Shown: piece by piece, positions 1 to 64,000 of the stretch
Numbering within the stretch: the stretch's first letter is position 1
How the letters are laid out: each line of letters begins with the position of its first letter
Source of the DNA: Pseudothermotoga thermarum DSM 5069
GTDB taxonomy: Bacteria > Thermotogota > Thermotogae > Thermotogales > DSM-5069
DNA: 64,000 nt
NCBI RefSeq assembly: GCF_000217815.1
Contig: NC_015707.1
Span: 1,848,014-1,912,013 of the forward strand
Direction: 5' to 3'
The notes under the pieces: model-generated
Databases searched by the model: none
The model's input: the letters and a program-made list of their open reading frames with translations, nothing else
What the model was told of the DNA's origin: nothing
Program-made: the position numbers and the translations under genes

Positions 1-54
1 GTTGAGTCCATTGATTCAATCTTTCCTTGGTTGGATTTTAGAATTCATAGTTAA
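1..54 (+). CDS. C-terminal end of an unidentified upstream gene (partial)
   Basis: Frame 1 is open from the window edge to a TAA at 52-54 and would give 17 residues ending in FRIHS. The stop lies just before the ribosome binding site of porC, as expected of an upstream gene in the same direction. Too little is visible to name it, and a chance open frame of this length cannot be excluded. Confidence 0.4.
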   Translation, partial: VESIDSIFPWLDFRIHS

Positions 55-72
55 AAGAAAGGAGGATTAAAG

Positions 73-645
73 GTGCCAGCAAAATATTTCGAAGTCAGAT
101 GGCATTCAAGGGCTGGACAAGGCGCCAAAAGTGCTGCTCAACTTTTAGCCGAAGCAGTCCTTGATATGGGAAAGTACGCGCAAGCTTTTCCAGAGTATGG
201 TGCAGAAAGATCTGGTGCACCCATGAGAGCTTTCAACAGAATCAGTGACGAAAAAATCACAGTACATTCTGCAGTTGAAAATCCGGATGTCGTCGTGGTA
301 ATCGATGATACCTTGCTCTCACCTGCTGTTGTTGTGGGTTTGAAAAAAGAAGGCGTTTTGATAGTCAACACCGCACATCCTATAGAATTTGTGAGAAAGA
401 AAACAGGTTTTGAAGGGAAAATATGCATTGTGAGAGCAACTGATATTGCGTTAGAAGAACTCAAAAGGGGTATTCCAAATACGGTGATGCTCGGAACTAT
501 CGCTAGAGTTACTGGGCTTATAACCCTAGAAACAGCAGCCCAGAGGATAAGAGAGATGTTCGAAAGAAAATTACCCGAAGAAATGATTCAAGCAAACTTG
601 AGAGCACTGAAGCGAGGTTACGAGGAGGTGACTTGCAGTGGCTGA
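73..645 (+). CDS. porC: Pyruvate:ferredoxin oxidoreductase, gamma subunit
   Basis: Gamma subunit of the four-subunit enzyme that oxidises pyruvate and CoA to acetyl-CoA and CO2 while reducing ferredoxin in the cytoplasm. The 190-residue protein has the family glycine-rich stretch RAGQGAKSA near residue 15 and the YGAERSGAP motif near residue 43. The start is GTG at 73, preceded by AAAGGAGG at 58-65. Its last bases overlap the start of porD, and the delta, alpha and beta subunits follow without gaps, so the four are one operon in the order known from Thermotoga. Identification is firm; substrate (pyruvate rather than another 2-oxo acid) follows from family and gene order. Confidence 0.93.
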   Translation: MPAKYFEVRWHSRAGQGAKSAAQLLAEAVLDMGKYAQAFPEYGAERSGAPMRAFNRISDEKITVHSAVENPDVVVVIDDTLLSPAVVVGLKKEGVLIVNTAHPIEFVRKKTGFEGKICIVRATDIALEELKRGIPNTVMLGTIARVTGLITLETAAQRIREMFERKLPEEMIQANLRALKRGYEEVTCSG

Positions 646-940
646 ACTTAAGGGGTGGAAGGAACTGCCAATAGCTGGTCTAGTCATAGAACCTGGCACA
701 GCTAGAAAATATAAAACTGGTGATTGGAGAGTCAAAAGACCTGTTTATGATAGATCAAAATGTATCGATTGCATGATGTGCTGGTTCTATTGTCCAGATC
801 AAGCGATAATCCAAGAGAATGCTGTGATGAAGGGAATAAATTATTTCTATTGCAAAGGTTGTGGAGTTTGTGCAAACGTTTGCCCAAAGAAAGCTATCGA
901 GATGAGACCAGAGACAGAGTTTATAACCAAGGAGGAATGA
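638..940 (+). CDS. porD: Pyruvate:ferredoxin oxidoreductase, delta (ferredoxin-type) subunit
   Basis: Electron-transfer subunit of the same complex. The 100-residue protein carries two 4Fe-4S motifs: cysteines at about 42, 45, 48 and 52, and at about 72, 75, 78 and 82 (CxxCxxCxxxCP pattern in both). These pass electrons from the thiamine-diphosphate site of the beta subunit to external ferredoxin. Starts with GTG at 638 inside the end of porC, with GAGGAGGTG upstream at about 622-630. Length and spacing are normal for the family. Confidence 0.93.
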   Translation: MAELKGWKELPIAGLVIEPGTARKYKTGDWRVKRPVYDRSKCIDCMMCWFYCPDQAIIQENAVMKGINYFYCKGCGVCANVCPKKAIEMRPETEFITKEE

Positions 941-943
941 GAA

Positions 944-2119
944 ATGGCTAAGAAAATGATTCAAGCAATAACTGGTGCGGAAGCAGCTGCTTATGCAATG
1001 AAGCAAATAGAACCTGATGTTGTTGCAGCTTATCCGATAACTCCTCAAACACCTATCGTTGAATATTACGCAAAATTCGTTGCCGATGGTCTTGTGAAAA
1101 CTGAGATGATTCCTGTTGAAAGTGAGCATAGTGCCATGAGTGCTGTTGTTGGAGCAGCTGCGGCTGGTGCAAGGGCGATGACTGCCACCAGTGCTGTTGG
1201 TTTGGCTTTGATGCACGAAATTGTTTACATAGCTGCTTCCATGCGGTTGCCAGTCGTCATGCACGTTGTCAACCGCGCTTTGAGTGCCCCGCTAAACATT
1301 CACTGCGATCACAGCGATGCTATGGCAGAAAGAGATTCTGGATGGATACAGCTTTATTGTGAAAATGCGCAAGAAGTCTACGATTTGACGATTTTAGCCG
1401 TTAGACTTGCGGAGCATGAAGACGTTAGGCTTCCCGTGATGGTCAACCAGGATGGATTTATAATCTCGCACGGTGTTGAACCTGTGGAACTTTTGCCAGA
1501 CGAAGTTGTGAAAGCCTTCGTTGGTGAATTGAAACCTTTGTATCCACTTCTTGACACTGATCATCCCGTCACCTACGGTTCTCTTGATCTTTACGATTAC
1601 TACTTTGAGCACAAAAGGCAGCAAATAGAAGCTATGAAAAATGTGCTTAAAGTTTTCCCACAAGTTGCGGAAGAGTTTTACAAAATATCTGGTAGAAAGT
1701 ACAACTTTGTTGAGCCATACAAAATGGAAGATGCTCAGTATGTGATGGTGGCTTTGGGTTCAACGAATGGTACGATCAAGTATGTGGTCGATGAGCTCAG
1801 AGAAAAAGGACACAAAGTTGGGCTTTTGAAGATATGGATGTTCAGACCGTTCCCGAAGGCGGAAATACAAAGATGGCTTACTGGAAGAAAAGCAGTTGTT
1901 GTTCTTGATAGGTCAGTTTCTTTTGGAGCTGAAGCACCGTTGTACGAAGCGATAAAATCTGCGCTTTACGAAGCTGCTTCTAGACCTTTGCTTGGTTCAT
2001 TCGTTTACGGCTTGGGTGGAAGGGATATCAACCCAGATTTGATCAGATATGCATTCGAGAAAGCCATGAAACACGAACTGGTTGCAGATCAGGAAATGTA
2101 CCTTGGCCTAAGAGAATAG
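944..2119 (+). CDS. porA: Pyruvate:ferredoxin oxidoreductase, alpha subunit
   Basis: Alpha subunit, 391 residues. It shows the YPITPQTP motif near residue 31, typical of the pyrimidine-binding domain of 2-oxoacid:ferredoxin oxidoreductase alpha subunits, followed by an ESEHSAMSAVVGAAAAGAR-type region and a C-terminal transketolase-like domain. The ATG at 944 lies three bases after the porD stop with AAGGAGGAATG just before it. It pairs with the beta subunit to form the thiamine-diphosphate active site. Confidence 0.94.
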   Translation: MAKKMIQAITGAEAAAYAMKQIEPDVVAAYPITPQTPIVEYYAKFVADGLVKTEMIPVESEHSAMSAVVGAAAAGARAMTATSAVGLALMHEIVYIAASMRLPVVMHVVNRALSAPLNIHCDHSDAMAERDSGWIQLYCENAQEVYDLTILAVRLAEHEDVRLPVMVNQDGFIISHGVEPVELLPDEVVKAFVGELKPLYPLLDTDHPVTYGSLDLYDYYFEHKRQQIEAMKNVLKVFPQVAEEFYKISGRKYNFVEPYKMEDAQYVMVALGSTNGTIKYVVDELREKGHKVGLLKIWMFRPFPKAEIQRWLTGRKAVVVLDRSVSFGAEAPLYEAIKSALYEAASRPLLGSFVYGLGGRDINPDLIRYAFEKAMKHELVADQEMYLGLRE

Positions 2120-2131
2120 GAGGTGCTTTGA

Positions 2132-3106
2132 ATGCCACTGCCAATAAAAAAGCTTGCGGAAGTTTTTACGAATAAGGAGATTGGTATAACTCAAGGACAC
2201 AGAATGTGCCCTGGTTGTGCGGCTCCAATGGTAGTAAAGATGGTTCTTATGACCGCAAAAGCTTTGGGCTATGAACCTGTTGTAGGACTTGCCACTGGTT
2301 GTCTTGAGGTTTCCACGACAGTCTTCCCATACACCGCGTGGTCTGTACCTTACATTCACAACGCTTTTGAAAATGTTGCAGCAACTATAAGCGGTGTGGA
2401 AACGGCTTATCGGGCTTTGAAAAAAGCTGGTAAGATTCCTGCAGACAAAAAATACGCCTTCTTTGCTTTTGCAGGTGATGGTGGAACGTATGACATAGGC
2501 TTGCAATCCCTGTCAGGTGCTTTGGAAAGAGGACACAAGTTCATATACGTGCTTTACGACAACGAAGGTTACATGAACACAGGAAACCAAAGATCTGGTT
2601 CAACACCTCCTGGTGCAGATACGACCACCGCACCGGTTGGAAAACAAATTCCAGGTAAGCTTCAGCTTAAGAAAAACATCGTTGAAATAGTAGCAGGTCA
2701 CGAAAATGTCTATGCCGCGACGGCTGTGCCTGCAGAACCAATGGATCTCATGAGCAAAGTTGAAAAGGCGTTGGCGTTTGATGGTCCTGCTTTCCTTGCG
2801 ATTTTAAGCCCATGTGTGAGATTTTGGAGGATGGATGAAAGCAAATCCGTTGATATAACAAAACTTGCGGTTGAAACGAAGTATTGGCCTTTGTACGAAG
2901 TTGAAAGAGGTGTGTATAGAATCACGAGAAAACCAAGCTCTTTCAAGCCTGTTTCAGAGTTCGTAAAGATGCAGGGAAGATTTAGACTTGTCTTAGAAAG
3001 ACCGGATGCAGATCAAATCATTAAGCAACTTCAAGATTACGTTGACAGAAGATGGGAGAGATTGCTTGCACTTGAGCAGGCAACCAAGGACAAGCCCATA
3101 CGCTGA
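2132..3106 (+). CDS. porB: Pyruvate:ferredoxin oxidoreductase, beta subunit
   Basis: Beta subunit, 324 residues, binding thiamine diphosphate and one 4Fe-4S cluster. Visible features are CPGCAAPM at about residues 26-33 (two cluster cysteines) and the TPP/Mg signature starting GDGGTYDIG near residue 115 and ending in YDNEGYMNTG. The RSGSTPPGADTTTAP stretch is typical of pyruvate-specific beta subunits. The ATG at 2132 has AGGAGG at 2118-2123 upstream. Last subunit of the por set; the next gene follows after about 20 bases. Confidence 0.94.
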   Translation: MPLPIKKLAEVFTNKEIGITQGHRMCPGCAAPMVVKMVLMTAKALGYEPVVGLATGCLEVSTTVFPYTAWSVPYIHNAFENVAATISGVETAYRALKKAGKIPADKKYAFFAFAGDGGTYDIGLQSLSGALERGHKFIYVLYDNEGYMNTGNQRSGSTPPGADTTTAPVGKQIPGKLQLKKNIVEIVAGHENVYAATAVPAEPMDLMSKVEKALAFDGPAFLAILSPCVRFWRMDESKSVDITKLAVETKYWPLYEVERGVYRITRKPSSFKPVSEFVKMQGRFRLVLERPDADQIIKQLQDYVDRRWERLLALEQATKDKPIR

Positions 3107-3127
3107 TTTTTCAGCGGAGGTGAAAAA

Positions 3128-3652
3128 TTGAAGGCTTTGATTTTAATTGACATTCAAAATGATTTTGTAAAACCAGGTGGAGCTTTGTATTTTGCGGGCG
3201 CGGAACGGGTTATCGCGCCCGCTTTGTCTCATCTTGAAGAGCATTTGAAAGCTGGCAGTTTAATCATAACGACCCAAGATTGGCATGAGCCTGATGACGA
3301 TGAATTTAAGCTCTGGCCTCCTCATTGTGTGAGAGACACCGAGGGAGCGGAGTTGGTTGAGCAGATTAAGGAAAAGCTCGCAGGTTATTCAAAGCATATT
3401 TCAATAAAAAAGAACCGTTACAGTGCTTTTTACGGTACAGATCTTGAGCAAAAGCTGAAGGAGTTTGGGATAACAGAAGTTGACGTCTGTGGCGTCGTGA
3501 CGCATATTTGTGTTTTGTTCACAGTTGAGGAATTAAGAAACAGAGGTTTGAAAGTTAAAGTTTTCAAAGACTCGGTTGCTTCGTATGATCATCAGCTACA
3601 TGAGTTTGCTTTGAGAATGATGCGCGAAATCCTTGGTGCTGAGGTGGTTTAG
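3128..3652 (+). CDS. pncA: Nicotinamidase / isochorismatase-family amidase
   Basis: Cytoplasmic hydrolase that probably deamidates nicotinamide to nicotinate for NAD salvage. The 174-residue protein has the catalytic Asp8 (LIDIQNDF), a metal-site motif DWHEPDDDEF, the WPPHCVRDTEGAEL segment, the lysine motif KKNRYSAFYGT and the nucleophile Cys128 in VVTHICV. TTG at 3128 is the start, with GCGGAGGTGA at 3114-3123 upstream. The nicotinate phosphoribosyltransferase gene follows within two bases, which supports the nicotinamidase reading over other isochorismatase-family functions. Confidence 0.87.
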   Translation: MKALILIDIQNDFVKPGGALYFAGAERVIAPALSHLEEHLKAGSLIITTQDWHEPDDDEFKLWPPHCVRDTEGAELVEQIKEKLAGYSKHISIKKNRYSAFYGTDLEQKLKEFGITEVDVCGVVTHICVLFTVEELRNRGLKVKVFKDSVASYDHQLHEFALRMMREILGAEVV

Positions 3653-3653
3653 T

Positions 3654-4955
3654 ATGAGAAAGAAAAGACTTCATCCAAAGGTTTTTAAAGTTCCGATCGA
3701 CAGGATAAGAAATGGATATTACTCTGACATATACTTTTTGAGGTACGTGGAAGTTTTAAAGAAAGACAACAGACATCCAAGAGTTTTGTACCAATTCTTC
3801 CCAAGACGCGATTGTGTGGTTGCAGGGATAGATGAAGCTTTGGCAATATTGAGATTTGCCACCGGTTATTACAAAGATGAGGAAAAGGCAAAGGAATTGT
3901 TTCAAGAAATACAAAGACTTGATATTGCCTTGCAAGAAGCCGCAATAGAGATGCAGAAGGACCTTGTGGTTGAATACACTCGGAAAAAATGGGATTTACG
4001 GATGAAGTTGAACGAACTTTGGGTTGATAAATGGGACGAAATAGAAGTTAAAGCCTTGTACGATGGCGATGAAGCCAAAGAGTGGGAACCAATAATGGTT
4101 ATAGAGGGTGACCCAACTTACTTCGGATATTTGGAAACCGTTTTGCTTGGTGTTATAGCCCGAGCGACCAGCACGGCAACAGCTGTCAAAAGCGTCGTTA
4201 AAGCCGCGAATGGGAAACCTGTGCTTTATTTTAGTGCAAGATTTGATCATTACTGGGTTCAAGCCACCGATGGATATGCAGCGCTTTGTGCTGGAGCTTT
4301 TGGTGTTTCAACGGATGCCAACGCAGATTATTGGGGAGTAGAGTCAATGGGAACTATGCCACATGCTTTGATAGCTGCATATGAAGGTAGCACTGAAGCT
4401 GCAGCAATAGCATTCGATAAGCATATGCCAGAAAATGTTAAGCGTATAATATTGGTGGATTGGGAAAACGATGTCATAGGAACAACCTTTAAGGTGATCA
4501 AGAGCTTTTACGAAAAACAAATGGGAAAGCCATTCATACTCGGTGTAACAGATCCTTCCCCAATTATTGGTGAAGGAAAAGGTAAAATATGGGGTGTAAG
4601 GTTTGATACCGCCGGCAATATGCGAGATGTTTCAGTGGTACCAAGGGATGAATCTTCACTTGGTGTTTGCCCAGAGCTTGTTTGGAAGGCAAGACAAGAA
4701 TTTGATAAAGTTGGTTTGAAAGATCTGAAAATAGTTGTATCTGGAGGATTCGATGCCGAGAAGATAGCTTTGTTTGAGAAACTCAAAGTTCCAGCAGATG
4801 TTTATGCAGTCGGTTCGAAACTACTTAGGTTGAAGGTTGACATAACTGCCGATGTTGTTGAAGTTAATGGCAAACCTTGCGCAAAAGCTGGAAGGCAAAA
4901 ACTTGATCATTCCAGACTTGAACCTGTTAGCAAACGTTATTGGGAGGAGGTGTGA
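3654..4955 (+). CDS. pncB: Nicotinate phosphoribosyltransferase
   Basis: Couples nicotinate and PRPP to form nicotinate mononucleotide, the next step after nicotinamidase in NAD salvage. The 433-residue product has the family segments around VQATDGYAALCAGAFGVSTDA and GTMPHALIAAY, where the conserved histidine lies, plus a C-terminal ILVSGGFD-like alpha/beta-barrel stretch. The frame is open from a GTG at 3633, but that lies before the ribosome site GAGGTGG (3641-3647), so ATG 3654 is preferred. It starts one base after the pncA stop, so the two are probably translationally coupled. Confidence 0.87.
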   Translation: MRKKRLHPKVFKVPIDRIRNGYYSDIYFLRYVEVLKKDNRHPRVLYQFFPRRDCVVAGIDEALAILRFATGYYKDEEKAKELFQEIQRLDIALQEAAIEMQKDLVVEYTRKKWDLRMKLNELWVDKWDEIEVKALYDGDEAKEWEPIMVIEGDPTYFGYLETVLLGVIARATSTATAVKSVVKAANGKPVLYFSARFDHYWVQATDGYAALCAGAFGVSTDANADYWGVESMGTMPHALIAAYEGSTEAAAIAFDKHMPENVKRIILVDWENDVIGTTFKVIKSFYEKQMGKPFILGVTDPSPIIGEGKGKIWGVRFDTAGNMRDVSVVPRDESSLGVCPELVWKARQEFDKVGLKDLKIVVSGGFDAEKIALFEKLKVPADVYAVGSKLLRLKVDITADVVEVNGKPCAKAGRQKLDHSRLEPVSKRYWEEV

Positions 4956-4958
4956 GAA

Positions 4959-5834
4959 ATGGAAAAGGGAACATGGGTTGTCAAAAAGGGTTTGGCGGAG
5001 ATGTTGAAAGGTGGAGTCATAATGGACGTAACATCAGCTGAACAGGCAAAGATAGCCGAAGAAGCAGGAGCGGTGGCGGTGATGGCGCTTGAAAAGGTTC
5101 CTGCTGACATAAGAAAGGCTGGTGGAGTAGCCAGGATGGCAAGCATTAAGAAGATAAAAGAGATCATGGAAGCTGTCTCAATACCGGTGATGGCAAAGGT
5201 CAGAATAGGACATATAGCAGAGGCAAAAATACTGGAAGCTTTGGGAATCGATTTCATTGATGAATCTGAAGTTTTAACGCCAGCCGACGACAGATATCAC
5301 ATAAACAAACATGAGTTCAAAGTACCTTTCGTTTGCGGAGCACGCGACTTAGGAGAAGCTCTTAGAAGGATCGCTGAAGGAGCTGCCATGATTAGAACGA
5401 AAGGTGAAGCAGGCACCGGTAACGTCGTGGAAGCAGTTAGACACATGAGAAGAATGATGGAAGAAATTCGTAGAGTCACGACGATGAACGACGAGGAATT
5501 GGTAACGTACGCCAAGGAAATAGGAGCTCCAGTGGAGTTGGTCAGGGAAGTGAAAAGGCTTGGAAGGCTTCCTGTAGTCAACTTTGCGGCTGGTGGAATC
5601 GCAACTCCGGCTGATGCGGCTTTGATGATGATGCTTGGAGCAGATGGCGTTTTTGTTGGTTCGGGTATTTTCAAATCAAAAGATCCCGCAAAAATGGCTA
5701 GGGCAATAGTTTTGGCGGTAACTTATTGGAACGATCCTGAGATGCTTTTGAAAGTTTCGGAAGATATAGGTGAACCGATGCCCGGATTGGACGTTAAAGA
5801 GCTTGAAGTTAGGATGCAGGAGAGAGGGTGGTAA
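4959..5834 (+). CDS. pdxS: Pyridoxal 5'-phosphate synthase, lyase (synthase) subunit
   Basis: Makes PLP from ribose 5-phosphate, glyceraldehyde 3-phosphate and ammonia together with PdxT. The 291-residue protein is a complete (beta/alpha)8 member with [17 protein letters not shown] near the N terminus, the catalytic-lysine motif [14 protein letters not shown] and the second-site lysine in MAKVRIGH. The phosphate-binding VGSGIFKS sits near the C terminus. It lies immediately before pdxT, its glutaminase partner, and directly after pncB. Confidence 0.96.
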
Positions 5835-5837
5835 AAG

Positions 5838-6434
5838 TTGATCGTAGGAGTTTTGGGAATGCAAGGAGCTTTCAGAGAACACATTGTTGCCGTTCAAAAA
5901 CTTGGAGTGGAGGCTATAGTTGTAAAGACCATAGAGGATCTCAACCGCGTTCACGGTTTGATCATACCAGGTGGTGAATCCACAACCATTGGAAAGCTTG
6001 CGAGATTAACCGGCTTGGCAGATAGAATAATAGAACGTGCCAACGAAGGTATGCCGATATTTGGAACCTGTGCGGGTATGATACTTCTTGCTAAAAATCT
6101 TCTTAACTATCCGGATCAGTATACCTTTAAGTTGATGGACATCACGGTAGAACGCAACGCCTATGGAAGGCAGGTTGAAAGTTTTGAAGTTGATCTGTAC
6201 GTACCAATTTTCAACAAAAAAATCCGCGCCATTTTCATACGTGCTCCAAAAGTGGTAAAAGTTGGAGAAAACGTCAAAGTTTTGGCAGAACATGAACAAA
6301 CACCTGTTTTGGTTCAAGAGAATAACCTTCTGGCTAGCTCTTTTCATCCTGAGTTAAGTGATGATTTGACGGTTCACAAATACTTTTTGGAAATGGTGGA
6401 AAAATACTATGGTAGTCTACGTAAAGCTGTCTGA
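5838..6434 (+). CDS. pdxT: Pyridoxal 5'-phosphate synthase, glutaminase subunit
   Basis: Class I glutaminase that releases ammonia for PdxS. In the 198-residue sequence the oxyanion/loop motif PGGESTTIGKL, the nucleophile cysteine in FGTCAGMILLAK and the catalytic His/Glu pair in SFHPELSDD are all present, so it should be active. The start is TTG at 5838 with GAGAGGGTGG at 5821-5830 upstream and only three bases separate it from pdxS. Its 3' end overlaps the next ORF by 26 bases. Confidence 0.95.
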   Translation: MIVGVLGMQGAFREHIVAVQKLGVEAIVVKTIEDLNRVHGLIIPGGESTTIGKLARLTGLADRIIERANEGMPIFGTCAGMILLAKNLLNYPDQYTFKLMDITVERNAYGRQVESFEVDLYVPIFNKKIRAIFIRAPKVVKVGENVKVLAEHEQTPVLVQENNLLASSFHPELSDDLTVHKYFLEMVEKYYGSLRKAV

Positions 6435-7086
6435 GAGTGAAACAAAAAGGAAAATACTTCAAGCCATTTCTTTGTGCAACGCGGTTGCCACCGTTGATGA
6501 AAACATAGCCGATATTTGCATATCGGATTCGTTGCATCTTTTACTTGAAACGGTTATTGTTTCTGAACAACCACCGAAATCTTTTGAAAACGTTGTGGAT
6601 GTGATTTTGCCAGACCAACCAATCGAGTATTACATCATGAAAATGAGAATGATTCAATGTTATGTCTACTCGGGATGCAGTGTGTCTGGCATGCTGGAAG
6701 AGGAAATTTACAAAGCAAGAAGACACAACATACCTTTGTCCGCGGTCTTTGTGCAAATACTTTCCGATTCAACTTTGGCAACGCAAACAGTCTACGTTTA
6801 TGCAAAAAAGCTGTCTAGAATCTCAGACAAAGTGGTTGTACTTCAACCAAGTACAATCTTGGTTTTGTTGCCCTACACATCGGTGGATGGTGCAAAAGTT
6901 TTTGCAACAAGGCTTTTAAGGCAAATTGAAAGAGCAAAAATTAGAGGTTTAACTACATTTCCAGATGTGGTTCTTTCTGTGTGCCAGATTGACGATCAAA
7001 TGAGCAGCTATGAAGATTTGATCCTCAAGTTTGAAGATGCGGTGAAAAAAGCATTTCAAAGTGGAAGGAAGATAATCCTAGCTTGA
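6409..7086 (+). CDS. Degenerate GGDEF-like domain protein, function unknown
   Basis: A 225-residue protein with no transmembrane segment. Its second half reads like a diguanylate-cyclase fold: a helix EEEIYKARRHNIPLSAVFVQIL matches the first GGDEF-domain helix and strand, and the end LILKFEDAVKKAFQSGRKIIL matches the closing helix/strand (usually ADxALYxAKxxGRN). The catalytic GGDEF loop is replaced by a LVLLPYTSV-type strand, so cyclase activity is not expected. The N-terminal ~90 residues are unrecognised. It overlaps pdxT, so it is probably co-translated with the PLP/NAD genes, and ends just before a bidirectional terminator. Confidence 0.6.
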   Translation: MVVYVKLSESETKRKILQAISLCNAVATVDENIADICISDSLHLLLETVIVSEQPPKSFENVVDVILPDQPIEYYIMKMRMIQCYVYSGCSVSGMLEEEIYKARRHNIPLSAVFVQILSDSTLATQTVYVYAKKLSRISDKVVVLQPSTILVLLPYTSVDGAKVFATRLLRQIERAKIRGLTTFPDVVLSVCQIDDQMSSYEDLILKFEDAVKKAFQSGRKIILA

Positions 7087-7090
7087 TGAA

Positions 7091-7113
7091 AAGGGGGCTT
7101 TGCGCCCCCTTTT
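7091..7113. terminator. Bidirectional intrinsic terminator
   Basis: GGGGGC at 7093-7098 pairs with GCCCCC at 7104-7109 over a five-base loop, extended by A:T pairs, with a T run on both strands. It lies between the convergent ends of the pdx operon and serA and can serve both. Confidence 0.9.
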
Positions 7114-7114
7114 G

Positions 7115-8026
7115 TCACAGGCTCAATTCCTTGAGTATCCTTTCTACGAGTTCTTTTCCTACTCTTTGCTGAGCTTCTATAGTTGATGCACCGATATGTG
7201 GAGTTGCAACAATGTTTGGAAGCGATAGAAGTTTTTTTCTCAGTTCATCCTGTGGTGGTTCTACTTCGAACACATCCAAAGCCGCTGCGTAAACTTTTCT
7301 TGAAACTAAGGCTTGATAGAGCGCTTCCTCGTCTATAACGCCACCTCGTGAAGTATTCACAATGATTACACCGTCTTTCATTTTCTCTATTACTTCTTTG
7401 TTTATCAAGTGTTTTGTTTCCTCTGTCAGCGGAACATGGAGTGTTATAAAATCAGCAGTTCTTAAAAGTTCATCCAATGTGACCATTTTTGCTATTTCAT
7501 GTTTTGTTACATATGGATCGTACGCAACGATGTTCATACCAAATGCAGCCGCTCTTTTTGCCACCTCGGTACCTATCGTTCCAAGCCCGATTATTCCAAG
7601 TGTTTTACCAAAAAGTTCCACTCCCTCAAGTTCCTTTTTTGTCCAAAGTCCTGATTTTAGATCAATCGTACCCCTTGCTATGTGACGAGCAGCGCTTATC
7701 ATTAGTCCTATCGTTAATTCTGCAACCGAAATTGCACTTGCACCAGGGGTGTTTAAAACCTTTATTCCTCTTTCTTTGGCCGCGTTCACATCGATGTTGT
7801 CCAATCCAACTCCAGCCCTGCCTATTATTTTAAGTTTTGATCCTTTTTCTATAATGTCTCTGGTGACTTTTGTTGCGCTTCTGACTATTAAAACCTCAAC
7901 CTCAGGGATGATTTCAAGGAGTTTGCTCTTGTCCAAATGTTCGCTGGTGACGTTTAGCTGTGGTTTTGACGTGAGTAAACTCAAAGCTTCTTGATCAAGT
8001 GGATCGTTTATGTGAACTCTTATCAT
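7115..8026 (-). CDS. serA: D-3-phosphoglycerate dehydrogenase (short form)
   Basis: First step of serine synthesis, oxidising 3-phosphoglycerate with NAD. The 303-residue protein has the Rossmann motif [14 protein letters not shown], the catalytic arginine region [13 protein letters not shown], and the [10 protein letters not shown] segment carrying the catalytic histidine. It stops there: the C-terminal ACT domain that gives serine feedback inhibition in longer SerA proteins is absent. ATG at 8026 overlaps the stop of the upstream aminotransferase gene by ATGA, so the two are coupled. Other 2-hydroxyacid dehydrogenases are similar, but the partner gene supports a serine role. Confidence 0.85.
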
Positions 8027-9168
8027 CCAGCCACCCCCTCGCGGTTGAAAACCTCCATGGCTGCAGCCACGCCTTTTCCGAAGGTTACCGGATACCCAAG
8101 TTCGTGCAACGTGAATTCCAACGCGCTGATAGCAGTTATTGTATCAAAGATGGAAACGTATCCAAGATGGGCTATTCTGAATATCTTGTTTGCAAGATGT
8201 TCTTGCCCACCTGCTATCGTCACGCCGTATTTGTCCCTCATAATTTTGGTAACTTTTTTCGGATCAATGCCTTGTGGCGCAGTTACAGCTGTGACCACGT
8301 TTCCTGGTCTTTTTGAGAACAACTCTAACCCTAATGCCTTAACAGCACTTCTTGTCGCCTCTCCAAGGATTCTATGTCTGTTCCAAATGTTTTCGATTCC
8401 CTCTTCCTTTATCATCTTTATGCTTTGATTGAGCATGTAGATCATGTTGACGGCCGGTGTCCATGGGTTGTCGGGATAGTTTTCATCGTAATACCTCAGA
8501 TCGAAGTAGTATTTTGGACACTTATTTTTCAAAACAACTTCCCAAGCTTTTTTGTTCAAAACTATGAAAGCAAGTCCTGGCGGCATCATGACGCCTTTTT
8601 GAGAACCACTTACCACAACGTCAACGCCCCATTCGTCCATTTTCAAAGGTTCGGCAACCAAGCTGCTCACCGCGTCGGTTACCAATATCTTGTCCGTATC
8701 CTTTGTTAGCTTTGCTATAGCTTCAAGGTCAATCACTGTTCCAGTTGATGTTTCGCTGTGGGTTGTGAAGATCACCTTTGCATCCGGATGCTCTTTCAAA
8801 GCTTTTTCAATTTGTTCGGGTGTAACTGCTTCTCCCCATTCCAAAGCTATTTCCACCACGTTTATTCCGTATGCTTGACAGATTTCTTTCCATCTTTCCC
8901 CAAATTTACCCGATACAACAACTATTGCCTTTTCTCCTGGATTCACCAAATTTGTAACGGCCGCTTCCATAGCTCCTGTCCCGGAAGACACAAAAACATA
9001 CACTCTGTTCGAAGTTTGGAAAAGGTATTTTGCTTCTTCCAGCGTTTGTTCTATGATTTTGAGAAATTGAGGTGTTCTGTGGTGTATAGTCTCTTTGGCA
9101 CCTGCAAGCAAAACCTCTGGTGGGACAGGAGTAGGTCCTGGAGCCATTATAAAGTTTTTTCTTAGCAT
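8023..9168 (-). CDS. Class V aminotransferase (serine-pyruvate / alanine-glyoxylate type)
   Basis: PLP enzyme of the serine-pyruvate/alanine-glyoxylate aminotransferase group, 381 residues. Visible are the N-terminal [24 protein letters not shown] (PLP phosphate region), the TDAVSSL strand with the PLP-contacting aspartate, and the Schiff-base lysine in [12 protein letters not shown]. The frame is open 14 codons further upstream, but ATG 9168 has GGGAGGG seven bases before it and matches the family start. Paired with serA it may act as the phosphohydroxypyruvate or serine/glyoxylate transaminase; the substrate is an inference. Confidence 0.8.
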
Positions 9169-9224
9169 AACAAAACCCTCCCTTGATCTTTGTATGAAAA
9201 GAATTACCATTCTTGAATTAAGTC

Positions 9225-9238
9225 TACCATCTTTGGTA
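9225..9238. promoter_or_regulatory. Small palindrome upstream of the serA operon
   Basis: TACCA-TCTT-TGGTA is a perfect 5+5 inverted repeat about 57 bases before the aminotransferase start. TACCAT also occurs 20 bases away at 9205-9210. It could be an operator, but short palindromes arise by chance, so the call is weak. Confidence 0.25.
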
Positions 9239-9319
9239 AAAAATTCACAAGTGATTTTATTGCCATATTGTTACCGGAAAGTCTGAAAAAACGCTTGATA
9301 TAATTTTATATAATCTTAC

Positions 9320-9336
9320 GGACCTGTCAACTTAAG
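9320..9336. repeat. Left terminal inverted repeat of the IS remnant
   Basis: GGACCTGTCAACTTAAG; 15 of 17 bases match the reverse complement of 9877-9893. Confidence 0.8.
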
Positions 9337-9379
9337 AAGGAAAACTGCACTAATAGAAGAAATGGAAATAGCCACTTAA

Positions 9380-9813
9380 CTATGTCCTCAGCCTGTACCT
9401 TGTTATCCCTATCACACTCTCAACAAGACTTCTTTCCCCAAACCTCTCATGCTCGTGTTCCCAATATCCCATATTCTTTTTTCTCGCTTCCCAGTACCAT
9501 GGCCCTTGCTTTGCCTTTCTCTCGTGTCTTACTGACCAACGCATAGATCACTTTCTTCCTCTTAACCTCATTTATGTTCACCTTCATCTCGCCTATAGCT
9601 ACTACTGCATTGCCTTCTATCTTCTCAGCAAGTATCTCTTCTTTCATTCTTGCCCACCATTTCCTCAAGGCTTCATGACTGACTCCAATTATGGCTGCTG
9701 CCTTCCTTAATGCAAGTTCATACTTTCGCCTCATGTGGAACTCTTTGTCTTTGAAAAAGGTTTGGTATAATTTGGTATAGGTACTGGGTGATATTTGTTG
9801 TTGTAACTTTCAT
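9380..9813 (-). pseudogene. Transposase remnant, frameshifted and internally deleted
   Basis: Reading the minus strand, an ATG at 9813 with AAAGGAGG upstream opens a frame that soon stops. The transposase-like reading continues in another frame through KLYQTFFKDKEF into an intact 95-residue stretch (9734-9447) with an HTH-like AAIIGVSHEALRKWW and the DDE-domain start IGEMKVNINEVKRKKVIYALV. After a second frame change the C-terminal signature EHERFGERSLVE appears, ending at TAG 9380-9382. The central catalytic part is missing. It resembles the IS6/IS1595-like single-ORF transposases of hyperthermophiles, but I cannot name the family. Confidence 0.72.
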
Positions 9814-9876
9814 CTTTACGGGAACCTCCTTTCGGTGAGAAGAGTTGGTTCCCGTTTATTTTATCTTATTCCCCAG

Positions 9877-9893
9877 CTTAAGTTGACACCTCC
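9877..9893. repeat. Right terminal inverted repeat of the IS remnant
   Basis: CTTAAGTTGACACCTCC; inverted copy of the left end at 9320-9336. Confidence 0.8.
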
Positions 9894-9942
9894 CCATATC
9901 ATATTCTACAATTTCATCAAATAGTTTTGTTGCTGAAAAAAA

Positions 9943-9978
9943 TTGCATGCAAAAAATTGCACAGTGCAATTTCTTGCA
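9943..9978. promoter_or_regulatory. Array of TTGCA half-sites, candidate operator of the amino-acid fermentation operon
   Basis: Within 36 bases there are five TTGCA/TGCAA half-sites. Two form the perfect palindrome TTGCATGCAA (9943-9952), two form TTGCACAGTGCAA (9957-9969), and one more TTGCA starts at 9974. They lie about 95-130 bases before the first gene of the operon. Such clustered palindromes are typical of multimeric repressor or activator binding, but the regulator is unknown and none is encoded next to it. Confidence 0.5.
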
Positions 9979-10070
9979 GAGAGCAGTGAGGATATTCTTT
10001 AAACCATTTTCAGAAGTTACAAATTGTTTGGCACGAAATTGATAAATATAAAAACGGAGGGTGAGCTGCG

Positions 10071-11318
10071 GTGAAGCTGAGTGAGGAAAAAGTATACAGA
10101 TTCTCAGAGTTGGCCAATAAGGTTAAAGCATCCATGATAAGAGAACTTTTAAAGTACGCTAACCTTCCAGGTGCAATATCTTTCGGAGGTGGAACTCCTG
10201 ATCCTGAGACTTTTCCGCGGGAAGAACTTGCACAGTTAGCTGCAGAAGTTATTCAAAAGGAGTACAAGTATACCCTTCAGTACGCCACAACGGAAGGAGA
10301 TCCAGAGCTTGTAAAGCAGATAATTCATCTGATTAAGCGTGTTTATGATGTCGACGGGGTTGAACCTGAGAATGTTCTTATAACTGCTGGTTCTCAACAA
10401 GCACTTGAACTTATAGGGAAAGTGTTGCTTGACAAAGACGATTATGTGATTGTTGGCGACCCAGAATACCTTGGAGCATTAGGTGCTTTTCGAATGAGAG
10501 ATCCAAGATTTTTGGTTGTGCGTTTTGAAGACGATGGTCCAGATATAAATCAAGTTGAAAGCTACCTTAAAAAACTGGATGCCTCTGGACAAATTCATCG
10601 CTTGAAATTTTTGTACCTTGTCTCAAACTTTCAAAATCCATCTGGTATCACCACTTCGCTTGAAAAGCGAAAAGCTTTGGTGGAATTGGCAGAAAAATAC
10701 GATTTTCTAATCGTTGAAGACGATCCATATGGTGCGTTGAGATTTGAAGGAGAAATGTTACCACCGTTGTTGAAATTTGGTGGTACACAAAGGGTCATTC
10801 TATTGAACACGTTCAGCAAAATTCTTTGTCCAGGACTCAGAATAGGAGTTGTGGTTGCAGACAAAACGATAATTAGAAAGCTTGTTCTTGTAAAGCAAAG
10901 CACCGATCTCTGTGGTCCTGCGTTGAACATGAGGCTGACTGCAAGGTATCTTGAAAGGTACGATATTTTGCAACAGATAAAACCTGCAATAGAACTTTAC
11001 AGAAGGAAAAGAGATGTTATGTTGGATGCTTTAAAAGAATATTTTGGAGATGTACCTGGGGCAAAGTGGACAAAGCCAGAAGGCGGTTTGTTTGTTTGGG
11101 TGACTTTGCCTGAAGGCTACGACACCATGGAGATGTTCAAATTTGCCGAAGAAAGAAAGGTTTTCTATATCCCCGGGCAAGCGTTTAGACCGTTCGACGA
11201 ACCATCATCTTCAATGAGAATGTCTTTCTGCTTACCACCGTTCGAAAAAATTGTTGAGGGAGTAAGAAAGTTAAAAGAAGCATTTTTGGCTTACAAAGCT
11301 TACAAGGGGTTGAGATGA
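10071..11318 (+). CDS. PLP-dependent class I/II aminotransferase (LysN / 2-aminoadipate type)
   Basis: A 415-residue fold-type I aminotransferase of the MocR/LysN group. Landmarks are the N-terminal ISFGGGTPDPETFP, the TAGSQQALELIG phosphate region, the NPSGITTS stretch, EDDPYGALRFEG with the PLP aspartate, and the lysine motif NTFSKILCPGLRIG. The start is GTG 10071 with CGGAGGGTG upstream. Relatives act on 2-aminoadipate, leucine or aromatic amino acids. As first gene of an operon with a 2-oxoacid oxidoreductase and butyrate kinases, it most likely makes the 2-oxo acids from (branched-chain) amino acids; that substrate choice is inferred. Confidence 0.8.
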   Translation: MKLSEEKVYRFSELANKVKASMIRELLKYANLPGAISFGGGTPDPETFPREELAQLAAEVIQKEYKYTLQYATTEGDPELVKQIIHLIKRVYDVDGVEPENVLITAGSQQALELIGKVLLDKDDYVIVGDPEYLGALGAFRMRDPRFLVVRFEDDGPDINQVESYLKKLDASGQIHRLKFLYLVSNFQNPSGITTSLEKRKALVELAEKYDFLIVEDDPYGALRFEGEMLPPLLKFGGTQRVILLNTFSKILCPGLRIGVVVADKTIIRKLVLVKQSTDLCGPALNMRLTARYLERYDILQQIKPAIELYRRKRDVMLDALKEYFGDVPGAKWTKPEGGLFVWVTLPEGYDTMEMFKFAEERKVFYIPGQAFRPFDEPSSSMRMSFCLPPFEKIVEGVRKLKEAFLAYKAYKGLR

Positions 11319-12382
11319 TGTACAGGATATTTGTTATAAATCCAGGTTCAACCTCGACCAAAGTAGCGGTCTATGAAGATGAAGAATGTGTTTATGCAGA
11401 AAAAGTTGAACATTCTGTCCAAGATTTGGAAAAATTTCCCGACATCATGGATCAATATTTGTTTAGGAAAGACAACATTTTATCCGCTTTGAAAAAGGTA
11501 GGATTCCACGAGGAAGACTTCGACGCAATAGCTGCGCGTGGTGGGATACTCCCACCACTTGAGAGCGGAACGTACCTTGTGGATGAAAGAATGGTAGATT
11601 ATCTTTTGCATAAATCACCAGTTAAACACGTATCCAACTTAGCTGCGGTTATCGCCTTTGAGATTGCAAAAGGTAGAATACCTGTTTACATAACCGATCC
11701 TGTTTCTGTTGACGAGATGATACCTGAAGCAAGGTTATCTGGGATACCGGAAATCGAGCGTAAAAGTCTTTCGCATGCTTTAAACATCAGAGCTGTTTGT
11801 AGAAAAGTAGCTAAAATGCTTGAAAAGGATTTCAATCAGTTGAACTTCGTCGTGGCGCATCTTGGCGGGGGCATATCAGTCGCTGCGATTAGAAATGGAA
11901 GGATGATAGATGTAAACAACGCAAACGACGAGGGACCGTTTAGTCCAGAAAGAACCGGGGAACTACCGGTGGGAGATGTCGTTCGAATGTGCTTCAGTGG
12001 CAAGTACACCAAGGATGAGTTGAAGAAAAGATATGTTGGCAAGGGTGGACTTGTTGCATACCTTGGAACGAACGATTTGAGAGAAGCCTTAAAGAGGGCT
12101 GAAAAAGATGACTACGCCAAGTTGATAGTGGAAGCCATGGCTTACCAAATAGCAAAAGAAATAGGAGGAATGTGCGCTGTCTTGTGTGGGAAAGTGGATG
12201 GAATAATTTTGACCGGTGGAATGGCTCACAGCGAAAAGTTCACGGAGATGATAAAAGCATACGTCTATAAATTTGCACCAATATTCATCGTTCCAGGTGA
12301 ATTTGAGCTGGAAGCTCTTGCGCTAGGTGCTTTAAGAGTTTTAAGGGGAGAGGAAACTGCAAAAAGATGGGGTGGTAGTTGA
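11315..12382 (+). CDS. buk: Butyrate kinase (first copy)
   Basis: Transfers phosphate from butyryl- or branched acyl-phosphate to ADP, giving ATP. The 355-residue ASKHA-fold protein begins with the phosphate-binding [11 protein letters not shown], has LGGGISVAA near the middle and DEGPFSPERTGELP, as in butyrate kinases. ATG 11315 overlaps the stop of the aminotransferase; a second ATG follows directly at 11318. It shares layout with the second copy two genes on but the two differ clearly in sequence, so they are old paralogues with possibly different acyl preferences. Confidence 0.88.
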   Translation: MMYRIFVINPGSTSTKVAVYEDEECVYAEKVEHSVQDLEKFPDIMDQYLFRKDNILSALKKVGFHEEDFDAIAARGGILPPLESGTYLVDERMVDYLLHKSPVKHVSNLAAVIAFEIAKGRIPVYITDPVSVDEMIPEARLSGIPEIERKSLSHALNIRAVCRKVAKMLEKDFNQLNFVVAHLGGGISVAAIRNGRMIDVNNANDEGPFSPERTGELPVGDVVRMCFSGKYTKDELKKRYVGKGGLVAYLGTNDLREALKRAEKDDYAKLIVEAMAYQIAKEIGGMCAVLCGKVDGIILTGGMAHSEKFTEMIKAYVYKFAPIFIVPGEFELEALALGALRVLRGEETAKRWGGS

Positions 12383-13266
12383 TGAGTCGCCTTGGCTGGC
12401 TTGTCGATAAGGCAAGAGGATCGAAAAAAAGATTGGTTGTGGCAGCCGCAAACGACGATGTGGTATTAAGTGCTGTAAAAAATGCTTTGGAATACGAATT
12501 GGTTCATCCAATTTTGGTGGGACCAGTAAATAAGATCGAACAACTAGCTGAAGAAGTGAAATTGAACCTTTCAAGTTGCGAAATTGTTAATGTTGACGGT
12601 GATAAAGTTGTTCAAGTGGCAGTTGACATCGCTTCAAAACAAGGCGATTTGCTCATGAAGGGAAATGTTAAGACAGGCGATCTGATGAAAGTTGTCCTTC
12701 AAGAGGAATATGGATTTAGAACAGGTTCAACGATCACCATGGTCAGCGTTTTTGATATACCAACTTACCACAAACTGCTTGCCATCAGTGACGCTGGTAT
12801 GATAATTGCCCCAACTTTGGAGCAAAAAATAGATATGATAAACGTTTCAGTTCAGGTGATGAAAAAACTTGGTGTTGAAATTCCCAAGGTTGCCGTTTTG
12901 GGTGCCATAGAAGTTCCAAACCCGAAGATGCCGGCGACGATAGAAGCAGCAATACTTAGCAAAATGAACGATCGTGGGCAAATAAAAGGTTGTGTAGTTG
13001 ATGGACCTTTCGCCTTGGACAACGCAATCTCACTTCAAGCGGCAAAGCATAAGGGAATAAACAGCCCTGTGGCTGGAGATGCCGACATATTGATAATGCC
13101 CGATATAGAGGCTGGGAACATTTTCTACAAGGCCATGGTTTTCCTTGCAAATGCGAAGGTTGCTTCGGTAATTCTTGGGGCAAGAATACCAATCGTGTTG
13201 ACATCGAGGGCAGATTCGGATGAAACCAAGCTTTATTCCATCGCGCTTGCATGTCTTCTTTCCTGA
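12382..13266 (+). CDS. ptb: Phosphate butyryltransferase
   Basis: Exchanges CoA for phosphate on butyryl- or branched acyl-CoA, feeding the neighbouring kinases. The 294-residue protein fits the phosphate acetyl/butyryltransferase family, with the LLMKGNVKTGDLMK segment near residue 90, DGPFALDNA near residue 210 and the PDIEAGNIFYK motif close to the C terminus. ATG 12382 shares one base with the kinase stop. Lying between two butyrate kinase genes, its role in acyl-CoA to acid conversion is well supported; chain specificity is not readable. Confidence 0.88.
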   Translation: MSRLGWLVDKARGSKKRLVVAAANDDVVLSAVKNALEYELVHPILVGPVNKIEQLAEEVKLNLSSCEIVNVDGDKVVQVAVDIASKQGDLLMKGNVKTGDLMKVVLQEEYGFRTGSTITMVSVFDIPTYHKLLAISDAGMIIAPTLEQKIDMINVSVQVMKKLGVEIPKVAVLGAIEVPNPKMPATIEAAILSKMNDRGQIKGCVVDGPFALDNAISLQAAKHKGINSPVAGDADILIMPDIEAGNIFYKAMVFLANAKVASVILGARIPIVLTSRADSDETKLYSIALACLLS

Positions 13267-15004
<1,738 letters not shown>

Positions 15005-15008
<4 letters not shown>

Positions 15009-15232
15009 AAAGAGCATACATTCAAATTGATTCGGAAAGATGCAAAGGTTGTGGTTTGTGTATAAACGCTTGTCCGCAAAAGATTATTCGCTTTTCACCG
15101 CAATTTAATACGAAAGGTTATCACTATGCTCAACAAAATGATCCCGATGGAAAGTGCACGGGCTGCGGCTTTTGCTACATGATGTGTCCTGATACTTGTA
15201 TAACCGTTTACAAACTTGTTCAAGTGGGGTGA
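15005..15232 (+). CDS. 2-oxoacid:ferredoxin oxidoreductase, ferredoxin-type delta subunit
   Basis: A 75-residue two-cluster ferredoxin. The motifs are CKGCGLCINACP near residue 14 and CTGCGFCYMMCP near residue 52, each supplying four cysteines for a 4Fe-4S cluster. GTG 15005 overlaps the stop of the ATPase gene, with AAGGAGGTTA upstream at 14991-15000. It leads the delta-alpha-beta-gamma set of a second 2-oxoacid:ferredoxin oxidoreductase and should carry its electrons to ferredoxin. Confidence 0.9.
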
Positions 15233-15237
15233 ATGGC

Positions 15238-16296
15238 GTGAAAAAGATAATGATGAAAGGAGTTGAAGCGATCGGAGAAGCCGCAATTAAGGCAGGGTGT
15301 AGAAATTATTACGGTTATCCAATAACACCGCAAAACGAGTTGACAGAATACATGGCAAAAAGGCTTCCTGAAGTTGGAGGGATTTTCCTTCAAGCTGAAA
15401 GTGAAGTGGCTGCGGTAAACATGGTTTATGGAACCGCCGCGGTGGGGAAAAGAGTTATGACCTCCACATCGTCGCCTGGTTTTAGTTTGATGCAAGAGGG
15501 TATTTCTTACATAGCTTGCGCTCAACTTCCAGCAGTTTTTGTAAACGTGATGCGTGGTGGGCCAGGACTGGGCGACATACAACCATCTCAAGGCGATTAT
15601 TTCCAAGCCACGAAAGGCGGAGGACATGGAGATTACAGGTTGATTGTTTTAGGACCTTCGACAGTTCAAGAAGCAGTGGAGTTGACGATATTAGCTTTCG
15701 ATTTGGCTGACAAGTACAGAAATCCCGTTTTGATACTGATCGATGGACTTATTGGGCAAATGATGGAACCAGTGGAATTTCCAGATGTACAAATATCTTA
15801 CGACAACAGCAGCTGGGCTTTGACCGGTGCTTCTGGAAGACCTCCGAGGGTGATCACGTCTTTCAACATAGATCCATACGGTTTGGAAAAGATGAATTTA
15901 CAACTTCAAGAAAAATACAGGAAAATCGAACAAAACGAGGTTCGTTGGGAAGAGTTTATGACAGACGATGCAGAAATTCTGATCGTTGCGTATGGGTCTG
16001 TTGGAAGAATTTGCAAAAGCGTTGTAAAAATGGCTCGAGAGGAAGGATTAAAAGTTGGATTGTTCAGACCAATTACGCTTTATCCTTATCCATATGAACC
16101 ACTTTCAAAGCTTGCCGATAAAGTTTCACTGATTTTAACAGTTGAAATGAGTTCTGGGCAAATGCTTGAGGACGTAAAGCTTGCAGTTGGACAAAAAACG
16201 GATGTGGAATTTTACGGTAGAATGGCTGGCGTTGTTCCTTCTCCAGAGGAAATCCTTCAACATCTAAAAAGTTTTGTCTTTACGGGGAGGCATTGA
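15238..16296 (+). CDS. 2-oxoacid:ferredoxin oxidoreductase, alpha subunit (2-ketoisovalerate or 2-oxoglutarate type)
   Basis: A 352-residue alpha subunit with [14 protein letters not shown] near the N terminus and the [13 protein letters not shown] and [15 protein letters not shown] motifs shared by KorA/VorB proteins rather than by PorA. The frame extends upstream into the ferredoxin gene, but GTG 15238, twelve bases after GTGGGGTG, is the likely start. Substrate cannot be read directly; the flanking aminotransferase, phosphotransbutyrylase and butyrate kinases point to branched-chain 2-oxo acids. Confidence 0.88.
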
Positions 16297-16298
16297 GA

Positions 16299-17054
16299 AT
16301 GAACTACGCTGTGGCTTATAAATCTCCTAATGCCTTGAGCGGAAAGCCATTCACTTACTGTCCAGGTTGCCACCATGGAATCGTTCACCGTTTGGTTGCG
16401 GAGGTAATAGACGAACTTGGAATAAGGGAGAAAACAATAGTCGTGGCACCAGTTGGTTGCTCGGTTTTTGCCTATGAGTTCTTCAACCTGGATGGAACTG
16501 TTGCACCACATGGAAGGGCAACGGCTGTTGCAACAGGGATGAAAAGAGCTAGACCAGATCTTGTAGTTTTCACCTACCAAGGTGATGGTGATCTGGCGGC
16601 TATTGGAACAAGTGAGACGATTCACACCGCCAACCGAGGTGAAAGAGTAACAACGATTTTCATAAACAACGCGATATACGGGATGACTGGTGGTCAAATG
16701 GCACCAACGACTTTGATCGGTATGAGAACGACAACAACTCCTTATGGAAGAGAACCGCAAAAAGAAGGTTATCCTCTCCACGTTTGTGAAGTTTTGAAGG
16801 AATTGAAAGGCGTAGCATTTTTGGCAAGAACAAAAGTGACAACCCCAAAGGATGTCATTATAACGAAAAGATACATCAAAAAGGCATTTCTTGCGCAATT
16901 AAAAGGATTAGGATACAGCTTGGTAGAAGTTCTTTCGACTTGTCCGACAAACTGGGGAATGGATCCAATAACTGCCATGAAATGGCTTGAGGAAAACATG
17001 GTCAAAGAATATCCACTTGGAGTTTTTGTTGACAAAGTGGGTGATGAAAAATGA
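16299..17054 (+). CDS. 2-oxoacid:ferredoxin oxidoreductase, beta subunit
   Basis: A 251-residue thiamine-diphosphate subunit. [12 protein letters not shown] near residue 22 supplies cluster cysteines and the TPP/Mg signature runs from GDGDLAAIG to [16 protein letters not shown]. These match the Kor/Vor type. The frame opens two codons earlier at 16293, but ATG 16299 follows GGGGAGG at 16284-16290 with good spacing. It overlaps the gamma subunit by ATGA. Confidence 0.9.
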
Positions 17055-17599
17055 CCCACAGCTTTATCATAGCTGGATTTGGCGGACAAGGAGTCATGTT
17101 GATGGGACAAATTCTTGCTCAAGCTGCCATGATTGAAGGAAAGAACGTTACTTGGTTTCCATCTTATGGTCCAGAGATGAGAGGTGGAACGGCAAACTGC
17201 ACGGTTGTGATAAGCGATGAACCAGTTGCTTCACCGGTGGTGGAAAACCCACTTGAGCTTGTCGTGATGAACATACCTTCCCTGCTCAAGTTTGAGCCAA
17301 AAGTCAAACCCAGTGGGTATCTTTTTGTGAATTCCTCGGTAGTGGACAGAAAACCAACCAGAAATGACATTCAAGTTTTCGAAATACCAGTTAACGATTT
17401 GGCGGAAAAACTTGGAAATGCAAGGGTTGCAAATATGGTGATGCTTGGTGCGGTTGTTCAAGTGACAAAATGTGTGAAACTTGACGCAGTCGTTGAGGCT
17501 ATCAAGTACAAACTTTCTTCTCGAGGTGAGCAAATAGTTGATTTGAACATTAAAGCGATTTATGAAGGTGTCAGGCACGTAGGCGGATCAGATAGATAA
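17051..17599 (+). CDS. 2-oxoacid:ferredoxin oxidoreductase, gamma subunit
   Basis: A 182-residue gamma subunit with the nucleotide-loop-like [12 protein letters not shown] at residues 9-20 and [13 protein letters not shown] near residue 37, both conserved in the family. Last gene of the operon; a strong terminator begins 12 bases after the stop. With delta, alpha and beta it completes a second ferredoxin-reducing 2-oxoacid oxidoreductase in the window, clearly distinct from the pyruvate enzyme at 73-3106. Confidence 0.9.
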
Positions 17600-17611
17600 C
17601 CCCACCCATTG

Positions 17612-17642
17612 GCCGGAGCAAGCAGCTCCGGCTCTTTTTTTT
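17612..17642. terminator. Intrinsic terminator
   Basis: GCCGGAGC (17612-17619) pairs with GCTCCGGC (17625-17632), five-base loop, then TCTTTTTTTT on the plus strand. It ends the fermentation operon and lies right at the end of the convergent dehydrogenase gene. Confidence 0.92.
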
Positions 17643-18409
17643 CATTCGGCGTATATCATTTTCACTGTCATACCACCATCGACGATGAAATTCACACCTG
17701 TTATGAAACCAGATTTTGCTTCGTCAGCCAAAAAGAGACAAAGGTTAGCGATGTCCATTGGATCTCCAACTCTTCCTGCTGGATGCTGCAGATGATCTAT
17801 TTCCCTAAGATTTGGCTCAGTTCTTAACGCTTTTTTCTTCCACCTTGATGTTTCAATCCAACCTGGACTTATGCAAACGACTCGTATTCGATATTTTGCA
17901 AGGCTTATTGCCAAAGAGTGTGTCAATGCAACAATTCCTCCCTTCGAGGCTGAATAAGGTTCTGTGTCCGGTTCAGATTGGAAGGCTCTTGTACTTGCAA
18001 TGTTTATGATTACTCCTCCTTTGTCCTTCATCTTTTCTGCACAGTATCTTGCGCAAAGGTAAGAACCAGAGAGGTTGACTTGAATGACACGGTTCCATTC
18101 CTCGAAGGTTCTTTCAAAAATACTCTTTGTTGAGCTGATAGCAGCGTTGTTTACAAGAATATCTATCCTCTCATAAAGCTCAAAGGTTCTTTCAACCATC
18201 TTTTTCACAGATTCTTCGTTCGCTACATCGGTTTGGATGAACGTTGCATCAAAACCTTGGTTTTTCAAAAGTTCTTCTCTTTCTTTCCCTGCCTCTTCAT
18301 CGATTTCCGCAAGCACAACCTTTATTCCGTTTTCACAAAAAAGTTGTGCTATCGCTGCTCCTATTCCCTGTCCACCACCTGTTATGATGGCAACTTTCCC
18401 TTGAAGCAC
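17642..18409 (-). CDS. Short-chain dehydrogenase/reductase (SDR), substrate unknown
   Basis: A 255-residue classical SDR. TGGGQGIGAAIA is the NAD(P)-binding glycine motif, NNAAIS follows, and the catalytic Ser-Tyr-Lys set is present as IASTRAF and YSASKGG. The C-terminal FITGVNFIVDGGMT is typical. A GTG at 18418 is in frame but is part of the ribosome site AAGGAGGTG; GTG 18409, eight bases after it, is the better start. It lies four bases after the DUF1175 gene, so it is probably the last gene of that operon. Substrate not predictable. Confidence 0.85.
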   Translation of the reverse strand: MLQGKVAIITGGGQGIGAAIAQLFCENGIKVVLAEIDEEAGKEREELLKNQGFDATFIQTDVANEESVKKMVERTFELYERIDILVNNAAISSTKSIFERTFEEWNRVIQVNLSGSYLCARYCAEKMKDKGGVIINIASTRAFQSEPDTEPYSASKGGIVALTHSLAISLAKYRIRVVCISPGWIETSRWKKKALRTEPNLREIDHLQHPAGRVGDPMDIANLCLFLADEAKSGFITGVNFIVDGGMTVKMIYAE

Positions 18410-18422
18410 TTTGAACACCTCC

Positions 18423-19830
<1,408 letters not shown>

Positions 19831-22800
19831 AAAGACCTTTGTAGTACATCGAATAAGCCCTTGCCGGCAATATTTTGTAAAGACCATTTGCAGTTGCCCT
19901 CCAGTAGTAACTCATCTTCATCGAGGAGTACTGTGTTGCGAAGAAAACAACTCTGTCCATGTGTATCTCCCTTGAAGCAAACCAATATCTCCATTCTCTG
20001 TACCATCTGTAATCGAACTTCGAAAACTCTCCAAGAACTTTTTCCGAATAATTCGGCAATACCTGAGCACAAGAAGGAATGTAATCTTCAACAACAAGGT
20101 AATTTCCCTGTCCTTTGAGAATTCTCAGTTCGGTTTTGACAACATCTCCTGCAGACAGTTTTATTGGGAAGGTTTCTTCTTCAAAGACAATTTCACAAAT
20201 AGCAGAGCTCAAAATACTATCATTACCAGCGAATCTGAAATTCGTAGCAATAACTTTTTTCCCATCCCAGTCGAAGATTCTGGAAGCAACAAAGGGAAGC
20301 TCAACAAATTTCCCTTCCTGGTACCAATAGGTTGTGTTTTCTCCAACGACGAATATCCATTTACCATCTGAAAGAAGTTTTTGTGCATCAAAAGGAAGTT
20401 GTCCAAGGTATTTGTCGTTGAGCCACAATCCATCGTTTTTCCAAAGCAAGATACCATTTTCAACAAGAGCGGCATCTTTTGCACCATGGTAAATGGCTGA
20501 AATCTTTGTCAAGCAGTCGTAAACGATCGCACCAGCTTCAGAAAGGATGAGAATTTTACCTTTGAATGTTTGCGCACTTCTGAAAGCGAATGGAAAACCA
20601 TCGATGTAAATTGTGGCAGCTTTGACGTTGAGCTTTGTCCCGTAATACTCCAGTTCGCCGTTGAAGTAAGGTTCTATGTAAAGTTCGCTTGTTTTGTAAT
20701 CTTCAACAATCTTGGCAGAAACTGGAACATATTTTTGATTTAAAGGAACGAAGGCATCCACATAGGCTCTCTTGTTCAGCACAGGTACTTCATACCTTTT
20801 GTAGTATCTTCGCTCAACGCTTAGTCCTTCGTCAACAGATTGCGACGGAACCTGTTTGTAGATAACGTGCACTTCCACAAGTCCAAAGCCTTCAATCATG
20901 AGAAAACCTGGATCGACAACGATTGTGGTTGAACCTTCGATTGTCAAAATTCTTTCGTTGTTGACAACTTTTAACGAAGGTTCTCCAAAGTTCGGTAAAG
21001 CTTCAATCAAAGCAAGACAAGCGTAGGATGTATCCTTCGTGGAATACCACATGTAACCGTCCTTTTTGTTGAAAAGGTAGTTTATCATCTTTGTTTGAAT
21101 CTCGGGGTATTTGTTCCATTTTGCAAGAACTCTCAGCGCCAGTGATGTCATTTGAACTTCGGTTGTGAAGTAATCGTTTTCGTCGACTTTTACGTAGGCA
21201 AATCTTTCATCTTCCACAACAAGCTTCATCATCTGATCAACTGCTTTTTCATCGGACATAGCAAGATATACCCAATCCAGACTCTTTGAGGGTTCAACTT
21301 TCTTGTGTTCAACTCCAAACAACGTTAGCACGTATGAACCGTAAGGTGTTGGGTTTTCAAGAAGATATTCTATAGCCGCTTTCACAACGGATTCGGCAAC
21401 ATGATAACCTGCCTTGATTGCGTAGTATAATCCTTCCATGACATAACAGGTCATGAAATCGTTCGTTTCATCGGTTTGCCACCAGCCCCAGCCACCATCG
21501 TAGTGTTGGTATTTGTAGAGTCGCATCAAACCTTTTTGAACGATTTCGTCGAGCTCTTCGATTTTCAAACCCATCTGTGCTGCAACAACCGCTGGTAAAA
21601 AGCTACTCATCGTTTGTTCTGTGCAACCGTACGGAAAGCGAATGAGCTTTCTTATTGAACCTTCCAACAGTGGAACAACACTTGAGTAAGTTCGAAGAGT
21701 TGCAGAAACATATTCAGCTTGTGGCAACGAAATTTCTTTTCTCCCACTCAAAGCTTCTAAGAAGTAGAATTCCCTTTCAAAGGCAAATGGTTTAACAGGG
21801 GTTTTTAACATTACAGCATCTTCCTTGATTGGTGATTGTGCAAATGTTGTGAAACCGGCTTCGGTGGATGGTCGTACCGCTTGCACAGTCCATCTGTACG
21901 TTGCCGATGAATTAGGTTGAACAATTGAAGTGGCAGGTTTTTCTGGTATGAAAAACTCTTCTGTGTGAGGATCATATTGCTCGATTATCGTGAACTCTTT
22001 GGTTGGCTCGATCCAAACGGTTGTCTCCAAGATCTGATCAATCCTGTTGTTAACCGTGGCAGCTATCTGTACTATATCGCCTTCCCTGAAGAAAGATGGC
22101 AGATGCGGTATGACGTAGAAGTCTTTGGTGACAGCAAACTTGTTTTGCCCCTGAGCAAAGGTCTCACTTGAAAAACCGTACGCTGTGACAACGAAGGTTG
22201 TCAAACTGTCTGGAACTTTGAAGAGCACTTTTGCAACACCGTTGGTTGTTTGCAAGTTTGGTATCCAAAGAGCGGTGTCTGGAAAGTACTCTCTGACGTT
22301 CATTCGCACTTCGACAGCTTCTCTCTTGTAATTTTCAAAGGTCGTTTCACGTGACAATACTTCTGCCAGGTTGGATTTCCTAAAAGAATAATCAATCCGG
22401 AAGTAGAACCATTCCGATGAGAAGGACCAATCCACTTCCGGATACTCATTCACAGGATAGATCGATTCTTCCAAAAGTTTAGGTTTTTGACCAAGCATTG
22501 TGTAAATGGCTTCGTCGACGACGGTTAAACAGAGTGAATAATCCTTCTGTGTGTGGATTGTCAAAACACACTCTTCCCCAGGTTGGTAAATTTCCTTATC
22601 CAGTTCAATTCTTGCAGTCTCAACGTTGAAATTTTGCAGCAGTTTCAGAGTTATCGTTCGTTGAATTTCTTTGTTTTCCACAAAAGCTGTGCAGATCAAA
22701 AATAGTTGTCTTTGGGAAAGATCGTCAGGTATTTTCAGTTCCATCTGTATCATGTCCTTGGTTGAAAAGGGTTTGAAACTGTGAATTTCATCGGTTGCAA

Positions 22801-24438
22801 GCACCAATATTCCGGTTGTGTTTTTCGGTGTGAAGATTTGCACCGTCATATTTTCTCCAGGTGTGTATTCCTTTTTGTCTGTCACAATCTGAAAATCACC
22901 TACACGGTAGCCTCTCATAAAGCCATAACTGTAAACGTAAACATAACTTTTTGCCTTTTGGAAGCGGAATTCGATCTTGTAAGTAGTTATCTCCTTCGGG
23001 GTGAAAACGAATTTTCCCTCACCTTTGTCGATTTGAACCGAAAAAGTTTCATCTCCAATCCTGACTTCGGCAAGTCCATCGATCGGATTTCCCTCTAGGT
23101 CAGTCACCCTAACCTTTATGCTGAGTTTCTCTCCTGGGGCTGTCCAGATGTACCTTTCATCAAAATCAATCAGAATACGATCGGCATGAACGTAAACTTC
23201 TTTTTCTTCCTCAACTTGTCTTTGACTTTCATCGGATGCTATAGCCTGAATTATGTAATAACCTTCAAAACCTTCATCGATCAAGATAGAAAGCTTCAAC
23301 TCACCATTTTCGTTTGTATATTCATACCCCCTGAACACAAGGTATCTGTCGAATTCCTCCGGCTGGGCGTAAACGTAAACCGCAACGTTTGCACCGACGA
23401 CAGGATCTTCGTTGAAGTACTTCACTCGGATCGTGATATTGATCTTCTCATCCGAGACATATTCTTCTTTTTCAGTCTCAATCTCTATCTTGTACTCCGG
23501 TTTTCGATATTCTTCAACCAGGAATCTCTCGTAAAAGCTTTGACCATCCCAGAGTACCTCGATCCAGTAGCTTCCAACAGCTGCTGTCTCGGATAGTTTG
23601 AAGCTATCCCAAAAACTTCCAAGTTCATCGGTTTGTATTTGTTTTTCGTATATTTCATTTCCTTTCGGATCTTTTATCGACAGTCTTATCGAGCTTGATC
23701 CGGCGACTTTGTAAAGGTTGGCTTGCCTTTCAAGAAGTTGTCCTCGGAAATAAATCGTGTCAGACGGCTTGTAGATAGGTCGATCTGTAACAAGGAATAC
23801 TTTCTTATCCTGCGAATCTGCTTCCCTCCATCTGTAAACCTCACATATGGCGTAGGATTTTTTGCTCTTTATTATTGCTAAATCGCTGGTTTTGTTCAAA
23901 ACTGCCACGCCTTTCGCATCCGTTTTTTGAGAATCTAGAAAGGTGTTGTTTTTGAAAAAATTAACTTCGGCTTGCGAAACAGGGTTACCAAAACTGTCGG
24001 AAACTTGTACGATTGATTTTCGATCATCCACGTACATTACCGCACTTATTTCCGTGACAATGAATATCTCAAAATCTAGTGTTGTTGGAGGATTTTTTGA
24101 GCTGTCTATCAAATATCCTGCGTAAATACCAGGTTTGTCGATGAATACCTCGAATTCTTGCCAATCTTGTTGGACTTTGAAGGATTTGTTCAAAATCCTT
24201 TTGCCAAGGTTTTTCAATATGAATTCGTACGGTACCATTTGGTTTGCCTGATGTTTGATTAATTTCACAAGATCAAGATTCAACTCGTAGATTTGAAGAT
24301 TTATTTCTTTTGTCTCGGCAGCAACAAATCGAATCTGTTTGTTTGGAATTTGAATAATATTCGGACTTGAAAAATAACCATATGCAGCAGAAAGTTGTGA
24401 GAGCAAGAAAGAACAAAGAAAAATAACCAAAAGCTTTT

Positions 24439-25431
24439 TCATAGATTTCCCCCCTTTCTTGCACTAAGCTGACGAAACTCGAAAGCTTTATCGTAGACTA
24501 TTGTTATCTCTTTGAGTAAAGGAAATTCGAGCATTCTCCAGTTTTCGACAACTTTTTCAAGTTTTTTTACCTCACCAAAAATGTACGTTTTATAACCGAT
24601 CATCGCATAACCTGTTTCTTCGACGTGGTAAATTCTTCCATATTCTTCGCACAAAGACCAAAGGCAAAGATGAAGTATTCTCAAAAATTCATAAGAAAAA
24701 CGCAGGGGAAACAATTCTTCTTTGAACGGTTTTTCCCTGAGCTTTCCAAGTTTTTCTAAGTTTAGGTTGTTAAGATTTCCAAGTTTTCCTTTCGCCTTCA
24801 AAAATCTTGTTTCGACGATTTCTTGACACAGTATTTCGTTTTGCCTTTTCACAAAAAGCACAGCAGGTTGGCTTTCCACAGTGTAAATATCTATCGGTGC
24901 AATTATCCTTCCGCCTTCTTTAAGCTGGTTTAACCATTCCTCGGGTATGAAATCCACAGCAACGGTAACAACTATCGCATCGAATGGGGTGTATTCCTTG
25001 GCACCTTCATAACCATCCTTGTTAAGAAAGATAACGTTTTCCATTCCAAGTTTTTCGGCGTTTCTTTTGGCAAGTTCACAGAATTTTTTGTTGAATTCTA
25101 AACCAACGACAAGTCCATCTTTTCCAACGACTTTTCCCATCACACAGGCGTTGTAACCTGTTCCAGAACCTATCTCAAGGACCTTCATTTCAGGTTTCAA
25201 ACAAACTGATTCCATGAACAATGCCATTAAGGAAGGTTGACTGGAAGTGGTGTACTCATTTTCATCACGTGCGGTGGCAAGAACGCCGTCGGTGTAAACT
25301 TCTGACAAATCGTAAGGATACTCGCAAAACAGTTCTCTGGGTACTTCCAAAAAAGCTTTTAGGATGTGATCACTGTAATTACCTGTTGAAGAAATTTCCC
25401 TGATAAACCTTTCTTTCCAAAAGTCTTTCAT
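24439..25431 (-). CDS. pcm: Protein-L-isoaspartate O-methyltransferase with C-terminal extension
   Basis: Repairs isoaspartyl residues in aged proteins using S-adenosylmethionine. The 330-residue protein has the conserved TSSQPSLMALFM near residue 60, the AdoMet loop VLEIGSGTGYNACVMG near residue 85 and the strand FDAIVVTVAV. The classical domain covers about 210 residues; the remaining ~120 are a lineage-specific extension, as in T. maritima Pcm. ATG 25431 has AAAAGGTGAAAA upstream. It is the first gene of the macroglobulin operon, an odd pairing of a cytoplasmic repair enzyme with an exported protein. Confidence 0.88.
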   Translation of the reverse strand: MKDFWKERFIREISSTGNYSDHILKAFLEVPRELFCEYPYDLSEVYTDGVLATARDENEYTTSSQPSLMALFMESVCLKPEMKVLEIGSGTGYNACVMGKVVGKDGLVVGLEFNKKFCELAKRNAEKLGMENVIFLNKDGYEGAKEYTPFDAIVVTVAVDFIPEEWLNQLKEGGRIIAPIDIYTVESQPAVLFVKRQNEILCQEIVETRFLKAKGKLGNLNNLNLEKLGKLREKPFKEELFPLRFSYEFLRILHLCLWSLCEEYGRIYHVEETGYAMIGYKTYIFGEVKKLEKVVENWRMLEFPLLKEITIVYDKAFEFRQLSARKGGNL

Positions 25432-25485
25432 TTTTTCACCTTTTCTTATTATAAATCATTTATAAATCCATTCCTAAAAATAAAA

Positions 25486-25523
25486 AAACTCGGCACGCAA
25501 ATTTTGTAAAACGTGCCGAGTTT
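25486..25523 (-). terminator. Intrinsic terminator of the aldo/keto reductase gene
   Basis: AAACTCGGCACG and CGTGCCGAGTTT form a 12-bp stem over a loop of about 14 bases. Read on the minus strand the stem is followed by TTTTTTTA. It separates the aldo/keto reductase gene from the pcm-macroglobulin operon. Confidence 0.9.
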
Positions 25524-25546
25524 GCATGAATACTTTTAATGGAAAG

Positions 25547-26506
25547 CTATTCGGAGAGTATCTGGTCTATTTGTTTCATCACATCGTCTGTGAGTTTTTC
25601 TTTCACTTCTATTGCTTTTATGTTCTCCTCAAATTGTTCTATTTTCGAAGCCCCAAGGATGACACTTGAAACTCTTGGATTTTTGAGACACCAAGCTATT
25701 GAAAGCTGTGCAAGGGTGCATCCAAGTTGATCGGCAACTGTTTGAAGCTTTTCAAGCTTTGCAAAGGTTTTTTCCGACAATATTCCACGTTCTTGCATCC
25801 ACTTCCTGATCATTTCAAACCTTCCAAGCCTTGAATCTTCAGGTATTCCCTTGTTGTACTTCCCAGACAAAACACCAGAAGCAAGGGGGCTGTACGTGGT
25901 CAACCCCATCCCGTACTTTTCATAAAGTGGTAGGTATTCTTTTTCAACTCTTTCTCTGACTAACAAGTTGTACTGCGGTTGCTCGACTATCGGTGGAATG
26001 CAGTTGTATCTTTCGGCAATTTGGTGGGCTTGTTCTATTTGCTCAGCGCTCCATTCACTTGTACCCCAATACAAAGCCAAACCACTTCTCACAATTTGAT
26101 CCATCGTCCAAACTATCTCTTCCATTGGAACCTCTGGATCTGGTCTATGACAGTACAACAAATCGACATAGTCAAGTTGAAGACGTTTTAAACTTGCCCA
26201 AGTTCCCTCAAGAAGATGTTTTCGCGAAAGCCCCTTTTCGTTTGGGCCACTGCCACCCCAAAAGATCTTGGTTGAAATAACCCAGTCCGATCGTTTGTAA
26301 TATTTCAAAATCTCACCAAGCATGGCTTCGGCCATGCCTGAGGCGTAAGCTTCAGCGCAGTCGATGAAGTTCACTCCACTCTCAAAAGCTTTTTTAACCA
26401 AAAGCTTGGCGTTTTCCAAATCCAGTTGGTTTGCAAAGGTGACCCAAGTGCCCAATGAAAGTTCGCTAACTTTTAAACCCCATTTTCCAACTTTTCTGTA
26501 TTCCAT
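25547..26506 (-). CDS. Aldo/keto reductase (potassium-channel beta subunit-like)
   Basis: A 319-residue (beta/alpha)8 NADPH-dependent oxidoreductase. The catalytic tetrad can be followed: Asp in FIDCAEAYASG with its tyrosine, Lys in ISTKIFWGG and His in LLYCHRPDPEVPMEE. The C-terminal SSVILGASKIEQFEENIKA is the cofactor-binding part of the AKR6/AKR7-like group. ATG 26506 has AGGGAGGTGAAAC upstream. Monocistronic with its own terminator; physiological substrate unknown. Confidence 0.88.
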   Translation of the reverse strand: MEYRKVGKWGLKVSELSLGTWVTFANQLDLENAKLLVKKAFESGVNFIDCAEAYASGMAEAMLGEILKYYKRSDWVISTKIFWGGSGPNEKGLSRKHLLEGTWASLKRLQLDYVDLLYCHRPDPEVPMEEIVWTMDQIVRSGLALYWGTSEWSAEQIEQAHQIAERYNCIPPIVEQPQYNLLVRERVEKEYLPLYEKYGMGLTTYSPLASGVLSGKYNKGIPEDSRLGRFEMIRKWMQERGILSEKTFAKLEKLQTVADQLGCTLAQLSIAWCLKNPRVSSVILGASKIEQFEENIKAIEVKEKLTDDVMKQIDQILSE

Positions 26507-26634
26507 AGTTTCACCTCCCTAGCTTGTTTAACCAATTTTACCATAAAATTTAGATATAATTCGTCGAAAATTCGATTTGTAATTTCGTGTAAAATCAAAG
26601 CAGAACACATTTGAGAGCAGGTGAAGGACACGTG

Positions 26635-27162
26635 ATGGTGGAATTTCTGTATTGGTTTGTGTTTTTTGGCACTTTGGCAACTGTTGCGTTTGCTTGGGGT
26701 GTTTTTCTTGCAAATTTGGACAAACCTTCACCAAACGTGGAAGAATATGAAAAATTTGAAGATAGAATGCTTCAATTGATGGGACAGTTTAGACATCTTT
26801 CGGCGGTCAGATTGCAGATGCTTGAGAAAAAGATGGATGAAATGAGAAAGCTCATACAACAAGCCAACAGTTTGTACGCGGTCTTGAGCTGCCAGGAATC
26901 TAAAGTTCTTGCAAAGAATCTTGGGATTGAAGAAACTTTTCAAAAGGACCAGAAACAAGATGAGGTTATCAGCGATATTGAAGAAAAAGTGGAGACGAAT
27001 AAAGAGACAGAAAAAACGCAGGAAAATTCCTTAGAAAAAAAGATTTTGTTGCTTTATCAGGAAGGAAAAAGCGAAGCACAAATAGCAAAGGAACTTGGAA
27101 TAGGCATAGGAGAAGTGATGCTTATTTTGTCTCTTTTTCGTTTTCGCACGGATCTTCGATGA
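26635..27162 (+). CDS. Membrane-anchored coiled-coil protein with C-terminal HTH (DUF6115/SwrB-like)
   Basis: A 175-residue protein: one transmembrane helix near residues 4-24 (FLYWFVFFGTLATVAFAWG), a charged coiled coil to about residue 75, a Glu/Lys-rich linker, and a C-terminal KKILLLYQEGKSEAQIAKELGIGIGEVMLIL that reads as a helix-turn-helix. This layout resembles DUF6115/SwrB proteins associated with flagellar function in Firmicutes, but that link is by architecture only. The frame extends to 26611; ATG 26635 after GAAGGACACGTG is preferred. Its last 41 bases overlap the convergent HD-GYP gene. Confidence 0.6.
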   Translation: MVEFLYWFVFFGTLATVAFAWGVFLANLDKPSPNVEEYEKFEDRMLQLMGQFRHLSAVRLQMLEKKMDEMRKLIQQANSLYAVLSCQESKVLAKNLGIEETFQKDQKQDEVISDIEEKVETNKETEKTQENSLEKKILLLYQEGKSEAQIAKELGIGIGEVMLILSLFRFRTDLR

Positions 27163-28378
27163 CAACTTCAATCAAAACTTTTGCAACCTTTGGATCCAAA
27201 ACGGTGCCAGCCACTTCTTGAATTAATTTCAACGCTTCTTCCTTTGAATAAGCTTTTCGGTAAGGCCTGTCGCTCGTCAAGGCTTCATAGATATCTGCAG
27301 CTGCAATTATCCTGGATTCTATGGGAATCTGCTCGCCTTTTAAACCATCTGGATAGCCAAAACCGTCCCAATGTTCATGGTGATGTCTAACCCATTTTGC
27401 TTCTTTTTTTCGAAACCTTGCCACGGTTTCCAAAAGTTCTTCGGATTTTACCGGGTGTGTCTTTATGATCTGATATTCTTCGCTAGTCAGTTTATCAGGT
27501 TTGTTGAGGATATAATCAGGTATACCAATCTTTCCAACGTCGTGAAGAAGACAGGCGTCTTTGATCCTTTGACAATTCGTTTCAGCTAGCCCCAGCTTTT
27601 TTGCAATTTTGTAAGCCAGAGTGGCTGCGCGTTCGCTGTGCCCTCTTGTATAAGAATCTTTCATCTCCAAGCTTTTGACAAGAAGCTTCAAGTTTTCCAA
27701 ACGTGATTCTTCATATTCCGCCCTGAAGTAATTTCCAAGTTGACCGGCAAGGAAAATGATGAAAATCAACCCAATTGCTTTCACATCGAGAAGATAGTAC
27801 AGGATGTAACTTGAGAGAATGACGGGAACGATCATCAAAGCTCCCGCAGATGGCCCTTTTAAAGTGATGGACAGACTGTTCGTAAGGGTTTGTTGAAATG
27901 TGAGCATGTACACAATTGAAACAAAGAATGTGTTGAGAAATATGTACAAAGCAGATGCTAAGAGCACAAACCAAATGTCTATGTAAACTTTTCCAGTGGC
28001 TATACTTTTGAATAAAACAGCGGCAAGGCCAGCAGACAAGCCTATTTGGGAGATGTTGAAAAGATATTTCAATGGATCACGACTTTTCACCAAGATTGTT
28101 CCAGAAAAAATCACCGCGGAAATTGCAACCAGGATTGTTTGAAAAGTTGGTAAAAAGCAAGCGGCAAGGATATTGGTTATTATTCCGCCAGTAAGTCTTA
28201 TTCTGTGGTTAGAAAATGTATACATGGAAAAACCAACAATCTCAAAAGCAATACTCATAACAAGGAAAACCAAAAACTTTGAATCAAACCTTAGATCCTT
28301 ATGAAAACTTGCAAAAAAAAGACAAAGGAAACAAATAAAAACAAACAACACATAGCTTATAATTCTTGTCCTTTTCAT
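27122..28378 (-). CDS. Membrane HD-GYP domain phosphodiesterase
   Basis: 418 residues. About six to eight hydrophobic helices fill residues 5-210, then an HD-GYP domain begins at about 235 with SYTRGHSERAA. The metal ligands HDVGKIGIP (HD at about 279), HHHEHWDGFGYPDGL (the HH and GYP signatures near 331) and DIYEALTSDRPYR are all present, so cyclic-di-GMP (or related dinucleotide) hydrolysis is likely. ATG 28378 is preceded by AGGGAGCGGAG. It is the last gene of the suhB-to-HD-GYP run. The sensory input of the membrane part is not recognisable. Confidence 0.87.
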   Translation of the reverse strand: MKRTRIISYVLFVFICFLCLFFASFHKDLRFDSKFLVFLVMSIAFEIVGFSMYTFSNHRIRLTGGIITNILAACFLPTFQTILVAISAVIFSGTILVKSRDPLKYLFNISQIGLSAGLAAVLFKSIATGKVYIDIWFVLLASALYIFLNTFFVSIVYMLTFQQTLTNSLSITLKGPSAGALMIVPVILSSYILYYLLDVKAIGLIFIIFLAGQLGNYFRAEYEESRLENLKLLVKSLEMKDSYTRGHSERAATLAYKIAKKLGLAETNCQRIKDACLLHDVGKIGIPDYILNKPDKLTSEEYQIIKTHPVKSEELLETVARFRKKEAKWVRHHHEHWDGFGYPDGLKGEQIPIESRIIAAADIYEALTSDRPYRKAYSKEEALKLIQEVAGTVLDPKVAKVLIEVVIEDPCENEKETK

Positions 28379-28414
28379 CCGTTTCTCCGCTCCCTCGCCG
28401 GGGCATTCATCTTT

Positions 28415-28501
28415 TTACCACCATTCTATATTGGCAACTGCGGAGATCAAGAGCATCAAAAGACTGCCGGCGACAACAAAGACTTTCCAGAGCTTTTTCA
28501 T
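28415..28501 (-). CDS. Putative 28-residue membrane or secreted micro-protein
   Basis: Between engB and the HD-GYP gene, ATG 28501 is preceded on the minus strand by GAGGGGGGATAGC, a very strong ribosome site, and opens a 28-codon frame ending in TAA at 28415. The peptide starts MKKLWKVF, has a hydrophobic core of about 17 residues (VVAGSLLMLLISAVA) and ends in NIEWW. This is the profile of a single-pass micro-protein or a bare signal peptide. No relative is recognised. The strong ribosome site and operon position favour expression. Confidence 0.5.
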   Translation of the reverse strand: MKKLWKVFVVAGSLLMLLISAVANIEWW

Positions 28502-28580
28502 TGCTATCCCCCCTCACGGCTGGATTTTTTGCTTCGCTTCTTTTCGATCTCCGCTCAAGGTTGCTTCGCTGTTTAATTTT

Positions 28581-29165
28581 TCATGCCCCGGCGTTTTCCA
28601 AACATGATCTTATTTTTTCAACAACTTCACTCAAACCAAACTTGGTAACCCCTGAATAAGGTAAAACTTCTCTACCAAACTCTCGCTCAAATTTCTCTTT
28701 TATCAAACCTATTTGCGATTTACTCACCTTATCCACTTTGCTTGCAACTATTATAACATTTATACCATAGTAATCGCACCATTCTACAAACATTTTATCA
28801 CTCTGTTGGGGTTCAAGTCTACCATCGACTATGAGAACTGCAGACTTTATTTGATCTCTCCTAATCCTAAAGTACGTTTCTATCAGGTTTTTCCAACGCA
28901 TTCTTTCTTCCTTTGACCTTAGAGCAAAACCATAGCCAGGTAAATCGACGAAATAATACTTTCCGTTAACGATGTAGAAATTTATCGCACGGGTTTTTCC
29001 AGGCGTTTTACTGACGTACGCCAACTTTTTTCCAAAGATATTGTTCAAAAGCGTTGATTTTCCCACATTTGAACGTCCCGCAAAGCAAATTTCACCAAGG
29101 AGCGGTTTTGGAAAATCGTTTGGAGAATAACAACTGGTTAAAAACTCCGCTTCTTTCACAAACAT
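28581..29165 (-). CDS. engB: Ribosome biogenesis GTPase EngB (YsxC/YihA)
   Basis: A 194-residue essential GTPase acting in large-subunit assembly. G1 GRSNVGKST at about residue 30, the DLPGYGFA G3 motif near 76 and the ASKVDKV G4 motif near 140 are intact; the G2/switch [13 protein letters not shown] is typical. ATG 29165 lies inside the end of lon (10-base overlap), so the two are translationally linked. Length and motifs are normal. Confidence 0.94.
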
Positions 29166-31501
29166 GCTTCTTCAACCACCTGATCTATTGTTTCAACAAG
29201 AACAATCTCAAGTTTTTTGAGAACTTGCTGTGGAATTTTCACAAGTTCTTTTTCGTTTGCCTTTGGGATCAAAACCTTTTTTATCCCGTTTCTGTAAGCT
29301 GCAAGAATCTTTTCTTTTATTCCACCAACTGCCAAAACCCTGCCTCTCAAGGTGAGCTCACCAGTCATTGCGACATCGTTTCGAACTTTTCTTGCCGTGA
29401 CACACGATATTATCGCGGTGGCCATCGTCACTCCGGCCGATGGACCATCTTTTGGTACCGCTCCTTCCGGTAAGTTGATGTGAAGATCGTTTTGTTCAAA
29501 AATTTCTTTGTACTTTTCTCCACAGAAAGCCCTTGCAACGCTCAAGGCTATTCTGGCTGATTCCTTCATCACCTCGCCTAATCTTCCAGTTAATATGAGT
29601 TGGCCTTTTCCAGGCATCAGCAAAGCTTCAACTATCAAAACCGTGCCGCCGTACTCTGTCCAAGCCAAACCGTTCACGGCACCAACTTCTGGCTCTGAAA
29701 GCACCAGTTCGTTGTAAAATCGCTCGACACCAAGATATTTTGAAAGATCTTTTGGCTTGATCTCAACCTTTTCTGCGCCTTCCTCAAGTTGAAGTACAAC
29801 CTTTCTCACCAGCTTTTCCAAGTTTCTGGTAAGCTGTCTCACTCCTGCTTCCTTTGTGTAATCGGATATAACCTTACGAATGACTTTCTTATCGATTTTC
29901 AATTGATCAGGGGAAACAGACATTTCTTTCATTATCTTTGGAAGGATATAATCCTTCGCTATGACAATTTTTTCTTCCTCAGTGTAACTTCCAAGCTCTA
30001 TGACCTCCATCCTGTCCAAAAGGGCAGGTGGTATGGTATGAGTTGTGTTTGCAGTAGTTATGAAGAGAACTTGGGAAAGGTCAAAGGGTATCTCCAAATA
30101 ATGATCCACAAATTCTTTGTTTTGTTCTGGATCCAAAACTTCCAAAAGTGCTGCCGCAGGATCACCTTGAAAACTTATAGCTAATTTATCTATTTCGTCC
30201 AAAAGCATAACGGGATTTTTGGTTTGAGCAGTTCGAATCAGCTGAATTATTCTTCCAGGCATTGCGCCAACATAAGTTCTTCTATGCCCTTTTATTTCGG
30301 CTTCGTCTCTTAAACCTCCGAGCGACATTCTGACAAATTTTCGGTTCAAGGCGTCAGCGACGGCTTTGCCAAGCGATGTTTTTCCAACTCCGGGAGGGCC
30401 AACCAAACACAGTATAGGAGCTCGAACGGATTTACTTCTTTTTCTAACAGCTAAAAATTCCAAAATCCTTTCTTTTGCTTCTTCCAATCCATAGTGACTT
30501 GCCTCAAGAACTTTTCTTGCTTTTGTCATATCTTCGTTGTCTTCAGTTGTTGTATTCCAAGGAAGGTTCAAAATCCAGTCCAAGTACGTTCGAATAACGG
30601 TTGCCTCGGCTGAATAAGGTGGGGTTTTTTCAAGTCTTTCAAGTTCCATGATGGCTTTCTGCCTAACATACTCTGGCAAAGCTGTTTGTTCGATCTTTTT
30701 GCGGAGTTCTGCTACTTCTGGGTTTTTCTCTCCAAGTTCTTCGCTTATTGCCTTCAACTTTTCTCTCAAAAAGTACTCTTTTTGCGATTCTTCTATCTTC
30801 TTTCTAACTTTGTTGTTCAACTCATTTTCAAGCTCAAGAATTTCATTCTCATGTGAAAGAATTTCAAGAAGCATTTCCAATCTTTTTGTTGGATGAACTT
30901 CCTCAAGTAAAGCTTGTCTTTTTTCAAAAGGAACAAAAAGCAATGAAGCTATGAAATCTGCCAGTTTATCTGGATCGTCGATTTCCGCAACGGCAGAAAG
31001 GGTTTCCTGTGAGTATCTTTGAGTGTAAGAAGCATACTTTGAAAAGTTTTCCATCACGCTTCTTACAAGGGCTTCCAGTTTTTTTGTGAATTTGTATTTT
31101 GTTGTCAGTATTTCAAGTTTGACTATCATTGGTTCGGTTTCGACAACCTCATAAGCTCTTGCTCTCTGTAAGCCTTCTATCAAAACTCTATAACTTCCAT
31201 CCGGCATTCTTGCGACTTGAAGAATTCTTGAAATGGTGCCAACGCTGTTGATTTGTTCAAAGGTTGGATCCTCAATCTTTGGATCTTTTTGAGTGGTGAT
31301 GAATATGAATTGTTGATAGTTCTCCAATGATTTTTCAAGCGCTTCCAATGATTTTTCCCTGGCAACGTGGATTGGAACAACGGTGTGCGGAAATACAACC
31401 ATCCCGTTTCTAAGCGGGATCAACGGTAAAGTTTTTGGAAGTTGAGATTCTTCTATTGTTTCCTTTGCATACTTTTCAAGTTTTTCAAATTTTTTTGCCA
31501 C
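29156..31501 (-). CDS. lon: ATP-dependent protease Lon
   Basis: Cytoplasmic AAA+ serine protease, 781 residues. The N-terminal LON domain starts at about [14 protein letters not shown], a coiled coil follows, then the AAA+ module with Walker [10 protein letters not shown] and Walker [10 protein letters not shown], and the protease domain with catalytic Ser in PKDGPSAG (about residue 688) and Lys in [10 protein letters not shown]. The frame is open to 31543, but GTG 31501 after GAGGTGG is the probable start; it overlaps tsaE by 17 bases. Confidence 0.94.
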
Positions 31502-31958
31502 CAAACCACCTCGACGATATTTTTTCCAAGAGTTTTTCATCAAAGCATTCGATCAGCACAGTTCTTCCTTCATCGCAAAAGTCGAATTTAATCTTCAAAA
31601 ACTTTTCGGGCCAAAAGTTTTCAATCCTATCAGCCCATTCTATTATCAAAACGGTGTTATTTTGTTCCAATGCCTCTTCGATTTCCATCAGAATTTCTTC
31701 GTCCGGCTGCTCTACCCTGTACAAATCCATGTGATAAATGACTTTGGAGCCTTTGTAAATGTTCAAAATAGAAAAGGTGGGACTTTTGACGACAGATTCA
31801 TCAAGCCCAAAGTGAGTAACAAAGCCCCTTACAAAAGTGGTTTTTCCGCTTCCAAGTTCACCAATCAAAAGCAATAATTTTATTTCTCCAAGCTCTTCTG
31901 CAACGATTTTGGCAAGCTTTTTCAGATTCTTTTCATCCAAACAGCCGAAGGAAAGCAT
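31485..31958 (-). CDS. tsaE: tRNA threonylcarbamoyladenosine biosynthesis ATPase TsaE
   Basis: ATPase partner of TsaB/TsaD in making t6A37 of tRNA. From ATG 31958 the product is 157 residues, the usual size, with Walker [14 protein letters not shown] near residue 35 and the LYRVEQPDE and IIEWADRI motifs. The open frame runs further upstream into suhB (to 32066) without start support; a GTA occupies the one tempting position, so ATG 31958 is chosen although its ribosome site (GGATCGG) is weak. Confidence 0.9.
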
Positions 31959-31966
31959 GTGTTTTT

Positions 31967-32722
31967 TTACCGATCCGCTTCTTGTATGACTTTCAAAAGT
32001 TCTTCGTGAATAGCTTTGTTGCTGAAAACAAAGCTTTTCGAACTCAAGGTGGCTTCGTTTCCCCAAATATCAGTCACCATTCCACCGGCTTCTTTCACCA
32101 TCAAAAGAACAGGTGCAACATCCCAAGGGTTTGCTCTGCGCGCAACGAAAAAGTCAAACCTTCCACACGCCACATAAGCTCCTGCCAGAATTGCGCTTCC
32201 CATTATTCTCATTCTTCGTACTCTTTTTTCCATCAAGCTTAAGAATTTCCCAGTAAAATCAATGTAAAATCCAACGTTTCCAATACAGTCTTTCAATTTA
32301 TCGTTGGAAGAAACCTTAATTCTTTCGCCGTTTTTATAAGCACCTTGGTTTTGAACACAGTAAAAGGTTTCGTTCAAAACAGGATCGTGCGCAACTCCGA
32401 GCACTACGTTGCCTTTTTCAACGTAAGCTATGCCGACACCGAAAGATGGTAAACCATGGACAAAATTCATCGTTCCATCTATTGGGTCAATGATCCAAAG
32501 TTTATCTCCATCTTCAAAAAGTCCTTCTTCGGCTAAGATTGAATCTTCCGGAAAATTTTTTCGTATTTGGTCTACTATCATTTTCTGTGCTTGTTTGTCG
32601 CAATCAGTTACCAGATCCTGGAAAGAGCTTTTTTCACGAACGTTTTCGGCTCTTCCCCAGTATTGAAGCAAATAAAAACCAACTTGTCTTGACAGTTTTA
32701 TTGCAAAGTCTAGCCTATCCAT
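31967..32722 (-). CDS. suhB: Inositol-1-monophosphatase family phosphatase
   Basis: A 251-residue Mg-dependent phosphatase. Metal ligands are visible in EEGLFEDGD (GEE-type motif near residue 65), IDPIDGTMNFVHGLPSFG and the late ANPWDVAPVLLMVKEAGG. Such enzymes in Thermotoga hydrolyse inositol phosphates and fructose 1,6-bisphosphate. ATG 32722 has ATAGGAGGAAAAG upstream. It is the first protein gene of the suhB-tsaE-lon-engB run and lies directly downstream of tRNA-Val. Confidence 0.88.
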   Translation of the reverse strand: MDRLDFAIKLSRQVGFYLLQYWGRAENVREKSSFQDLVTDCDKQAQKMIVDQIRKNFPEDSILAEEGLFEDGDKLWIIDPIDGTMNFVHGLPSFGVGIAYVEKGNVVLGVAHDPVLNETFYCVQNQGAYKNGERIKVSSNDKLKDCIGNVGFYIDFTGKFLSLMEKRVRRMRIMGSAILAGAYVACGRFDFFVARRANPWDVAPVLLMVKEAGGMVTDIWGNEATLSSKSFVFSNKAIHEELLKVIQEADR

Positions 32723-32742
32723 ACTTTTCCTCCTATGAAATT

Positions 32743-32765
32743 AAGGGGTCCGTAACGGACCCCTT
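32743..32765 (-). terminator. Hairpin after tRNA-Val, probable terminator
   Basis: AAGGGGTCCG and CGGACCCCTT form a 10-bp stem with a three-base loop. The T tract after it on the minus strand is short (AATTTC), so termination may be partial and let some transcripts read into suhB. Confidence 0.6.
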
Positions 32766-32768
32766 TCG

Positions 32769-32843
32769 TGGTGGGTGCGGCAGGGATTGAACCTACGACC
32801 TCTTCCTCGTCAAGGAAGCGCTCTTCCACTGAGCTACGCACCC
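32769..32843 (-). tRNA. tRNA-Val (anticodon GAC)
   Basis: The minus strand folds as a full cloverleaf: acceptor GGGTGCG with CGCACCC, D-stem GCTC/GAGC, anticodon stem CTTCC/GGAAG around TTGACGA, T-arm GTAGG-TTCAATC-CCTGC, discriminator A and an encoded CCA. Anticodon GAC reads valine GUC/GUU. Confidence 0.95.
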
Positions 32844-32854
32844 ACGCCTTCATT

Positions 32855-32883
32855 ATGATAGCATATCCTTAGAAACATTTCAA
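32855..32883 (-). promoter_or_regulatory. Sigma-70-type promoter of tRNA-Val
   Basis: On the minus strand TTGAAA (32883-32878), a 17-base spacer and TATCAT (32860-32855) end 11 bases before the tRNA 5' end. Same -35 hexamer and spacing as the tRNA-Met promoter at 42849. Confidence 0.8.
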
Positions 32884-32919
32884 GTACCCTACTCATATTT
32901 CCAAGAGGAGGGATAAACG

Positions 32920-33270
32920 ATGGTGATAAAACCTGAAGAGATGAAGGTGGATTTGATTGAAAACATGAGGGGTGGCAAAGGTAAGGTCGAGATTCAACAC
33001 CTTGTTGACAAGCAGCTTCTTGAAGGCAAGGCAAGGTTGTTTGCGAAGTTAACGGTTAAACCGAATTCTTCTGTTGGCTTTCACAAACATGAAAACGAGT
33101 TCGAAATTTTTTACATTCTTTCCGGAAAAGGATTGTTTCACGAAGACGACAAAACTATACCTATTCAAGCTGGAGATGTTTGTTTGACACAATCAGGACA
33201 CAGCCATTCGATTGAAAACACATCTGAAACGGAGGATTTAGTTTTTCTAGCTGTTATATTCCTTCTTTAG
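32920..33270 (+). CDS. Small cupin-fold protein
   Basis: A 116-residue single-domain cupin. Motif 1 is GFHKHENEFEIFYILSGKG (two His and a Glu for metal) and motif 2 is AGDVCLTQSGHSHSIENT (one His). The ATG at 32920 follows AGAGGAGGG. Small cupins like this bind Mn, Fe or Zn and have very varied roles, so no reaction is proposed. It ends four bases into the convergent diguanylate cyclase pseudogene. Confidence 0.82.
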   Translation: MVIKPEEMKVDLIENMRGGKGKVEIQHLVDKQLLEGKARLFAKLTVKPNSSVGFHKHENEFEIFYILSGKGLFHEDDKTIPIQAGDVCLTQSGHSHSIENTSETEDLVFLAVIFLL

Positions 33271-34891
33271 GTTCTCTTATTTTTAAAGCGTTTTTTATGC
33301 TCGTACATCAGTTCGTCTAGCTGTTTTAGAACGGCTTGTATGTCTATCTCACGTGATGGTTTGAACTCAATTATACCATAGCTTATCGATACGTTTACTT
33401 GTTGAAGTTGCTTTGGTTTTTCCTCATCGTTGAGTACATTTAAAATTCTTTGCATTATAAGCTCGGCTTCTTTTTTTTCGAACTTCTGGAAGGATTATCA
33501 AAAACTCATCGCCGCCCATTCTTGCAATGTGATCGCTTCTTCGAAGGTATTTTTTAATCTTGTTTATAACATGGCGAAGCAATATATCACCCACGTCGTG
33601 GCCAAAGTTGTCGTTGACGAACTTCAAACGATCCACGTCGAAATAACAAAGTGAAACGACTGACAAATTTGTTTTAAGAAGCTTTTCGAGTATTTCAAGT
33701 GCTGCTCTTCTGTTCAAAGTACCCGTTAGTTCATCAACTGTTGCAAGTTCTGCGAGTTTTCTCTGAACTTCCATTTGAAACTTTATTTGCTCCGAAAGCT
33801 TTTGAATTTGCTTGCTCATTGAGCTTGCCGATTGACGAAGGTTTGATATTAATTCTTCGTATCTTCGTATCAATCGATCGATTTCCTCTATCCCGGTTTG
33901 CGAGGTTTCCTGATTTTCTTCAAAGACACGCTGAACCAAAGTGTCTATCACGTTCACTATTTTCTTTGCTGAAGTTATGCTCGAAAGCATAAATATAACA
34001 ATTAGTCCAGCAAAAATTGAATTCAAAGCTATCAAAAATGTGTTTCTCGCATTGTATAGCGGAAAAGTTGAAAGTTCATCTTTACCATAAAAGTAAAAGG
34101 GCAATCTTTATGCTTTACCAACCCGTACACCGCCGTTGTTTTATCAGGATTCTTGACTACGAAAAAACCTTCGTTTGACAGCCGTTGAAAGTTTTTCCTA
34201 TCTTCTTCCGTCAATCTGAACTCAGGTGAAATTGGTGCAAGGTTTTCTGTGAAGATCAAAATTTCAGTCAAAGTCGAAACGGAACTTAAAAGCTCTTTCA
34301 GCGAGGCCAAAAATCTTTCCACGTTTTGCTTGCCAACAAAAATCCCTATCTCAAAAATTCTTCCATCGTCTAACTTCACATAGGAAAAGAATCTGGGTAA
34401 ACCTGTTTTGACTTCGAAAGTGAGTGGGTCGAAAAGTTTTTGGCCAGGTTTAAGCGTTGAAAGTTTTTCCCAGTAGAATATTTTCAAAGATAGGTTCAAA
34501 CCAAGATCGGGTGGATAATTTGTCCTTTCAATAACGCCATTTTCGTTAATTAAATACCAGTTGATCGGCTCATCTTTGTTCCACAAATTTTCCAAAATGT
34601 TTTGAATTTGTTCATCTAAAGCGTTTGGATTGATTTTGAGGTAATTGTACATTGTATCCAAAAATTTTTCTAGATCGCTTAAAGCTATGTTGTATAAATC
34701 TGTTAAAGTCAGCATAGTAAGCTGTGTTGTTTTCAAGGTGTAATTTGCCAAAGGCAAAATCATATTTTTATATACAAATTATCGAAAAGTTTCAAAAAAG
34801 TAAGATTTAGAACGGCGAAAATCATCGCCGCTACAAACAAGACCAGTTTGAGGTTGTTGATGAAAAGTTTTCGAATAGTTGAGGCTTTCAA
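33267..34891 (-). pseudogene. Membrane diguanylate cyclase (Cache-like sensor + GGDEF) with three frameshifts
   Basis: Reassembled from minus-strand frames. TTG 34891 after GAGGTG opens a transmembrane N terminus (IRKLFINNLKLVLFVAAMIFAV). The frame changes in an A run at about 34769-34773, then an extracellular sensor-like domain runs to about 34090, where it shifts again. A second membrane helix, a linker and the GGDEF domain follow, with RRSD as inhibitory site and ARMGGDEFLIILPE. A third shift in an A8 run (33471-33478) separates the C-terminal end, EAELIMQRI to KKRFKNKRT. With one base changed at each point the whole protein would be about 540 residues. Either a decaying gene or homopolymer sequencing errors. 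Confidence 0.72.
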
Positions 34892-35016
34892 ACGCTTTCA
34901 CCTCAGGTTTCATTATTGGTTCAAAAATATTATAGCCAAAATGCAGCAGAAAAGAAGATTCGCAAAAACTGTTTAGTGTATAATCGAAAAAGGGAAGCAA
35001 GAAACAGGGGAAGGAT

Positions 35017-36210
35017 ATGAAAAGGCTTTTCATAAGTGATCTTCACATTGCAGACGGCTCATCAAAAGATGATTTTCAGTTTGACCTAGAGCTAGCAGAT
35101 CTGCTAGACGATTTTTCGCACCAGTCTGATGTTGAGCTGGTCATCGTTGGTGATGGTCTTGAAATACTTGAAAGCCAAGCTGTGAAAGAACTAGGTCTTT
35201 TACCTTTTGATCAATTGATTGAAAAGATTGACGAAACTGTTGTTGTTGAGATATTCAAACAGCATCCAATTGTCTTCGAGGCGTTTAGGAAATTTTCGAA
35301 AAATCACAGGATAGTTTACATCGTTGGAAACCATGACTATTACCTTTTGAAAAACAAGAAGCTGAAAGAAAAGCTTAAGGAATTTTTCAACATCGAGATA
35401 GTTCCGTATTACTACATTCCAGAAGTTGGAATTCTTGCCATGCACGGCAACCAGTTTGATATCATAAACAAGTTTGGATATGATAAGAAAAACGGTTCTT
35501 TGGTTCCCCCACTCGGTGATTACATCGCAAGGTACATGATGTTCTTTTTCGATGAAAAGGTAAAGTCGCTTGTTCCAGAGGACATAATTCGTGATTACGA
35601 TAACGTCAGGCCAATGCTCGATGTTTTTCATTGGTTCAAATGGGCAATCGATGTTTACGAAGTTAGTTTCGATATTCTTGAAATGTGGATAAGCACTTTT
35701 TTGAAAATGATGAGAACTGCCGATGCAAAATTCTGGATGAGAAAAAACTTTCCAATAATGAGTTGTATGTCGAAGCTTTTTCTCAACAAAGCCGGCGGAA
35801 TGAAGCTTGGATCACTTCTGGTTAGACTTGCGATGAAAATTCGCCGGGTGAGAAACACAGATTACCTGTACAGAGCCGCAAAAGGATTGCTTTTGGGTAA
35901 AAGGAAGTTGAAGAAAGAAGATCTTTTGGGGTATGAAGACGGTAAAGTTGAATTCGAAAAACTAAACGGTGTGATCTTTGGACACATTCACCACAGCACG
36001 TTTAGAATAATTCCGTGCAACGGTTCCAACAAATTCTATGTGAACTGTGGTTCTTGGAGGCCAGTTGTTGAAAAAGTGAACGGAAAAAAGAAATATGGTT
36101 TTCACAAGAAAGCAGAACTGTTTTACGCTTTGATAATTGATGGGAAAAATTCGGATTTGGAGATAATCATCAATACTACGAATAAGTTGATGAAAAGTAA
36201 ATTGTTGTGA
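35017..36210 (+). CDS. Calcineurin-like metallophosphoesterase
   Basis: A 397-residue two-metal phosphoesterase. The motif set is in order: SDLHIAD (residue 4), VGDGLEI near 48, VGNHDYYL near 104, AMHGNQFD near 143 and GHIHHSTF near 326. The region between the last two motifs is long and helical, unlike compact LpxH-type enzymes, and may bind a lipid or membrane. ATG 35017 is preceded by GGGAAGGAT. The next gene (argS) starts 10 bases after the stop. Substrate unknown. Confidence 0.82.
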
Positions 36211-36220
36211 GGTGATTTGT

Positions 36221-37855
36221 TTGCTAAAACAGATGATAAAAGAAACCGTTGAAAAAGCTGTTTTGGATGTTGTTGGACAAATTTATCCATTTGAAGTTCA
36301 GCAAGCACCGAAGCAATTCGGTGATTTTGCAACCAATGCCGCCTTGGTAGGAGCAAAATACGTTGCCAAATCCCCAATGAATTACGCTGAGCAGCTTAGA
36401 GAAAGGTTGCTAGAAACAGATTTGTTTGAGAGCGTAGACATAGCAAAACCTGGATTTATAAATTTCAAATTGAGAAAACCTGCGCTTTTAACGGTGTTGA
36501 AACGAATAGTGGAAAACGATGGTTATCCGATTTCAAAAATTTCGTCCGAGAAAATTCAGTTTGAATATGGAAGTGCAAATCCAACGGGACCGTTCACAGT
36601 TGGACATGGCAGGCAGTTGGTTATCGGAGACGTTCTTTCGAATGTTTTTAAGCAGCTAGGCTACGATGTAACTAGAGAAATGTACATAAACGATGCTGGC
36701 AGGCAGATAAAACTTCTTGGAAGATCGCTTTGGGTTAGGTACAACCAACTTTTGGGTGTTGAAAATCTTGAAATTCCGCAGGATGGTTACCATGGAGAGT
36801 ACTTGATAGACATAGCCAAGAAGCTCATAGAAGAGCAGGGTGAAAAGTTTAAGGAAAAGTGGGATGAAGAGATAAGTAGCTTTTTTGAAACCTATGCTGT
36901 AAAAAGCATCCTTGAAGACATGAAGCATGATTTGAATGATCTTGGATGCACTTTTGACGTTTATTATTCGGAGAAATCCTTGATAGAAGATGGTACAGTT
37001 AATGAGGTTTTAAAGATTTTGGAAGAGAAAGGTTACACTTACTGGAAAGATGGAGCTCTTTGGTTTAAAGTTTCTGAGCTTGAAAATGAGGAAGACAAAG
37101 TTTTGATCAAAAAGGATGGAAGTTTAACTTACTTTCTAACAGACATAGCTTATCACTACAAGAAGTACAAAAGAGGTTTTGCAAAAGTTTACGACATATG
37201 GGGTTCGGACCACCATGGTCACATTCCAAGAATGCGCGCAGCGATGAAGGCACTCGGATTACCTGATGGCTTTTTCAACGTGATACTCCATCAATTCGTA
37301 ACGCTTAAAAGAGGGCAGGAAATCGTTCGAATGTCAACTAGAGCAGGTGAGTTTGTAACTTTAAGGGAATTGATGGACGAAGTTGGCGTCGATGCAACTA
37401 GGTACTTCTTCGCGATGATAGATCCAAACACGCATATGATTTTCGACCTAAATCTTGCCAAGGCAAAGTCGATGGACAACCCGGTTTACTACGTTCAATA
37501 CGCACATGCGCGAATATGCAGCTTGTTTGAGCAAGCAAAGCTTAAAAACGTCGAATTCGTCAAAGGAAAGGATTTGGAACTACTTGGTGAAGAACCAGAA
37601 CTCGATTTGATAAGAACCTTGGATGGCTTTGAAGATGCTCTCCTGGATGTTGCAAGAACTCTTTCTCCAAACAAACTAACTCAGTACCTTGAAGCTTTGG
37701 CATATTCTTTCCACACCTTTTACACGAAGTGTTTGATCGTTGATCCAAACAACCCAAAATTGTCCAACGCAAGATTGAATTTGTCTTACGGAACCCTTGT
37801 GGTTTTAAAGAAAGGTTTGCAATTGCTTGGTGTAAGTGCTCCAGAAAAGATGTGA
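36221..37855 (+). CDS. argS: Arginyl-tRNA synthetase
   Basis: Class I synthetase, 544 residues. The N-terminal additional domain is followed by the HIGH-type motif in [14 protein letters not shown] near residue 115, the [10 protein letters not shown] segment, the KMSK equivalent VRMSTRAGE and the C-terminal anticodon-binding domain ending in [13 protein letters not shown] at 36212 is in frame but belongs to the GAGGTG ribosome site; TTG 36221 with six-base spacing is preferred. The stop overlaps the next gene. Confidence 0.94.
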
Positions 37856-37860
37856 TATTT

Positions 37861-38358
37861 ATGGCAAAAGTGTTACTTGCAATCATCGGTACTGGTTTGT
37901 TGTACCTTGTTGAAAGGAATTTGTTCAATACTTTGTTGTTCTTTGTGATTTTAACTTTGAGTTCTGTTTATTTTGTTGTGTTCTCAAAAAACAGAAAAAT
38001 TGACACTTTGCACACGTTGACGATTATATTAACTTTCGCAGCTGCTGTTCTTCCAAAGCTAAAGGGAGCGGGATCTTACAGTGTTGCGCCGTTTTACCTG
38101 GCGGTTTTAACCCTTGTGCCTTACGACTTAACTTATTACAAAAAAATCTGGTATATTTTTTGGTTTTCCTTTTGGCTTCTTGTTTCTTACGGTTTGTACA
38201 GGATAACTTGGTTTAAACTCGGTAGATACTCGATTTTAGTTTTTCTTGTGATCGCACCGATAGCGCTTCGCGATTTGTTCGAGAGGAGGAAAGGTTGTGG
38301 TAGAAAGGTATGCCCTATCTCCGATGAAAGAACTTTGGACGACGAAAGCAAATCTTGA
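37861..38358 (+). CDS. Integral membrane protein, function unknown
   Basis: 165 residues with about four or five hydrophobic helices (for instance LLAIIGTGLLYLV, TLLFFVILTLSSVYFVVF, ILTFAAAVLP, IFWFSFWLLVSYGLY, ILVFLVIAPIAL). The frame includes an ATG at 37852 overlapping the argS stop; ATG 37861 is equally possible. Its hydrophilic tail reads 62 bases into purB in another frame, an unusually long overlap. I do not recognise a family. Position between argS and purB gives no functional hint. Confidence 0.6.
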   Translation: MAKVLLAIIGTGLLYLVERNLFNTLLFFVILTLSSVYFVVFSKNRKIDTLHTLTIILTFAAAVLPKLKGAGSYSVAPFYLAVLTLVPYDLTYYKKIWYIFWFSFWLLVSYGLYRITWFKLGRYSILVFLVIAPIALRDLFERRKGCGRKVCPISDERTLDDESKS

Positions 38359-39592
38359 AAGATGGCTTGAAGTAGAACTTGCTGTGATGGAAGCTTACGA
38401 AAAGCTTGGTATGATACCAGCAGGTTCAGCCGAGAAAGCTAAAAAGAATGCGGTTATAGATTTAAAACTGTTTGAAGAGTTTGAAAAACAAACCGATCAT
38501 GAAGTCATAGCCTTTGTGAAGATGGCTACGAGCAAAATGGGTGATGAAGCGCGCTTTTTCCACTATGGTTTGACTTCTTCTGATGTTATAGATACGGCGC
38601 TTTCTTTAGCTTTGGTTAAAGCTTGCGATTTGATAATCGAACAACTTGACAAACTTCTTCAGGTTCTTTGGAAACTTGCCCTGGAGCACAAGGAAACTTT
38701 GACCATTGGAAGAACGCACGGTGTTCACGCTGAACCAACCAGCTTTGGTTTAAAGGTGTTGAACTGGTATGCTGAGATGCTCAGAAACAAAGACAGACTT
38801 TTGTATGCAAGAAGGCAGATAAGCTATGGAAAGATAAGTGGAGCTGTCGGAAATTATGCAAATGTTCCGCCTGCCGTTGAAAAGCTTGCCCTTGAGATTT
38901 TGGGGCTTCAACCAACACCTGTTTCCAGCCAAATAGTTAACAGAGATCACCACGCCTTCTTCGTATTTACTTTGGCTTTGCTAGCAAGTGGAATAGAAAG
39001 GATTGCCACCGAAATAAGGCATCTTCAAAAAACCGAAGTGCTGGAAGTTCAAGAACCTTTCAAAGAGGGTCAAAAAGGTTCCAGCGCGATGCCGCACAAG
39101 CAAAACCCAATTCTGTGTGAAAGGTTGTGTGGACTTGCAAGAATCATGCGTTCGTATGTCAGTGTTGCGTTGGAAAACAACAACCTTTGGCACGAAAGGG
39201 ACATCTCACACTCTTCGGCTGAAAGGTACATCTTTCCGGATGCGACTCAAACGATCTACTACATGCTTGTCAAGACCGTTTATCTGCTTGAAAACCTTGT
39301 TGTCTACAAAGATAGGATGTTGAAGAATTTGAATTTGACCAACGGGCTAATTTTTTCCCAAAAGCTCATGCTTGCGTTGATAGACAAAGGTATGTCAAGG
39401 AGCGAAGCTTATGATCTGGTTCAAAATCTTTCGCTCAGGTGTTGGAAAACGGGCGAAAGTTTAAAAGAACTTGCAAAGAAAAATATCTCGATTTTGAATG
39501 AGGAAGAAATTGAAAAGATTTTTGATCCAAGGGAATATTTGAAAAATGTTGATGAAATATACTCAAGGTTTGGGGGAGGATGGCAAAGTTGA
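38297..39592 (+). CDS. purB: Adenylosuccinate lyase
   Basis: Acts twice in purine synthesis, releasing fumarate from SAICAR and adenylosuccinate. The 431-residue protein starts RYALSPMKELWT, has TSSDVIDTALSLAL near residue 92, the GRTHGVHAEPTSFG motif with the catalytic His near residue 141 and the fumarase-family signature SSAMPHKQNPILCERL near residue 262. GTG 38297 follows GAGGAAAGG. It overlaps purA, the enzyme that makes its substrate. Confidence 0.95.
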   Translation: MVERYALSPMKELWTTKANLERWLEVELAVMEAYEKLGMIPAGSAEKAKKNAVIDLKLFEEFEKQTDHEVIAFVKMATSKMGDEARFFHYGLTSSDVIDTALSLALVKACDLIIEQLDKLLQVLWKLALEHKETLTIGRTHGVHAEPTSFGLKVLNWYAEMLRNKDRLLYARRQISYGKISGAVGNYANVPPAVEKLALEILGLQPTPVSSQIVNRDHHAFFVFTLALLASGIERIATEIRHLQKTEVLEVQEPFKEGQKGSSAMPHKQNPILCERLCGLARIMRSYVSVALENNNLWHERDISHSSAERYIFPDATQTIYYMLVKTVYLLENLVVYKDRMLKNLNLTNGLIFSQKLMLALIDKGMSRSEAYDLVQNLSLRCWKTGESLKELAKKNISILNEEEIEKIFDPREYLKNVDEIYSRFGGGWQS

Positions 39593-40791
39593 ACGCCGCG
39601 GTGATAGGTCTTCAATGGGGAGATGAGGGAAAAGGAAAGGTGGTTACATATCTTTCAAAGGATTTTGACTGTGTTGTAAGGTATTCTGGGGGAAGCAATG
39701 CCGGTCACACTGTTGACTACGGAGATTTCAAAGTTGTTCACCACCTTGTTCCTTCGGCAAACGTCAAAAAGCAGAAGATGATGTACATAGGCTCCGGCGT
39801 TGTGATCGACCTACAGGTGCTTTTGGAGGAAATCGAGCAACTTGAAAAAATGGTTCCAGGTTCAAGGAATCTGCTTAGGATCTCAAATCAAGCCCACGTT
39901 GTTCTACCGATTTACAGAGAACTTGACGCAAAAATAGATTCGTCGCGGTTAAGCACAATCGGTACAACAAGAAGGGGAATAGGTTTGTCTTATGCCAGCA
40001 AAGCTTTAAGATGTGGGCTTAGACTTGAGGATCTTCAGGATGAGGAAACAACAAGACAGAGAATACAAGAAATCGTTTCGATATGGAAATTGGATGTGAA
40101 TTTAAATGAAATTGTCCAAGATTTATACGAGAAATACGAAAGAATCAAGGATTTGATTATCAACACTGTTGAAGCAATAAGAACACTTGCTGGGAAAAGC
40201 CTTCTTTTTGAAGGTACACAAGGTGTTTTGCTCGATGTTGATGCAGGTACCTATCCTTTTGTAACTTCAACAAATTGTTCCAGTACGGGAATTCAGTCCG
40301 GCTTTGGGTATCCCGTTGTCGTTGACGAAATCTTCGGGGTTTTCAAAGCTTATACAACACGCGTAGGAGAAGGTCCGTTCCCGACTGAACTGAAGGGCGA
40401 GGAAGGAGAAAAACTTAGAAAACTCGGAGGAGAATACGGTGCAACCACTGGAAGGCCTAGAAGATGTGGATGGTTGGACTTGGTCTTGCTAAAGTACGCT
40501 GTTGAAGTGAGTGGTTGCAAAAGCTTGATACTCACAAAATCCGATGTGTTGTGTGGCTATGGAAAGATTGGAGTCTGCGTGGCTTACAAAGTCGCCGGGA
40601 AGATTTTGGAAGCTGTTGACAATCTTTCTTGTTTATCCAAAGCTCAGCCGATTTACGAGTACCTCGATGGGTGGTCAAAGCTTTCATCAAAGCAATTTGA
40701 AAAATTCATCGAGAAGGTAGAAAAAGCAACTGGTGCAAGGATAGTTTACATTTCGACAGGTCCAAGGGTGGATGAGATGGTAAAACTTTGA
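39589..40791 (+). CDS. purA: Adenylosuccinate synthetase
   Basis: Joins IMP and aspartate with GTP to make adenylosuccinate. The 400-residue protein has QWGDEGKGKV at the N terminus, the NAGHTV segment, the TTRRGIGLSYASK region and TTGRPRRCGWLDL near the C terminus. An ATG at 39580 directly abuts the GGGGGAGG ribosome site and is too close, so TTG 39589, overlapping the purB stop as TTGA, is preferred; the ATG form would be three residues longer. Confidence 0.94.
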   Translation: MNAAVIGLQWGDEGKGKVVTYLSKDFDCVVRYSGGSNAGHTVDYGDFKVVHHLVPSANVKKQKMMYIGSGVVIDLQVLLEEIEQLEKMVPGSRNLLRISNQAHVVLPIYRELDAKIDSSRLSTIGTTRRGIGLSYASKALRCGLRLEDLQDEETTRQRIQEIVSIWKLDVNLNEIVQDLYEKYERIKDLIINTVEAIRTLAGKSLLFEGTQGVLLDVDAGTYPFVTSTNCSSTGIQSGFGYPVVVDEIFGVFKAYTTRVGEGPFPTELKGEEGEKLRKLGGEYGATTGRPRRCGWLDLVLLKYAVEVSGCKSLILTKSDVLCGYGKIGVCVAYKVAGKILEAVDNLSCLSKAQPIYEYLDGWSKLSSKQFEKFIEKVEKATGARIVYISTGPRVDEMVKL

Positions 40792-40807
40792 TAGGGGGGT
40801 GCGCACG

Positions 40808-41326
40808 GTGGACATCGTGGAAGCCGTTAAAACAAGAAGGAGTATAAGGAGATACGAGCCAAGGGATGTTCCAAAGGAAATCATAGTGGAAATCCTTCAG
40901 CTTGCCCTCAACGCCCCAAGCGCTGGGAACAGACAACCTTGGAGGATTCACGTAGTTAGGGATTACAGACTTAAAGAGCTTTTGACTGACGCAGCTGGTG
41001 GTCAGATGTTTATAATGGAAGCGCCTTGGGTGATATGCGTTGTTGCCGTTCCTGAGGAAAGCGCTTCTAGGTACGGTGAAAGGGGAAGAAGTCTTTACTG
41101 TATTCAAGATACCGCTGCTTTGATAACTCACATCTTGCTTTTGGCTAGAAACTATGGTCTTGACACCTGTTGGGTGGGAGCCTTTGACGAAAAGAAAGTT
41201 GCAGAAGTTTTGAATCTTCCAGTAGGCCATCGTTGCGTTGCGATAATTCCTATTGGTTATGCCGGTGAGCCAAGGAAGGATAGGCCAAGGAAATCTTTGT
41301 CAGAAATAGCCGTATTCCACGAGTGA
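40808..41326 (+). CDS. Nitroreductase family flavoprotein
   Basis: A 172-residue FMN-dependent oxidoreductase of the nitroreductase superfamily. RRSIRRYEPRDVP near residue 11 and APSAGNRQPWR near residue 38 bind FMN phosphate, and GLDTCWVGAFDE near residue 118 completes the site; IGYAGEPRKDRPRK closes the domain. GTG 40808 is taken as start because the in-frame GTG at 40799 overlaps the GGGGGGTG ribosome site. Natural substrate unknown. Confidence 0.87.
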   Translation: MDIVEAVKTRRSIRRYEPRDVPKEIIVEILQLALNAPSAGNRQPWRIHVVRDYRLKELLTDAAGGQMFIMEAPWVICVVAVPEESASRYGERGRSLYCIQDTAALITHILLLARNYGLDTCWVGAFDEKKVAEVLNLPVGHRCVAIIPIGYAGEPRKDRPRKSLSEIAVFHE

Positions 41327-41339
41327 AGGAGGTTGAGTT

Positions 41340-42281
41340 ATGGCGGTCAACTTAACAGGTAGATCACTTTTAACCCTTCTTGAGTACACACCTGAGGAGA
41401 TTGAATACTTACTCGATCTTTCCTTTGAAGTTAAAAGAGAAAGCAGAGCAAAGGTTGTCCACAGGAGGTTTGTTGGGAAAACTTTGGCGATGATTTTCGA
41501 AAAAAGGTCAACCAGAACAAGGCTTGCCTTTGAAACAGCCTTTGCAGAAGAAGGAGGTCATCCGATATTTCTCTCAATCCAGGACATACAGCTTGGTGCA
41601 AAAGAATCCATAGAGGATACGGCAAGGGTTCTTGGGAGAATGGTCGATGCAATAATGTTCAGAGGTTTCAAGCAGGAAACGGTGGAAATCCTTGCAAAAT
41701 ACGCAGGTGTTCCGGTTTACAATGGTCTGACCGATACTTTCCATCCAACGCAGGTTCTGGCTGATTTGATGACCATCAAGGAAGTTTTTGGAAGACTAAG
41801 AGGCATAAAACTTGTCTTCATGGGAGACGGGAGAAACAACATGGCAAATTCTCTGATGATAGGTTGTGCAAAAATGGGAATGCACTACGTGATCTGCGCA
41901 CCGAAGCAGCTGCATCCCGACAAAAACTTGCTTGAAACTTGCTTGAAAGTGGCTGCCGAAACCGATGCAAAGATAGAGATAATCGAAGACCCAGACAAAG
42001 CCGTCGAAGGAGCCGATGTCATATACACAGACGTTTGGGCGTCCATGGGTGAAGAGGATAAACAACAGGAAAGAGAAAAGTTGTTAAGACCTTATCAAGT
42101 TAACGAAGAACTTATGAGAAAAACAGGGAAAAAAGAAACCATCTTCATGCACTGCTTGCCTGCAGTCAAAGGTCAGGAGGTAACTTACGAAGTCATAGAA
42201 GGAAAACAAAGCAAAGTGTGGGATGAATCTGAGAACAGAAAGCACACGATAAAAGCTTTGATGATCGCCACGTTGCTGTGA
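41340..42281 (+). CDS. argF: Ornithine carbamoyltransferase
   Basis: Makes citrulline from ornithine and carbamoyl phosphate in arginine synthesis. The 313-residue protein shows the carbamoyl-phosphate site FEKRSTRTRLAFE near residue 50, HPTQVLADLMT near residue 138, the ornithine-type MGDGRNNMANSLM and the catalytic FMHCLPA near residue 270. ATG 41340 has GAAGGAGGTTGAG upstream. Last gene before a terminator. Confidence 0.95.
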   Translation: MAVNLTGRSLLTLLEYTPEEIEYLLDLSFEVKRESRAKVVHRRFVGKTLAMIFEKRSTRTRLAFETAFAEEGGHPIFLSIQDIQLGAKESIEDTARVLGRMVDAIMFRGFKQETVEILAKYAGVPVYNGLTDTFHPTQVLADLMTIKEVFGRLRGIKLVFMGDGRNNMANSLMIGCAKMGMHYVICAPKQLHPDKNLLETCLKVAAETDAKIEIIEDPDKAVEGADVIYTDVWASMGEEDKQQEREKLLRPYQVNEELMRKTGKKETIFMHCLPAVKGQEVTYEVIEGKQSKVWDESENRKHTIKALMIATLL

Positions 42282-42290
42282 AAAAAGAAA

Positions 42291-42321
42291 AAAGCGGAGC
42301 CAAACAGCTCCGCTTTCTTTT
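42291..42321. terminator. Bidirectional intrinsic terminator
   Basis: AAAGCGGAGC (42291-42300) pairs with GCTCCGCTTT (42307-42316), six-base loop, with T-rich tails on both strands. It lies between argF and the convergent cold-shock gene. Confidence 0.92.
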
Positions 42322-42331
42322 AAGGCTTGAT

Positions 42332-42535
42332 TCAGTTTATAAGCGTTACGTTGACAGCTTGTGGACCTTTGCTTGTCTGCTGAACTTCAAACTGAACCTT
42401 TTGGCCTTCCTTGAGTGTTTTGAATCCATCAACCTTTATGGCTGAAAAGTGTACAAACACATCTTCGCCATTTTCCTTGGTGATGAATCCATAACCTTTT
42501 CTTGGATCAAACCACTTGACTGTACCTTTGAACAT
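42332..42535 (-). CDS. csp: Cold-shock domain protein (CspA family)
   Basis: A 67-residue single cold-shock domain that binds single-stranded RNA/DNA. RNP1 KGYGFITKE and RNP2 VFVHFSAI are both intact, and the C-terminal KGPQAVNV is typical. ATG 42535 is preceded by GGGAGGAGTTAGC; the frame is open 50 codons further but without support. A candidate promoter at 42733-42761 would give a leader of about 190 bases, as found for cold-shock genes. Confidence 0.94.
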
Positions 42536-42848
42536 GCTAACTCCTCCCAAACTTGGCGGGTCATCCCGCTGAAACTGTATCCATATTAACATGGATTTTT
42601 TCGGTTGAGACTTGGTGGCGAATAAAACATCGAAAAGACATCGTGTTGTTACATAAGTATTTTTAAACCACGCCAAAAGCCCCAACCAAGAGGTTGTTTG
42701 ACCAAAAGTTTTTTCACAGACTGCAGTCCATATATACAGTATACGTTTGGGGAAAATTTAACATTTTCGAAAGAACGCTACTTTAGAGAAGAAAGTATTA
42801 CTTCGCTCAAGTTTTTTGCTTTTTCAGCGAAAAAACTTCAACTGGGAC
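42536..42848. other. Intergenic stretch: csp leader and candidate promoter
   Basis: No convincing gene. On the minus strand TTAAAT (42761-42756), a 17-base spacer and TGTATA (42738-42733) could be the csp promoter. A small hairpin CAACC-AAGA-GGTTG lies at 42683-42696 within the putative leader. The remainder shows nothing I can assign. Confidence 0.35.
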
Positions 42849-42877
42849 TTGAAAACCCCCAAAGTATGTGGTAACAT
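42849..42877 (+). promoter_or_regulatory. Sigma-70-type promoter of tRNA-Met
   Basis: TTGAAA at 42849-42854, 17-base spacer, TAACAT at 42872-42877, ending eight bases before the tRNA 5' end. Confidence 0.8.
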
Positions 42878-42885
42878 ATATTAAC

Positions 42886-42962
42886 GGCGGTGTAGCTCAG
42901 GTGGTTAGAGCGAGTGATTCATAATCACTATGTCGTGGGTTCGAGTCCCACCGCCGCCACCA
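42886..42962 (+). tRNA. tRNA with CAT anticodon (elongator Met, or Ile2)
   Basis: Full cloverleaf: acceptor GGCGGTG/CGCCGCC, D-stem GCTC/GAGC, anticodon stem AGTGA/TCACT around TTCATAA, T-arm GTGGG-TTCGAGT-CCCAC, discriminator A and an encoded CCA. The paired first base rules out the initiator. Elongator Met is the default; an isoleucine tRNA with lysidine-modified CAT cannot be excluded by eye. Confidence 0.93.
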
Positions 42963-42986
42963 GGGGCTTTTGCCCCTTTTATTTTT
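42963..42986 (+). terminator. Intrinsic terminator of tRNA-Met
   Basis: GGGGC (42963-42967) pairs with GCCCC (42972-42976), four-base loop, then TTTTATTTTT. Confidence 0.85.
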
Positions 42987-43033
42987 ATGGCATAATTGCC
43001 ATAGAAATTGCTATAGTACAAGGAGGTATGGAT

Positions 43034-43264
43034 GTGAAAGTGTTCATGTTGATTATTCACTCATTACTTTCTGCAGGGTTGATTTTCATGGTTTTGAACC
43101 AGATGGAAAAATTCGCAGAGCTTGGAGGAGCTTTTGGAAGTGGTGCTTTGTACACCATGTTTGGAAGGAAGAAAGGTCTTGACACATCTGGAAAGATAAC
43201 CCTTTTTCTGTCCATAGCCTTTTTTGTAAGTTGTATAGTAACGGCTTTCGTTTTGTCGAGGTGA
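43034..43264 (+). CDS. secG: Preprotein translocase subunit SecG
   Basis: Small subunit of the SecYEG channel, 76 residues with two transmembrane helices (about 4-20 and 55-73) around a conserved loop GGAFGSGALYTMFGRKKGLD. This loop is the family hallmark. The frame runs back into the tRNA, but AAGGAGG (43020-43026) marks the start region: ATG 43028 is too close, GTG 43034 has seven-base spacing. It is followed after four bases by tyrS. Confidence 0.88.
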   Translation: MKVFMLIIHSLLSAGLIFMVLNQMEKFAELGGAFGSGALYTMFGRKKGLDTSGKITLFLSIAFFVSCIVTAFVLSR

Positions 43265-43268
43265 TCCA

Positions 43269-44462
43269 ATGCAGCCTGAGAAACAGGTTGAATACTTGAC
43301 TAGAAACGTTGTCGACCTTGTTTCAAGAGAAGAATTGTTGGAAAGAATCAGGACAAAAGGACAACTCCGTGTAAAGCTCGGCGTTGATCCATCAAGACCG
43401 GATCTTCACCTTGGTCATGCCGTTGTGCTTTTTAAACTTAGAGAATTTCAAGATCTTGGACATCACGTCATTTTGATCATCGGAGATTTCACCGCGATGA
43501 TAGGAGACCCTTCTGGCCGAAATACAACAAGACCCATGTTGAGCGAAGAAGAAGTCAAGGAAAATGCAAAAACTTATCAAGAGCAAGCTTTCAAAATCCT
43601 TGATCCAGAAAAAACTGAAGTTCGCTTCAACAGCGAATGGCTTGGAAAGATGACATTTGCGGATGTCATAAAACTAGCCGCAAAATACACCGTCGCAAGA
43701 ATGCTTGAAAGAGACGATTTTGCAAAAAGGTACGCTTCAAACGAACCGATATCCATCAGCGAATTTTTGTATCCACTTGCTCAAGCATACGATTCTGTGG
43801 CAATTCAAGCAGACGTTGAGCTTGGTGGAACTGATCAATATTTCAACTTACTTGTTGGAAGAAAAATTCAGGAAGAGTTTGGACAAAAGCCTCAAATCGT
43901 CATGACGATGCCCATAATCGAGGGAACAGATGGAAAGCTAAAAATGAGTAAAAGCTATGGAAATTACATCGCTTTCAACGATCCGCCTTTGGAGATGTAC
44001 GGAAAACTCATGTCCATACCCGATGAGCTTATAATCAAATACATGAGGCTTTTAACGAAGATTCCAGATGAGGAAATCGATCGGTACGAAGCTTTGATGA
44101 ATTCAAAGTCGATCAACCCAAGGGATGTTAAAATGAGGTTGGCTTTCGAAATAACCAAGTTTTTCCATGGAGAAGAGGAGGCAAAAAGCGCTGAAGAAGA
44201 ATTTATCCGTATTTTCAGGGAAAAAGAACTTCCAACTGATATACCAGTTGTAACGCTTGACAAAGATGAGGTAGAATTGGTAGAATTGCTTGTGAACTTG
44301 AATGTCGCTTCAAGTCGAAGCGAAGCGCGCAGGTTGATAACCCAAGGCGGAGTAAGGTTGGACGATGAAAAAATTTTGGACATCCATGCTAAAATAATAT
44401 TAGACCGAGAAAGGATCCTAAAGGTTGGAAAAAGAAACTTTTTCAAGTTAAAAAGGTCTTGA
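43269..44462 (+). CDS. tyrS: Tyrosyl-tRNA synthetase
   Basis: Class I synthetase, 397 residues, of the longer TyrRS type with C-terminal S4 domain. The HIGH-type motif is PDLHLGHAVVLFK near residue 42, the tyrosine-site ELGGTDQYFN is near residue 195, KMSKSYGN near residue 227, and the S4 RNA-binding fold runs from SSRSEARRLITQGGVRLD. The 3' end overlaps the promoter of the toga genes. Confidence 0.95.
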   Translation: MQPEKQVEYLTRNVVDLVSREELLERIRTKGQLRVKLGVDPSRPDLHLGHAVVLFKLREFQDLGHHVILIIGDFTAMIGDPSGRNTTRPMLSEEEVKENAKTYQEQAFKILDPEKTEVRFNSEWLGKMTFADVIKLAAKYTVARMLERDDFAKRYASNEPISISEFLYPLAQAYDSVAIQADVELGGTDQYFNLLVGRKIQEEFGQKPQIVMTMPIIEGTDGKLKMSKSYGNYIAFNDPPLEMYGKLMSIPDELIIKYMRLLTKIPDEEIDRYEALMNSKSINPRDVKMRLAFEITKFFHGEEEAKSAEEEFIRIFREKELPTDIPVVTLDKDEVELVELLVNLNVASSRSEARRLITQGGVRLDDEKILDIHAKIILDRERILKVGKRNFFKLKRS

Positions 44463-44488
44463 CTTTACGGTGTCTTCAATATTATAAT
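44459..44488 (+). promoter_or_regulatory. Strong promoter of the outer-envelope (toga) genes
   Basis: TTGACT (44459-44464), 18-base spacer, consensus TATAAT (44483-44488), followed by an A/T-rich start region. The predicted leader before ompA is about 90 bases. Such a near-consensus promoter fits a very abundant envelope protein. Confidence 0.75.
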
Positions 44489-44585
44489 TTTTTCTGAAGT
44501 TTGACGTTTTGATTTTTGGTCTTTGAAAAGTTGGGGGGTAATGCCAACCTCAATAACAAGCATAATGTGAAGGGAGGTTGAAGTT

Positions 44586-45800
44586 ATGAAAAAACTACTC
44601 GTATTAGCCTTGGCAATCGTCGTAGCAGTAGGGGTATTTGCAGATATGTTTCCTGATGTTCCCAAAACTCATTGGGCTTACGAGTACGTCAAACATTTGA
44701 AGGATAAGGGCATTGTCATTGGCTATCCCGATGGTACATTCAAAGGAGATCGCAACATCACCCGCTACGAAGAAGCAGCAATGATAAGCAGGTTGATAGG
44801 TTTAATCGAAAGTGAAATCGTCGGACCACACATCAGCAATGTGTTGAAGGTGCTTGATGCCATCAGCCTGAGGTTGGGAACAACAGTACAAAAAGTCGAC
44901 GCACTTGAGAAGAAGGTTGCTGAAATTGAGGCAAAGATTGGTGCAGCTGAAACAGTAACCGAAATTGCTCAACTTAAGGCTCAGATTTTGGACCTTTCAA
45001 AAGCCCTTGAAGCTTTGAAGCAAACAGTCAACATCCACGACAAAGATGTCATCAAACTCTATGAAGCTATTGCAAATCTGCAGAAAGGTCTTTCAGCTGT
45101 CAACGACACAGTCAAAGCAGTTACAGAAAAAGTTGAAAAACTCGAAGCAGAGTTTGGAGATTTTTCCAAGTTGCATGACGAGCAAGTTGACTATATCATG
45201 GATGAGCTTGAATCCGTCAATGCACAACTGGATGAGCTAAGGGAAGGTTTGTTTGCCATCAGGGAGGATCTTGAAACACGGATAGGTTTTGTGAGGAATG
45301 ATCTAGAAGCTTTGAAAGCAGAACTAAGTCAAAAGGTTGAAGTTTTGGAAAAATCGGTAGCTTCCTTGGATGAAAAAGTAGCAGCTCTTCAAGCAGCCGA
45401 TGAAGAGATCTTTGCAAAGATTAAAGATATCGAAAAGAGACTTTTTGCAATTGAGCCAATTAAGAATGTAGTCAGAGACCTGACAAAGAAAGTTGCTGAA
45501 CACGATGAAAAGCTTGCTTCTATTGAAGAAACAGTTGGAGATCTTTCGATGACCTTGGACAGCGCAGTCATGAACCTTGGCAACTTGATGGTAAAATTCG
45601 AAAGAACACAAGCAGATGTTAACACTTTGAAGGATAAGGTGGCAAACCTTGAAGTCAAGGTCTCAGATCTTGACACCGCCAAAGCAGAACTTCAAAAGAA
45701 AGTTGTCGAACTTGAAAAGGCAAATGCCGTTGCAACAGGTGCTGCAATTGGTGCTATAATAATTGCAGTTACCGCCTTGATATTGGGAGTAATGTATTAA
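44586..45800 (+). CDS. ompA: Toga outer-membrane tether protein OmpA (SLH domain, coiled coil)
   Basis: A 404-residue exported protein. Signal peptide MKKLLVLALAIVVAVGVFA, then one SLH domain (MFPDVPKTHWAYEYVKHL to TRYEEAAMISRLIGL, about residues 21-75) that binds peptidoglycan polymer. A long heptad-rich coiled coil fills about 85-375 and a hydrophobic anchor (ATGAAIGAIIIAVTALILGVMY) ends the protein in the outer membrane. This is the layout of Thermotoga Omp-alpha, the rod that spans the periplasm beneath the toga. The ATG at 44586 has AAGGGAGGTTGAAG upstream. Confidence 0.92.
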   Translation: MKKLLVLALAIVVAVGVFADMFPDVPKTHWAYEYVKHLKDKGIVIGYPDGTFKGDRNITRYEEAAMISRLIGLIESEIVGPHISNVLKVLDAISLRLGTTVQKVDALEKKVAEIEAKIGAAETVTEIAQLKAQILDLSKALEALKQTVNIHDKDVIKLYEAIANLQKGLSAVNDTVKAVTEKVEKLEAEFGDFSKLHDEQVDYIMDELESVNAQLDELREGLFAIREDLETRIGFVRNDLEALKAELSQKVEVLEKSVASLDEKVAALQAADEEIFAKIKDIEKRLFAIEPIKNVVRDLTKKVAEHDEKLASIEETVGDLSMTLDSAVMNLGNLMVKFERTQADVNTLKDKVANLEVKVSDLDTAKAELQKKVVELEKANAVATGAAIGAIIIAVTALILGVMY

Positions 45801-45852
45801 TCCCCGTGGTGGGGTAAAAATCCAAAAAACTTTAAAAGGAGGGTGTTAAGGT

Positions 45853-46749
45853 ATGAAGAAACTTTTGGCAGTAGTTTTGGTAGCCTTGCTAAGCGTCGGA
45901 GCTTTTGCTGCTGTTAACTTCAGCGGATCACTTGACGTCACAAACAAACTTACTTACACTCCTGGTGCCACGCCGTCAGAGCTGAAGTGGGAAGTAACAC
46001 CATCCGGTAGTGTTTCAATCAGTGCTTCTGGTAGTGACGAAATAACAGGATTCAGTGCAACAATCAATTGGGATGGAAAAGCAGAGGGTTACGTCTGGTG
46101 GAAACCTTATGTCTCTGAGGCGTTGACAATTCAACTGAATGCCGGAACAATTGACGGAAAAGGTCAAGTACAATCTGTTTTCACATTGAAGCCATCTGAT
46201 GATCTTAAGGACACTCTGACTGTGTCGTTGTATCCGAATGCCTATAAACCTGCGTATTTGTTTGAGCTTGATGTATCAAACAAATTGGAATTCATGTTCC
46301 TGACACTGACCACAACAGTAAAGGAAGTCGTAAAGAATGCTGAGGCTGCGAAGGTTGATCTTGCAGCTGGTGTTACCCTCGATGCAGCCAAGTTGTTGGG
46401 CATTGCTGATGCTACTTTGAAGTTCAAGGCGGACTTTGGAATTAAGGCGCCTGACGCACAACCTCTTAAGAGCTGGTCAGTTGGCGCAGACTTTGGAATT
46501 GATAAGTACAAGGGTAGCGTTAGCTTCAACCATGAGAACAAACTTACCGCAAAGCTCGAGACAACATTGTTGGCACCTGTAACCATAGGCGGTTCAGTAA
46601 CGGTTAAAACAGAAGATCCTGTTGGATCAATGGAACTGAATGCTTATGCGAAATGGACACTTGGTGTTCTCAGCAATACACTGTCTCTTGGGTACAACGC
46701 AGCAACCAAAGGTGCAACGGTTTCTTTGACAAACAGCGTAAGCTTCTAA
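45853..46749 (+). CDS. ompB: Toga outer-membrane beta-barrel protein (OmpB-like porin)
   Basis: A 298-residue exported protein: signal peptide MKKLLAVVLVALLSVGAFA, then strands of alternating polarity throughout (for example NFSGSLDVTNKLTY, GSVTVKTEDPVG) ending in an aromatic terminal strand TVSLTNSVSF, as expected of an outer-membrane barrel. It lies 52 bases after ompA in the gene order tyrS-ompA-ompB known from Thermotoga. AAAGGAGGGTG precedes ATG 45853. It is shorter than some Thermotoga OmpB proteins. Pore function inferred. Confidence 0.8.
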   Translation: MKKLLAVVLVALLSVGAFAAVNFSGSLDVTNKLTYTPGATPSELKWEVTPSGSVSISASGSDEITGFSATINWDGKAEGYVWWKPYVSEALTIQLNAGTIDGKGQVQSVFTLKPSDDLKDTLTVSLYPNAYKPAYLFELDVSNKLEFMFLTLTTTVKEVVKNAEAAKVDLAAGVTLDAAKLLGIADATLKFKADFGIKAPDAQPLKSWSVGADFGIDKYKGSVSFNHENKLTAKLETTLLAPVTIGGSVTVKTEDPVGSMELNAYAKWTLGVLSNTLSLGYNAATKGATVSLTNSVSF

Positions 46750-46768
46750 TCAAAAGTCGAGTTGCATA

Positions 46769-46799
46769 AACCCCGGCATATGCCGGGGTTTTGTTTTTT
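46769..46799 (+). terminator. Intrinsic terminator of the toga operon
   Basis: AACCCCGGCA and TGCCGGGGTT form a 10-bp stem around TA, followed by TTGTTTTTT. Confidence 0.92.
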
Positions 46800-46827
46800 G
46801 GTGTAGAATCTTTCTGGAGGTGCTAAC

Positions 46828-47385
46828 ATGCTTTTGACAGGCATTATCGTTGCGATCCTTGTGATAATTGTTTTTGCCTTCATAGGCATTTACAACAGTT
46901 TGGTCATCAAGAAAAAGCGTGTTGAAAACGCATGGAGTCAGATCGAGGTTCAGCTTAAAAGACGGCACGATTTGATTCCAAATCTTGTCAACGCCGTGAA
47001 AGGTTACATGAAGTTCGAGAAAGAAACTCTGGAAGCTGTCATAAACGCACGTGCAAAGGCTGTTTCAGGAAAAAATATTGATGAAAGAATTAAAGCTGAA
47101 GGTGAGCTTTCTGGAGCTTTGGGAAGGCTTTTGGCTGTTTTTGAAAGATATCCAGAGCTTAAATCAAACCAGCAAGTTTCTCAACTTATGGAGGAACTCA
47201 CAAGCACTGAGAACAGAATTACCTACGCACGACAGTTTTACAACGACACGGTTATGAAGTACAACACTTCTTTGGAGGTATTTCCTTCAAATATCATTGC
47301 CAGAAGTTTTGGTTTCAAACCATTCCCGTTCTTCGAAGCTCAAGCAGCTGAAAAAGAAACCCCAAAGGTTGATCTTACTTTCTAA
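46828..47385 (+). CDS. lemA: LemA family membrane protein
   Basis: A 185-residue protein with one N-terminal membrane helix (residues 3-22) followed by a helical cytoplasmic bundle. Hallmarks are YNSLVIKKKRVENAWSQIEVQLKRRHDLIPNLV and the later TENRITYARQFYNDTVMKYN. ATG 46828 follows TGGAGGTGCTAAC. Paired with htpX, a common two-gene arrangement in membrane-protein quality control, although LemA's own activity is not established. Confidence 0.92.
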   Translation: MLLTGIIVAILVIIVFAFIGIYNSLVIKKKRVENAWSQIEVQLKRRHDLIPNLVNAVKGYMKFEKETLEAVINARAKAVSGKNIDERIKAEGELSGALGRLLAVFERYPELKSNQQVSQLMEELTSTENRITYARQFYNDTVMKYNTSLEVFPSNIIARSFGFKPFPFFEAQAAEKETPKVDLTF

Positions 47386-47396
47386 GGGGATAAAGT

Positions 47397-48386
47397 ATGG
47401 ACTATCTTGTACAGCAGAAGAAAAATCTTAGGAAAACTTATCTACTTGTTTCGATCTTCATCTTCATGATGGGTTTTCTTGGGCTTTTAATTGACGGGCT
47501 TTTTGGAGTTTTTCCGTTTGGAACAATTGTTCTTCTTCTCATCGCTATGGTGCAAATTCTTGTTGGAATTGGTGGGGGTGCTTTGCTTGTTTTAAAATCG
47601 GTGAATGCAAAACCGGTAGATGAAAAAATCTTTGAACATAAACAGCTTAAGAACATCGTTGAAGAACTTTCAATAGCTGCAGGGTTAAAAACTCCGCCGA
47701 GTGTTTACGTTATGGAAGATGAAAACATCAACGCTTTTGCAACGGGATTTGAGCAGGATAAAAGTGCCATATGCGTTACAACAGGTCTTTTGAAAAGCTT
47801 AAATCGCGAAGAAACTGAGGGTGTTGTTGCCCACGAAATAAGTCACATTTTGAACAAAGATACATTGTTGATGACCACCATAAGCGCAATCCTTGGCACG
47901 ATGGTTTTGGTTCAACTTTTTGCCTGGAGGCTTTTAAGAAGCTTTCTGTGGTATGGCGGTGTAAGCAGCAGAAGGTCAAGAGGTGGAAAGAAAAGCGATG
48001 GAGCAGGTTACATCGTTCTTGCCTTGCTGGTGATAGCTCTTTTTGCCACGCTTTTTTCCTTCATTGGAAGGATAACGATTTTTGCCGTTTCGAGAGCCAG
48101 AGAGTATTTAGCGGACGCAAAGGCTGTTGAGCTTACAAGAAATCCAAAGGGTTTAGCAAACGCTTTGAGAAAGATTGCAAAAACAAGTTTGAAAAAGGGT
48201 AAGGTTAAAGGAGCAACAATTGCAACGGCGCATTTGTTCATAAGTGATCCTTTGAAAAGAAGTGTTAACAACAAGGAAGGCTTTATAGCAGATCTTTTCA
48301 GCACCCATCCACCGATTCACAAAAGAATTGCCATTTTGGAGAAAATCCCAGAGGAAGAAGTTTTGAAAGAGCTTCAGCTTTCCTGA
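47397..48386 (+). CDS. htpX: Membrane zinc metalloprotease HtpX (M48)
   Basis: A 329-residue integral membrane protease of the M48 family. Two membrane helices precede the zinc motif VAHEISHILNKD near residue 145, a second pair follows, and the third ligand lies in AREYLADAKAVEL near residue 236. It likely degrades damaged membrane proteins. It follows lemA by 11 bases and its 3' end overlaps the convergent comM gene by 13 bases. Confidence 0.93.
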   Translation: MDYLVQQKKNLRKTYLLVSIFIFMMGFLGLLIDGLFGVFPFGTIVLLLIAMVQILVGIGGGALLVLKSVNAKPVDEKIFEHKQLKNIVEELSIAAGLKTPPSVYVMEDENINAFATGFEQDKSAICVTTGLLKSLNREETEGVVAHEISHILNKDTLLMTTISAILGTMVLVQLFAWRLLRSFLWYGGVSSRRSRGGKKSDGAGYIVLALLVIALFATLFSFIGRITIFAVSRAREYLADAKAVELTRNPKGLANALRKIAKTSLKKGKVKGATIATAHLFISDPLKRSVNNKEGFIADLFSTHPPIHKRIAILEKIPEEEVLKELQLS

Positions 48387-49882
48387 GCTATTTTGTATTG
48401 CAAAGCTTCGGCAACGTGTTTTACGGATACTTTGTCGCTTGATTCAAGGTCTGCTATGGTTCTTGAAAGTCGAAGGATTTTGTCTATGCTTCTTGCTGAA
48501 AGAGAGTATTTGACAGCCGCGTTTTTCAAAAGTTCGTGGCTTTTTTCATCGAGTTGAACAAACTGCTTAAGAAGTCTTGATGGAATGGTTGCGTTGGTCT
48601 TGAAAGGATAGTTTGAATATCTTTTTGCTTGAATTTCCCTTGCCTTCACAACTCTTTCACGGATCTTTTCGCTTGGTTCTGAGACGTTTTTGGAAAACAG
48701 CTCTTCAAAATCCATCCTCGGTACTTGAACCAATATGTCAATTCTGTCAAGAATTGGTCCAGACACCTTTTTGTTGTACCTCACAACGTCGTACGGGCTG
48801 CAGCTACAAACAGCCTTTGGATCACCATAGTTTCCGCACGGACATGGGTTCATGGCGGCTATTAATGTGAACCTTGCAGGGTAAGTTACAACCGCTTTTG
48901 CCCTTGCGACCGTCACGATGCCTTCTTCCAAAGGCTGTCTTAAAGCTTCGATGACGTCTCTTCTAAATTCCGGAAATTCGTCCAAAAAGAGTACTCCGTT
49001 GTGTGCAAGTGTGACTTCACCAGGTTTTGCGTCGTTCCCACCGCCGATTATCGCAACGCTTGAGGCTGTGTGATGGGGTGCTCTAAAAGGTCTTGTTACT
49101 TTCTTACCGTCGATTGGCATCACAGTGCTGTAGATTCTGAGGATTTCGATCGCTTCCTGTTCGGTTAAAGGTGGTAAGATGGTGGGAAATCTTCTTGCAA
49201 GCATGGTTTTTCCAGAGCCTGGGCTTCCTTTCATCAAGACGTTGTGTCCACCTGCTGCCGCTATTTCCAAAGCCCTTTTTGCAACTTGTTGTCCTTTTAC
49301 GTCGGCAAAGTCCAAATCGCTTTCAAAACCAACCGAGTTTATCCCAAGGTACTTGACCGGTTCGTATTTGACCAAACCATTTACGAATTCAACGACTTGT
49401 CTAAGCTCATCAAAGGCGTATACGTTCAATCCTTTGACCATCTGAGCTTCTTCGATGTTTTCCTTTGGAACGATGATTATTCCTTTGTAGTTTTCTTCTG
49501 CAAGTTGAAGAAGTATAGTCAAAACCCCTCTTACTCCCCTTATTTTTCCCTCCAAGGAAAGTTCTCCAACTGCCAAAAGATCCATCTGGTTGATGGTTCC
49601 TGTTGCCTGAAGTATTCCCACGGCTATTGGAAGATCAAGCAAAGAACCTTCTTTTTTCACATCTGCAGGTGCCAAGTTGACGATAATCCTTCCGTGTGGA
49701 AAGCTAAAGCCAGAGTTTTTCAAAGCGCTTTTGACTCTTTTTTTACTTTCCTTGACAGCCGTATCACCAAGTCCAACGATGTCAACATCGTGTATAACGC
49801 TCTTTTTGTCAATGTCAACTTCAACCGTTACCTTGGTTACGTTCAAACCGACAACCGTTGCTGAAAAAGTCTTTGAAGGCAT
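48374..49882 (-). CDS. comM: YifB/ComM-type Mg-chelatase-like AAA+ ATPase
   Basis: A 502-residue protein. The N-terminal third is a Lon-protease-like S5 fold (VDIDKKSVIHDVDIVGLGDTAVKESKKRV), followed by a Mg-chelatase AAA+ domain with Walker A KGSPGSGKTMLARR near residue 222, VLFLDEFPEF as Walker B and the CxCG cysteine pair in AMNPCPCGNYGD. ComM is a hexameric helicase promoting branch migration during natural transformation in Vibrio and Haemophilus. ATG 49882 ends a minus-strand run of six genes. Confidence 0.9.
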   Translation of the reverse strand: MPSKTFSATVVGLNVTKVTVEVDIDKKSVIHDVDIVGLGDTAVKESKKRVKSALKNSGFSFPHGRIIVNLAPADVKKEGSLLDLPIAVGILQATGTINQMDLLAVGELSLEGKIRGVRGVLTILLQLAEENYKGIIIVPKENIEEAQMVKGLNVYAFDELRQVVEFVNGLVKYEPVKYLGINSVGFESDLDFADVKGQQVAKRALEIAAAGGHNVLMKGSPGSGKTMLARRFPTILPPLTEQEAIEILRIYSTVMPIDGKKVTRPFRAPHHTASSVAIIGGGNDAKPGEVTLAHNGVLFLDEFPEFRRDVIEALRQPLEEGIVTVARAKAVVTYPARFTLIAAMNPCPCGNYGDPKAVCSCSPYDVVRYNKKVSGPILDRIDILVQVPRMDFEELFSKNVSEPSEKIRERVVKAREIQAKRYSNYPFKTNATIPSRLLKQFVQLDEKSHELLKNAAVKYSLSARSIDKILRLSRTIADLESSDKVSVKHVAEALQYKIAQES

Positions 49883-49895
49883 TTTCTATCCCCCA

Positions 49896-50273
49896 TCACC
49901 AGAGTGGAATTCTCGCTGGCAAAAGGTGGGCAACAATAAAGCCCAAAGCAATTCCTGCAAAAGCTTCGGTCCAGGTGTGACCAAGATCGTCTCTAACATG
50001 AGGTCTCAAGTTAACGGCATCTGCGACGATGACCATCAAAAGCATTGCGGCGACGGCTGTTATTGGGGAAGAATAGCCGGTGCATCTTCCTACGGAAAAA
50101 GCAAGTCCTGATGCGGCAGCGGCATGCCCGCTTGGCATTCCACCATATCTTTTAAAAGTTGAAAGCTTTCCGGTTAAAATCACCTTTATTCCCTGAGCCG
50201 CAAGAAAGGACAAAACGGCGGCTATCAAAGGGGTGTTTTTCAAAAGGTCAACTATGGAATAGAAAGTGGACAA
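49896..50273 (-). CDS. Divergent PAP2-family membrane protein (YuiD-like)
   Basis: A 125-residue membrane protein with about four helices. The motifs KRYGGMPSGHAAAASGLAF near residue 42 and DDLGHTWTEAFAG near residue 95 match the DUF212/YuiD group, a divergent branch of PAP2 phosphatases. The PAP2 phosphate-binding set is only partly kept, so lipid-phosphate hydrolysis is uncertain. Its start overlaps the end of ychF by 26 bases. Confidence 0.8.
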   Translation of the reverse strand: MSTFYSIVDLLKNTPLIAAVLSFLAAQGIKVILTGKLSTFKRYGGMPSGHAAAASGLAFSVGRCTGYSSPITAVAAMLLMVIVADAVNLRPHVRDDLGHTWTEAFAGIALGFIVAHLLPARIPLW

Positions 50274-51333
50274 CGTCTCCCTCCTTGATTACGTAGTCTT
50301 TTCCATAGGCTTTCACAAAACCTTTTTCTTTTGCCTCTTTAAAGCAAGAGAATTTGATCAATTCATCAAAAGGTATTACTTCGGCTTTCACAAAGCCTTT
50401 TTGTATGTCGGTGTGAATCAAACCTGCTGCATCGTAAGCGTTCATGCCTTCTGGTATTAGCCAGCTTCTTGCCTCGTTTTTTGTCGCAGTTAAAAAACAG
50501 ATCAGCCTCAACGAAGATTTTATCTGTTGGAAAAATCTTTCTTTCAGTGAAACGTCAAAACCATAAGCTTGCAAAAACTCTTTGGCTTCCTCTTCGCTGA
50601 GTTTTTCAACTTCGTATTCAAGTTCTGCGTTCACAAGAACAAAACCAGAGTTGTTTTTTAAAGCGACTTCTTCAACCTTTTTGTGTAAATTGTTTTCCAT
50701 TCCCCACTCGTCAACATTCGCAACGTAAACAACTGGTTTTTCGGTTAAAAGGAAAAGCGAATCTATTATCGGTTGATCTTGTTTTTCACGTGGAAAAGTT
50801 ATCGCAAGTTTTCCACTTTCAAGATGTTTTTTCAGATTTTCAAGAAGATTCAACTCGTGCCTTGCTTTTTCATCTCCCGATTTTGCCTGCTTTGAAATCT
50901 TCTCCATTCTTTTTTCAATCGTTTCAAGATCTTTCAGTATCAGTTCTGTTTCAACGATTTCTATGTCTCTTATTGGATCAACGCTTCCCATTGGATGAGA
51001 TACATCGTCTATTTTGAAACATCTTACAACGTGGAAGATCAAATCCACTTTGCTTATGTGGTCTAAAAATTGGTTGCCGAGCCCTTCACCTTTGCTTGCA
51101 CCTTTGACAAGCCCGGCTATGTCGACGATTTGAAAGAACGGATGAACAACTTGCTCTGAACCTTCCATCTGGGCAAGTTTTATTATCCTTTGGTCGGGCA
51201 CGATCATCACACCAATGTTTGGATCGATTGTGCAGAACGGGTATTTTTCGTTCGGAACATTTTGATTTGTCAAAGCGTTAAACAACGTTGACTTACCACT
51301 GTTTGGAAGTCCTACTATGCCCGCTTTTTTCAT
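50248..51333 (-). CDS. ychF: Ribosome-associated ATPase/GTPase YchF (OLA1)
   Basis: A 361-residue Obg-superfamily P-loop protein. G1 is GLPNSGKSTLFNAL, DIAGLVKGASKGEGLGNQFL is the G3/switch region, and the G4 position reads YVANVDEWG rather than NKxD, the deviation that makes YchF prefer ATP. The TGS-like C-terminal domain ends in AYGKDYVIKEGDVVHFLF. Binds ribosomes. It overlaps the DUF1844 gene start by four bases. Confidence 0.93.
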   Translation of the reverse strand: MKKAGIVGLPNSGKSTLFNALTNQNVPNEKYPFCTIDPNIGVMIVPDQRIIKLAQMEGSEQVVHPFFQIVDIAGLVKGASKGEGLGNQFLDHISKVDLIFHVVRCFKIDDVSHPMGSVDPIRDIEIVETELILKDLETIEKRMEKISKQAKSGDEKARHELNLLENLKKHLESGKLAITFPREKQDQPIIDSLFLLTEKPVVYVANVDEWGMENNLHKKVEEVALKNNSGFVLVNAELEYEVEKLSEEEAKEFLQAYGFDVSLKERFFQQIKSSLRLICFLTATKNEARSWLIPEGMNAYDAAGLIHTDIQKGFVKAEVIPFDELIKFSCFKEAKEKGFVKAYGKDYVIKEGDVVHFLFHS

Positions 51334-51641
51334 CCTTGCGCCTCTTTCGATTTGTTGTATTGGTTAACGTAGTTTAATTTCAAGTTTCCAATTATTCCTT
51401 CTATCTCTTTGTAAATTTCAGCATCAACGTTGTCTTTCAAAACTCTTGCAACGGCATCTAAAACATCTATACCAAGTCTTGCCTGTTTTAAATCTTGGTA
51501 CATTTCGCCGTATTCATCTCTGGTTAAACCAAGTCTTGCCCAACAACGGGCTGAAATTGTGTTGAAGAACAAAAGAATCAAATCTTCCATCGAAAGTTTT
51601 GGCAGCTTTTCTTCGTTTTCCTGCAAGACTTTCACCTCCAA
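51330..51641 (-). CDS. DUF1844 family protein
   Basis: A 103-residue helical protein. LPKLSMEDLILLFFNTISARCWARLGLT and LKQARLGIDVLDAVARVL followed by EIEGIIGNLKLNYVNQYN match DUF1844, a family with no established function. ATG 51641 lies inside the end of the macrodomain gene. Being coupled to ychF on one side suggests a housekeeping role, but nothing more specific can be said. Confidence 0.78.
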   Translation of the reverse strand: MEVKVLQENEEKLPKLSMEDLILLFFNTISARCWARLGLTRDEYGEMYQDLKQARLGIDVLDAVARVLKDNVDAEIYKEIEGIIGNLKLNYVNQYNKSKEAQG

Positions 51642-52186
51642 TTTTCCGTGAAGGTCTTAAAGAATATTTCGCTGGTTTCTTTGTCGATGTTGCAAAGTCG
51701 AATTTCTTCAAGAGTTGTCTTTGGATTTTCGCTTAAAAAATCTTTTATCGCTTTCAGAAAGACTTTTGCACATTCATCTTTTGGAAAACCGAAGATGCCG
51801 CTGCTTATCGCCGGAATGCTTATGGTTTTCAAACCAAGTTCTTGAGCTTTTGAAAGAACATTTTTGACGGCTTTGTAAAGCTTTTCATGTTCGTTTCCTT
51901 CTCCCCAAACTGGTCCAACGGTGTGGATCACATACTTTGCCTTTAATTTTCCAGCGCCGGTGACTGCCACACTTGAAGTTGGAACTGGTCCGTGTCTTTT
52001 GACCCATTCATCGCTTTCTTTTTGGATCTCTTCACCGCCTGCTCGAACTATCGCTGCCGCAACTCCCCCTCCGTGTTTTAAATGGGAATTTGCAGCGTTG
52101 ACGATTGCATCAGTTTCTTGCTTGGTTATGTCATCTTGAACGATGGTTACCTTGGTGTTGTTGTATTGAAAGCTTGCCAAAAGCAA
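51632..52186 (-). CDS. Macrodomain protein, ADP-ribose or O-acetyl-ADP-ribose hydrolase
   Basis: A 184-residue stand-alone macrodomain. DAIVNAANSHLKHGGGVAAAIVRAGG is the ADP-ribose-binding signature near residue 28, with VAVTGAGKLKAKYVIHTVGPVW and the distal-ribose loop IPAISSGIFGFPKDECA. These residues occur in enzymes that remove ADP-ribose from proteins or deacetylate O-acetyl-ADP-ribose. ATG 52186 is nine bases after the OsmC-family stop. Confidence 0.9.
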   Translation of the reverse strand: MLLASFQYNNTKVTIVQDDITKQETDAIVNAANSHLKHGGGVAAAIVRAGGEEIQKESDEWVKRHGPVPTSSVAVTGAGKLKAKYVIHTVGPVWGEGNEHEKLYKAVKNVLSKAQELGLKTISIPAISSGIFGFPKDECAKVFLKAIKDFLSENPKTTLEEIRLCNIDKETSEIFFKTFTENWR

Positions 52187-52195
52187 GCTATCACC

Positions 52196-52609
52196 TCACT
52201 CGAAAACAATATCGTATGTTATTTCAGCTGCCTTTTTCAACATTCCAGCTACGCTGCAGTATTTTTCCTGCGAAAGTGAAACTGCCTTTTCAACCTTGTC
52301 CTTCGGCGGTTCTCCTTTGAATTTGAAGATGTACTTTAAATGGATCTTGGTGTATATCTTTGGATGATCGCTGGCCCTTTCTGCGGAAACTTCAATTTCA
52401 AATTTTTCAACGTCCTTTAGAACTTGCATTTTTTCAAGAATCGAAACAACGTCTATACCGCTACAGCCTGTCAAAGCCGCAAGAACAAGTTCCATCGGTG
52501 TTGCAGCAGCTTGTAAGCCTCCTGATTCTTTTTTGGCATCCATTAAAACCTGTCTTCCGCTGTCGGTGTGAGCCAAAAAAGCCATCTTACCAAGCCATTC
52601 AGTTTTCAC
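52196..52609 (-). CDS. OsmC/YhfA-family protein
   Basis: A 137-residue OsmC-fold protein. [24 protein letters not shown] contains one reactive cysteine and [20 protein letters not shown] the second, the pair used for peroxide reduction in OsmC/Ohr proteins. The spacing and C-terminal EITY fit the YhfA branch. The frame is open from ATG 52642, but GTG 52609 has GGGGGTGATAAT directly upstream and is preferred. It opens the minus-strand run down to comM. Confidence 0.83.
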
Positions 52610-52779
52610 ATTATCACCCCCATCGTTCTTTCTGCCTTTCAACTTAACCTTGTCAAGTTGCTGTTCATTGGTATGTGATAGTGTGACCTTCGCAATCCTT
52701 TCACTTGAATCTCTTCACGATTATTTTAGCGCAATTTTTCGAAGATTTATAGGTACATTGAAAAGCTAAAAACCACATT

Positions 52780-53379
52780 TCAGTCGCTTTCCAAATGGCA
52801 CATATCGTTCAAATACAGAATTCTCGGTTTGCTTGCAACTTGAACAGCTGTGATTGAAGCGTTTTCAAGTTTGAAGTTCACGTGGTTTGGTATTTCAAGT
52901 CCCAAGATCCAGCTTATCAACATACGCAAAGCGATCGCGTGTGAAACGACCACAACTTGGTTGAAATCTTTTGCAACGATTTGCTGAAAAAACTTTATCA
53001 TCCTTGCTTTCACACTTGAAAGAGATTCTACACCGTTTATTTGTGCGTCTGGATTTTTTGACCATTCATCGTGTTCCTTTTTGAAGCGTTTTAAGGTTTC
53101 TTCCATGGTTAAACCATTCCAAAGGTCTATCCGACATTCGATCAAAAGTTCGTCAACTATGGGCTGTAAACCTTTTTCGGATGCTATGATTTTGGCGGTT
53201 TGATAGCTTCTTTTAAGTGGACTTGTGAAAACAGCTTCGATTGGAAGTTTTGAAAACCTTTTTGCAAGCTTTTCTGCTTGCTTTATTCCTTCTTCGTTCA
53301 AAGGTACATCGCTTGTTCCTTGCCACAATCCAAGATCGTTCCAATCGGTTTTTGCGTGTCTCACAAGGTAGATCGTCAT
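52780..53379 (-). CDS. Histidine phosphatase superfamily protein (phosphoglycerate mutase-like)
   Basis: A 199-residue branch-1 histidine phosphatase. The RHG-type motif is LVRHAKTDWND at residues 5-15, with SPLKRSYQTAKII near residue 54, the ECRIDLWNGLTMEE glutamate region near 82 and the second catalytic His in VVVSHAIALRML near 145. Relatives include phosphoglycerate mutase and alpha-ribazole phosphatase. Lying seven bases after pyk in a pfkA-pyk operon favours a glycolytic mutase role, but short members are often general phosphatases. Confidence 0.82.
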   Translation of the reverse strand: MTIYLVRHAKTDWNDLGLWQGTSDVPLNEEGIKQAEKLAKRFSKLPIEAVFTSPLKRSYQTAKIIASEKGLQPIVDELLIECRIDLWNGLTMEETLKRFKKEHDEWSKNPDAQINGVESLSSVKARMIKFFQQIVAKDFNQVVVVSHAIALRMLISWILGLEIPNHVNFKLENASITAVQVASKPRILYLNDMCHLESD

Positions 53380-53385
53380 TCAATA

Positions 53386-54813
53386 TCACTCCACAACATG
53401 GGCTTTTATCAGGTTTGTTGTTCCGGTAACTCCCGCAGGCATTCCGGCAGTTACAACGACCACATCTGAACTTTCCACATATCCAAGTTGCTTTGCCTTT
53501 TCCACGGCTACCGGTATCATCAGATCGACATCCAAAATCTCAGGCATTAGGATTGGAACAACTCCCCAGACTATCGAAAGTTGGTGGTATGTTCTTTCCC
53601 TAGGTGTGGTGGCAAGGATCAAACAGTTTGGTCTGTAATAGGAAACTCTTCTTGCAGTGCTACCTGAAGCTGTTGAGGTTATTATGGCTTTTGCACCTAT
53701 TTCCTGGGCAATTTCAAAACTGCTTTTTGCAATGGCCTGAGACAAGTCGTCGTGAACTTCTTGAAGATGCCTTTGAAGAAGAGAGCTTTTTATTTGCGAT
53801 ACGTGGTTTTCAACGTTTTCTATTATTCTTCTCATGGTTTCAACCGTTTCTATTGGATATTTTCCAACCGCGGTTTCTGCAGTTAAAAGTAGTGCATCTG
53901 CCCCGTCCAAGATTGCGTTTGCGACATCCATAACTTCCGCCCTTGATGGGTATGGATTTTCCATCATCGATTTCAAAATCTCGGTGGCAACGATTGCAGG
54001 TTTCCCAAACGCTGCGGCCGCTTCGATGACCTTTTTTTGAATCACTGGAAGTTCTTCCATAGAGGTTTCAACGGCTAGGTCACCTCTTGCAACGATTATT
54101 CCATCGCTTTCTTTGCAAATTTGATCCAAATCATCCAAAGCTTTTTTCGTTTCGATTTTTGCTAGTATTCCTGTATTTTCATCAAACGAGTTTATGAATT
54201 TTCTCATGTTTCTTATTTCCCTAGAGCTTTTGACAAAAGAAACGCAGAAATAGTCTATTTCATAATTTACGCAAGCTTCAATGATTTCTCTGTCCTGCTT
54301 GGTGGGAACTTCACCCGGCAAGTCGGTCTCTGGGATGTTTACACCATGTCCGTTTTTTATCGACCCGCCGATCATTACCTCGCATTCGATTTTTTTGCCG
54401 ACATTTCTGACCACGTTGAGTCGAATTCTCCCATCGTCTATCAAAACGGGATGACCTGGTTTTAGATATTCGTGGAGATTTTTGTATAAAATCCAAAGAT
54501 CTGCTTCAACGCTTTCCTCCGTTGCGATGATTATTTTTTGTGATTCTTTAACTTCAATTTCTTCTTTTTCGAACAGCTTTACTCTCAACTTCGTTCCAGG
54601 TAAATCCACAAGGATTGCTAAAGGTATGTTCAAATCACTTTTGATTTCTTTCACCCTCAAAACGAGCTCCACAAGCTTTTCAAGCGGATAATGCGCACCG
54701 CTTATTCTTATTGCGTTCACACCAGCTTCTATGAGTTTAACTATCGTTTCAGGTTCTTCTATTTTCGGACCAAGGCTGCAGATGATTTTTGTTCTGTTCA
54801 TGTGCCTTTTCAT
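53386..54813 (-). CDS. pyk: Pyruvate kinase
   Basis: Final glycolytic step, phosphoenolpyruvate to pyruvate with ATP formation. The 475-residue protein has RTKIICSLGPK at the N terminus, DLPGTKLRV, the active-site signature GILAKIETKKALDDLDQI, ARGDLAVE, and the C-terminal VVVTAGMPAGVTGTTNLIK allosteric domain. ATG 54813 has GAGGTGAACTGAT upstream; a second ATG lies four codons on. It follows pfkA by 11 bases. Confidence 0.95.
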   Translation of the reverse strand: MKRHMNRTKIICSLGPKIEEPETIVKLIEAGVNAIRISGAHYPLEKLVELVLRVKEIKSDLNIPLAILVDLPGTKLRVKLFEKEEIEVKESQKIIIATEESVEADLWILYKNLHEYLKPGHPVLIDDGRIRLNVVRNVGKKIECEVMIGGSIKNGHGVNIPETDLPGEVPTKQDREIIEACVNYEIDYFCVSFVKSSREIRNMRKFINSFDENTGILAKIETKKALDDLDQICKESDGIIVARGDLAVETSMEELPVIQKKVIEAAAAFGKPAIVATEILKSMMENPYPSRAEVMDVANAILDGADALLLTAETAVGKYPIETVETMRRIIENVENHVSQIKSSLLQRHLQEVHDDLSQAIAKSSFEIAQEIGAKAIITSTASGSTARRVSYYRPNCLILATTPRERTYHQLSIVWGVVPILMPEILDVDLMIPVAVEKAKQLGYVESSDVVVVTAGMPAGVTGTTNLIKAHVVE

Positions 54814-54824
54814 ATCAGTTCACC

Positions 54825-55784
54825 TCAGGATAGGATCAAAGCCAGATCGTACAAGGATAGGTCAAGCTCCTTTTTTCTGCCTATCACTTTTTCCAAAGAT
54901 ACCCTGACCATTTTTCCCATTTTTAAACCGATCATCACGCATTTTTCTCCGTCCAAGAGCGCTTTCACGGCTTCTGCACCCATTCTTGTGGCAAGAAGCC
55001 TGTCAAAAGCGCTCGGACTACCACCGCGTTGTATATGACCAAGAATAGAAATCCTTGTTTCATAACCTATTTTGTCTTGAAGGTTTTTGGCAACGTTGAT
55101 TGCTCCGCCAGCACCTTCTGCAACAACGATTATGCAGTTTATCTTACCCCTCTTTCTTTCCTCAAGCAATCTCGCCGCCAGTTTATCGTAATCGATCGGT
55201 ATCTCGGGTATAACGGCAGCTTCTGCTCCAGTTGCAATTGCAGCCATCAGCGCTATGTAACCTGATTCTCTTCCCATGACTTCCACGATGAAAGCTCTTT
55301 CGTGAGAAGTGGCAGTGTCTTTCAACTTTTGTATCGCATCAACCACAGTGTTTAAACACGTATCAACACCGACGCACATATCGGTTTCGGCTATGTCGTT
55401 GTCTATTGTTCCTGGTATCCCAACAATCGGTATGCCGTATTCTTCGTGAAGAATTTTTGCGCCTGTTAAACTTCCTTCTCCACCTATTACAACTAGTCCA
55501 TCTATTTTTGCTTTTTTCAGCTGTTCAGCAGCCTTCGCTCTTCCTTCGGGAGTGTAGAATTCACCGCAACGACTTGTTCGAAGAATGGTACCGCCCTTTT
55601 CCGTAATTCCTGCGACGGAAGCAAAAGTCATTTCTTTGAAAGTTCCATCTATCAAACCACAGTATCCCCGCTCTATTCCAACGACTTTTAAACCGCTTCT
55701 TATGCCAACCCGAACGACAGCTCTTATCGCTGCGTTCATTCCAGGCGAATCTCCTCCGCTTGTCAAAACGGCTATTGTTTTCAT
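54825..55784 (-). CDS. pfkA: ATP-dependent 6-phosphofructokinase
   Basis: Phosphorylates fructose 6-phosphate, 319 residues, the standard bacterial length. [12 protein letters not shown] at residues 10-21, the nucleotide loop GGEGSLTGA (with the small residue that marks ATP enzymes) and the catalytic [12 protein letters not shown] are intact; [15 protein letters not shown] and [14 protein letters not shown] follow. ATG 55784 has GGGAGGTACAAAAA upstream; the longer open frame to 55946 is not supported. Distinct from the pyrophosphate-dependent enzyme at 61763. Confidence 0.95.
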
Positions 55785-55845
55785 TTTTTGTACCTCCCTG
55801 TTGTAGAATATTGCTGGAAAGATTATACAACGGGAGATGGGTACG

Positions 55846-56073
55846 TTGTGGAAAATCCTTTTTGAACAGATCGATTTTACAACCGCAAATTTGATCAAAG
55901 CACTTCTTGAGGACAACGGTGTAGAAGTGGTGATTAAATCTGCCAAGGAGTTTGATCCTGTTATCTTCGGTCAAGGTGGTATGGTTCAAATACTTGTCAA
56001 GGAAGAAGATTTTGAGAAAGCACAGCAATTGTTGAAGGAGGCGCAAGCTGATGAACAAAACTCCTCTTTATGA
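55846..56073 (+). CDS. DUF2007-type small protein
   Basis: 75 residues (78 if ATG 55837 is used; that ATG abuts the ribosome site CGGGAG, so TTG 55846 is preferred). [28 protein letters not shown] and [20 protein letters not shown] give the ACT-like beta-alpha-beta-beta-alpha-beta pattern of DUF2007, labelled putative signal-transducing. Function is unknown. It overlaps gcvT by 23 bases and therefore leads the glycine cleavage operon. Confidence 0.72.
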
Positions 56074-57139
56074 AAGCCATCTTTCTTTGGGTGCGAAAAT
56101 GGTTGATTTTGCAGGATGGCTCATGCCTTTGCAATACGAAGGCATAACTGCCGAGGTTATGGCTGTTAGAAGAAATGTGGCTGTGTTTGATGTTTCACAC
56201 ATGGGTGAGATAATCGTTGAAGGAGAGGATACCGCGAAGTTTTTGGACCACATTTTGACCAACAATTTTTCCACTCTAAAGGTTGGACAGGTAGTGTATT
56301 CAGTTATGTGCAATCAAAACGGTGGAATAATCGACGATTTGCTTGCTTACAGGCTTGGTGAAAACAAAGCGATGTTGGTTGTCAACGCGGCAAACACAAA
56401 GAAAGATTACGAGTGGATTGTTCAAAATGCCAAAAATTTCAAAGTTACTGTGAAAGATGAAAGCTTTTCCTTCGGACTGATCGCCGTTCAAGGACCAACT
56501 TCTGAGAGTTTTCTTTCAAAATACCTGCCAGATCTTTCGACTTTGGGATATTACAGCTTTGCAAGTTACGTGCTGTTTGGTAAAAATTGTCTTGTTTCAA
56601 GAACTGGTTATACTGGAGAAGACGGTTTTGAAATTTACTGCAAGTGGGAAGAAACTCCTTTCATTTGGGAACAGCTTCTTGATCGAGGAAAAGAATTTGG
56701 CATAAAGCCAGCAGGACTGGGTGCAAGGGATGTCTGCCGGCTTGAAGCTTCTTACATGCTGTATGGAAACGATATCGACGAAACAGTTACGCCTTTGGAG
56801 GCTGGACTTGGGTGGACCGTAAAGTTTGAAAAGGATTTCATTGGCAAGGAAAGTTTGCTCAAGCAGAAAGAAAATGGTGTGAAAAGAAGAATAAGGGGTT
56901 TGAAACTTGATGGTAGAAGGATTGCAAGACATGGTATGAAAGTTTACAAGGACGGTGTGGAGATAGGTTACATCACAAGCGGAACTTTTTCACCAACCTT
57001 GGAAGAATCCATAGCGTTTGGAATGCTTTACGGGGATTTGAAGGTTGGAGATGAGGTTCAGGTTGATGTAAGAGGAAGTATGGTTTTGGCTAAAATAGTT
57101 AAGCTACCATTCTATCGAGGAACGGTGAAAAGTCGCTAG
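56051..57139 (+). CDS. gcvT: Glycine cleavage system T protein (aminomethyltransferase)
   Basis: Transfers the methylene group of lipoyl-bound aminomethyl to tetrahydrofolate, releasing ammonia. The 362-residue protein shows [52 protein letters not shown] and GLGARDVCRLEA in the normal order, and ends with the FYRGTVKSR barrel tail. ATG 56051 has GGAGGCGCAAGCTG upstream. Confidence 0.95.
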   Translation: MNKTPLYESHLSLGAKMVDFAGWLMPLQYEGITAEVMAVRRNVAVFDVSHMGEIIVEGEDTAKFLDHILTNNFSTLKVGQVVYSVMCNQNGGIIDDLLAYRLGENKAMLVVNAANTKKDYEWIVQNAKNFKVTVKDESFSFGLIAVQGPTSESFLSKYLPDLSTLGYYSFASYVLFGKNCLVSRTGYTGEDGFEIYCKWEETPFIWEQLLDRGKEFGIKPAGLGARDVCRLEASYMLYGNDIDETVTPLEAGLGWTVKFEKDFIGKESLLKQKENGVKRRIRGLKLDGRRIARHGMKVYKDGVEIGYITSGTFSPTLEESIAFGMLYGDLKVGDEVQVDVRGSMVLAKIVKLPFYRGTVKSR

Positions 57140-57152
57140 GGAGGTGTTTGAA

Positions 57153-57524
57153 GTGAAGAAATTTGCAAAAACTCACGAATGGATTGAAGTCAGTGGAAAT
57201 ATTGCCACGGTGGGTATTTCTGTGTATGCCCAAGAAAAACTTGGAGACGTTGTTTACGTTGATCTTCCAAAAGTAGGAAAAGAGGTGAAAAAAGGAGAAG
57301 TTGTTTTGACGATCGAATCGGTAAAAGCCGCAGGAGAAGTTTATGCACCTGTCAGTGGAAAGATCGTTGAGGTCAACGAAAAGCTCAACAACCAGCCTGA
57401 ACTGATAAACAAAGACGCGGAAGGTGAAGGTTGGATCGTCAAAATAGAAATGACAAATCCCGCAGAATTGAGCGATTTGATGGATGAGGCTTCTTACAGA
57501 AAATTCTGTGAGGAGGAAGGTTGA
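57153..57524 (+). CDS. gcvH: Glycine cleavage system H protein
   Basis: Lipoyl carrier of the glycine cleavage system, 123 residues. KTHEWIEVSGN starts the domain and the lipoylated lysine lies in TIESVKAAGEVYAPVSG near residue 60. A GTG at 57144 is in frame but is part of the GGGAGGTG ribosome site, so GTG 57153 is taken. Its stop overlaps gcvPA. Confidence 0.95.
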   Translation: MKKFAKTHEWIEVSGNIATVGISVYAQEKLGDVVYVDLPKVGKEVKKGEVVLTIESVKAAGEVYAPVSGKIVEVNEKLNNQPELINKDAEGEGWIVKIEMTNPAELSDLMDEASYRKFCEEEG

Positions 57525-58855
57525 TGTATCCTTACATTCCTCACACCGAGGAAGATATAAAAAAGATGCTTGAAACGATTGGTGTTGATTCTATCGAAGA
57601 GCTTTATTTAGACGTTCCAAAGACTGTTTCGAAGCTTAATCTTCCTGAGGGTAAAGATGAATTTTCTGTTTATCGAATCTTAAAGCAAATGGCATCTTCG
57701 AACAAAGTCGTTGAGAAAGAGAAAATTTTCCTTGGAGCAGGGATTTATGCTCATCACATTCCACAAGTGGTGAAGGCTCTTGCAAGCCGGCCAGAGTTTG
57801 TAACTGCTTACACTCCTTATCAAGCCGAAGTATCCCAAGGAACTCTTCAAGCTTTGTTTGAGTACCAAACGATGATTTGTGAATTAACTGGGATGGAAGT
57901 CGCCAATTCTTCGATGTACGACGGAGCGAGCGCTTTGGCCGAAGCAGTTTTGATGGCTCACAGGATAAACTCAAAGTCAAAGGTTTTGATAAGCGAAGCT
58001 GTTCATCCAGAATACGTGCAAACTTGTCGAACTTATGCTTCGGCTCAAAATATATTCTTTGAAATGATTCCAGTTGATGAAACCGGAATGACAAGTGTTG
58101 AAGCGCTAAAGCAAAAAGTTGACGAAGACACCTGTGCTGTCGTTGTTCAATATCCAAACTTCTTTGGCGTGATAGAGGATTTAAAGGTTATAAAGGACGC
58201 AATAAAAGATGCGGTTTTCATTGTTGTTGCAGAACCAATTTCTCTTGCGATCCTTGAGCCACCAGGAAGTTTTGGGGCAGACATAGTGGTTGGAGATGGC
58301 CAACCTTTGGGGATAGAGATGAACTACGGTGGACCAACCGTTGGATTTTTTGCAACGCTTGAAAAGCATGTCAGAAAGATGCCAGGTAGGATAATCGGTC
58401 AGACCAAGGACTTAGAAGGAAAAACAGGTTATGTGATGATCCTTCAAGCCAGAGAACAACACATAAGAAGGGAAAAGGCTACTTCAAACATCTGCACCAA
58501 CCATGCGTTGATGGCTCTCACCAATGCGATTTACATGAGTGTTCTTGGTCCTGAGGGATTGAAAGAAGTGGCTAAAAGATGTTATACCAACGCTCATTAC
58601 TTGGCAGAAAAGTTTGAAAAAATTGGTTTGAAAAGAGTTTTCAATGGAGAGTTTTTCAACGAATTTGTTGTGAGAGTTTCAAACGATTACGAAGCCAAGT
58701 GGAGAAAGATTTTCGAAAAAGGTTTTCTTGGTCCTCTCCCACTTGGCTGGTACTTTGAGAAATTCAAAGATTGCGCACTTGCCTGTGCCACTGAGGTGAA
58801 CACAAAAGATTCCATGGATGAATTTGTCGAGGTTTTGGAGAGTGATCTATCATGA
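57524..58855 (+). CDS. gcvPA: Glycine dehydrogenase (decarboxylating) subunit 1
   Basis: N-terminal half of the split P protein, 443 residues, with fold-type I features but no PLP lysine. [15 protein letters not shown] opens the protein; [44 protein letters not shown] and [35 protein letters not shown]-type segments follow the family. ATG 57524 is preceded by GAGGAGGAAGG and shares a base with the gcvH stop. Confidence 0.95.
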
Positions 58856-60288
58856 CCATCTTTGAAAAATCCGCTCCAGGTAGAAAGGCTTTCAAACTTC
58901 CAAAAAATGACCTTGAAGAGGTTGAAATCAAAATTCCAGAGCATTTGAAAAGAAAGAAACCCTTAATGCTTCCAGAAGTTTCCGAGCCAGAAGTGGTTAG
59001 ACATTACACGAATTTGGCTTACAAAAATTATTCGGTTGACAAAGGGTTTTATCCACTTGGTTCGTGCACCATGAAGTACAATCCAAAACTCAACGAAGCT
59101 GTGGTAGCGTTTGAGGGATTTTATGGAATACATCCTTACCAGCCATGGGAAAGTACGCAAGGCGCTTTGAAGTTGATGTACGAACTTAAAGAGTACCTTT
59201 GCGAGATAACTGGAATGGACGATATGACTTTGCAGCCAGCTGCAGGAGCACATGGAGAACTTGTTGGAATGCTCATAGCAAGAGCTTACCATTTGTCAAA
59301 AGGGGATGTTAAAAGACGCATCGCCTTGGTCCCTGATTCAGCACATGGAACAAACCCGGCTTCCGCAGCCATGGCTGGTTTTGAAGTCGTTGAGTTGAAA
59401 TCAACGCAAGATGGATTGGTCGACTTGGATGAGCTAAAAAAACACTTAAACGACGAAGTTGCAGTTTTGATGCTCACTAACCCAAACACCTTGGGACTTT
59501 TTGAAAAGGACATTCTTGAAATAGCAAAAATGATACACGATGCAGGAGCGCTTCTTTACTACGACGGAGCTAACCTGAACGCGATAATGGGTAGAACTAG
59601 ACCAGGCGACATGGGTTTTGACATAGTCCATCTAAACCTTCATAAAACCTTCTCAACGCCGCATGGGATGGGAGGACCTGGAAGCGGTCCTGTCGGCGTG
59701 AAAGCTTTCTTGAAAGATTTTCTACCAATACCTGTCATTAGGAAGGATGGAGAAAGGTACTACCTTGACTTCAACGTTCCAAAGACCATAGGAAGAGTTA
59801 GAAGCTTTTACGGTAACTTCTTGGTTATGGTAAAGGCTTACACTTACATTCTTTCGATGGGTAGCGATGGGCTTGAACATGCTTCAAAAATGGCTGTCCT
59901 GAACGCAAATTACCTGAGAAAGCTTGTTTCAAAGTATTTCGACATAGCTTCACCAAGGGTTTGCATGCACGAATTTGTCGTAGATGGAAGTAAGTTTGTC
60001 AAACAAACTGGTGTTAGAATACTTGACGTTGCAAAAAGGCTTTTGGACTATGGAGTTCACGCGCCAACGATTTACTTTCCATTGATAGTTCACGAAGCGA
60101 TGATGGTTGAACCAACGGAAACTGAAAGCAAAGAAACTTTGGACCACTTTGCCGCGGTGTTAGAAAAAATAGTAGAGGAAGCCAAAACCAAACCGGAAGT
60201 TGTCAAAACAGCTCCTCATACTACCCCTGTGAGAAGATTGGACGATGTTAGCGCAACCAAATATCCTGTTTTCAGATACAAAAAGTAA
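58852..60288 (+). CDS. gcvPB: Glycine dehydrogenase (decarboxylating) subunit 2
   Basis: C-terminal half of the split P protein, 478 residues, carrying [37 protein letters not shown] and [14 protein letters not shown] are in place; the Schiff-base lysine is in [17 protein letters not shown] near residue 265. ATG 58852 overlaps gcvPA by ATGA. With gcvT and gcvH this makes the cleavage system complete except for dihydrolipoamide dehydrogenase, which is not in the window. Confidence 0.95.
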
Positions 60289-60303
60289 CTAATTTTGTCT
60301 GCA

Positions 60304-60331
60304 TCGGGCGCTTTGCGCCCGATTTTGTTTT
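60304..60331 (+). terminator. Intrinsic terminator of the gcv operon
   Basis: TCGGGCGC (60304-60311) pairs with GCGCCCGA (60315-60322), then TTTTGTTTT. Confidence 0.92.
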
Positions 60332-60363
60332 GATGTTTTAGAATCCTTTTGGAGGTATAAAAA

Positions 60364-60999
60364 ATGAAAGCTATCTTGTTTGACTACGATGGAACGTTAG
60401 CTTTAGTTGATGAAGATCAGTTTGCAAAGGCATACTTTGAACGCTTGAAAAATTTTGTTCAAAAAGGGTATTCCGTCAGCATTAGCAGCAAAGACGTGCT
60501 TGATTGCGTTGAACACATAATATCGAATGCGAATGGAAAAACGAATAATTTCTCGAGGTTTTTGAAATGTTTTTCAGCAAGGTTTAAGGTTAGTATAGAT
60601 TGGGAAAAGGTTTTCAACGATTTTTACACGAGTGATGAGTTTGAGAACTTAAAAGTTTTTGTAAAACCAAATTTGAACGTTATCAAAGTGCTTTTGAAAG
60701 CTAAAGAAAGTGGTTTGAAAACTGTGTTGGCCACCAACCCGGTTTTCCCAATGGTTGCCATTAAAAGGCGTTTGAATTGGATTGATTTGGATGAAAAAGA
60801 TTTCGATTTGATAACTGCAATGGAAAACTTTCATTATTGCAAGCCTGACCCGAGGTATTTTTTGCAAATCTGCTTTTTGTTGAACGTTGAACCAAAAGAT
60901 TGCGTCATGGTTGGCAACGATGATTATTTTGACAAAGCTTGTGAAAAAGTAGGGGTTACATTCAAACACGTGTCTGAAATAGAAAAGCTGCAATTTTAA
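60364..60999 (+). CDS. HAD-superfamily hydrolase, subfamily I
   Basis: A 211-residue haloacid-dehalogenase-like phosphatase. Motif I is LFDYDGTLA (residues 5-13), motif II is the threonine/asparagine in TVLATNPVF near 120, motif III is the lysine in YCKPDPRYF near 160 and motif IV is MVGNDDYFDKACE near 180. A helical cap lies between motifs I and II. ATG 60364 follows TGGAGGTATAAAA. Substrate not predictable. It is followed after three or more bases by another HAD-type phosphatase. Confidence 0.83.
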   Translation: MKAILFDYDGTLALVDEDQFAKAYFERLKNFVQKGYSVSISSKDVLDCVEHIISNANGKTNNFSRFLKCFSARFKVSIDWEKVFNDFYTSDEFENLKVFVKPNLNVIKVLLKAKESGLKTVLATNPVFPMVAIKRRLNWIDLDEKDFDLITAMENFHYCKPDPRYFLQICFLLNVEPKDCVMVGNDDYFDKACEKVGVTFKHVSEIEKLQF

Positions 61000-61011
61000 G
61001 AGGTGAAGAAT

Positions 61012-61584
61012 GTGAAGGTTATGATAGACGTGGACGATGTGTTGACAAACTTCAATCGAGCTTTCCTTGAAATAGCAAATAGACTTTTTTCCACTCCAAT
61101 TGATGTTGAAATAACCGTTTGGGAATTTCACAAATGCGTTCCTGGACTTGATTTGGAAAAGGAAATGAAGGTCTGGGAGGAGATAGAGAATACAGAGGAT
61201 TTTTACGAAAAATTGCCGCTTTACGCAAGCCAAGAAGATATACAGATTTTGAAAGATGTCGTGAACAAAAAATTAGCGGAAGTTTATTTGATCACTGCAC
61301 GCTTTCCTGTGAAAGGCAAAAGCGTCGAAGAGCAAACCAAAAATTGGGTTAAAAAGCATATTGGATTGGACTTGCCTGTAATTGTAACTTCGAGCAAAGG
61401 TAAAAAATGTCAGAAACTTGGCATTTCGATAGCTTTGGACGATGCACCACATCATATAAAAGATTTGATAGATCACGGTATACCAACGGTTGTCATGGAT
61501 TGGCCGTACAATAGGTATTTGAACGGTCTTCCAAGGGTAAGATCGCTTAAAGAATTTTTGGAGAAATACCTGTTTAGCGGTTAA
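61012..61584 (+). CDS. 5'(3')-deoxyribonucleotidase-like HAD phosphatase (NT5C family)
   Basis: A 190-residue HAD protein with VMIDVDDVLTNFN as motif I, YLITARFP as motif II and ALDDAPHHIKDL as motif IV. This layout is that of the NT5C/pyrimidine deoxynucleotidase group, which may dephosphorylate dNMPs. The in-frame GTG at 61003 sits inside the GAGGTGAAG ribosome site; GTG 61012 is preferred. Co-directional with the HAD gene 12 bases upstream. Confidence 0.75.
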   Translation: MKVMIDVDDVLTNFNRAFLEIANRLFSTPIDVEITVWEFHKCVPGLDLEKEMKVWEEIENTEDFYEKLPLYASQEDIQILKDVVNKKLAEVYLITARFPVKGKSVEEQTKNWVKKHIGLDLPVIVTSSKGKKCQKLGISIALDDAPHHIKDLIDHGIPTVVMDWPYNRYLNGLPRVRSLKEFLEKYLFSG

Positions 61585-61630
61585 AATTCTGGATTATAAT
61601 AATTTCAAAGCGCCGTGGAAGGGGGTGTAT

Positions 61631-61717
61631 ATGATGGCCTGCGGAAAGAAAGAAAAAAAGGAACAGGCACCACAACCAGAAAAGAAAACAAGCAAGGAAA
61701 AAAAGGAGAAAAAGTGA
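61631..61717 (+). CDS. Putative 28-residue lysine/glutamate-rich micro-protein
   Basis: After a consensus TATAAT at 61595-61600 and the ribosome-site-like GGAAGGGGGTG, ATG 61631 opens a 28-codon frame to TGA 61715-61717, directly followed by a terminator. The peptide begins MMACGKKEKKEQ and continues almost entirely with K, E, P, Q and S residues. It has no membrane segment. Such low-complexity peptides could be real, or the transcript could be a small RNA. The -35 region is weak. No relative is recognised. Confidence 0.42.
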   Translation: MMACGKKEKKEQAPQPEKKTSKEKKEKK

Positions 61718-61724
61718 GTAACCA

Positions 61725-61751
61725 AAAAAGCCCCGGACAATCCGGGGCTTT
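61725..61751. terminator. Bidirectional intrinsic terminator
   Basis: AAGCCCCGGA and TCCGGGGCTT form a 10-bp stem with a three-base loop; the minus strand has a CTTTTTT tail, the plus strand CTTTAAC. It separates the micro-ORF from the convergent phosphofructokinase gene. Confidence 0.88.
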
Positions 61752-61762
61752 AACATATCTAG

Positions 61763-63025
61763 CTAGATTTCCGCAGCTGCCGAGAATTTTCTGACGAACT
61801 CTTCTGCGCTCATTTTTGCCGCTGCCGCAAGGTTTCTAAGCGTAACTGGATCTTCAAGATCTTGCTTTGTTAGCCTGATCATGTATTTTCGAGCAACTTT
61901 GTAGCGTTCTGATTCCAGATCGACCAACCTGACTTTTGTTCTACCAGTTTTTGGATCGATCAGTTCTTCAAAGGGCATAATTCTTATGCGGCCTTGGTCC
62001 AAACAAACCAATCCACCAGGTTTTTCAGGTGAAGCTTCGTTCAAGAGAAATCTAACGGCACCATAGCCAAGTGTCCTTGTGTAATCGATGTCAAACGGAA
62101 TTGGTCTTGCGCATCTTAGCTCATAGCCAAGTGTCACATCGACTATTGTTATTTTTTCTCCCCTTTGTTCAAAGCGTTTTTGAATTTCTCTTTTGAGAAT
62201 GGTGGCAAGTGGAATTTCAGAGAGTCTTATGTGACCATGGGGATCTCTTTCAACGACAACTCCTGGTATTTGCTCAAACTCTTTTGGATCTATTAATTCT
62301 CCTATACCTTCTGCGATGACCGCTACACCATCTTTTCTTCCAAGAATTCTTCTTTTTATTATCGCCGCTTCAAGGACGTCGCAAACCTCGGCCAAGGTTA
62401 TTTTATCTTTTCTGAATTCCTCTCCTATCAAGGTCAAAGTGGCGCTTGCAGACATTCCTATCCCAAGTGCAAGGTGTCCTGCCCTTCTTCCCATGACTAC
62501 GACGAAATACCAGCGGTTGGTTGTTCTTGAATCTTGCATCAGGTTGTAAACAAGTTCTGCTCCAACGTGTCTAGCAGTTTCATAACCGAAGGTTGGCATG
62601 TCCCCTGGAAGAGGCAAATCGTTGTCTATTGTTTTTGGGACATGTGCAACGTATATTTCGTGGTTGCTTGCCTTAGAAACGGCTGAAGCGGAGAAAGCCG
62701 TGTCATCCCCACCAATTGTGACAAGGTAGCGAATGTTAAGTTCTTTTAAAGCTTTAACCGCTCTTTCCAAATCTTCCGGATTTTTTGTTGGATTGGCTCT
62801 GGAAGTTCGAAGTATTGATCCACCTTCGGTATGGATTCGCGAGACATCGGAAATGGTCAAAGGTCGAACCATGTCGGTTCTGCCTTTCATGAGATGTTCA
62901 AACCCATCGTAGATTCCAACAACATCAACACCACTTGTGATGGCGGCAATCGTAACGGCGTTTATAACACTGTTGATACCAGGTGCCGGTCCACCACCAA
63001 CTAAAATCCCAAGCTTTTCTGCCAC
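61763..63025 (-). CDS. pfp: Pyrophosphate-dependent 6-phosphofructokinase
   Basis: Uses pyrophosphate instead of ATP to phosphorylate fructose 6-phosphate, reversibly. The 420-residue protein has GGGPAPGINSVIN at residues 11-23 and GGDDTAFSA near residue 100, where the aspartate in place of glycine is diagnostic of PPi enzymes, followed by PKTIDNDLPLPG and VVMGRRAGHLALG. GTG 63025 is preceded by AGGGGTGTTGAAAA. Thermotoga is known to carry both this and the ATP enzyme. Confidence 0.93.
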   Translation of the reverse strand: MAEKLGILVGGGPAPGINSVINAVTIAAITSGVDVVGIYDGFEHLMKGRTDMVRPLTISDVSRIHTEGGSILRTSRANPTKNPEDLERAVKALKELNIRYLVTIGGDDTAFSASAVSKASNHEIYVAHVPKTIDNDLPLPGDMPTFGYETARHVGAELVYNLMQDSRTTNRWYFVVVMGRRAGHLALGIGMSASATLTLIGEEFRKDKITLAEVCDVLEAAIIKRRILGRKDGVAVIAEGIGELIDPKEFEQIPGVVVERDPHGHIRLSEIPLATILKREIQKRFEQRGEKITIVDVTLGYELRCARPIPFDIDYTRTLGYGAVRFLLNEASPEKPGGLVCLDQGRIRIMPFEELIDPKTGRTKVRLVDLESERYKVARKYMIRLTKQDLEDPVTLRNLAAAAKMSAEEFVRKFSAAAEI

Positions 63026-63216
63026 TTTTCAACACCCCTTTTTCAAACGGTTTGCAACAAAAGTTGTCCAAAGAAGATTATATCAGCTTTGCCAAACAAA
63101 GGAACTCTTTTTTATTTTAACGTTTGCTTAAATATTTCTTATGCAAATCGACATCAAAAAGCTTTGATTGTCGAAATATTATATAAGCAAAGCAAACTTG
63201 TGGGGAGGAATTGATT

Positions 63217-63321
63217 TTGATATCTTTGCTTGCTTATGATGACATCCTTGTAGCTGAAATAAAGAACGCTAAGAAGCGCAGCCGCCCGGTGATCGATGGC
63301 GGCTGCTTGCGCTTGTTGTAG
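63217..63321 (+). CDS. Putative 34-residue leader peptide of dapH
   Basis: TTG 63217 follows GGGGAGG (63202-63208) with eight-base spacing and opens a frame ending at TAG 63319-63321. A TTG at 63211 is in frame but too close to that ribosome site. The peptide contains EIKNAKKRSRP: lysine codons AAG at 63262, 63271 and 63274. They lie just before and inside the first strand of competing RNA helices, and the stop codon falls in the loop of the central hairpin. This is the arrangement of a regulatory leader peptide for a lysine-pathway gene. Translation is not proven; the frame could be accidental. Confidence 0.45.
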   Translation: MISLLAYDDILVAEIKNAKKRSRPVIDGGCLRLL

Positions 63322-63382
63322 CGCAAAGCCGCAGGAAGAAAAAGATCACCGGGCTACCTGAAAAAGGTAGCCCGGTTTTTTT
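63274..63382 (+). promoter_or_regulatory. Terminator/antiterminator leader (candidate attenuator) upstream of dapH
   Basis: Mutually exclusive helices can be drawn. Helix 1:2 pairs 63278-63286 (GCAGCCGCC) with 63298-63306. Helix 2:3 pairs 63299-63313 with 63320-63332 (13 bp, one two-base bulge, loop TGTTGT). An enclosing helix pairs CCCGGTGATC (63285-63294) with GATCACCGGG (63344-63353). The last strand shares 63349-63353 with the terminator stem that follows, so the enclosing helix is an antiterminator. No known riboswitch core was recognised. Confidence 0.65.
63349..63382 (+). terminator. Intrinsic terminator in the dapH leader
   Basis: CCGGGCTACC (63349-63358) pairs perfectly with GGTAGCCCGG (63366-63375), seven-base loop, followed by seven T. 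It ends 36 bases before the dapH start, so it must be overcome for dapH expression. Confidence 0.92.
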
Positions 63383-63417
63383 ATTAATAACACATCAATC
63401 AAGAGGAGGGAAGTTGC

Positions 63418-64000
63418 ATGGAAAATTTGGTGGATAACCTGACGACAGAAGCCATTATTCGTTTGATCGCCACATCTAGGAAAAGAACCCCTGTTGTTGC
63501 TTACGTGAAAGGTGAGTTGGACAAAGTGAAATTTGAAAATCTGCGTTTTTTTGGTGACGAGCGTTTTGGCATCGTTTTAGGGGAGTATGAAGATTTTGTG
63601 AGATTCGTCGAGGCAAACAGAAAATTTTTAGATGACTTTTACGTTGAAGTGAAAGCTAGAAACTCTGCCCTACCGCTGGCTGATCTAACGAAGTACAACG
63701 CTCGCATAGAACCTGGAGCCATAATAAGAGACCTTGTGGAAATTGGAGATGGAGCAGTTATAATGATGGGAGCGATAATAAACGTTGGTGCTAAAATTGG
63801 TGAAAAAACAATGATCGACATGAATGCTGTGATAGGTGGCAGGGCTATCATCGGTAAGAATTGTCACATCGGTGCAGGTGCAGTCATAGCAGGTGTCATA
63901 GAGCCACCAAGCGCCAAACCCGTTGTCATAGAAGATGACGTGATAATTGGTGCCAACGCAGTTGTGTTAGAAGGAGTAACCGTTGGAAGGGGTGCTGTTG
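63418..64000 (+). CDS. dapH: Tetrahydrodipicolinate N-acetyltransferase (3' end outside window)
   Basis: Acetylates tetrahydrodipicolinate in the acetyl branch of lysine/diaminopimelate synthesis. ATG 63418 follows AGAGGAGGGAAG and 194 codons are visible before the window ends. The N-terminal domain has [21 protein letters not shown], and the left-handed beta-helix of hexapeptide repeats begins near residue 100 ([21 protein letters not shown]) with the [20 protein letters not shown] and [19 protein letters not shown] coils. The missing part should be about 40 residues. Expression probably depends on the leader terminator just upstream. Confidence 0.9.

Follow-up and report, generated by a model that had tools for sequence, protein, structure and literature searches.

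The dapH gene at the end of the window, the 64,000-nucleotide stretch of Pseudothermotoga thermarum DNA analysed here, is preceded by a leader that very likely acts as a ribosome-mediated transcription attenuator with specificity for lysine. This reading is based on the anatomy of the leader, its conservation, the covariation of its helices, the match between its regulatory codons and the downstream gene, and the absence of a lysine riboswitch. An initial annotation of the window had proposed lysine attenuation at this site; the anatomy, conservation and codon match agree with that logic, and from them we infer ribosome stalling, a kinetic choice between folds, readthrough into dapH and a response to cellular lysine.

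The leader reading frame encodes LISLLAYDDILVAEIKNAKKRSRPVIDGGCLRLL, the first residue being M if initiation occurs at TTG 63217 (Table 1). Both the 34-codon frame with its ribosome site and the sequence AAG AAC GCT AAG AAG, which runs into the first bases of strand 1, are found where the initial annotation had placed them. The three AAG codons begin at 63262, 63271 and 63274, and the first base of the last one lies 11 nt 5' of position 63285, the antiterminator anchor. Two details had to be revised: the antiterminator helix, described as 10 bp long (63285-63294 with 63344-63353), is present but extends over 11 bp, and the stop codon, assigned to the loop of the 2:3 hairpin, has its first base there but its other two bases in the closing pairs. 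The 2:3 hairpin is enclosed by the antiterminator helix, the 3' arm of which overlaps the terminator stem, in line with the proposed competition between the two. By folding, the 1:2 helix, the 2:3 hairpin with the antiterminator, and the terminator are mutually exclusive in the window leader, with predicted energies of -21.1 kcal/mol for the 1:2 hairpin, -22.0 kcal/mol for the 2:3 hairpin (63299-63332) and -24.8 kcal/mol for the terminator stem.

Table 1. Features of the dapH leader and its first gene, in window coordinates
Feature	Position	Strand	Remarks
Ribosome-binding site of the leader ORF	63202..63208	+	GGGGAGG, 8 nt 5' of the start codon; from sequence
Leader ORF	63217..63321	+	34 codons and stop; TTG 63217, TAG 63319-63321
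Regulatory region	63262..63276	+	AAG AAC GCT AAG AAG, three Lys codons
Strand 1 of the 1:2 helix	63274..63286	+	Folding; between-group covariation with strand 2
Strand 2	63298..63314	+	Partner is strand 1 or strand 3; folding and covariation
Strand 3	63320..63332	+	Partner is strand 2; folding and covariation
Antiterminator 5' arm	63284..63294	+	11-bp complement of 63344-63354; partner-swap test
Antiterminator 3' arm	63344..63354	+	Shares bases with the terminator 5' arm
Intrinsic terminator	63348..63383	+	Stem 63348-63376, then T-run
dapH, tetrahydrodipicolinate N-acetyltransferase	63418..64000	+	TIGR03532, 3e-106; 261 aa, continues past the window end

The predicted fold of positions 63180-63395 has a z-score of -7.05 against 200 shuffles. 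Among 2000 shuffles, complementarity of 11 bp with the terminator arm arose once and the 9-bp core of the 1:2 helix was matched 12 times. The 7-bp perfect core of the 2:3 hairpin was matched 658 times, so that this hairpin is unremarkable from the window alone and draws its support from the comparison with relatives. A promoter scan gave no convincing candidate for the dapH leader: it returned two sites where shuffles gave 0.8 (sd 1.0), and one of the two begins inside the leader region, at 63211. The predicted fold also contains a long hairpin (63182-63239) around the leader's ribosome site and start codon, which depends on where the transcript starts.

In its operon, dapH is the first gene and is followed by an aminotransferase and an M20 amidohydrolase, the later genes lying beyond the window. 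The aminotransferase is nearest to argD, below the argD cut-off, while the amidohydrolase scores above the cut-off of TIGR01891 and also matches Peptidase_M20. The gene upstream of dapH is divergent and starts at 63025, 392 bp away, and the terminator thus serves no upstream gene. This speaks against an ordinary terminator surrounded by chance inverted repeats, which would have no regulatory role; some covariance-model matches elsewhere are indeed chance terminators of this kind, but for the dapH leader the conservation and the partner-swap covariation described below contradict such an origin, and we consider it hardly conceivable.

Among the 11 genomes of the family, 10 have a strong dapH match, the remaining one (G001) showing a weak match only, and nine of these 10 carry the leader upstream of dapH, with its reading frame kept. 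The exception is G007, where dapH lies behind dapF and leaders precede dapF and dapA. As the initial annotation had anticipated, both the frame and the Lys codons are thus maintained upstream of related dapH genes. Across the nine dapH leaders, neither the sequence nor the length of the N-terminal peptide segment is constant, whereas the KK before strand 1 is invariant, the last eight codons before the anchor include three or four Lys codons in each leader, KKCNRPV is identical in eight of the nine, and the terminator stem arms are identical in all nine. Freely varying Lys codons beside a conserved aptamer-like core, the pattern that would point to a riboswitch, are not what we see: KK does not change, and no conserved core is common to the leaders beyond the pairing regions. 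Changes in the N-terminal peptide are biased towards synonymous ones in certain groups, whereas others show no such bias (for example, 0 of 7 and 1 of 9). In the eight dapH leaders other than that of the window, 98.4% and 96.7% of cells are paired, with no two-sided change. Antiterminator covariation inside the dapH set alone was therefore rejected as a test, its pairs being near-invariant.

A first covariance model was built from these eight leaders and run over 103 Thermotogota genomes; the window was kept out of the model and used as a test because MAFFT had placed its strand 2 three bases off, and its leader was scored at 2.6e-24. The 53 resulting rows were sorted by reading into 32 leaders of the same design, four Trp or aromatic leaders (L079, L080, L081 and L084), 10 chance terminators (L048, L049, L054, L058, L059, L077, L078, L082, L083 and L085) and six matches antisense to leaders, with G032:C55 left out. 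The 32 leaders precede dapH (nine), dapA (three), asd (nine, in G012 and eight f2 genomes), dapF (one), hom (one) and a solute-binding protein (nine). In the window's own genome, leaders of this design also precede dapA and hom. Family searches confirmed the lysine-gene identities of the downstream genes tested. Ribosome sites and starts of the 31 leaders other than that of the window were chosen by script as the best match, and some are doubtful (e.g. L035, L036, L044).

A second covariance model, built from asd leaders and one dapA leader and run over the same 103 genomes, returned 59 rows and added an asd leader in G066 (L091). Among 17 further loci, counted apart from known leaders, antisense matches and places covered in reading the first model's rows, it yielded two Asn leaders (L095, L099), three Trp leaders (L109, L112, L116), two possible others (L101, L104) and 10 chance terminators; on reading, L097, L098, L100, L102, L103, L108, L110, L111, L113 and L114, as well as L115, were rejected as such, and rows G072:C229:121 and G071:C2 were left out of the reading. 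A pattern search derived from two named records, one of them Athalassotoga saccharophila, recovered KKYVK leaders in all four genomes of genus g20, the downstream gene being dapF in the two tested. When both covariance models were applied to 80 public dapH loci, clear matches were confined to two Pseudothermotoga; of the weak matches, L119 and L122 are Lys leaders on reading and L133 is not.

As had been expected of an attenuator, the helices do covary, though the signal comes from comparing leader groups, the dapH set itself being nearly invariant. For a partner-swap test, one representative was taken from each of 18 groups, defined by gene and similarity and in part related to each other, and the pairing of each strand with its own partner was compared with the mean over foreign partners. 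Own pairing is stronger for the 1:2 helix (-20.2 versus -13.9 kcal/mol), the 2:3 hairpin (-18.6 versus -10.5 kcal/mol) and the antiterminator (-24.6 versus -14.6 kcal/mol), and in each case the total was reached in 0 of 20,000 permutations, three results that are not independent since the tested strands overlap. The own partner ranked first in its row in eight, seven and 11 of the 18 groups, respectively; poor performers were abc3 and abc4 for the antiterminator and the g20 dapF leaders for 1:2 and 2:3.

The regulatory codons follow the downstream gene. In the 22 lysine-gene leaders, Lys accounts for 65 of the 176 codons in the last eight positions before the anchor, versus 20 of 567 in the rest of the peptides; the weakest case is the dapF leader L042, with one Lys in this region. 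The hom leader of the window's own genome (L070, G000:C1:390990-391112, minus strand), which precedes homoserine dehydrogenase, has TTTTSNCPP instead, with ACA ACA ACT ACA as regulatory codons. Strand 1 does not, therefore, require Lys, even though the Lys signal partly overlaps it. Likewise, two Trp leaders, L109 (WWWW) and L112 (WWW), precede TrpB-like genes, recognized by family search for L112 and by eye for L109; no TrpB-like gene was found within the examined stretch downstream of L116 (WWW). L095 (NNNNN) precedes an asparagine synthetase A that scores above the cut-off, and the gene downstream of L099 (NNNDN) resembles the same enzyme by eye.

The solute-binding-protein leaders (L057, L060, L071, L072, L074, L076, L044, L046 and L047) precede a family-3 protein of an amino-acid ABC transporter. 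Two of the proteins tested are nearest to lysine/arginine/ornithine binding proteins, below every NCBIfam cut-off, and a third matches Pfam SBP_bac_3. Their regulatory codons read HHH in G033 and G037, KHH or KHY in f1, and KKH in genus g26 of f9; G033 and G037 have a lysine riboswitch and g26 is without one. Control of this gene may have shifted in specificity between lineages.

Three further observations concern other genes. The YAYWWF leaders L079, L080, L081 and L084 precede an ABC substrate-binding protein that, for L079, is nearest to TrpX, below the cut-off. The gene at L104 is similar to that of the L079 type, with a different leader that contains Phe. By eye, a citrate-synthase-like gene in G051 may also be preceded by a leader and a terminator (L101).

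The codon pattern bears on whether the dapH leader senses lysine in particular, or general translation, or Lys together with Arg or other basic amino acids. The window leader has two Arg codons, CGC at 63277 and 63283, and several other leaders carry KR or KH beside the Lys run. Yet the two Arg codons are part of strand 1 and so under pairing constraint, the first is replaced by Cys in the other eight dapH leaders while KK never changes, and the downstream genes are lysine genes; we therefore hold such a broader sensor to be unlikely. A second alternative is ribosome arrest by the newly made peptide (KKxNRPV), triggered by lysine or some other ligand, after which the stalled ribosome would act in the same way. 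TnaC-type arrest is a precedent for ligand-responsive stalling by a nascent peptide, and the identity of KKCNRPV in eight of nine dapH leaders, together with a proline after the anchor codon in 31 of the 32 leaders, would fit it. This conservation is, however, explained by RNA pairing, as the same bases make strand 1 and the antiterminator. Moreover, the other lysine-gene leaders (e.g. KKRNRPPVEWW, KKTKHNCPLF, KKAKRSHPLV, KKYVKQPPGG) differ in peptide, what they retain being chiefly the Lys codons and the anchor region, and the hom leader has TTTT and no KK. Peptide arrest thus seems distinctly improbable.

Control by riboswitch is well established for lysine genes, which serve as a standard example of it, and the initial annotation had remarked that no lysine riboswitch is visible here. 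The searches agree: the window contains none at gathering score and its genome none at E 0.001, and RF00168 was found in none of the 11 family genomes, with Thermotoga maritima as a positive control. The only Rfam matches at gathering score in the window are two tRNA genes, and hence there is no T-box match; sub-threshold matches (E up to 10) fall far under the gathering scores. In three named records (one Thermosipho and two other Thermotogota), by comparison, dapH is preceded on its own strand by a lysine riboswitch at a distance of 2.7-3.3 kb. That dapH is under lysine riboswitch control in relatives, and that the structured part of the dapH leaders is very strongly conserved, might suggest a riboswitch of an undescribed class for lysine or diaminopimelate, with an incidental reading frame. 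Against this stand the lack of further Rfam matches at gathering score in the window, helix sequences that differ between gene groups while pairing, Lys codons and terminator persist, the retention of reading frame and stop codon, and the codon-swapped copy before hom. We accordingly judge a new riboswitch to be slightly less probable even than peptide arrest, and attenuation by the translating ribosome remains our preferred explanation.

Across the phylum, Lys leaders at lysine genes and the lysine riboswitch were not found together in any genome searched. RF00168 occurs in 57 of the 103 Thermotogota genomes and in none of f1, g5, g6, G012 and g20. Of the 46 riboswitch-negative genomes, 24 (20 without the pattern search) were found to have a Lys leader at dapH, dapA, asd or dapF, versus 0 of the 57 riboswitch-positive ones; the Fisher probability of 4e-11 overstates the evidence, given that the genomes are related, that models and pattern derive from riboswitch-negative genomes and that the strict filters lose weak matches. 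By group, these genomes are 10 of 11 in f1, seven of nine in g5, two of two in g6, one of one in f5 and four of four in g20. Among the other 22 riboswitch-negative genomes, in which no Lys leader was found, 14 have no dapH match at 1e-20; the contigs of G102, G072 and f6 stop before the operon start. In G100 and G101 (f11), neither a lysine riboswitch nor a Lys leader was seen before asd; at these loci (L209, L210), asd, dapF, dapA, dapB and dapH form a run, with an asd in G100 that appears frameshifted.

The position of the regulatory codons relative to the helices is also maintained. With the regulatory codon defined, after the peptides had been seen, as K for lysine genes, T for hom and K or H for the solute-binding protein, the last such codon starts 11 nt 5' of the anchor in 28 of the 32 leaders and 8, 8, 14 and 17 nt from it in the rest; in two g20 leaders examined, the distance is 9 nt. 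Judged from toeprint practice, a ribosome protects some 12 nt counted from the first base of its A-site codon. On this model, a ribosome at the last regulatory codon would mask strand 1, while the antiterminator would stay almost wholly accessible. With everything 5' of the ribosome barred from pairing and an assumed coverage of 11, 12, 13 or 14 nt, the terminator G-run pairs upstream (P > 0.5) in 30, 30, 3 and 6 of the 32 leaders with the ribosome on this codon, and in 12, 11, 11 and 8 with the ribosome at the stop codon. Since the former result flips with a footprint longer by 1-2 nt, we treat the geometry as suggestive.

The most stable ribosome-free full fold contains the terminator in all 32 leaders, and ribosome-free minimum-energy folding was for this reason rejected as a measure of switch state. 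In ribosome-free RNA that ends just before the terminator 3' arm, by contrast, the terminator G-run is already paired upstream. Taken together, these results mean that control must be kinetic, and that it must be of consequence for 1:2 to form early whenever a ribosome completes the leader.

We envisage the following sequence of events. The ribosome would translate the leader while transcription of the RNA behind it is still under way. Under a shortage of charged tRNA-Lys, it would halt at a Lys codon placed in the A site, with strand 1 covered and its leading edge close to the antiterminator, so that the 2:3 hairpin and the enclosing antiterminator could form before the terminator 3' arm exists, and dapH would be read. 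When lysine is plentiful, the ribosome would reach the TAG within the 2:3 hairpin and then leave, whereupon 1:2 would form, the antiterminator would be blocked and the terminator would end transcription. The earlier description of a ribosome at the stop codon breaking these helices is a simplification, as such a ribosome would sit between the antiterminator arms; the deciding step is probably the re-formation of 1:2 after ribosome release.

In its reading frame with cognate codons, its competing helices and its place before the operon, the dapH leader resembles the classic trp, his, thr, leu, ilv and phe attenuators. It differs from them in its specificity for lysine, its occurrence in the phylum Thermotogota, and the long antiterminator helix that encloses a 2:3 hairpin holding the stop codon. 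Unlike the lysine riboswitch (L-box, RF00168), a ligand-binding aptamer without a peptide, it would work through its reading frame. A lysine T-box leader would sense the charging of tRNA-Lys. The dapH leader would likewise be a charging sensor, but one that operates via translation, and no T-box match reaches the gathering score in the window.

According to the excerpts of the literature on which we draw, the amino-acid attenuators in Rfam comprise His, Leu, Thr and Trp, with Ile/Val and Phe also characterised (PMC3766115), and the leader-peptide systems described by 2010 came from Proteobacteria and Actinobacteria, to which Firmicutes were added (PMC2965389). More recent leader-ORF attenuator candidates outside the classic set, the cysteine leader uORFC-8-2 and the aroF leader uORFC-13-1, are described in the available part of PMC8632094 for genes and bacterial groups other than those studied here. 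Lysine riboswitches are stated to precede the operon in every species of Thermotogae (PMC5584792) or in most Thermotogales (PMC3766115); leader genes in Thermotogae were counted in PMC4833913, and PMC8632094 covered genomes of Thermotogota. In the excerpts of PMC3766115, PMC5584792, PMC2965389, PMC8632094, PMC9413887, PMC1183508, PMC1262725 and PMC4833913, no leader-peptide attenuator for lysine or from Thermotogota is mentioned, and none for lysine is among the matches listed in our search of the open-licence literature, to which subscription papers do not belong.

The leaders within the window's own genome hint at how such a system may spread. Over gapped aligned bases, the dapA and hom leaders are 82% identical, the dapA and dapH leaders 81% and the hom and dapH leaders 76%, and each alignment score was reached in 0 of 1000 shuffles. 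Duplication of a cassette followed by codon change would leave such a trace, although shared constraints could raise these figures. We regard as evenly balanced the wider interpretation that Thermotogota possess a duplicable attenuator cassette whose specificity is set by codon swap (Lys, Thr, His, Trp, perhaps Asn), that this cassette has repeatedly been exchanged with the lysine riboswitch at the dap operon, and that its lysine specificity was previously undescribed.

A good part of the Thermotogota appears to read lysine via the ribosome instead of a riboswitch. With sister lineages that carry different sensors for the same pathway, the exchange of RNA sensors becomes directly testable, and the codon-swapped copies within one genome constitute a natural experiment on how an attenuator gains its specificity. 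The Thermotogota considered here are heat-loving bacteria, and their lifestyle raises the question of how RNA folding and translation are coupled at high temperature.
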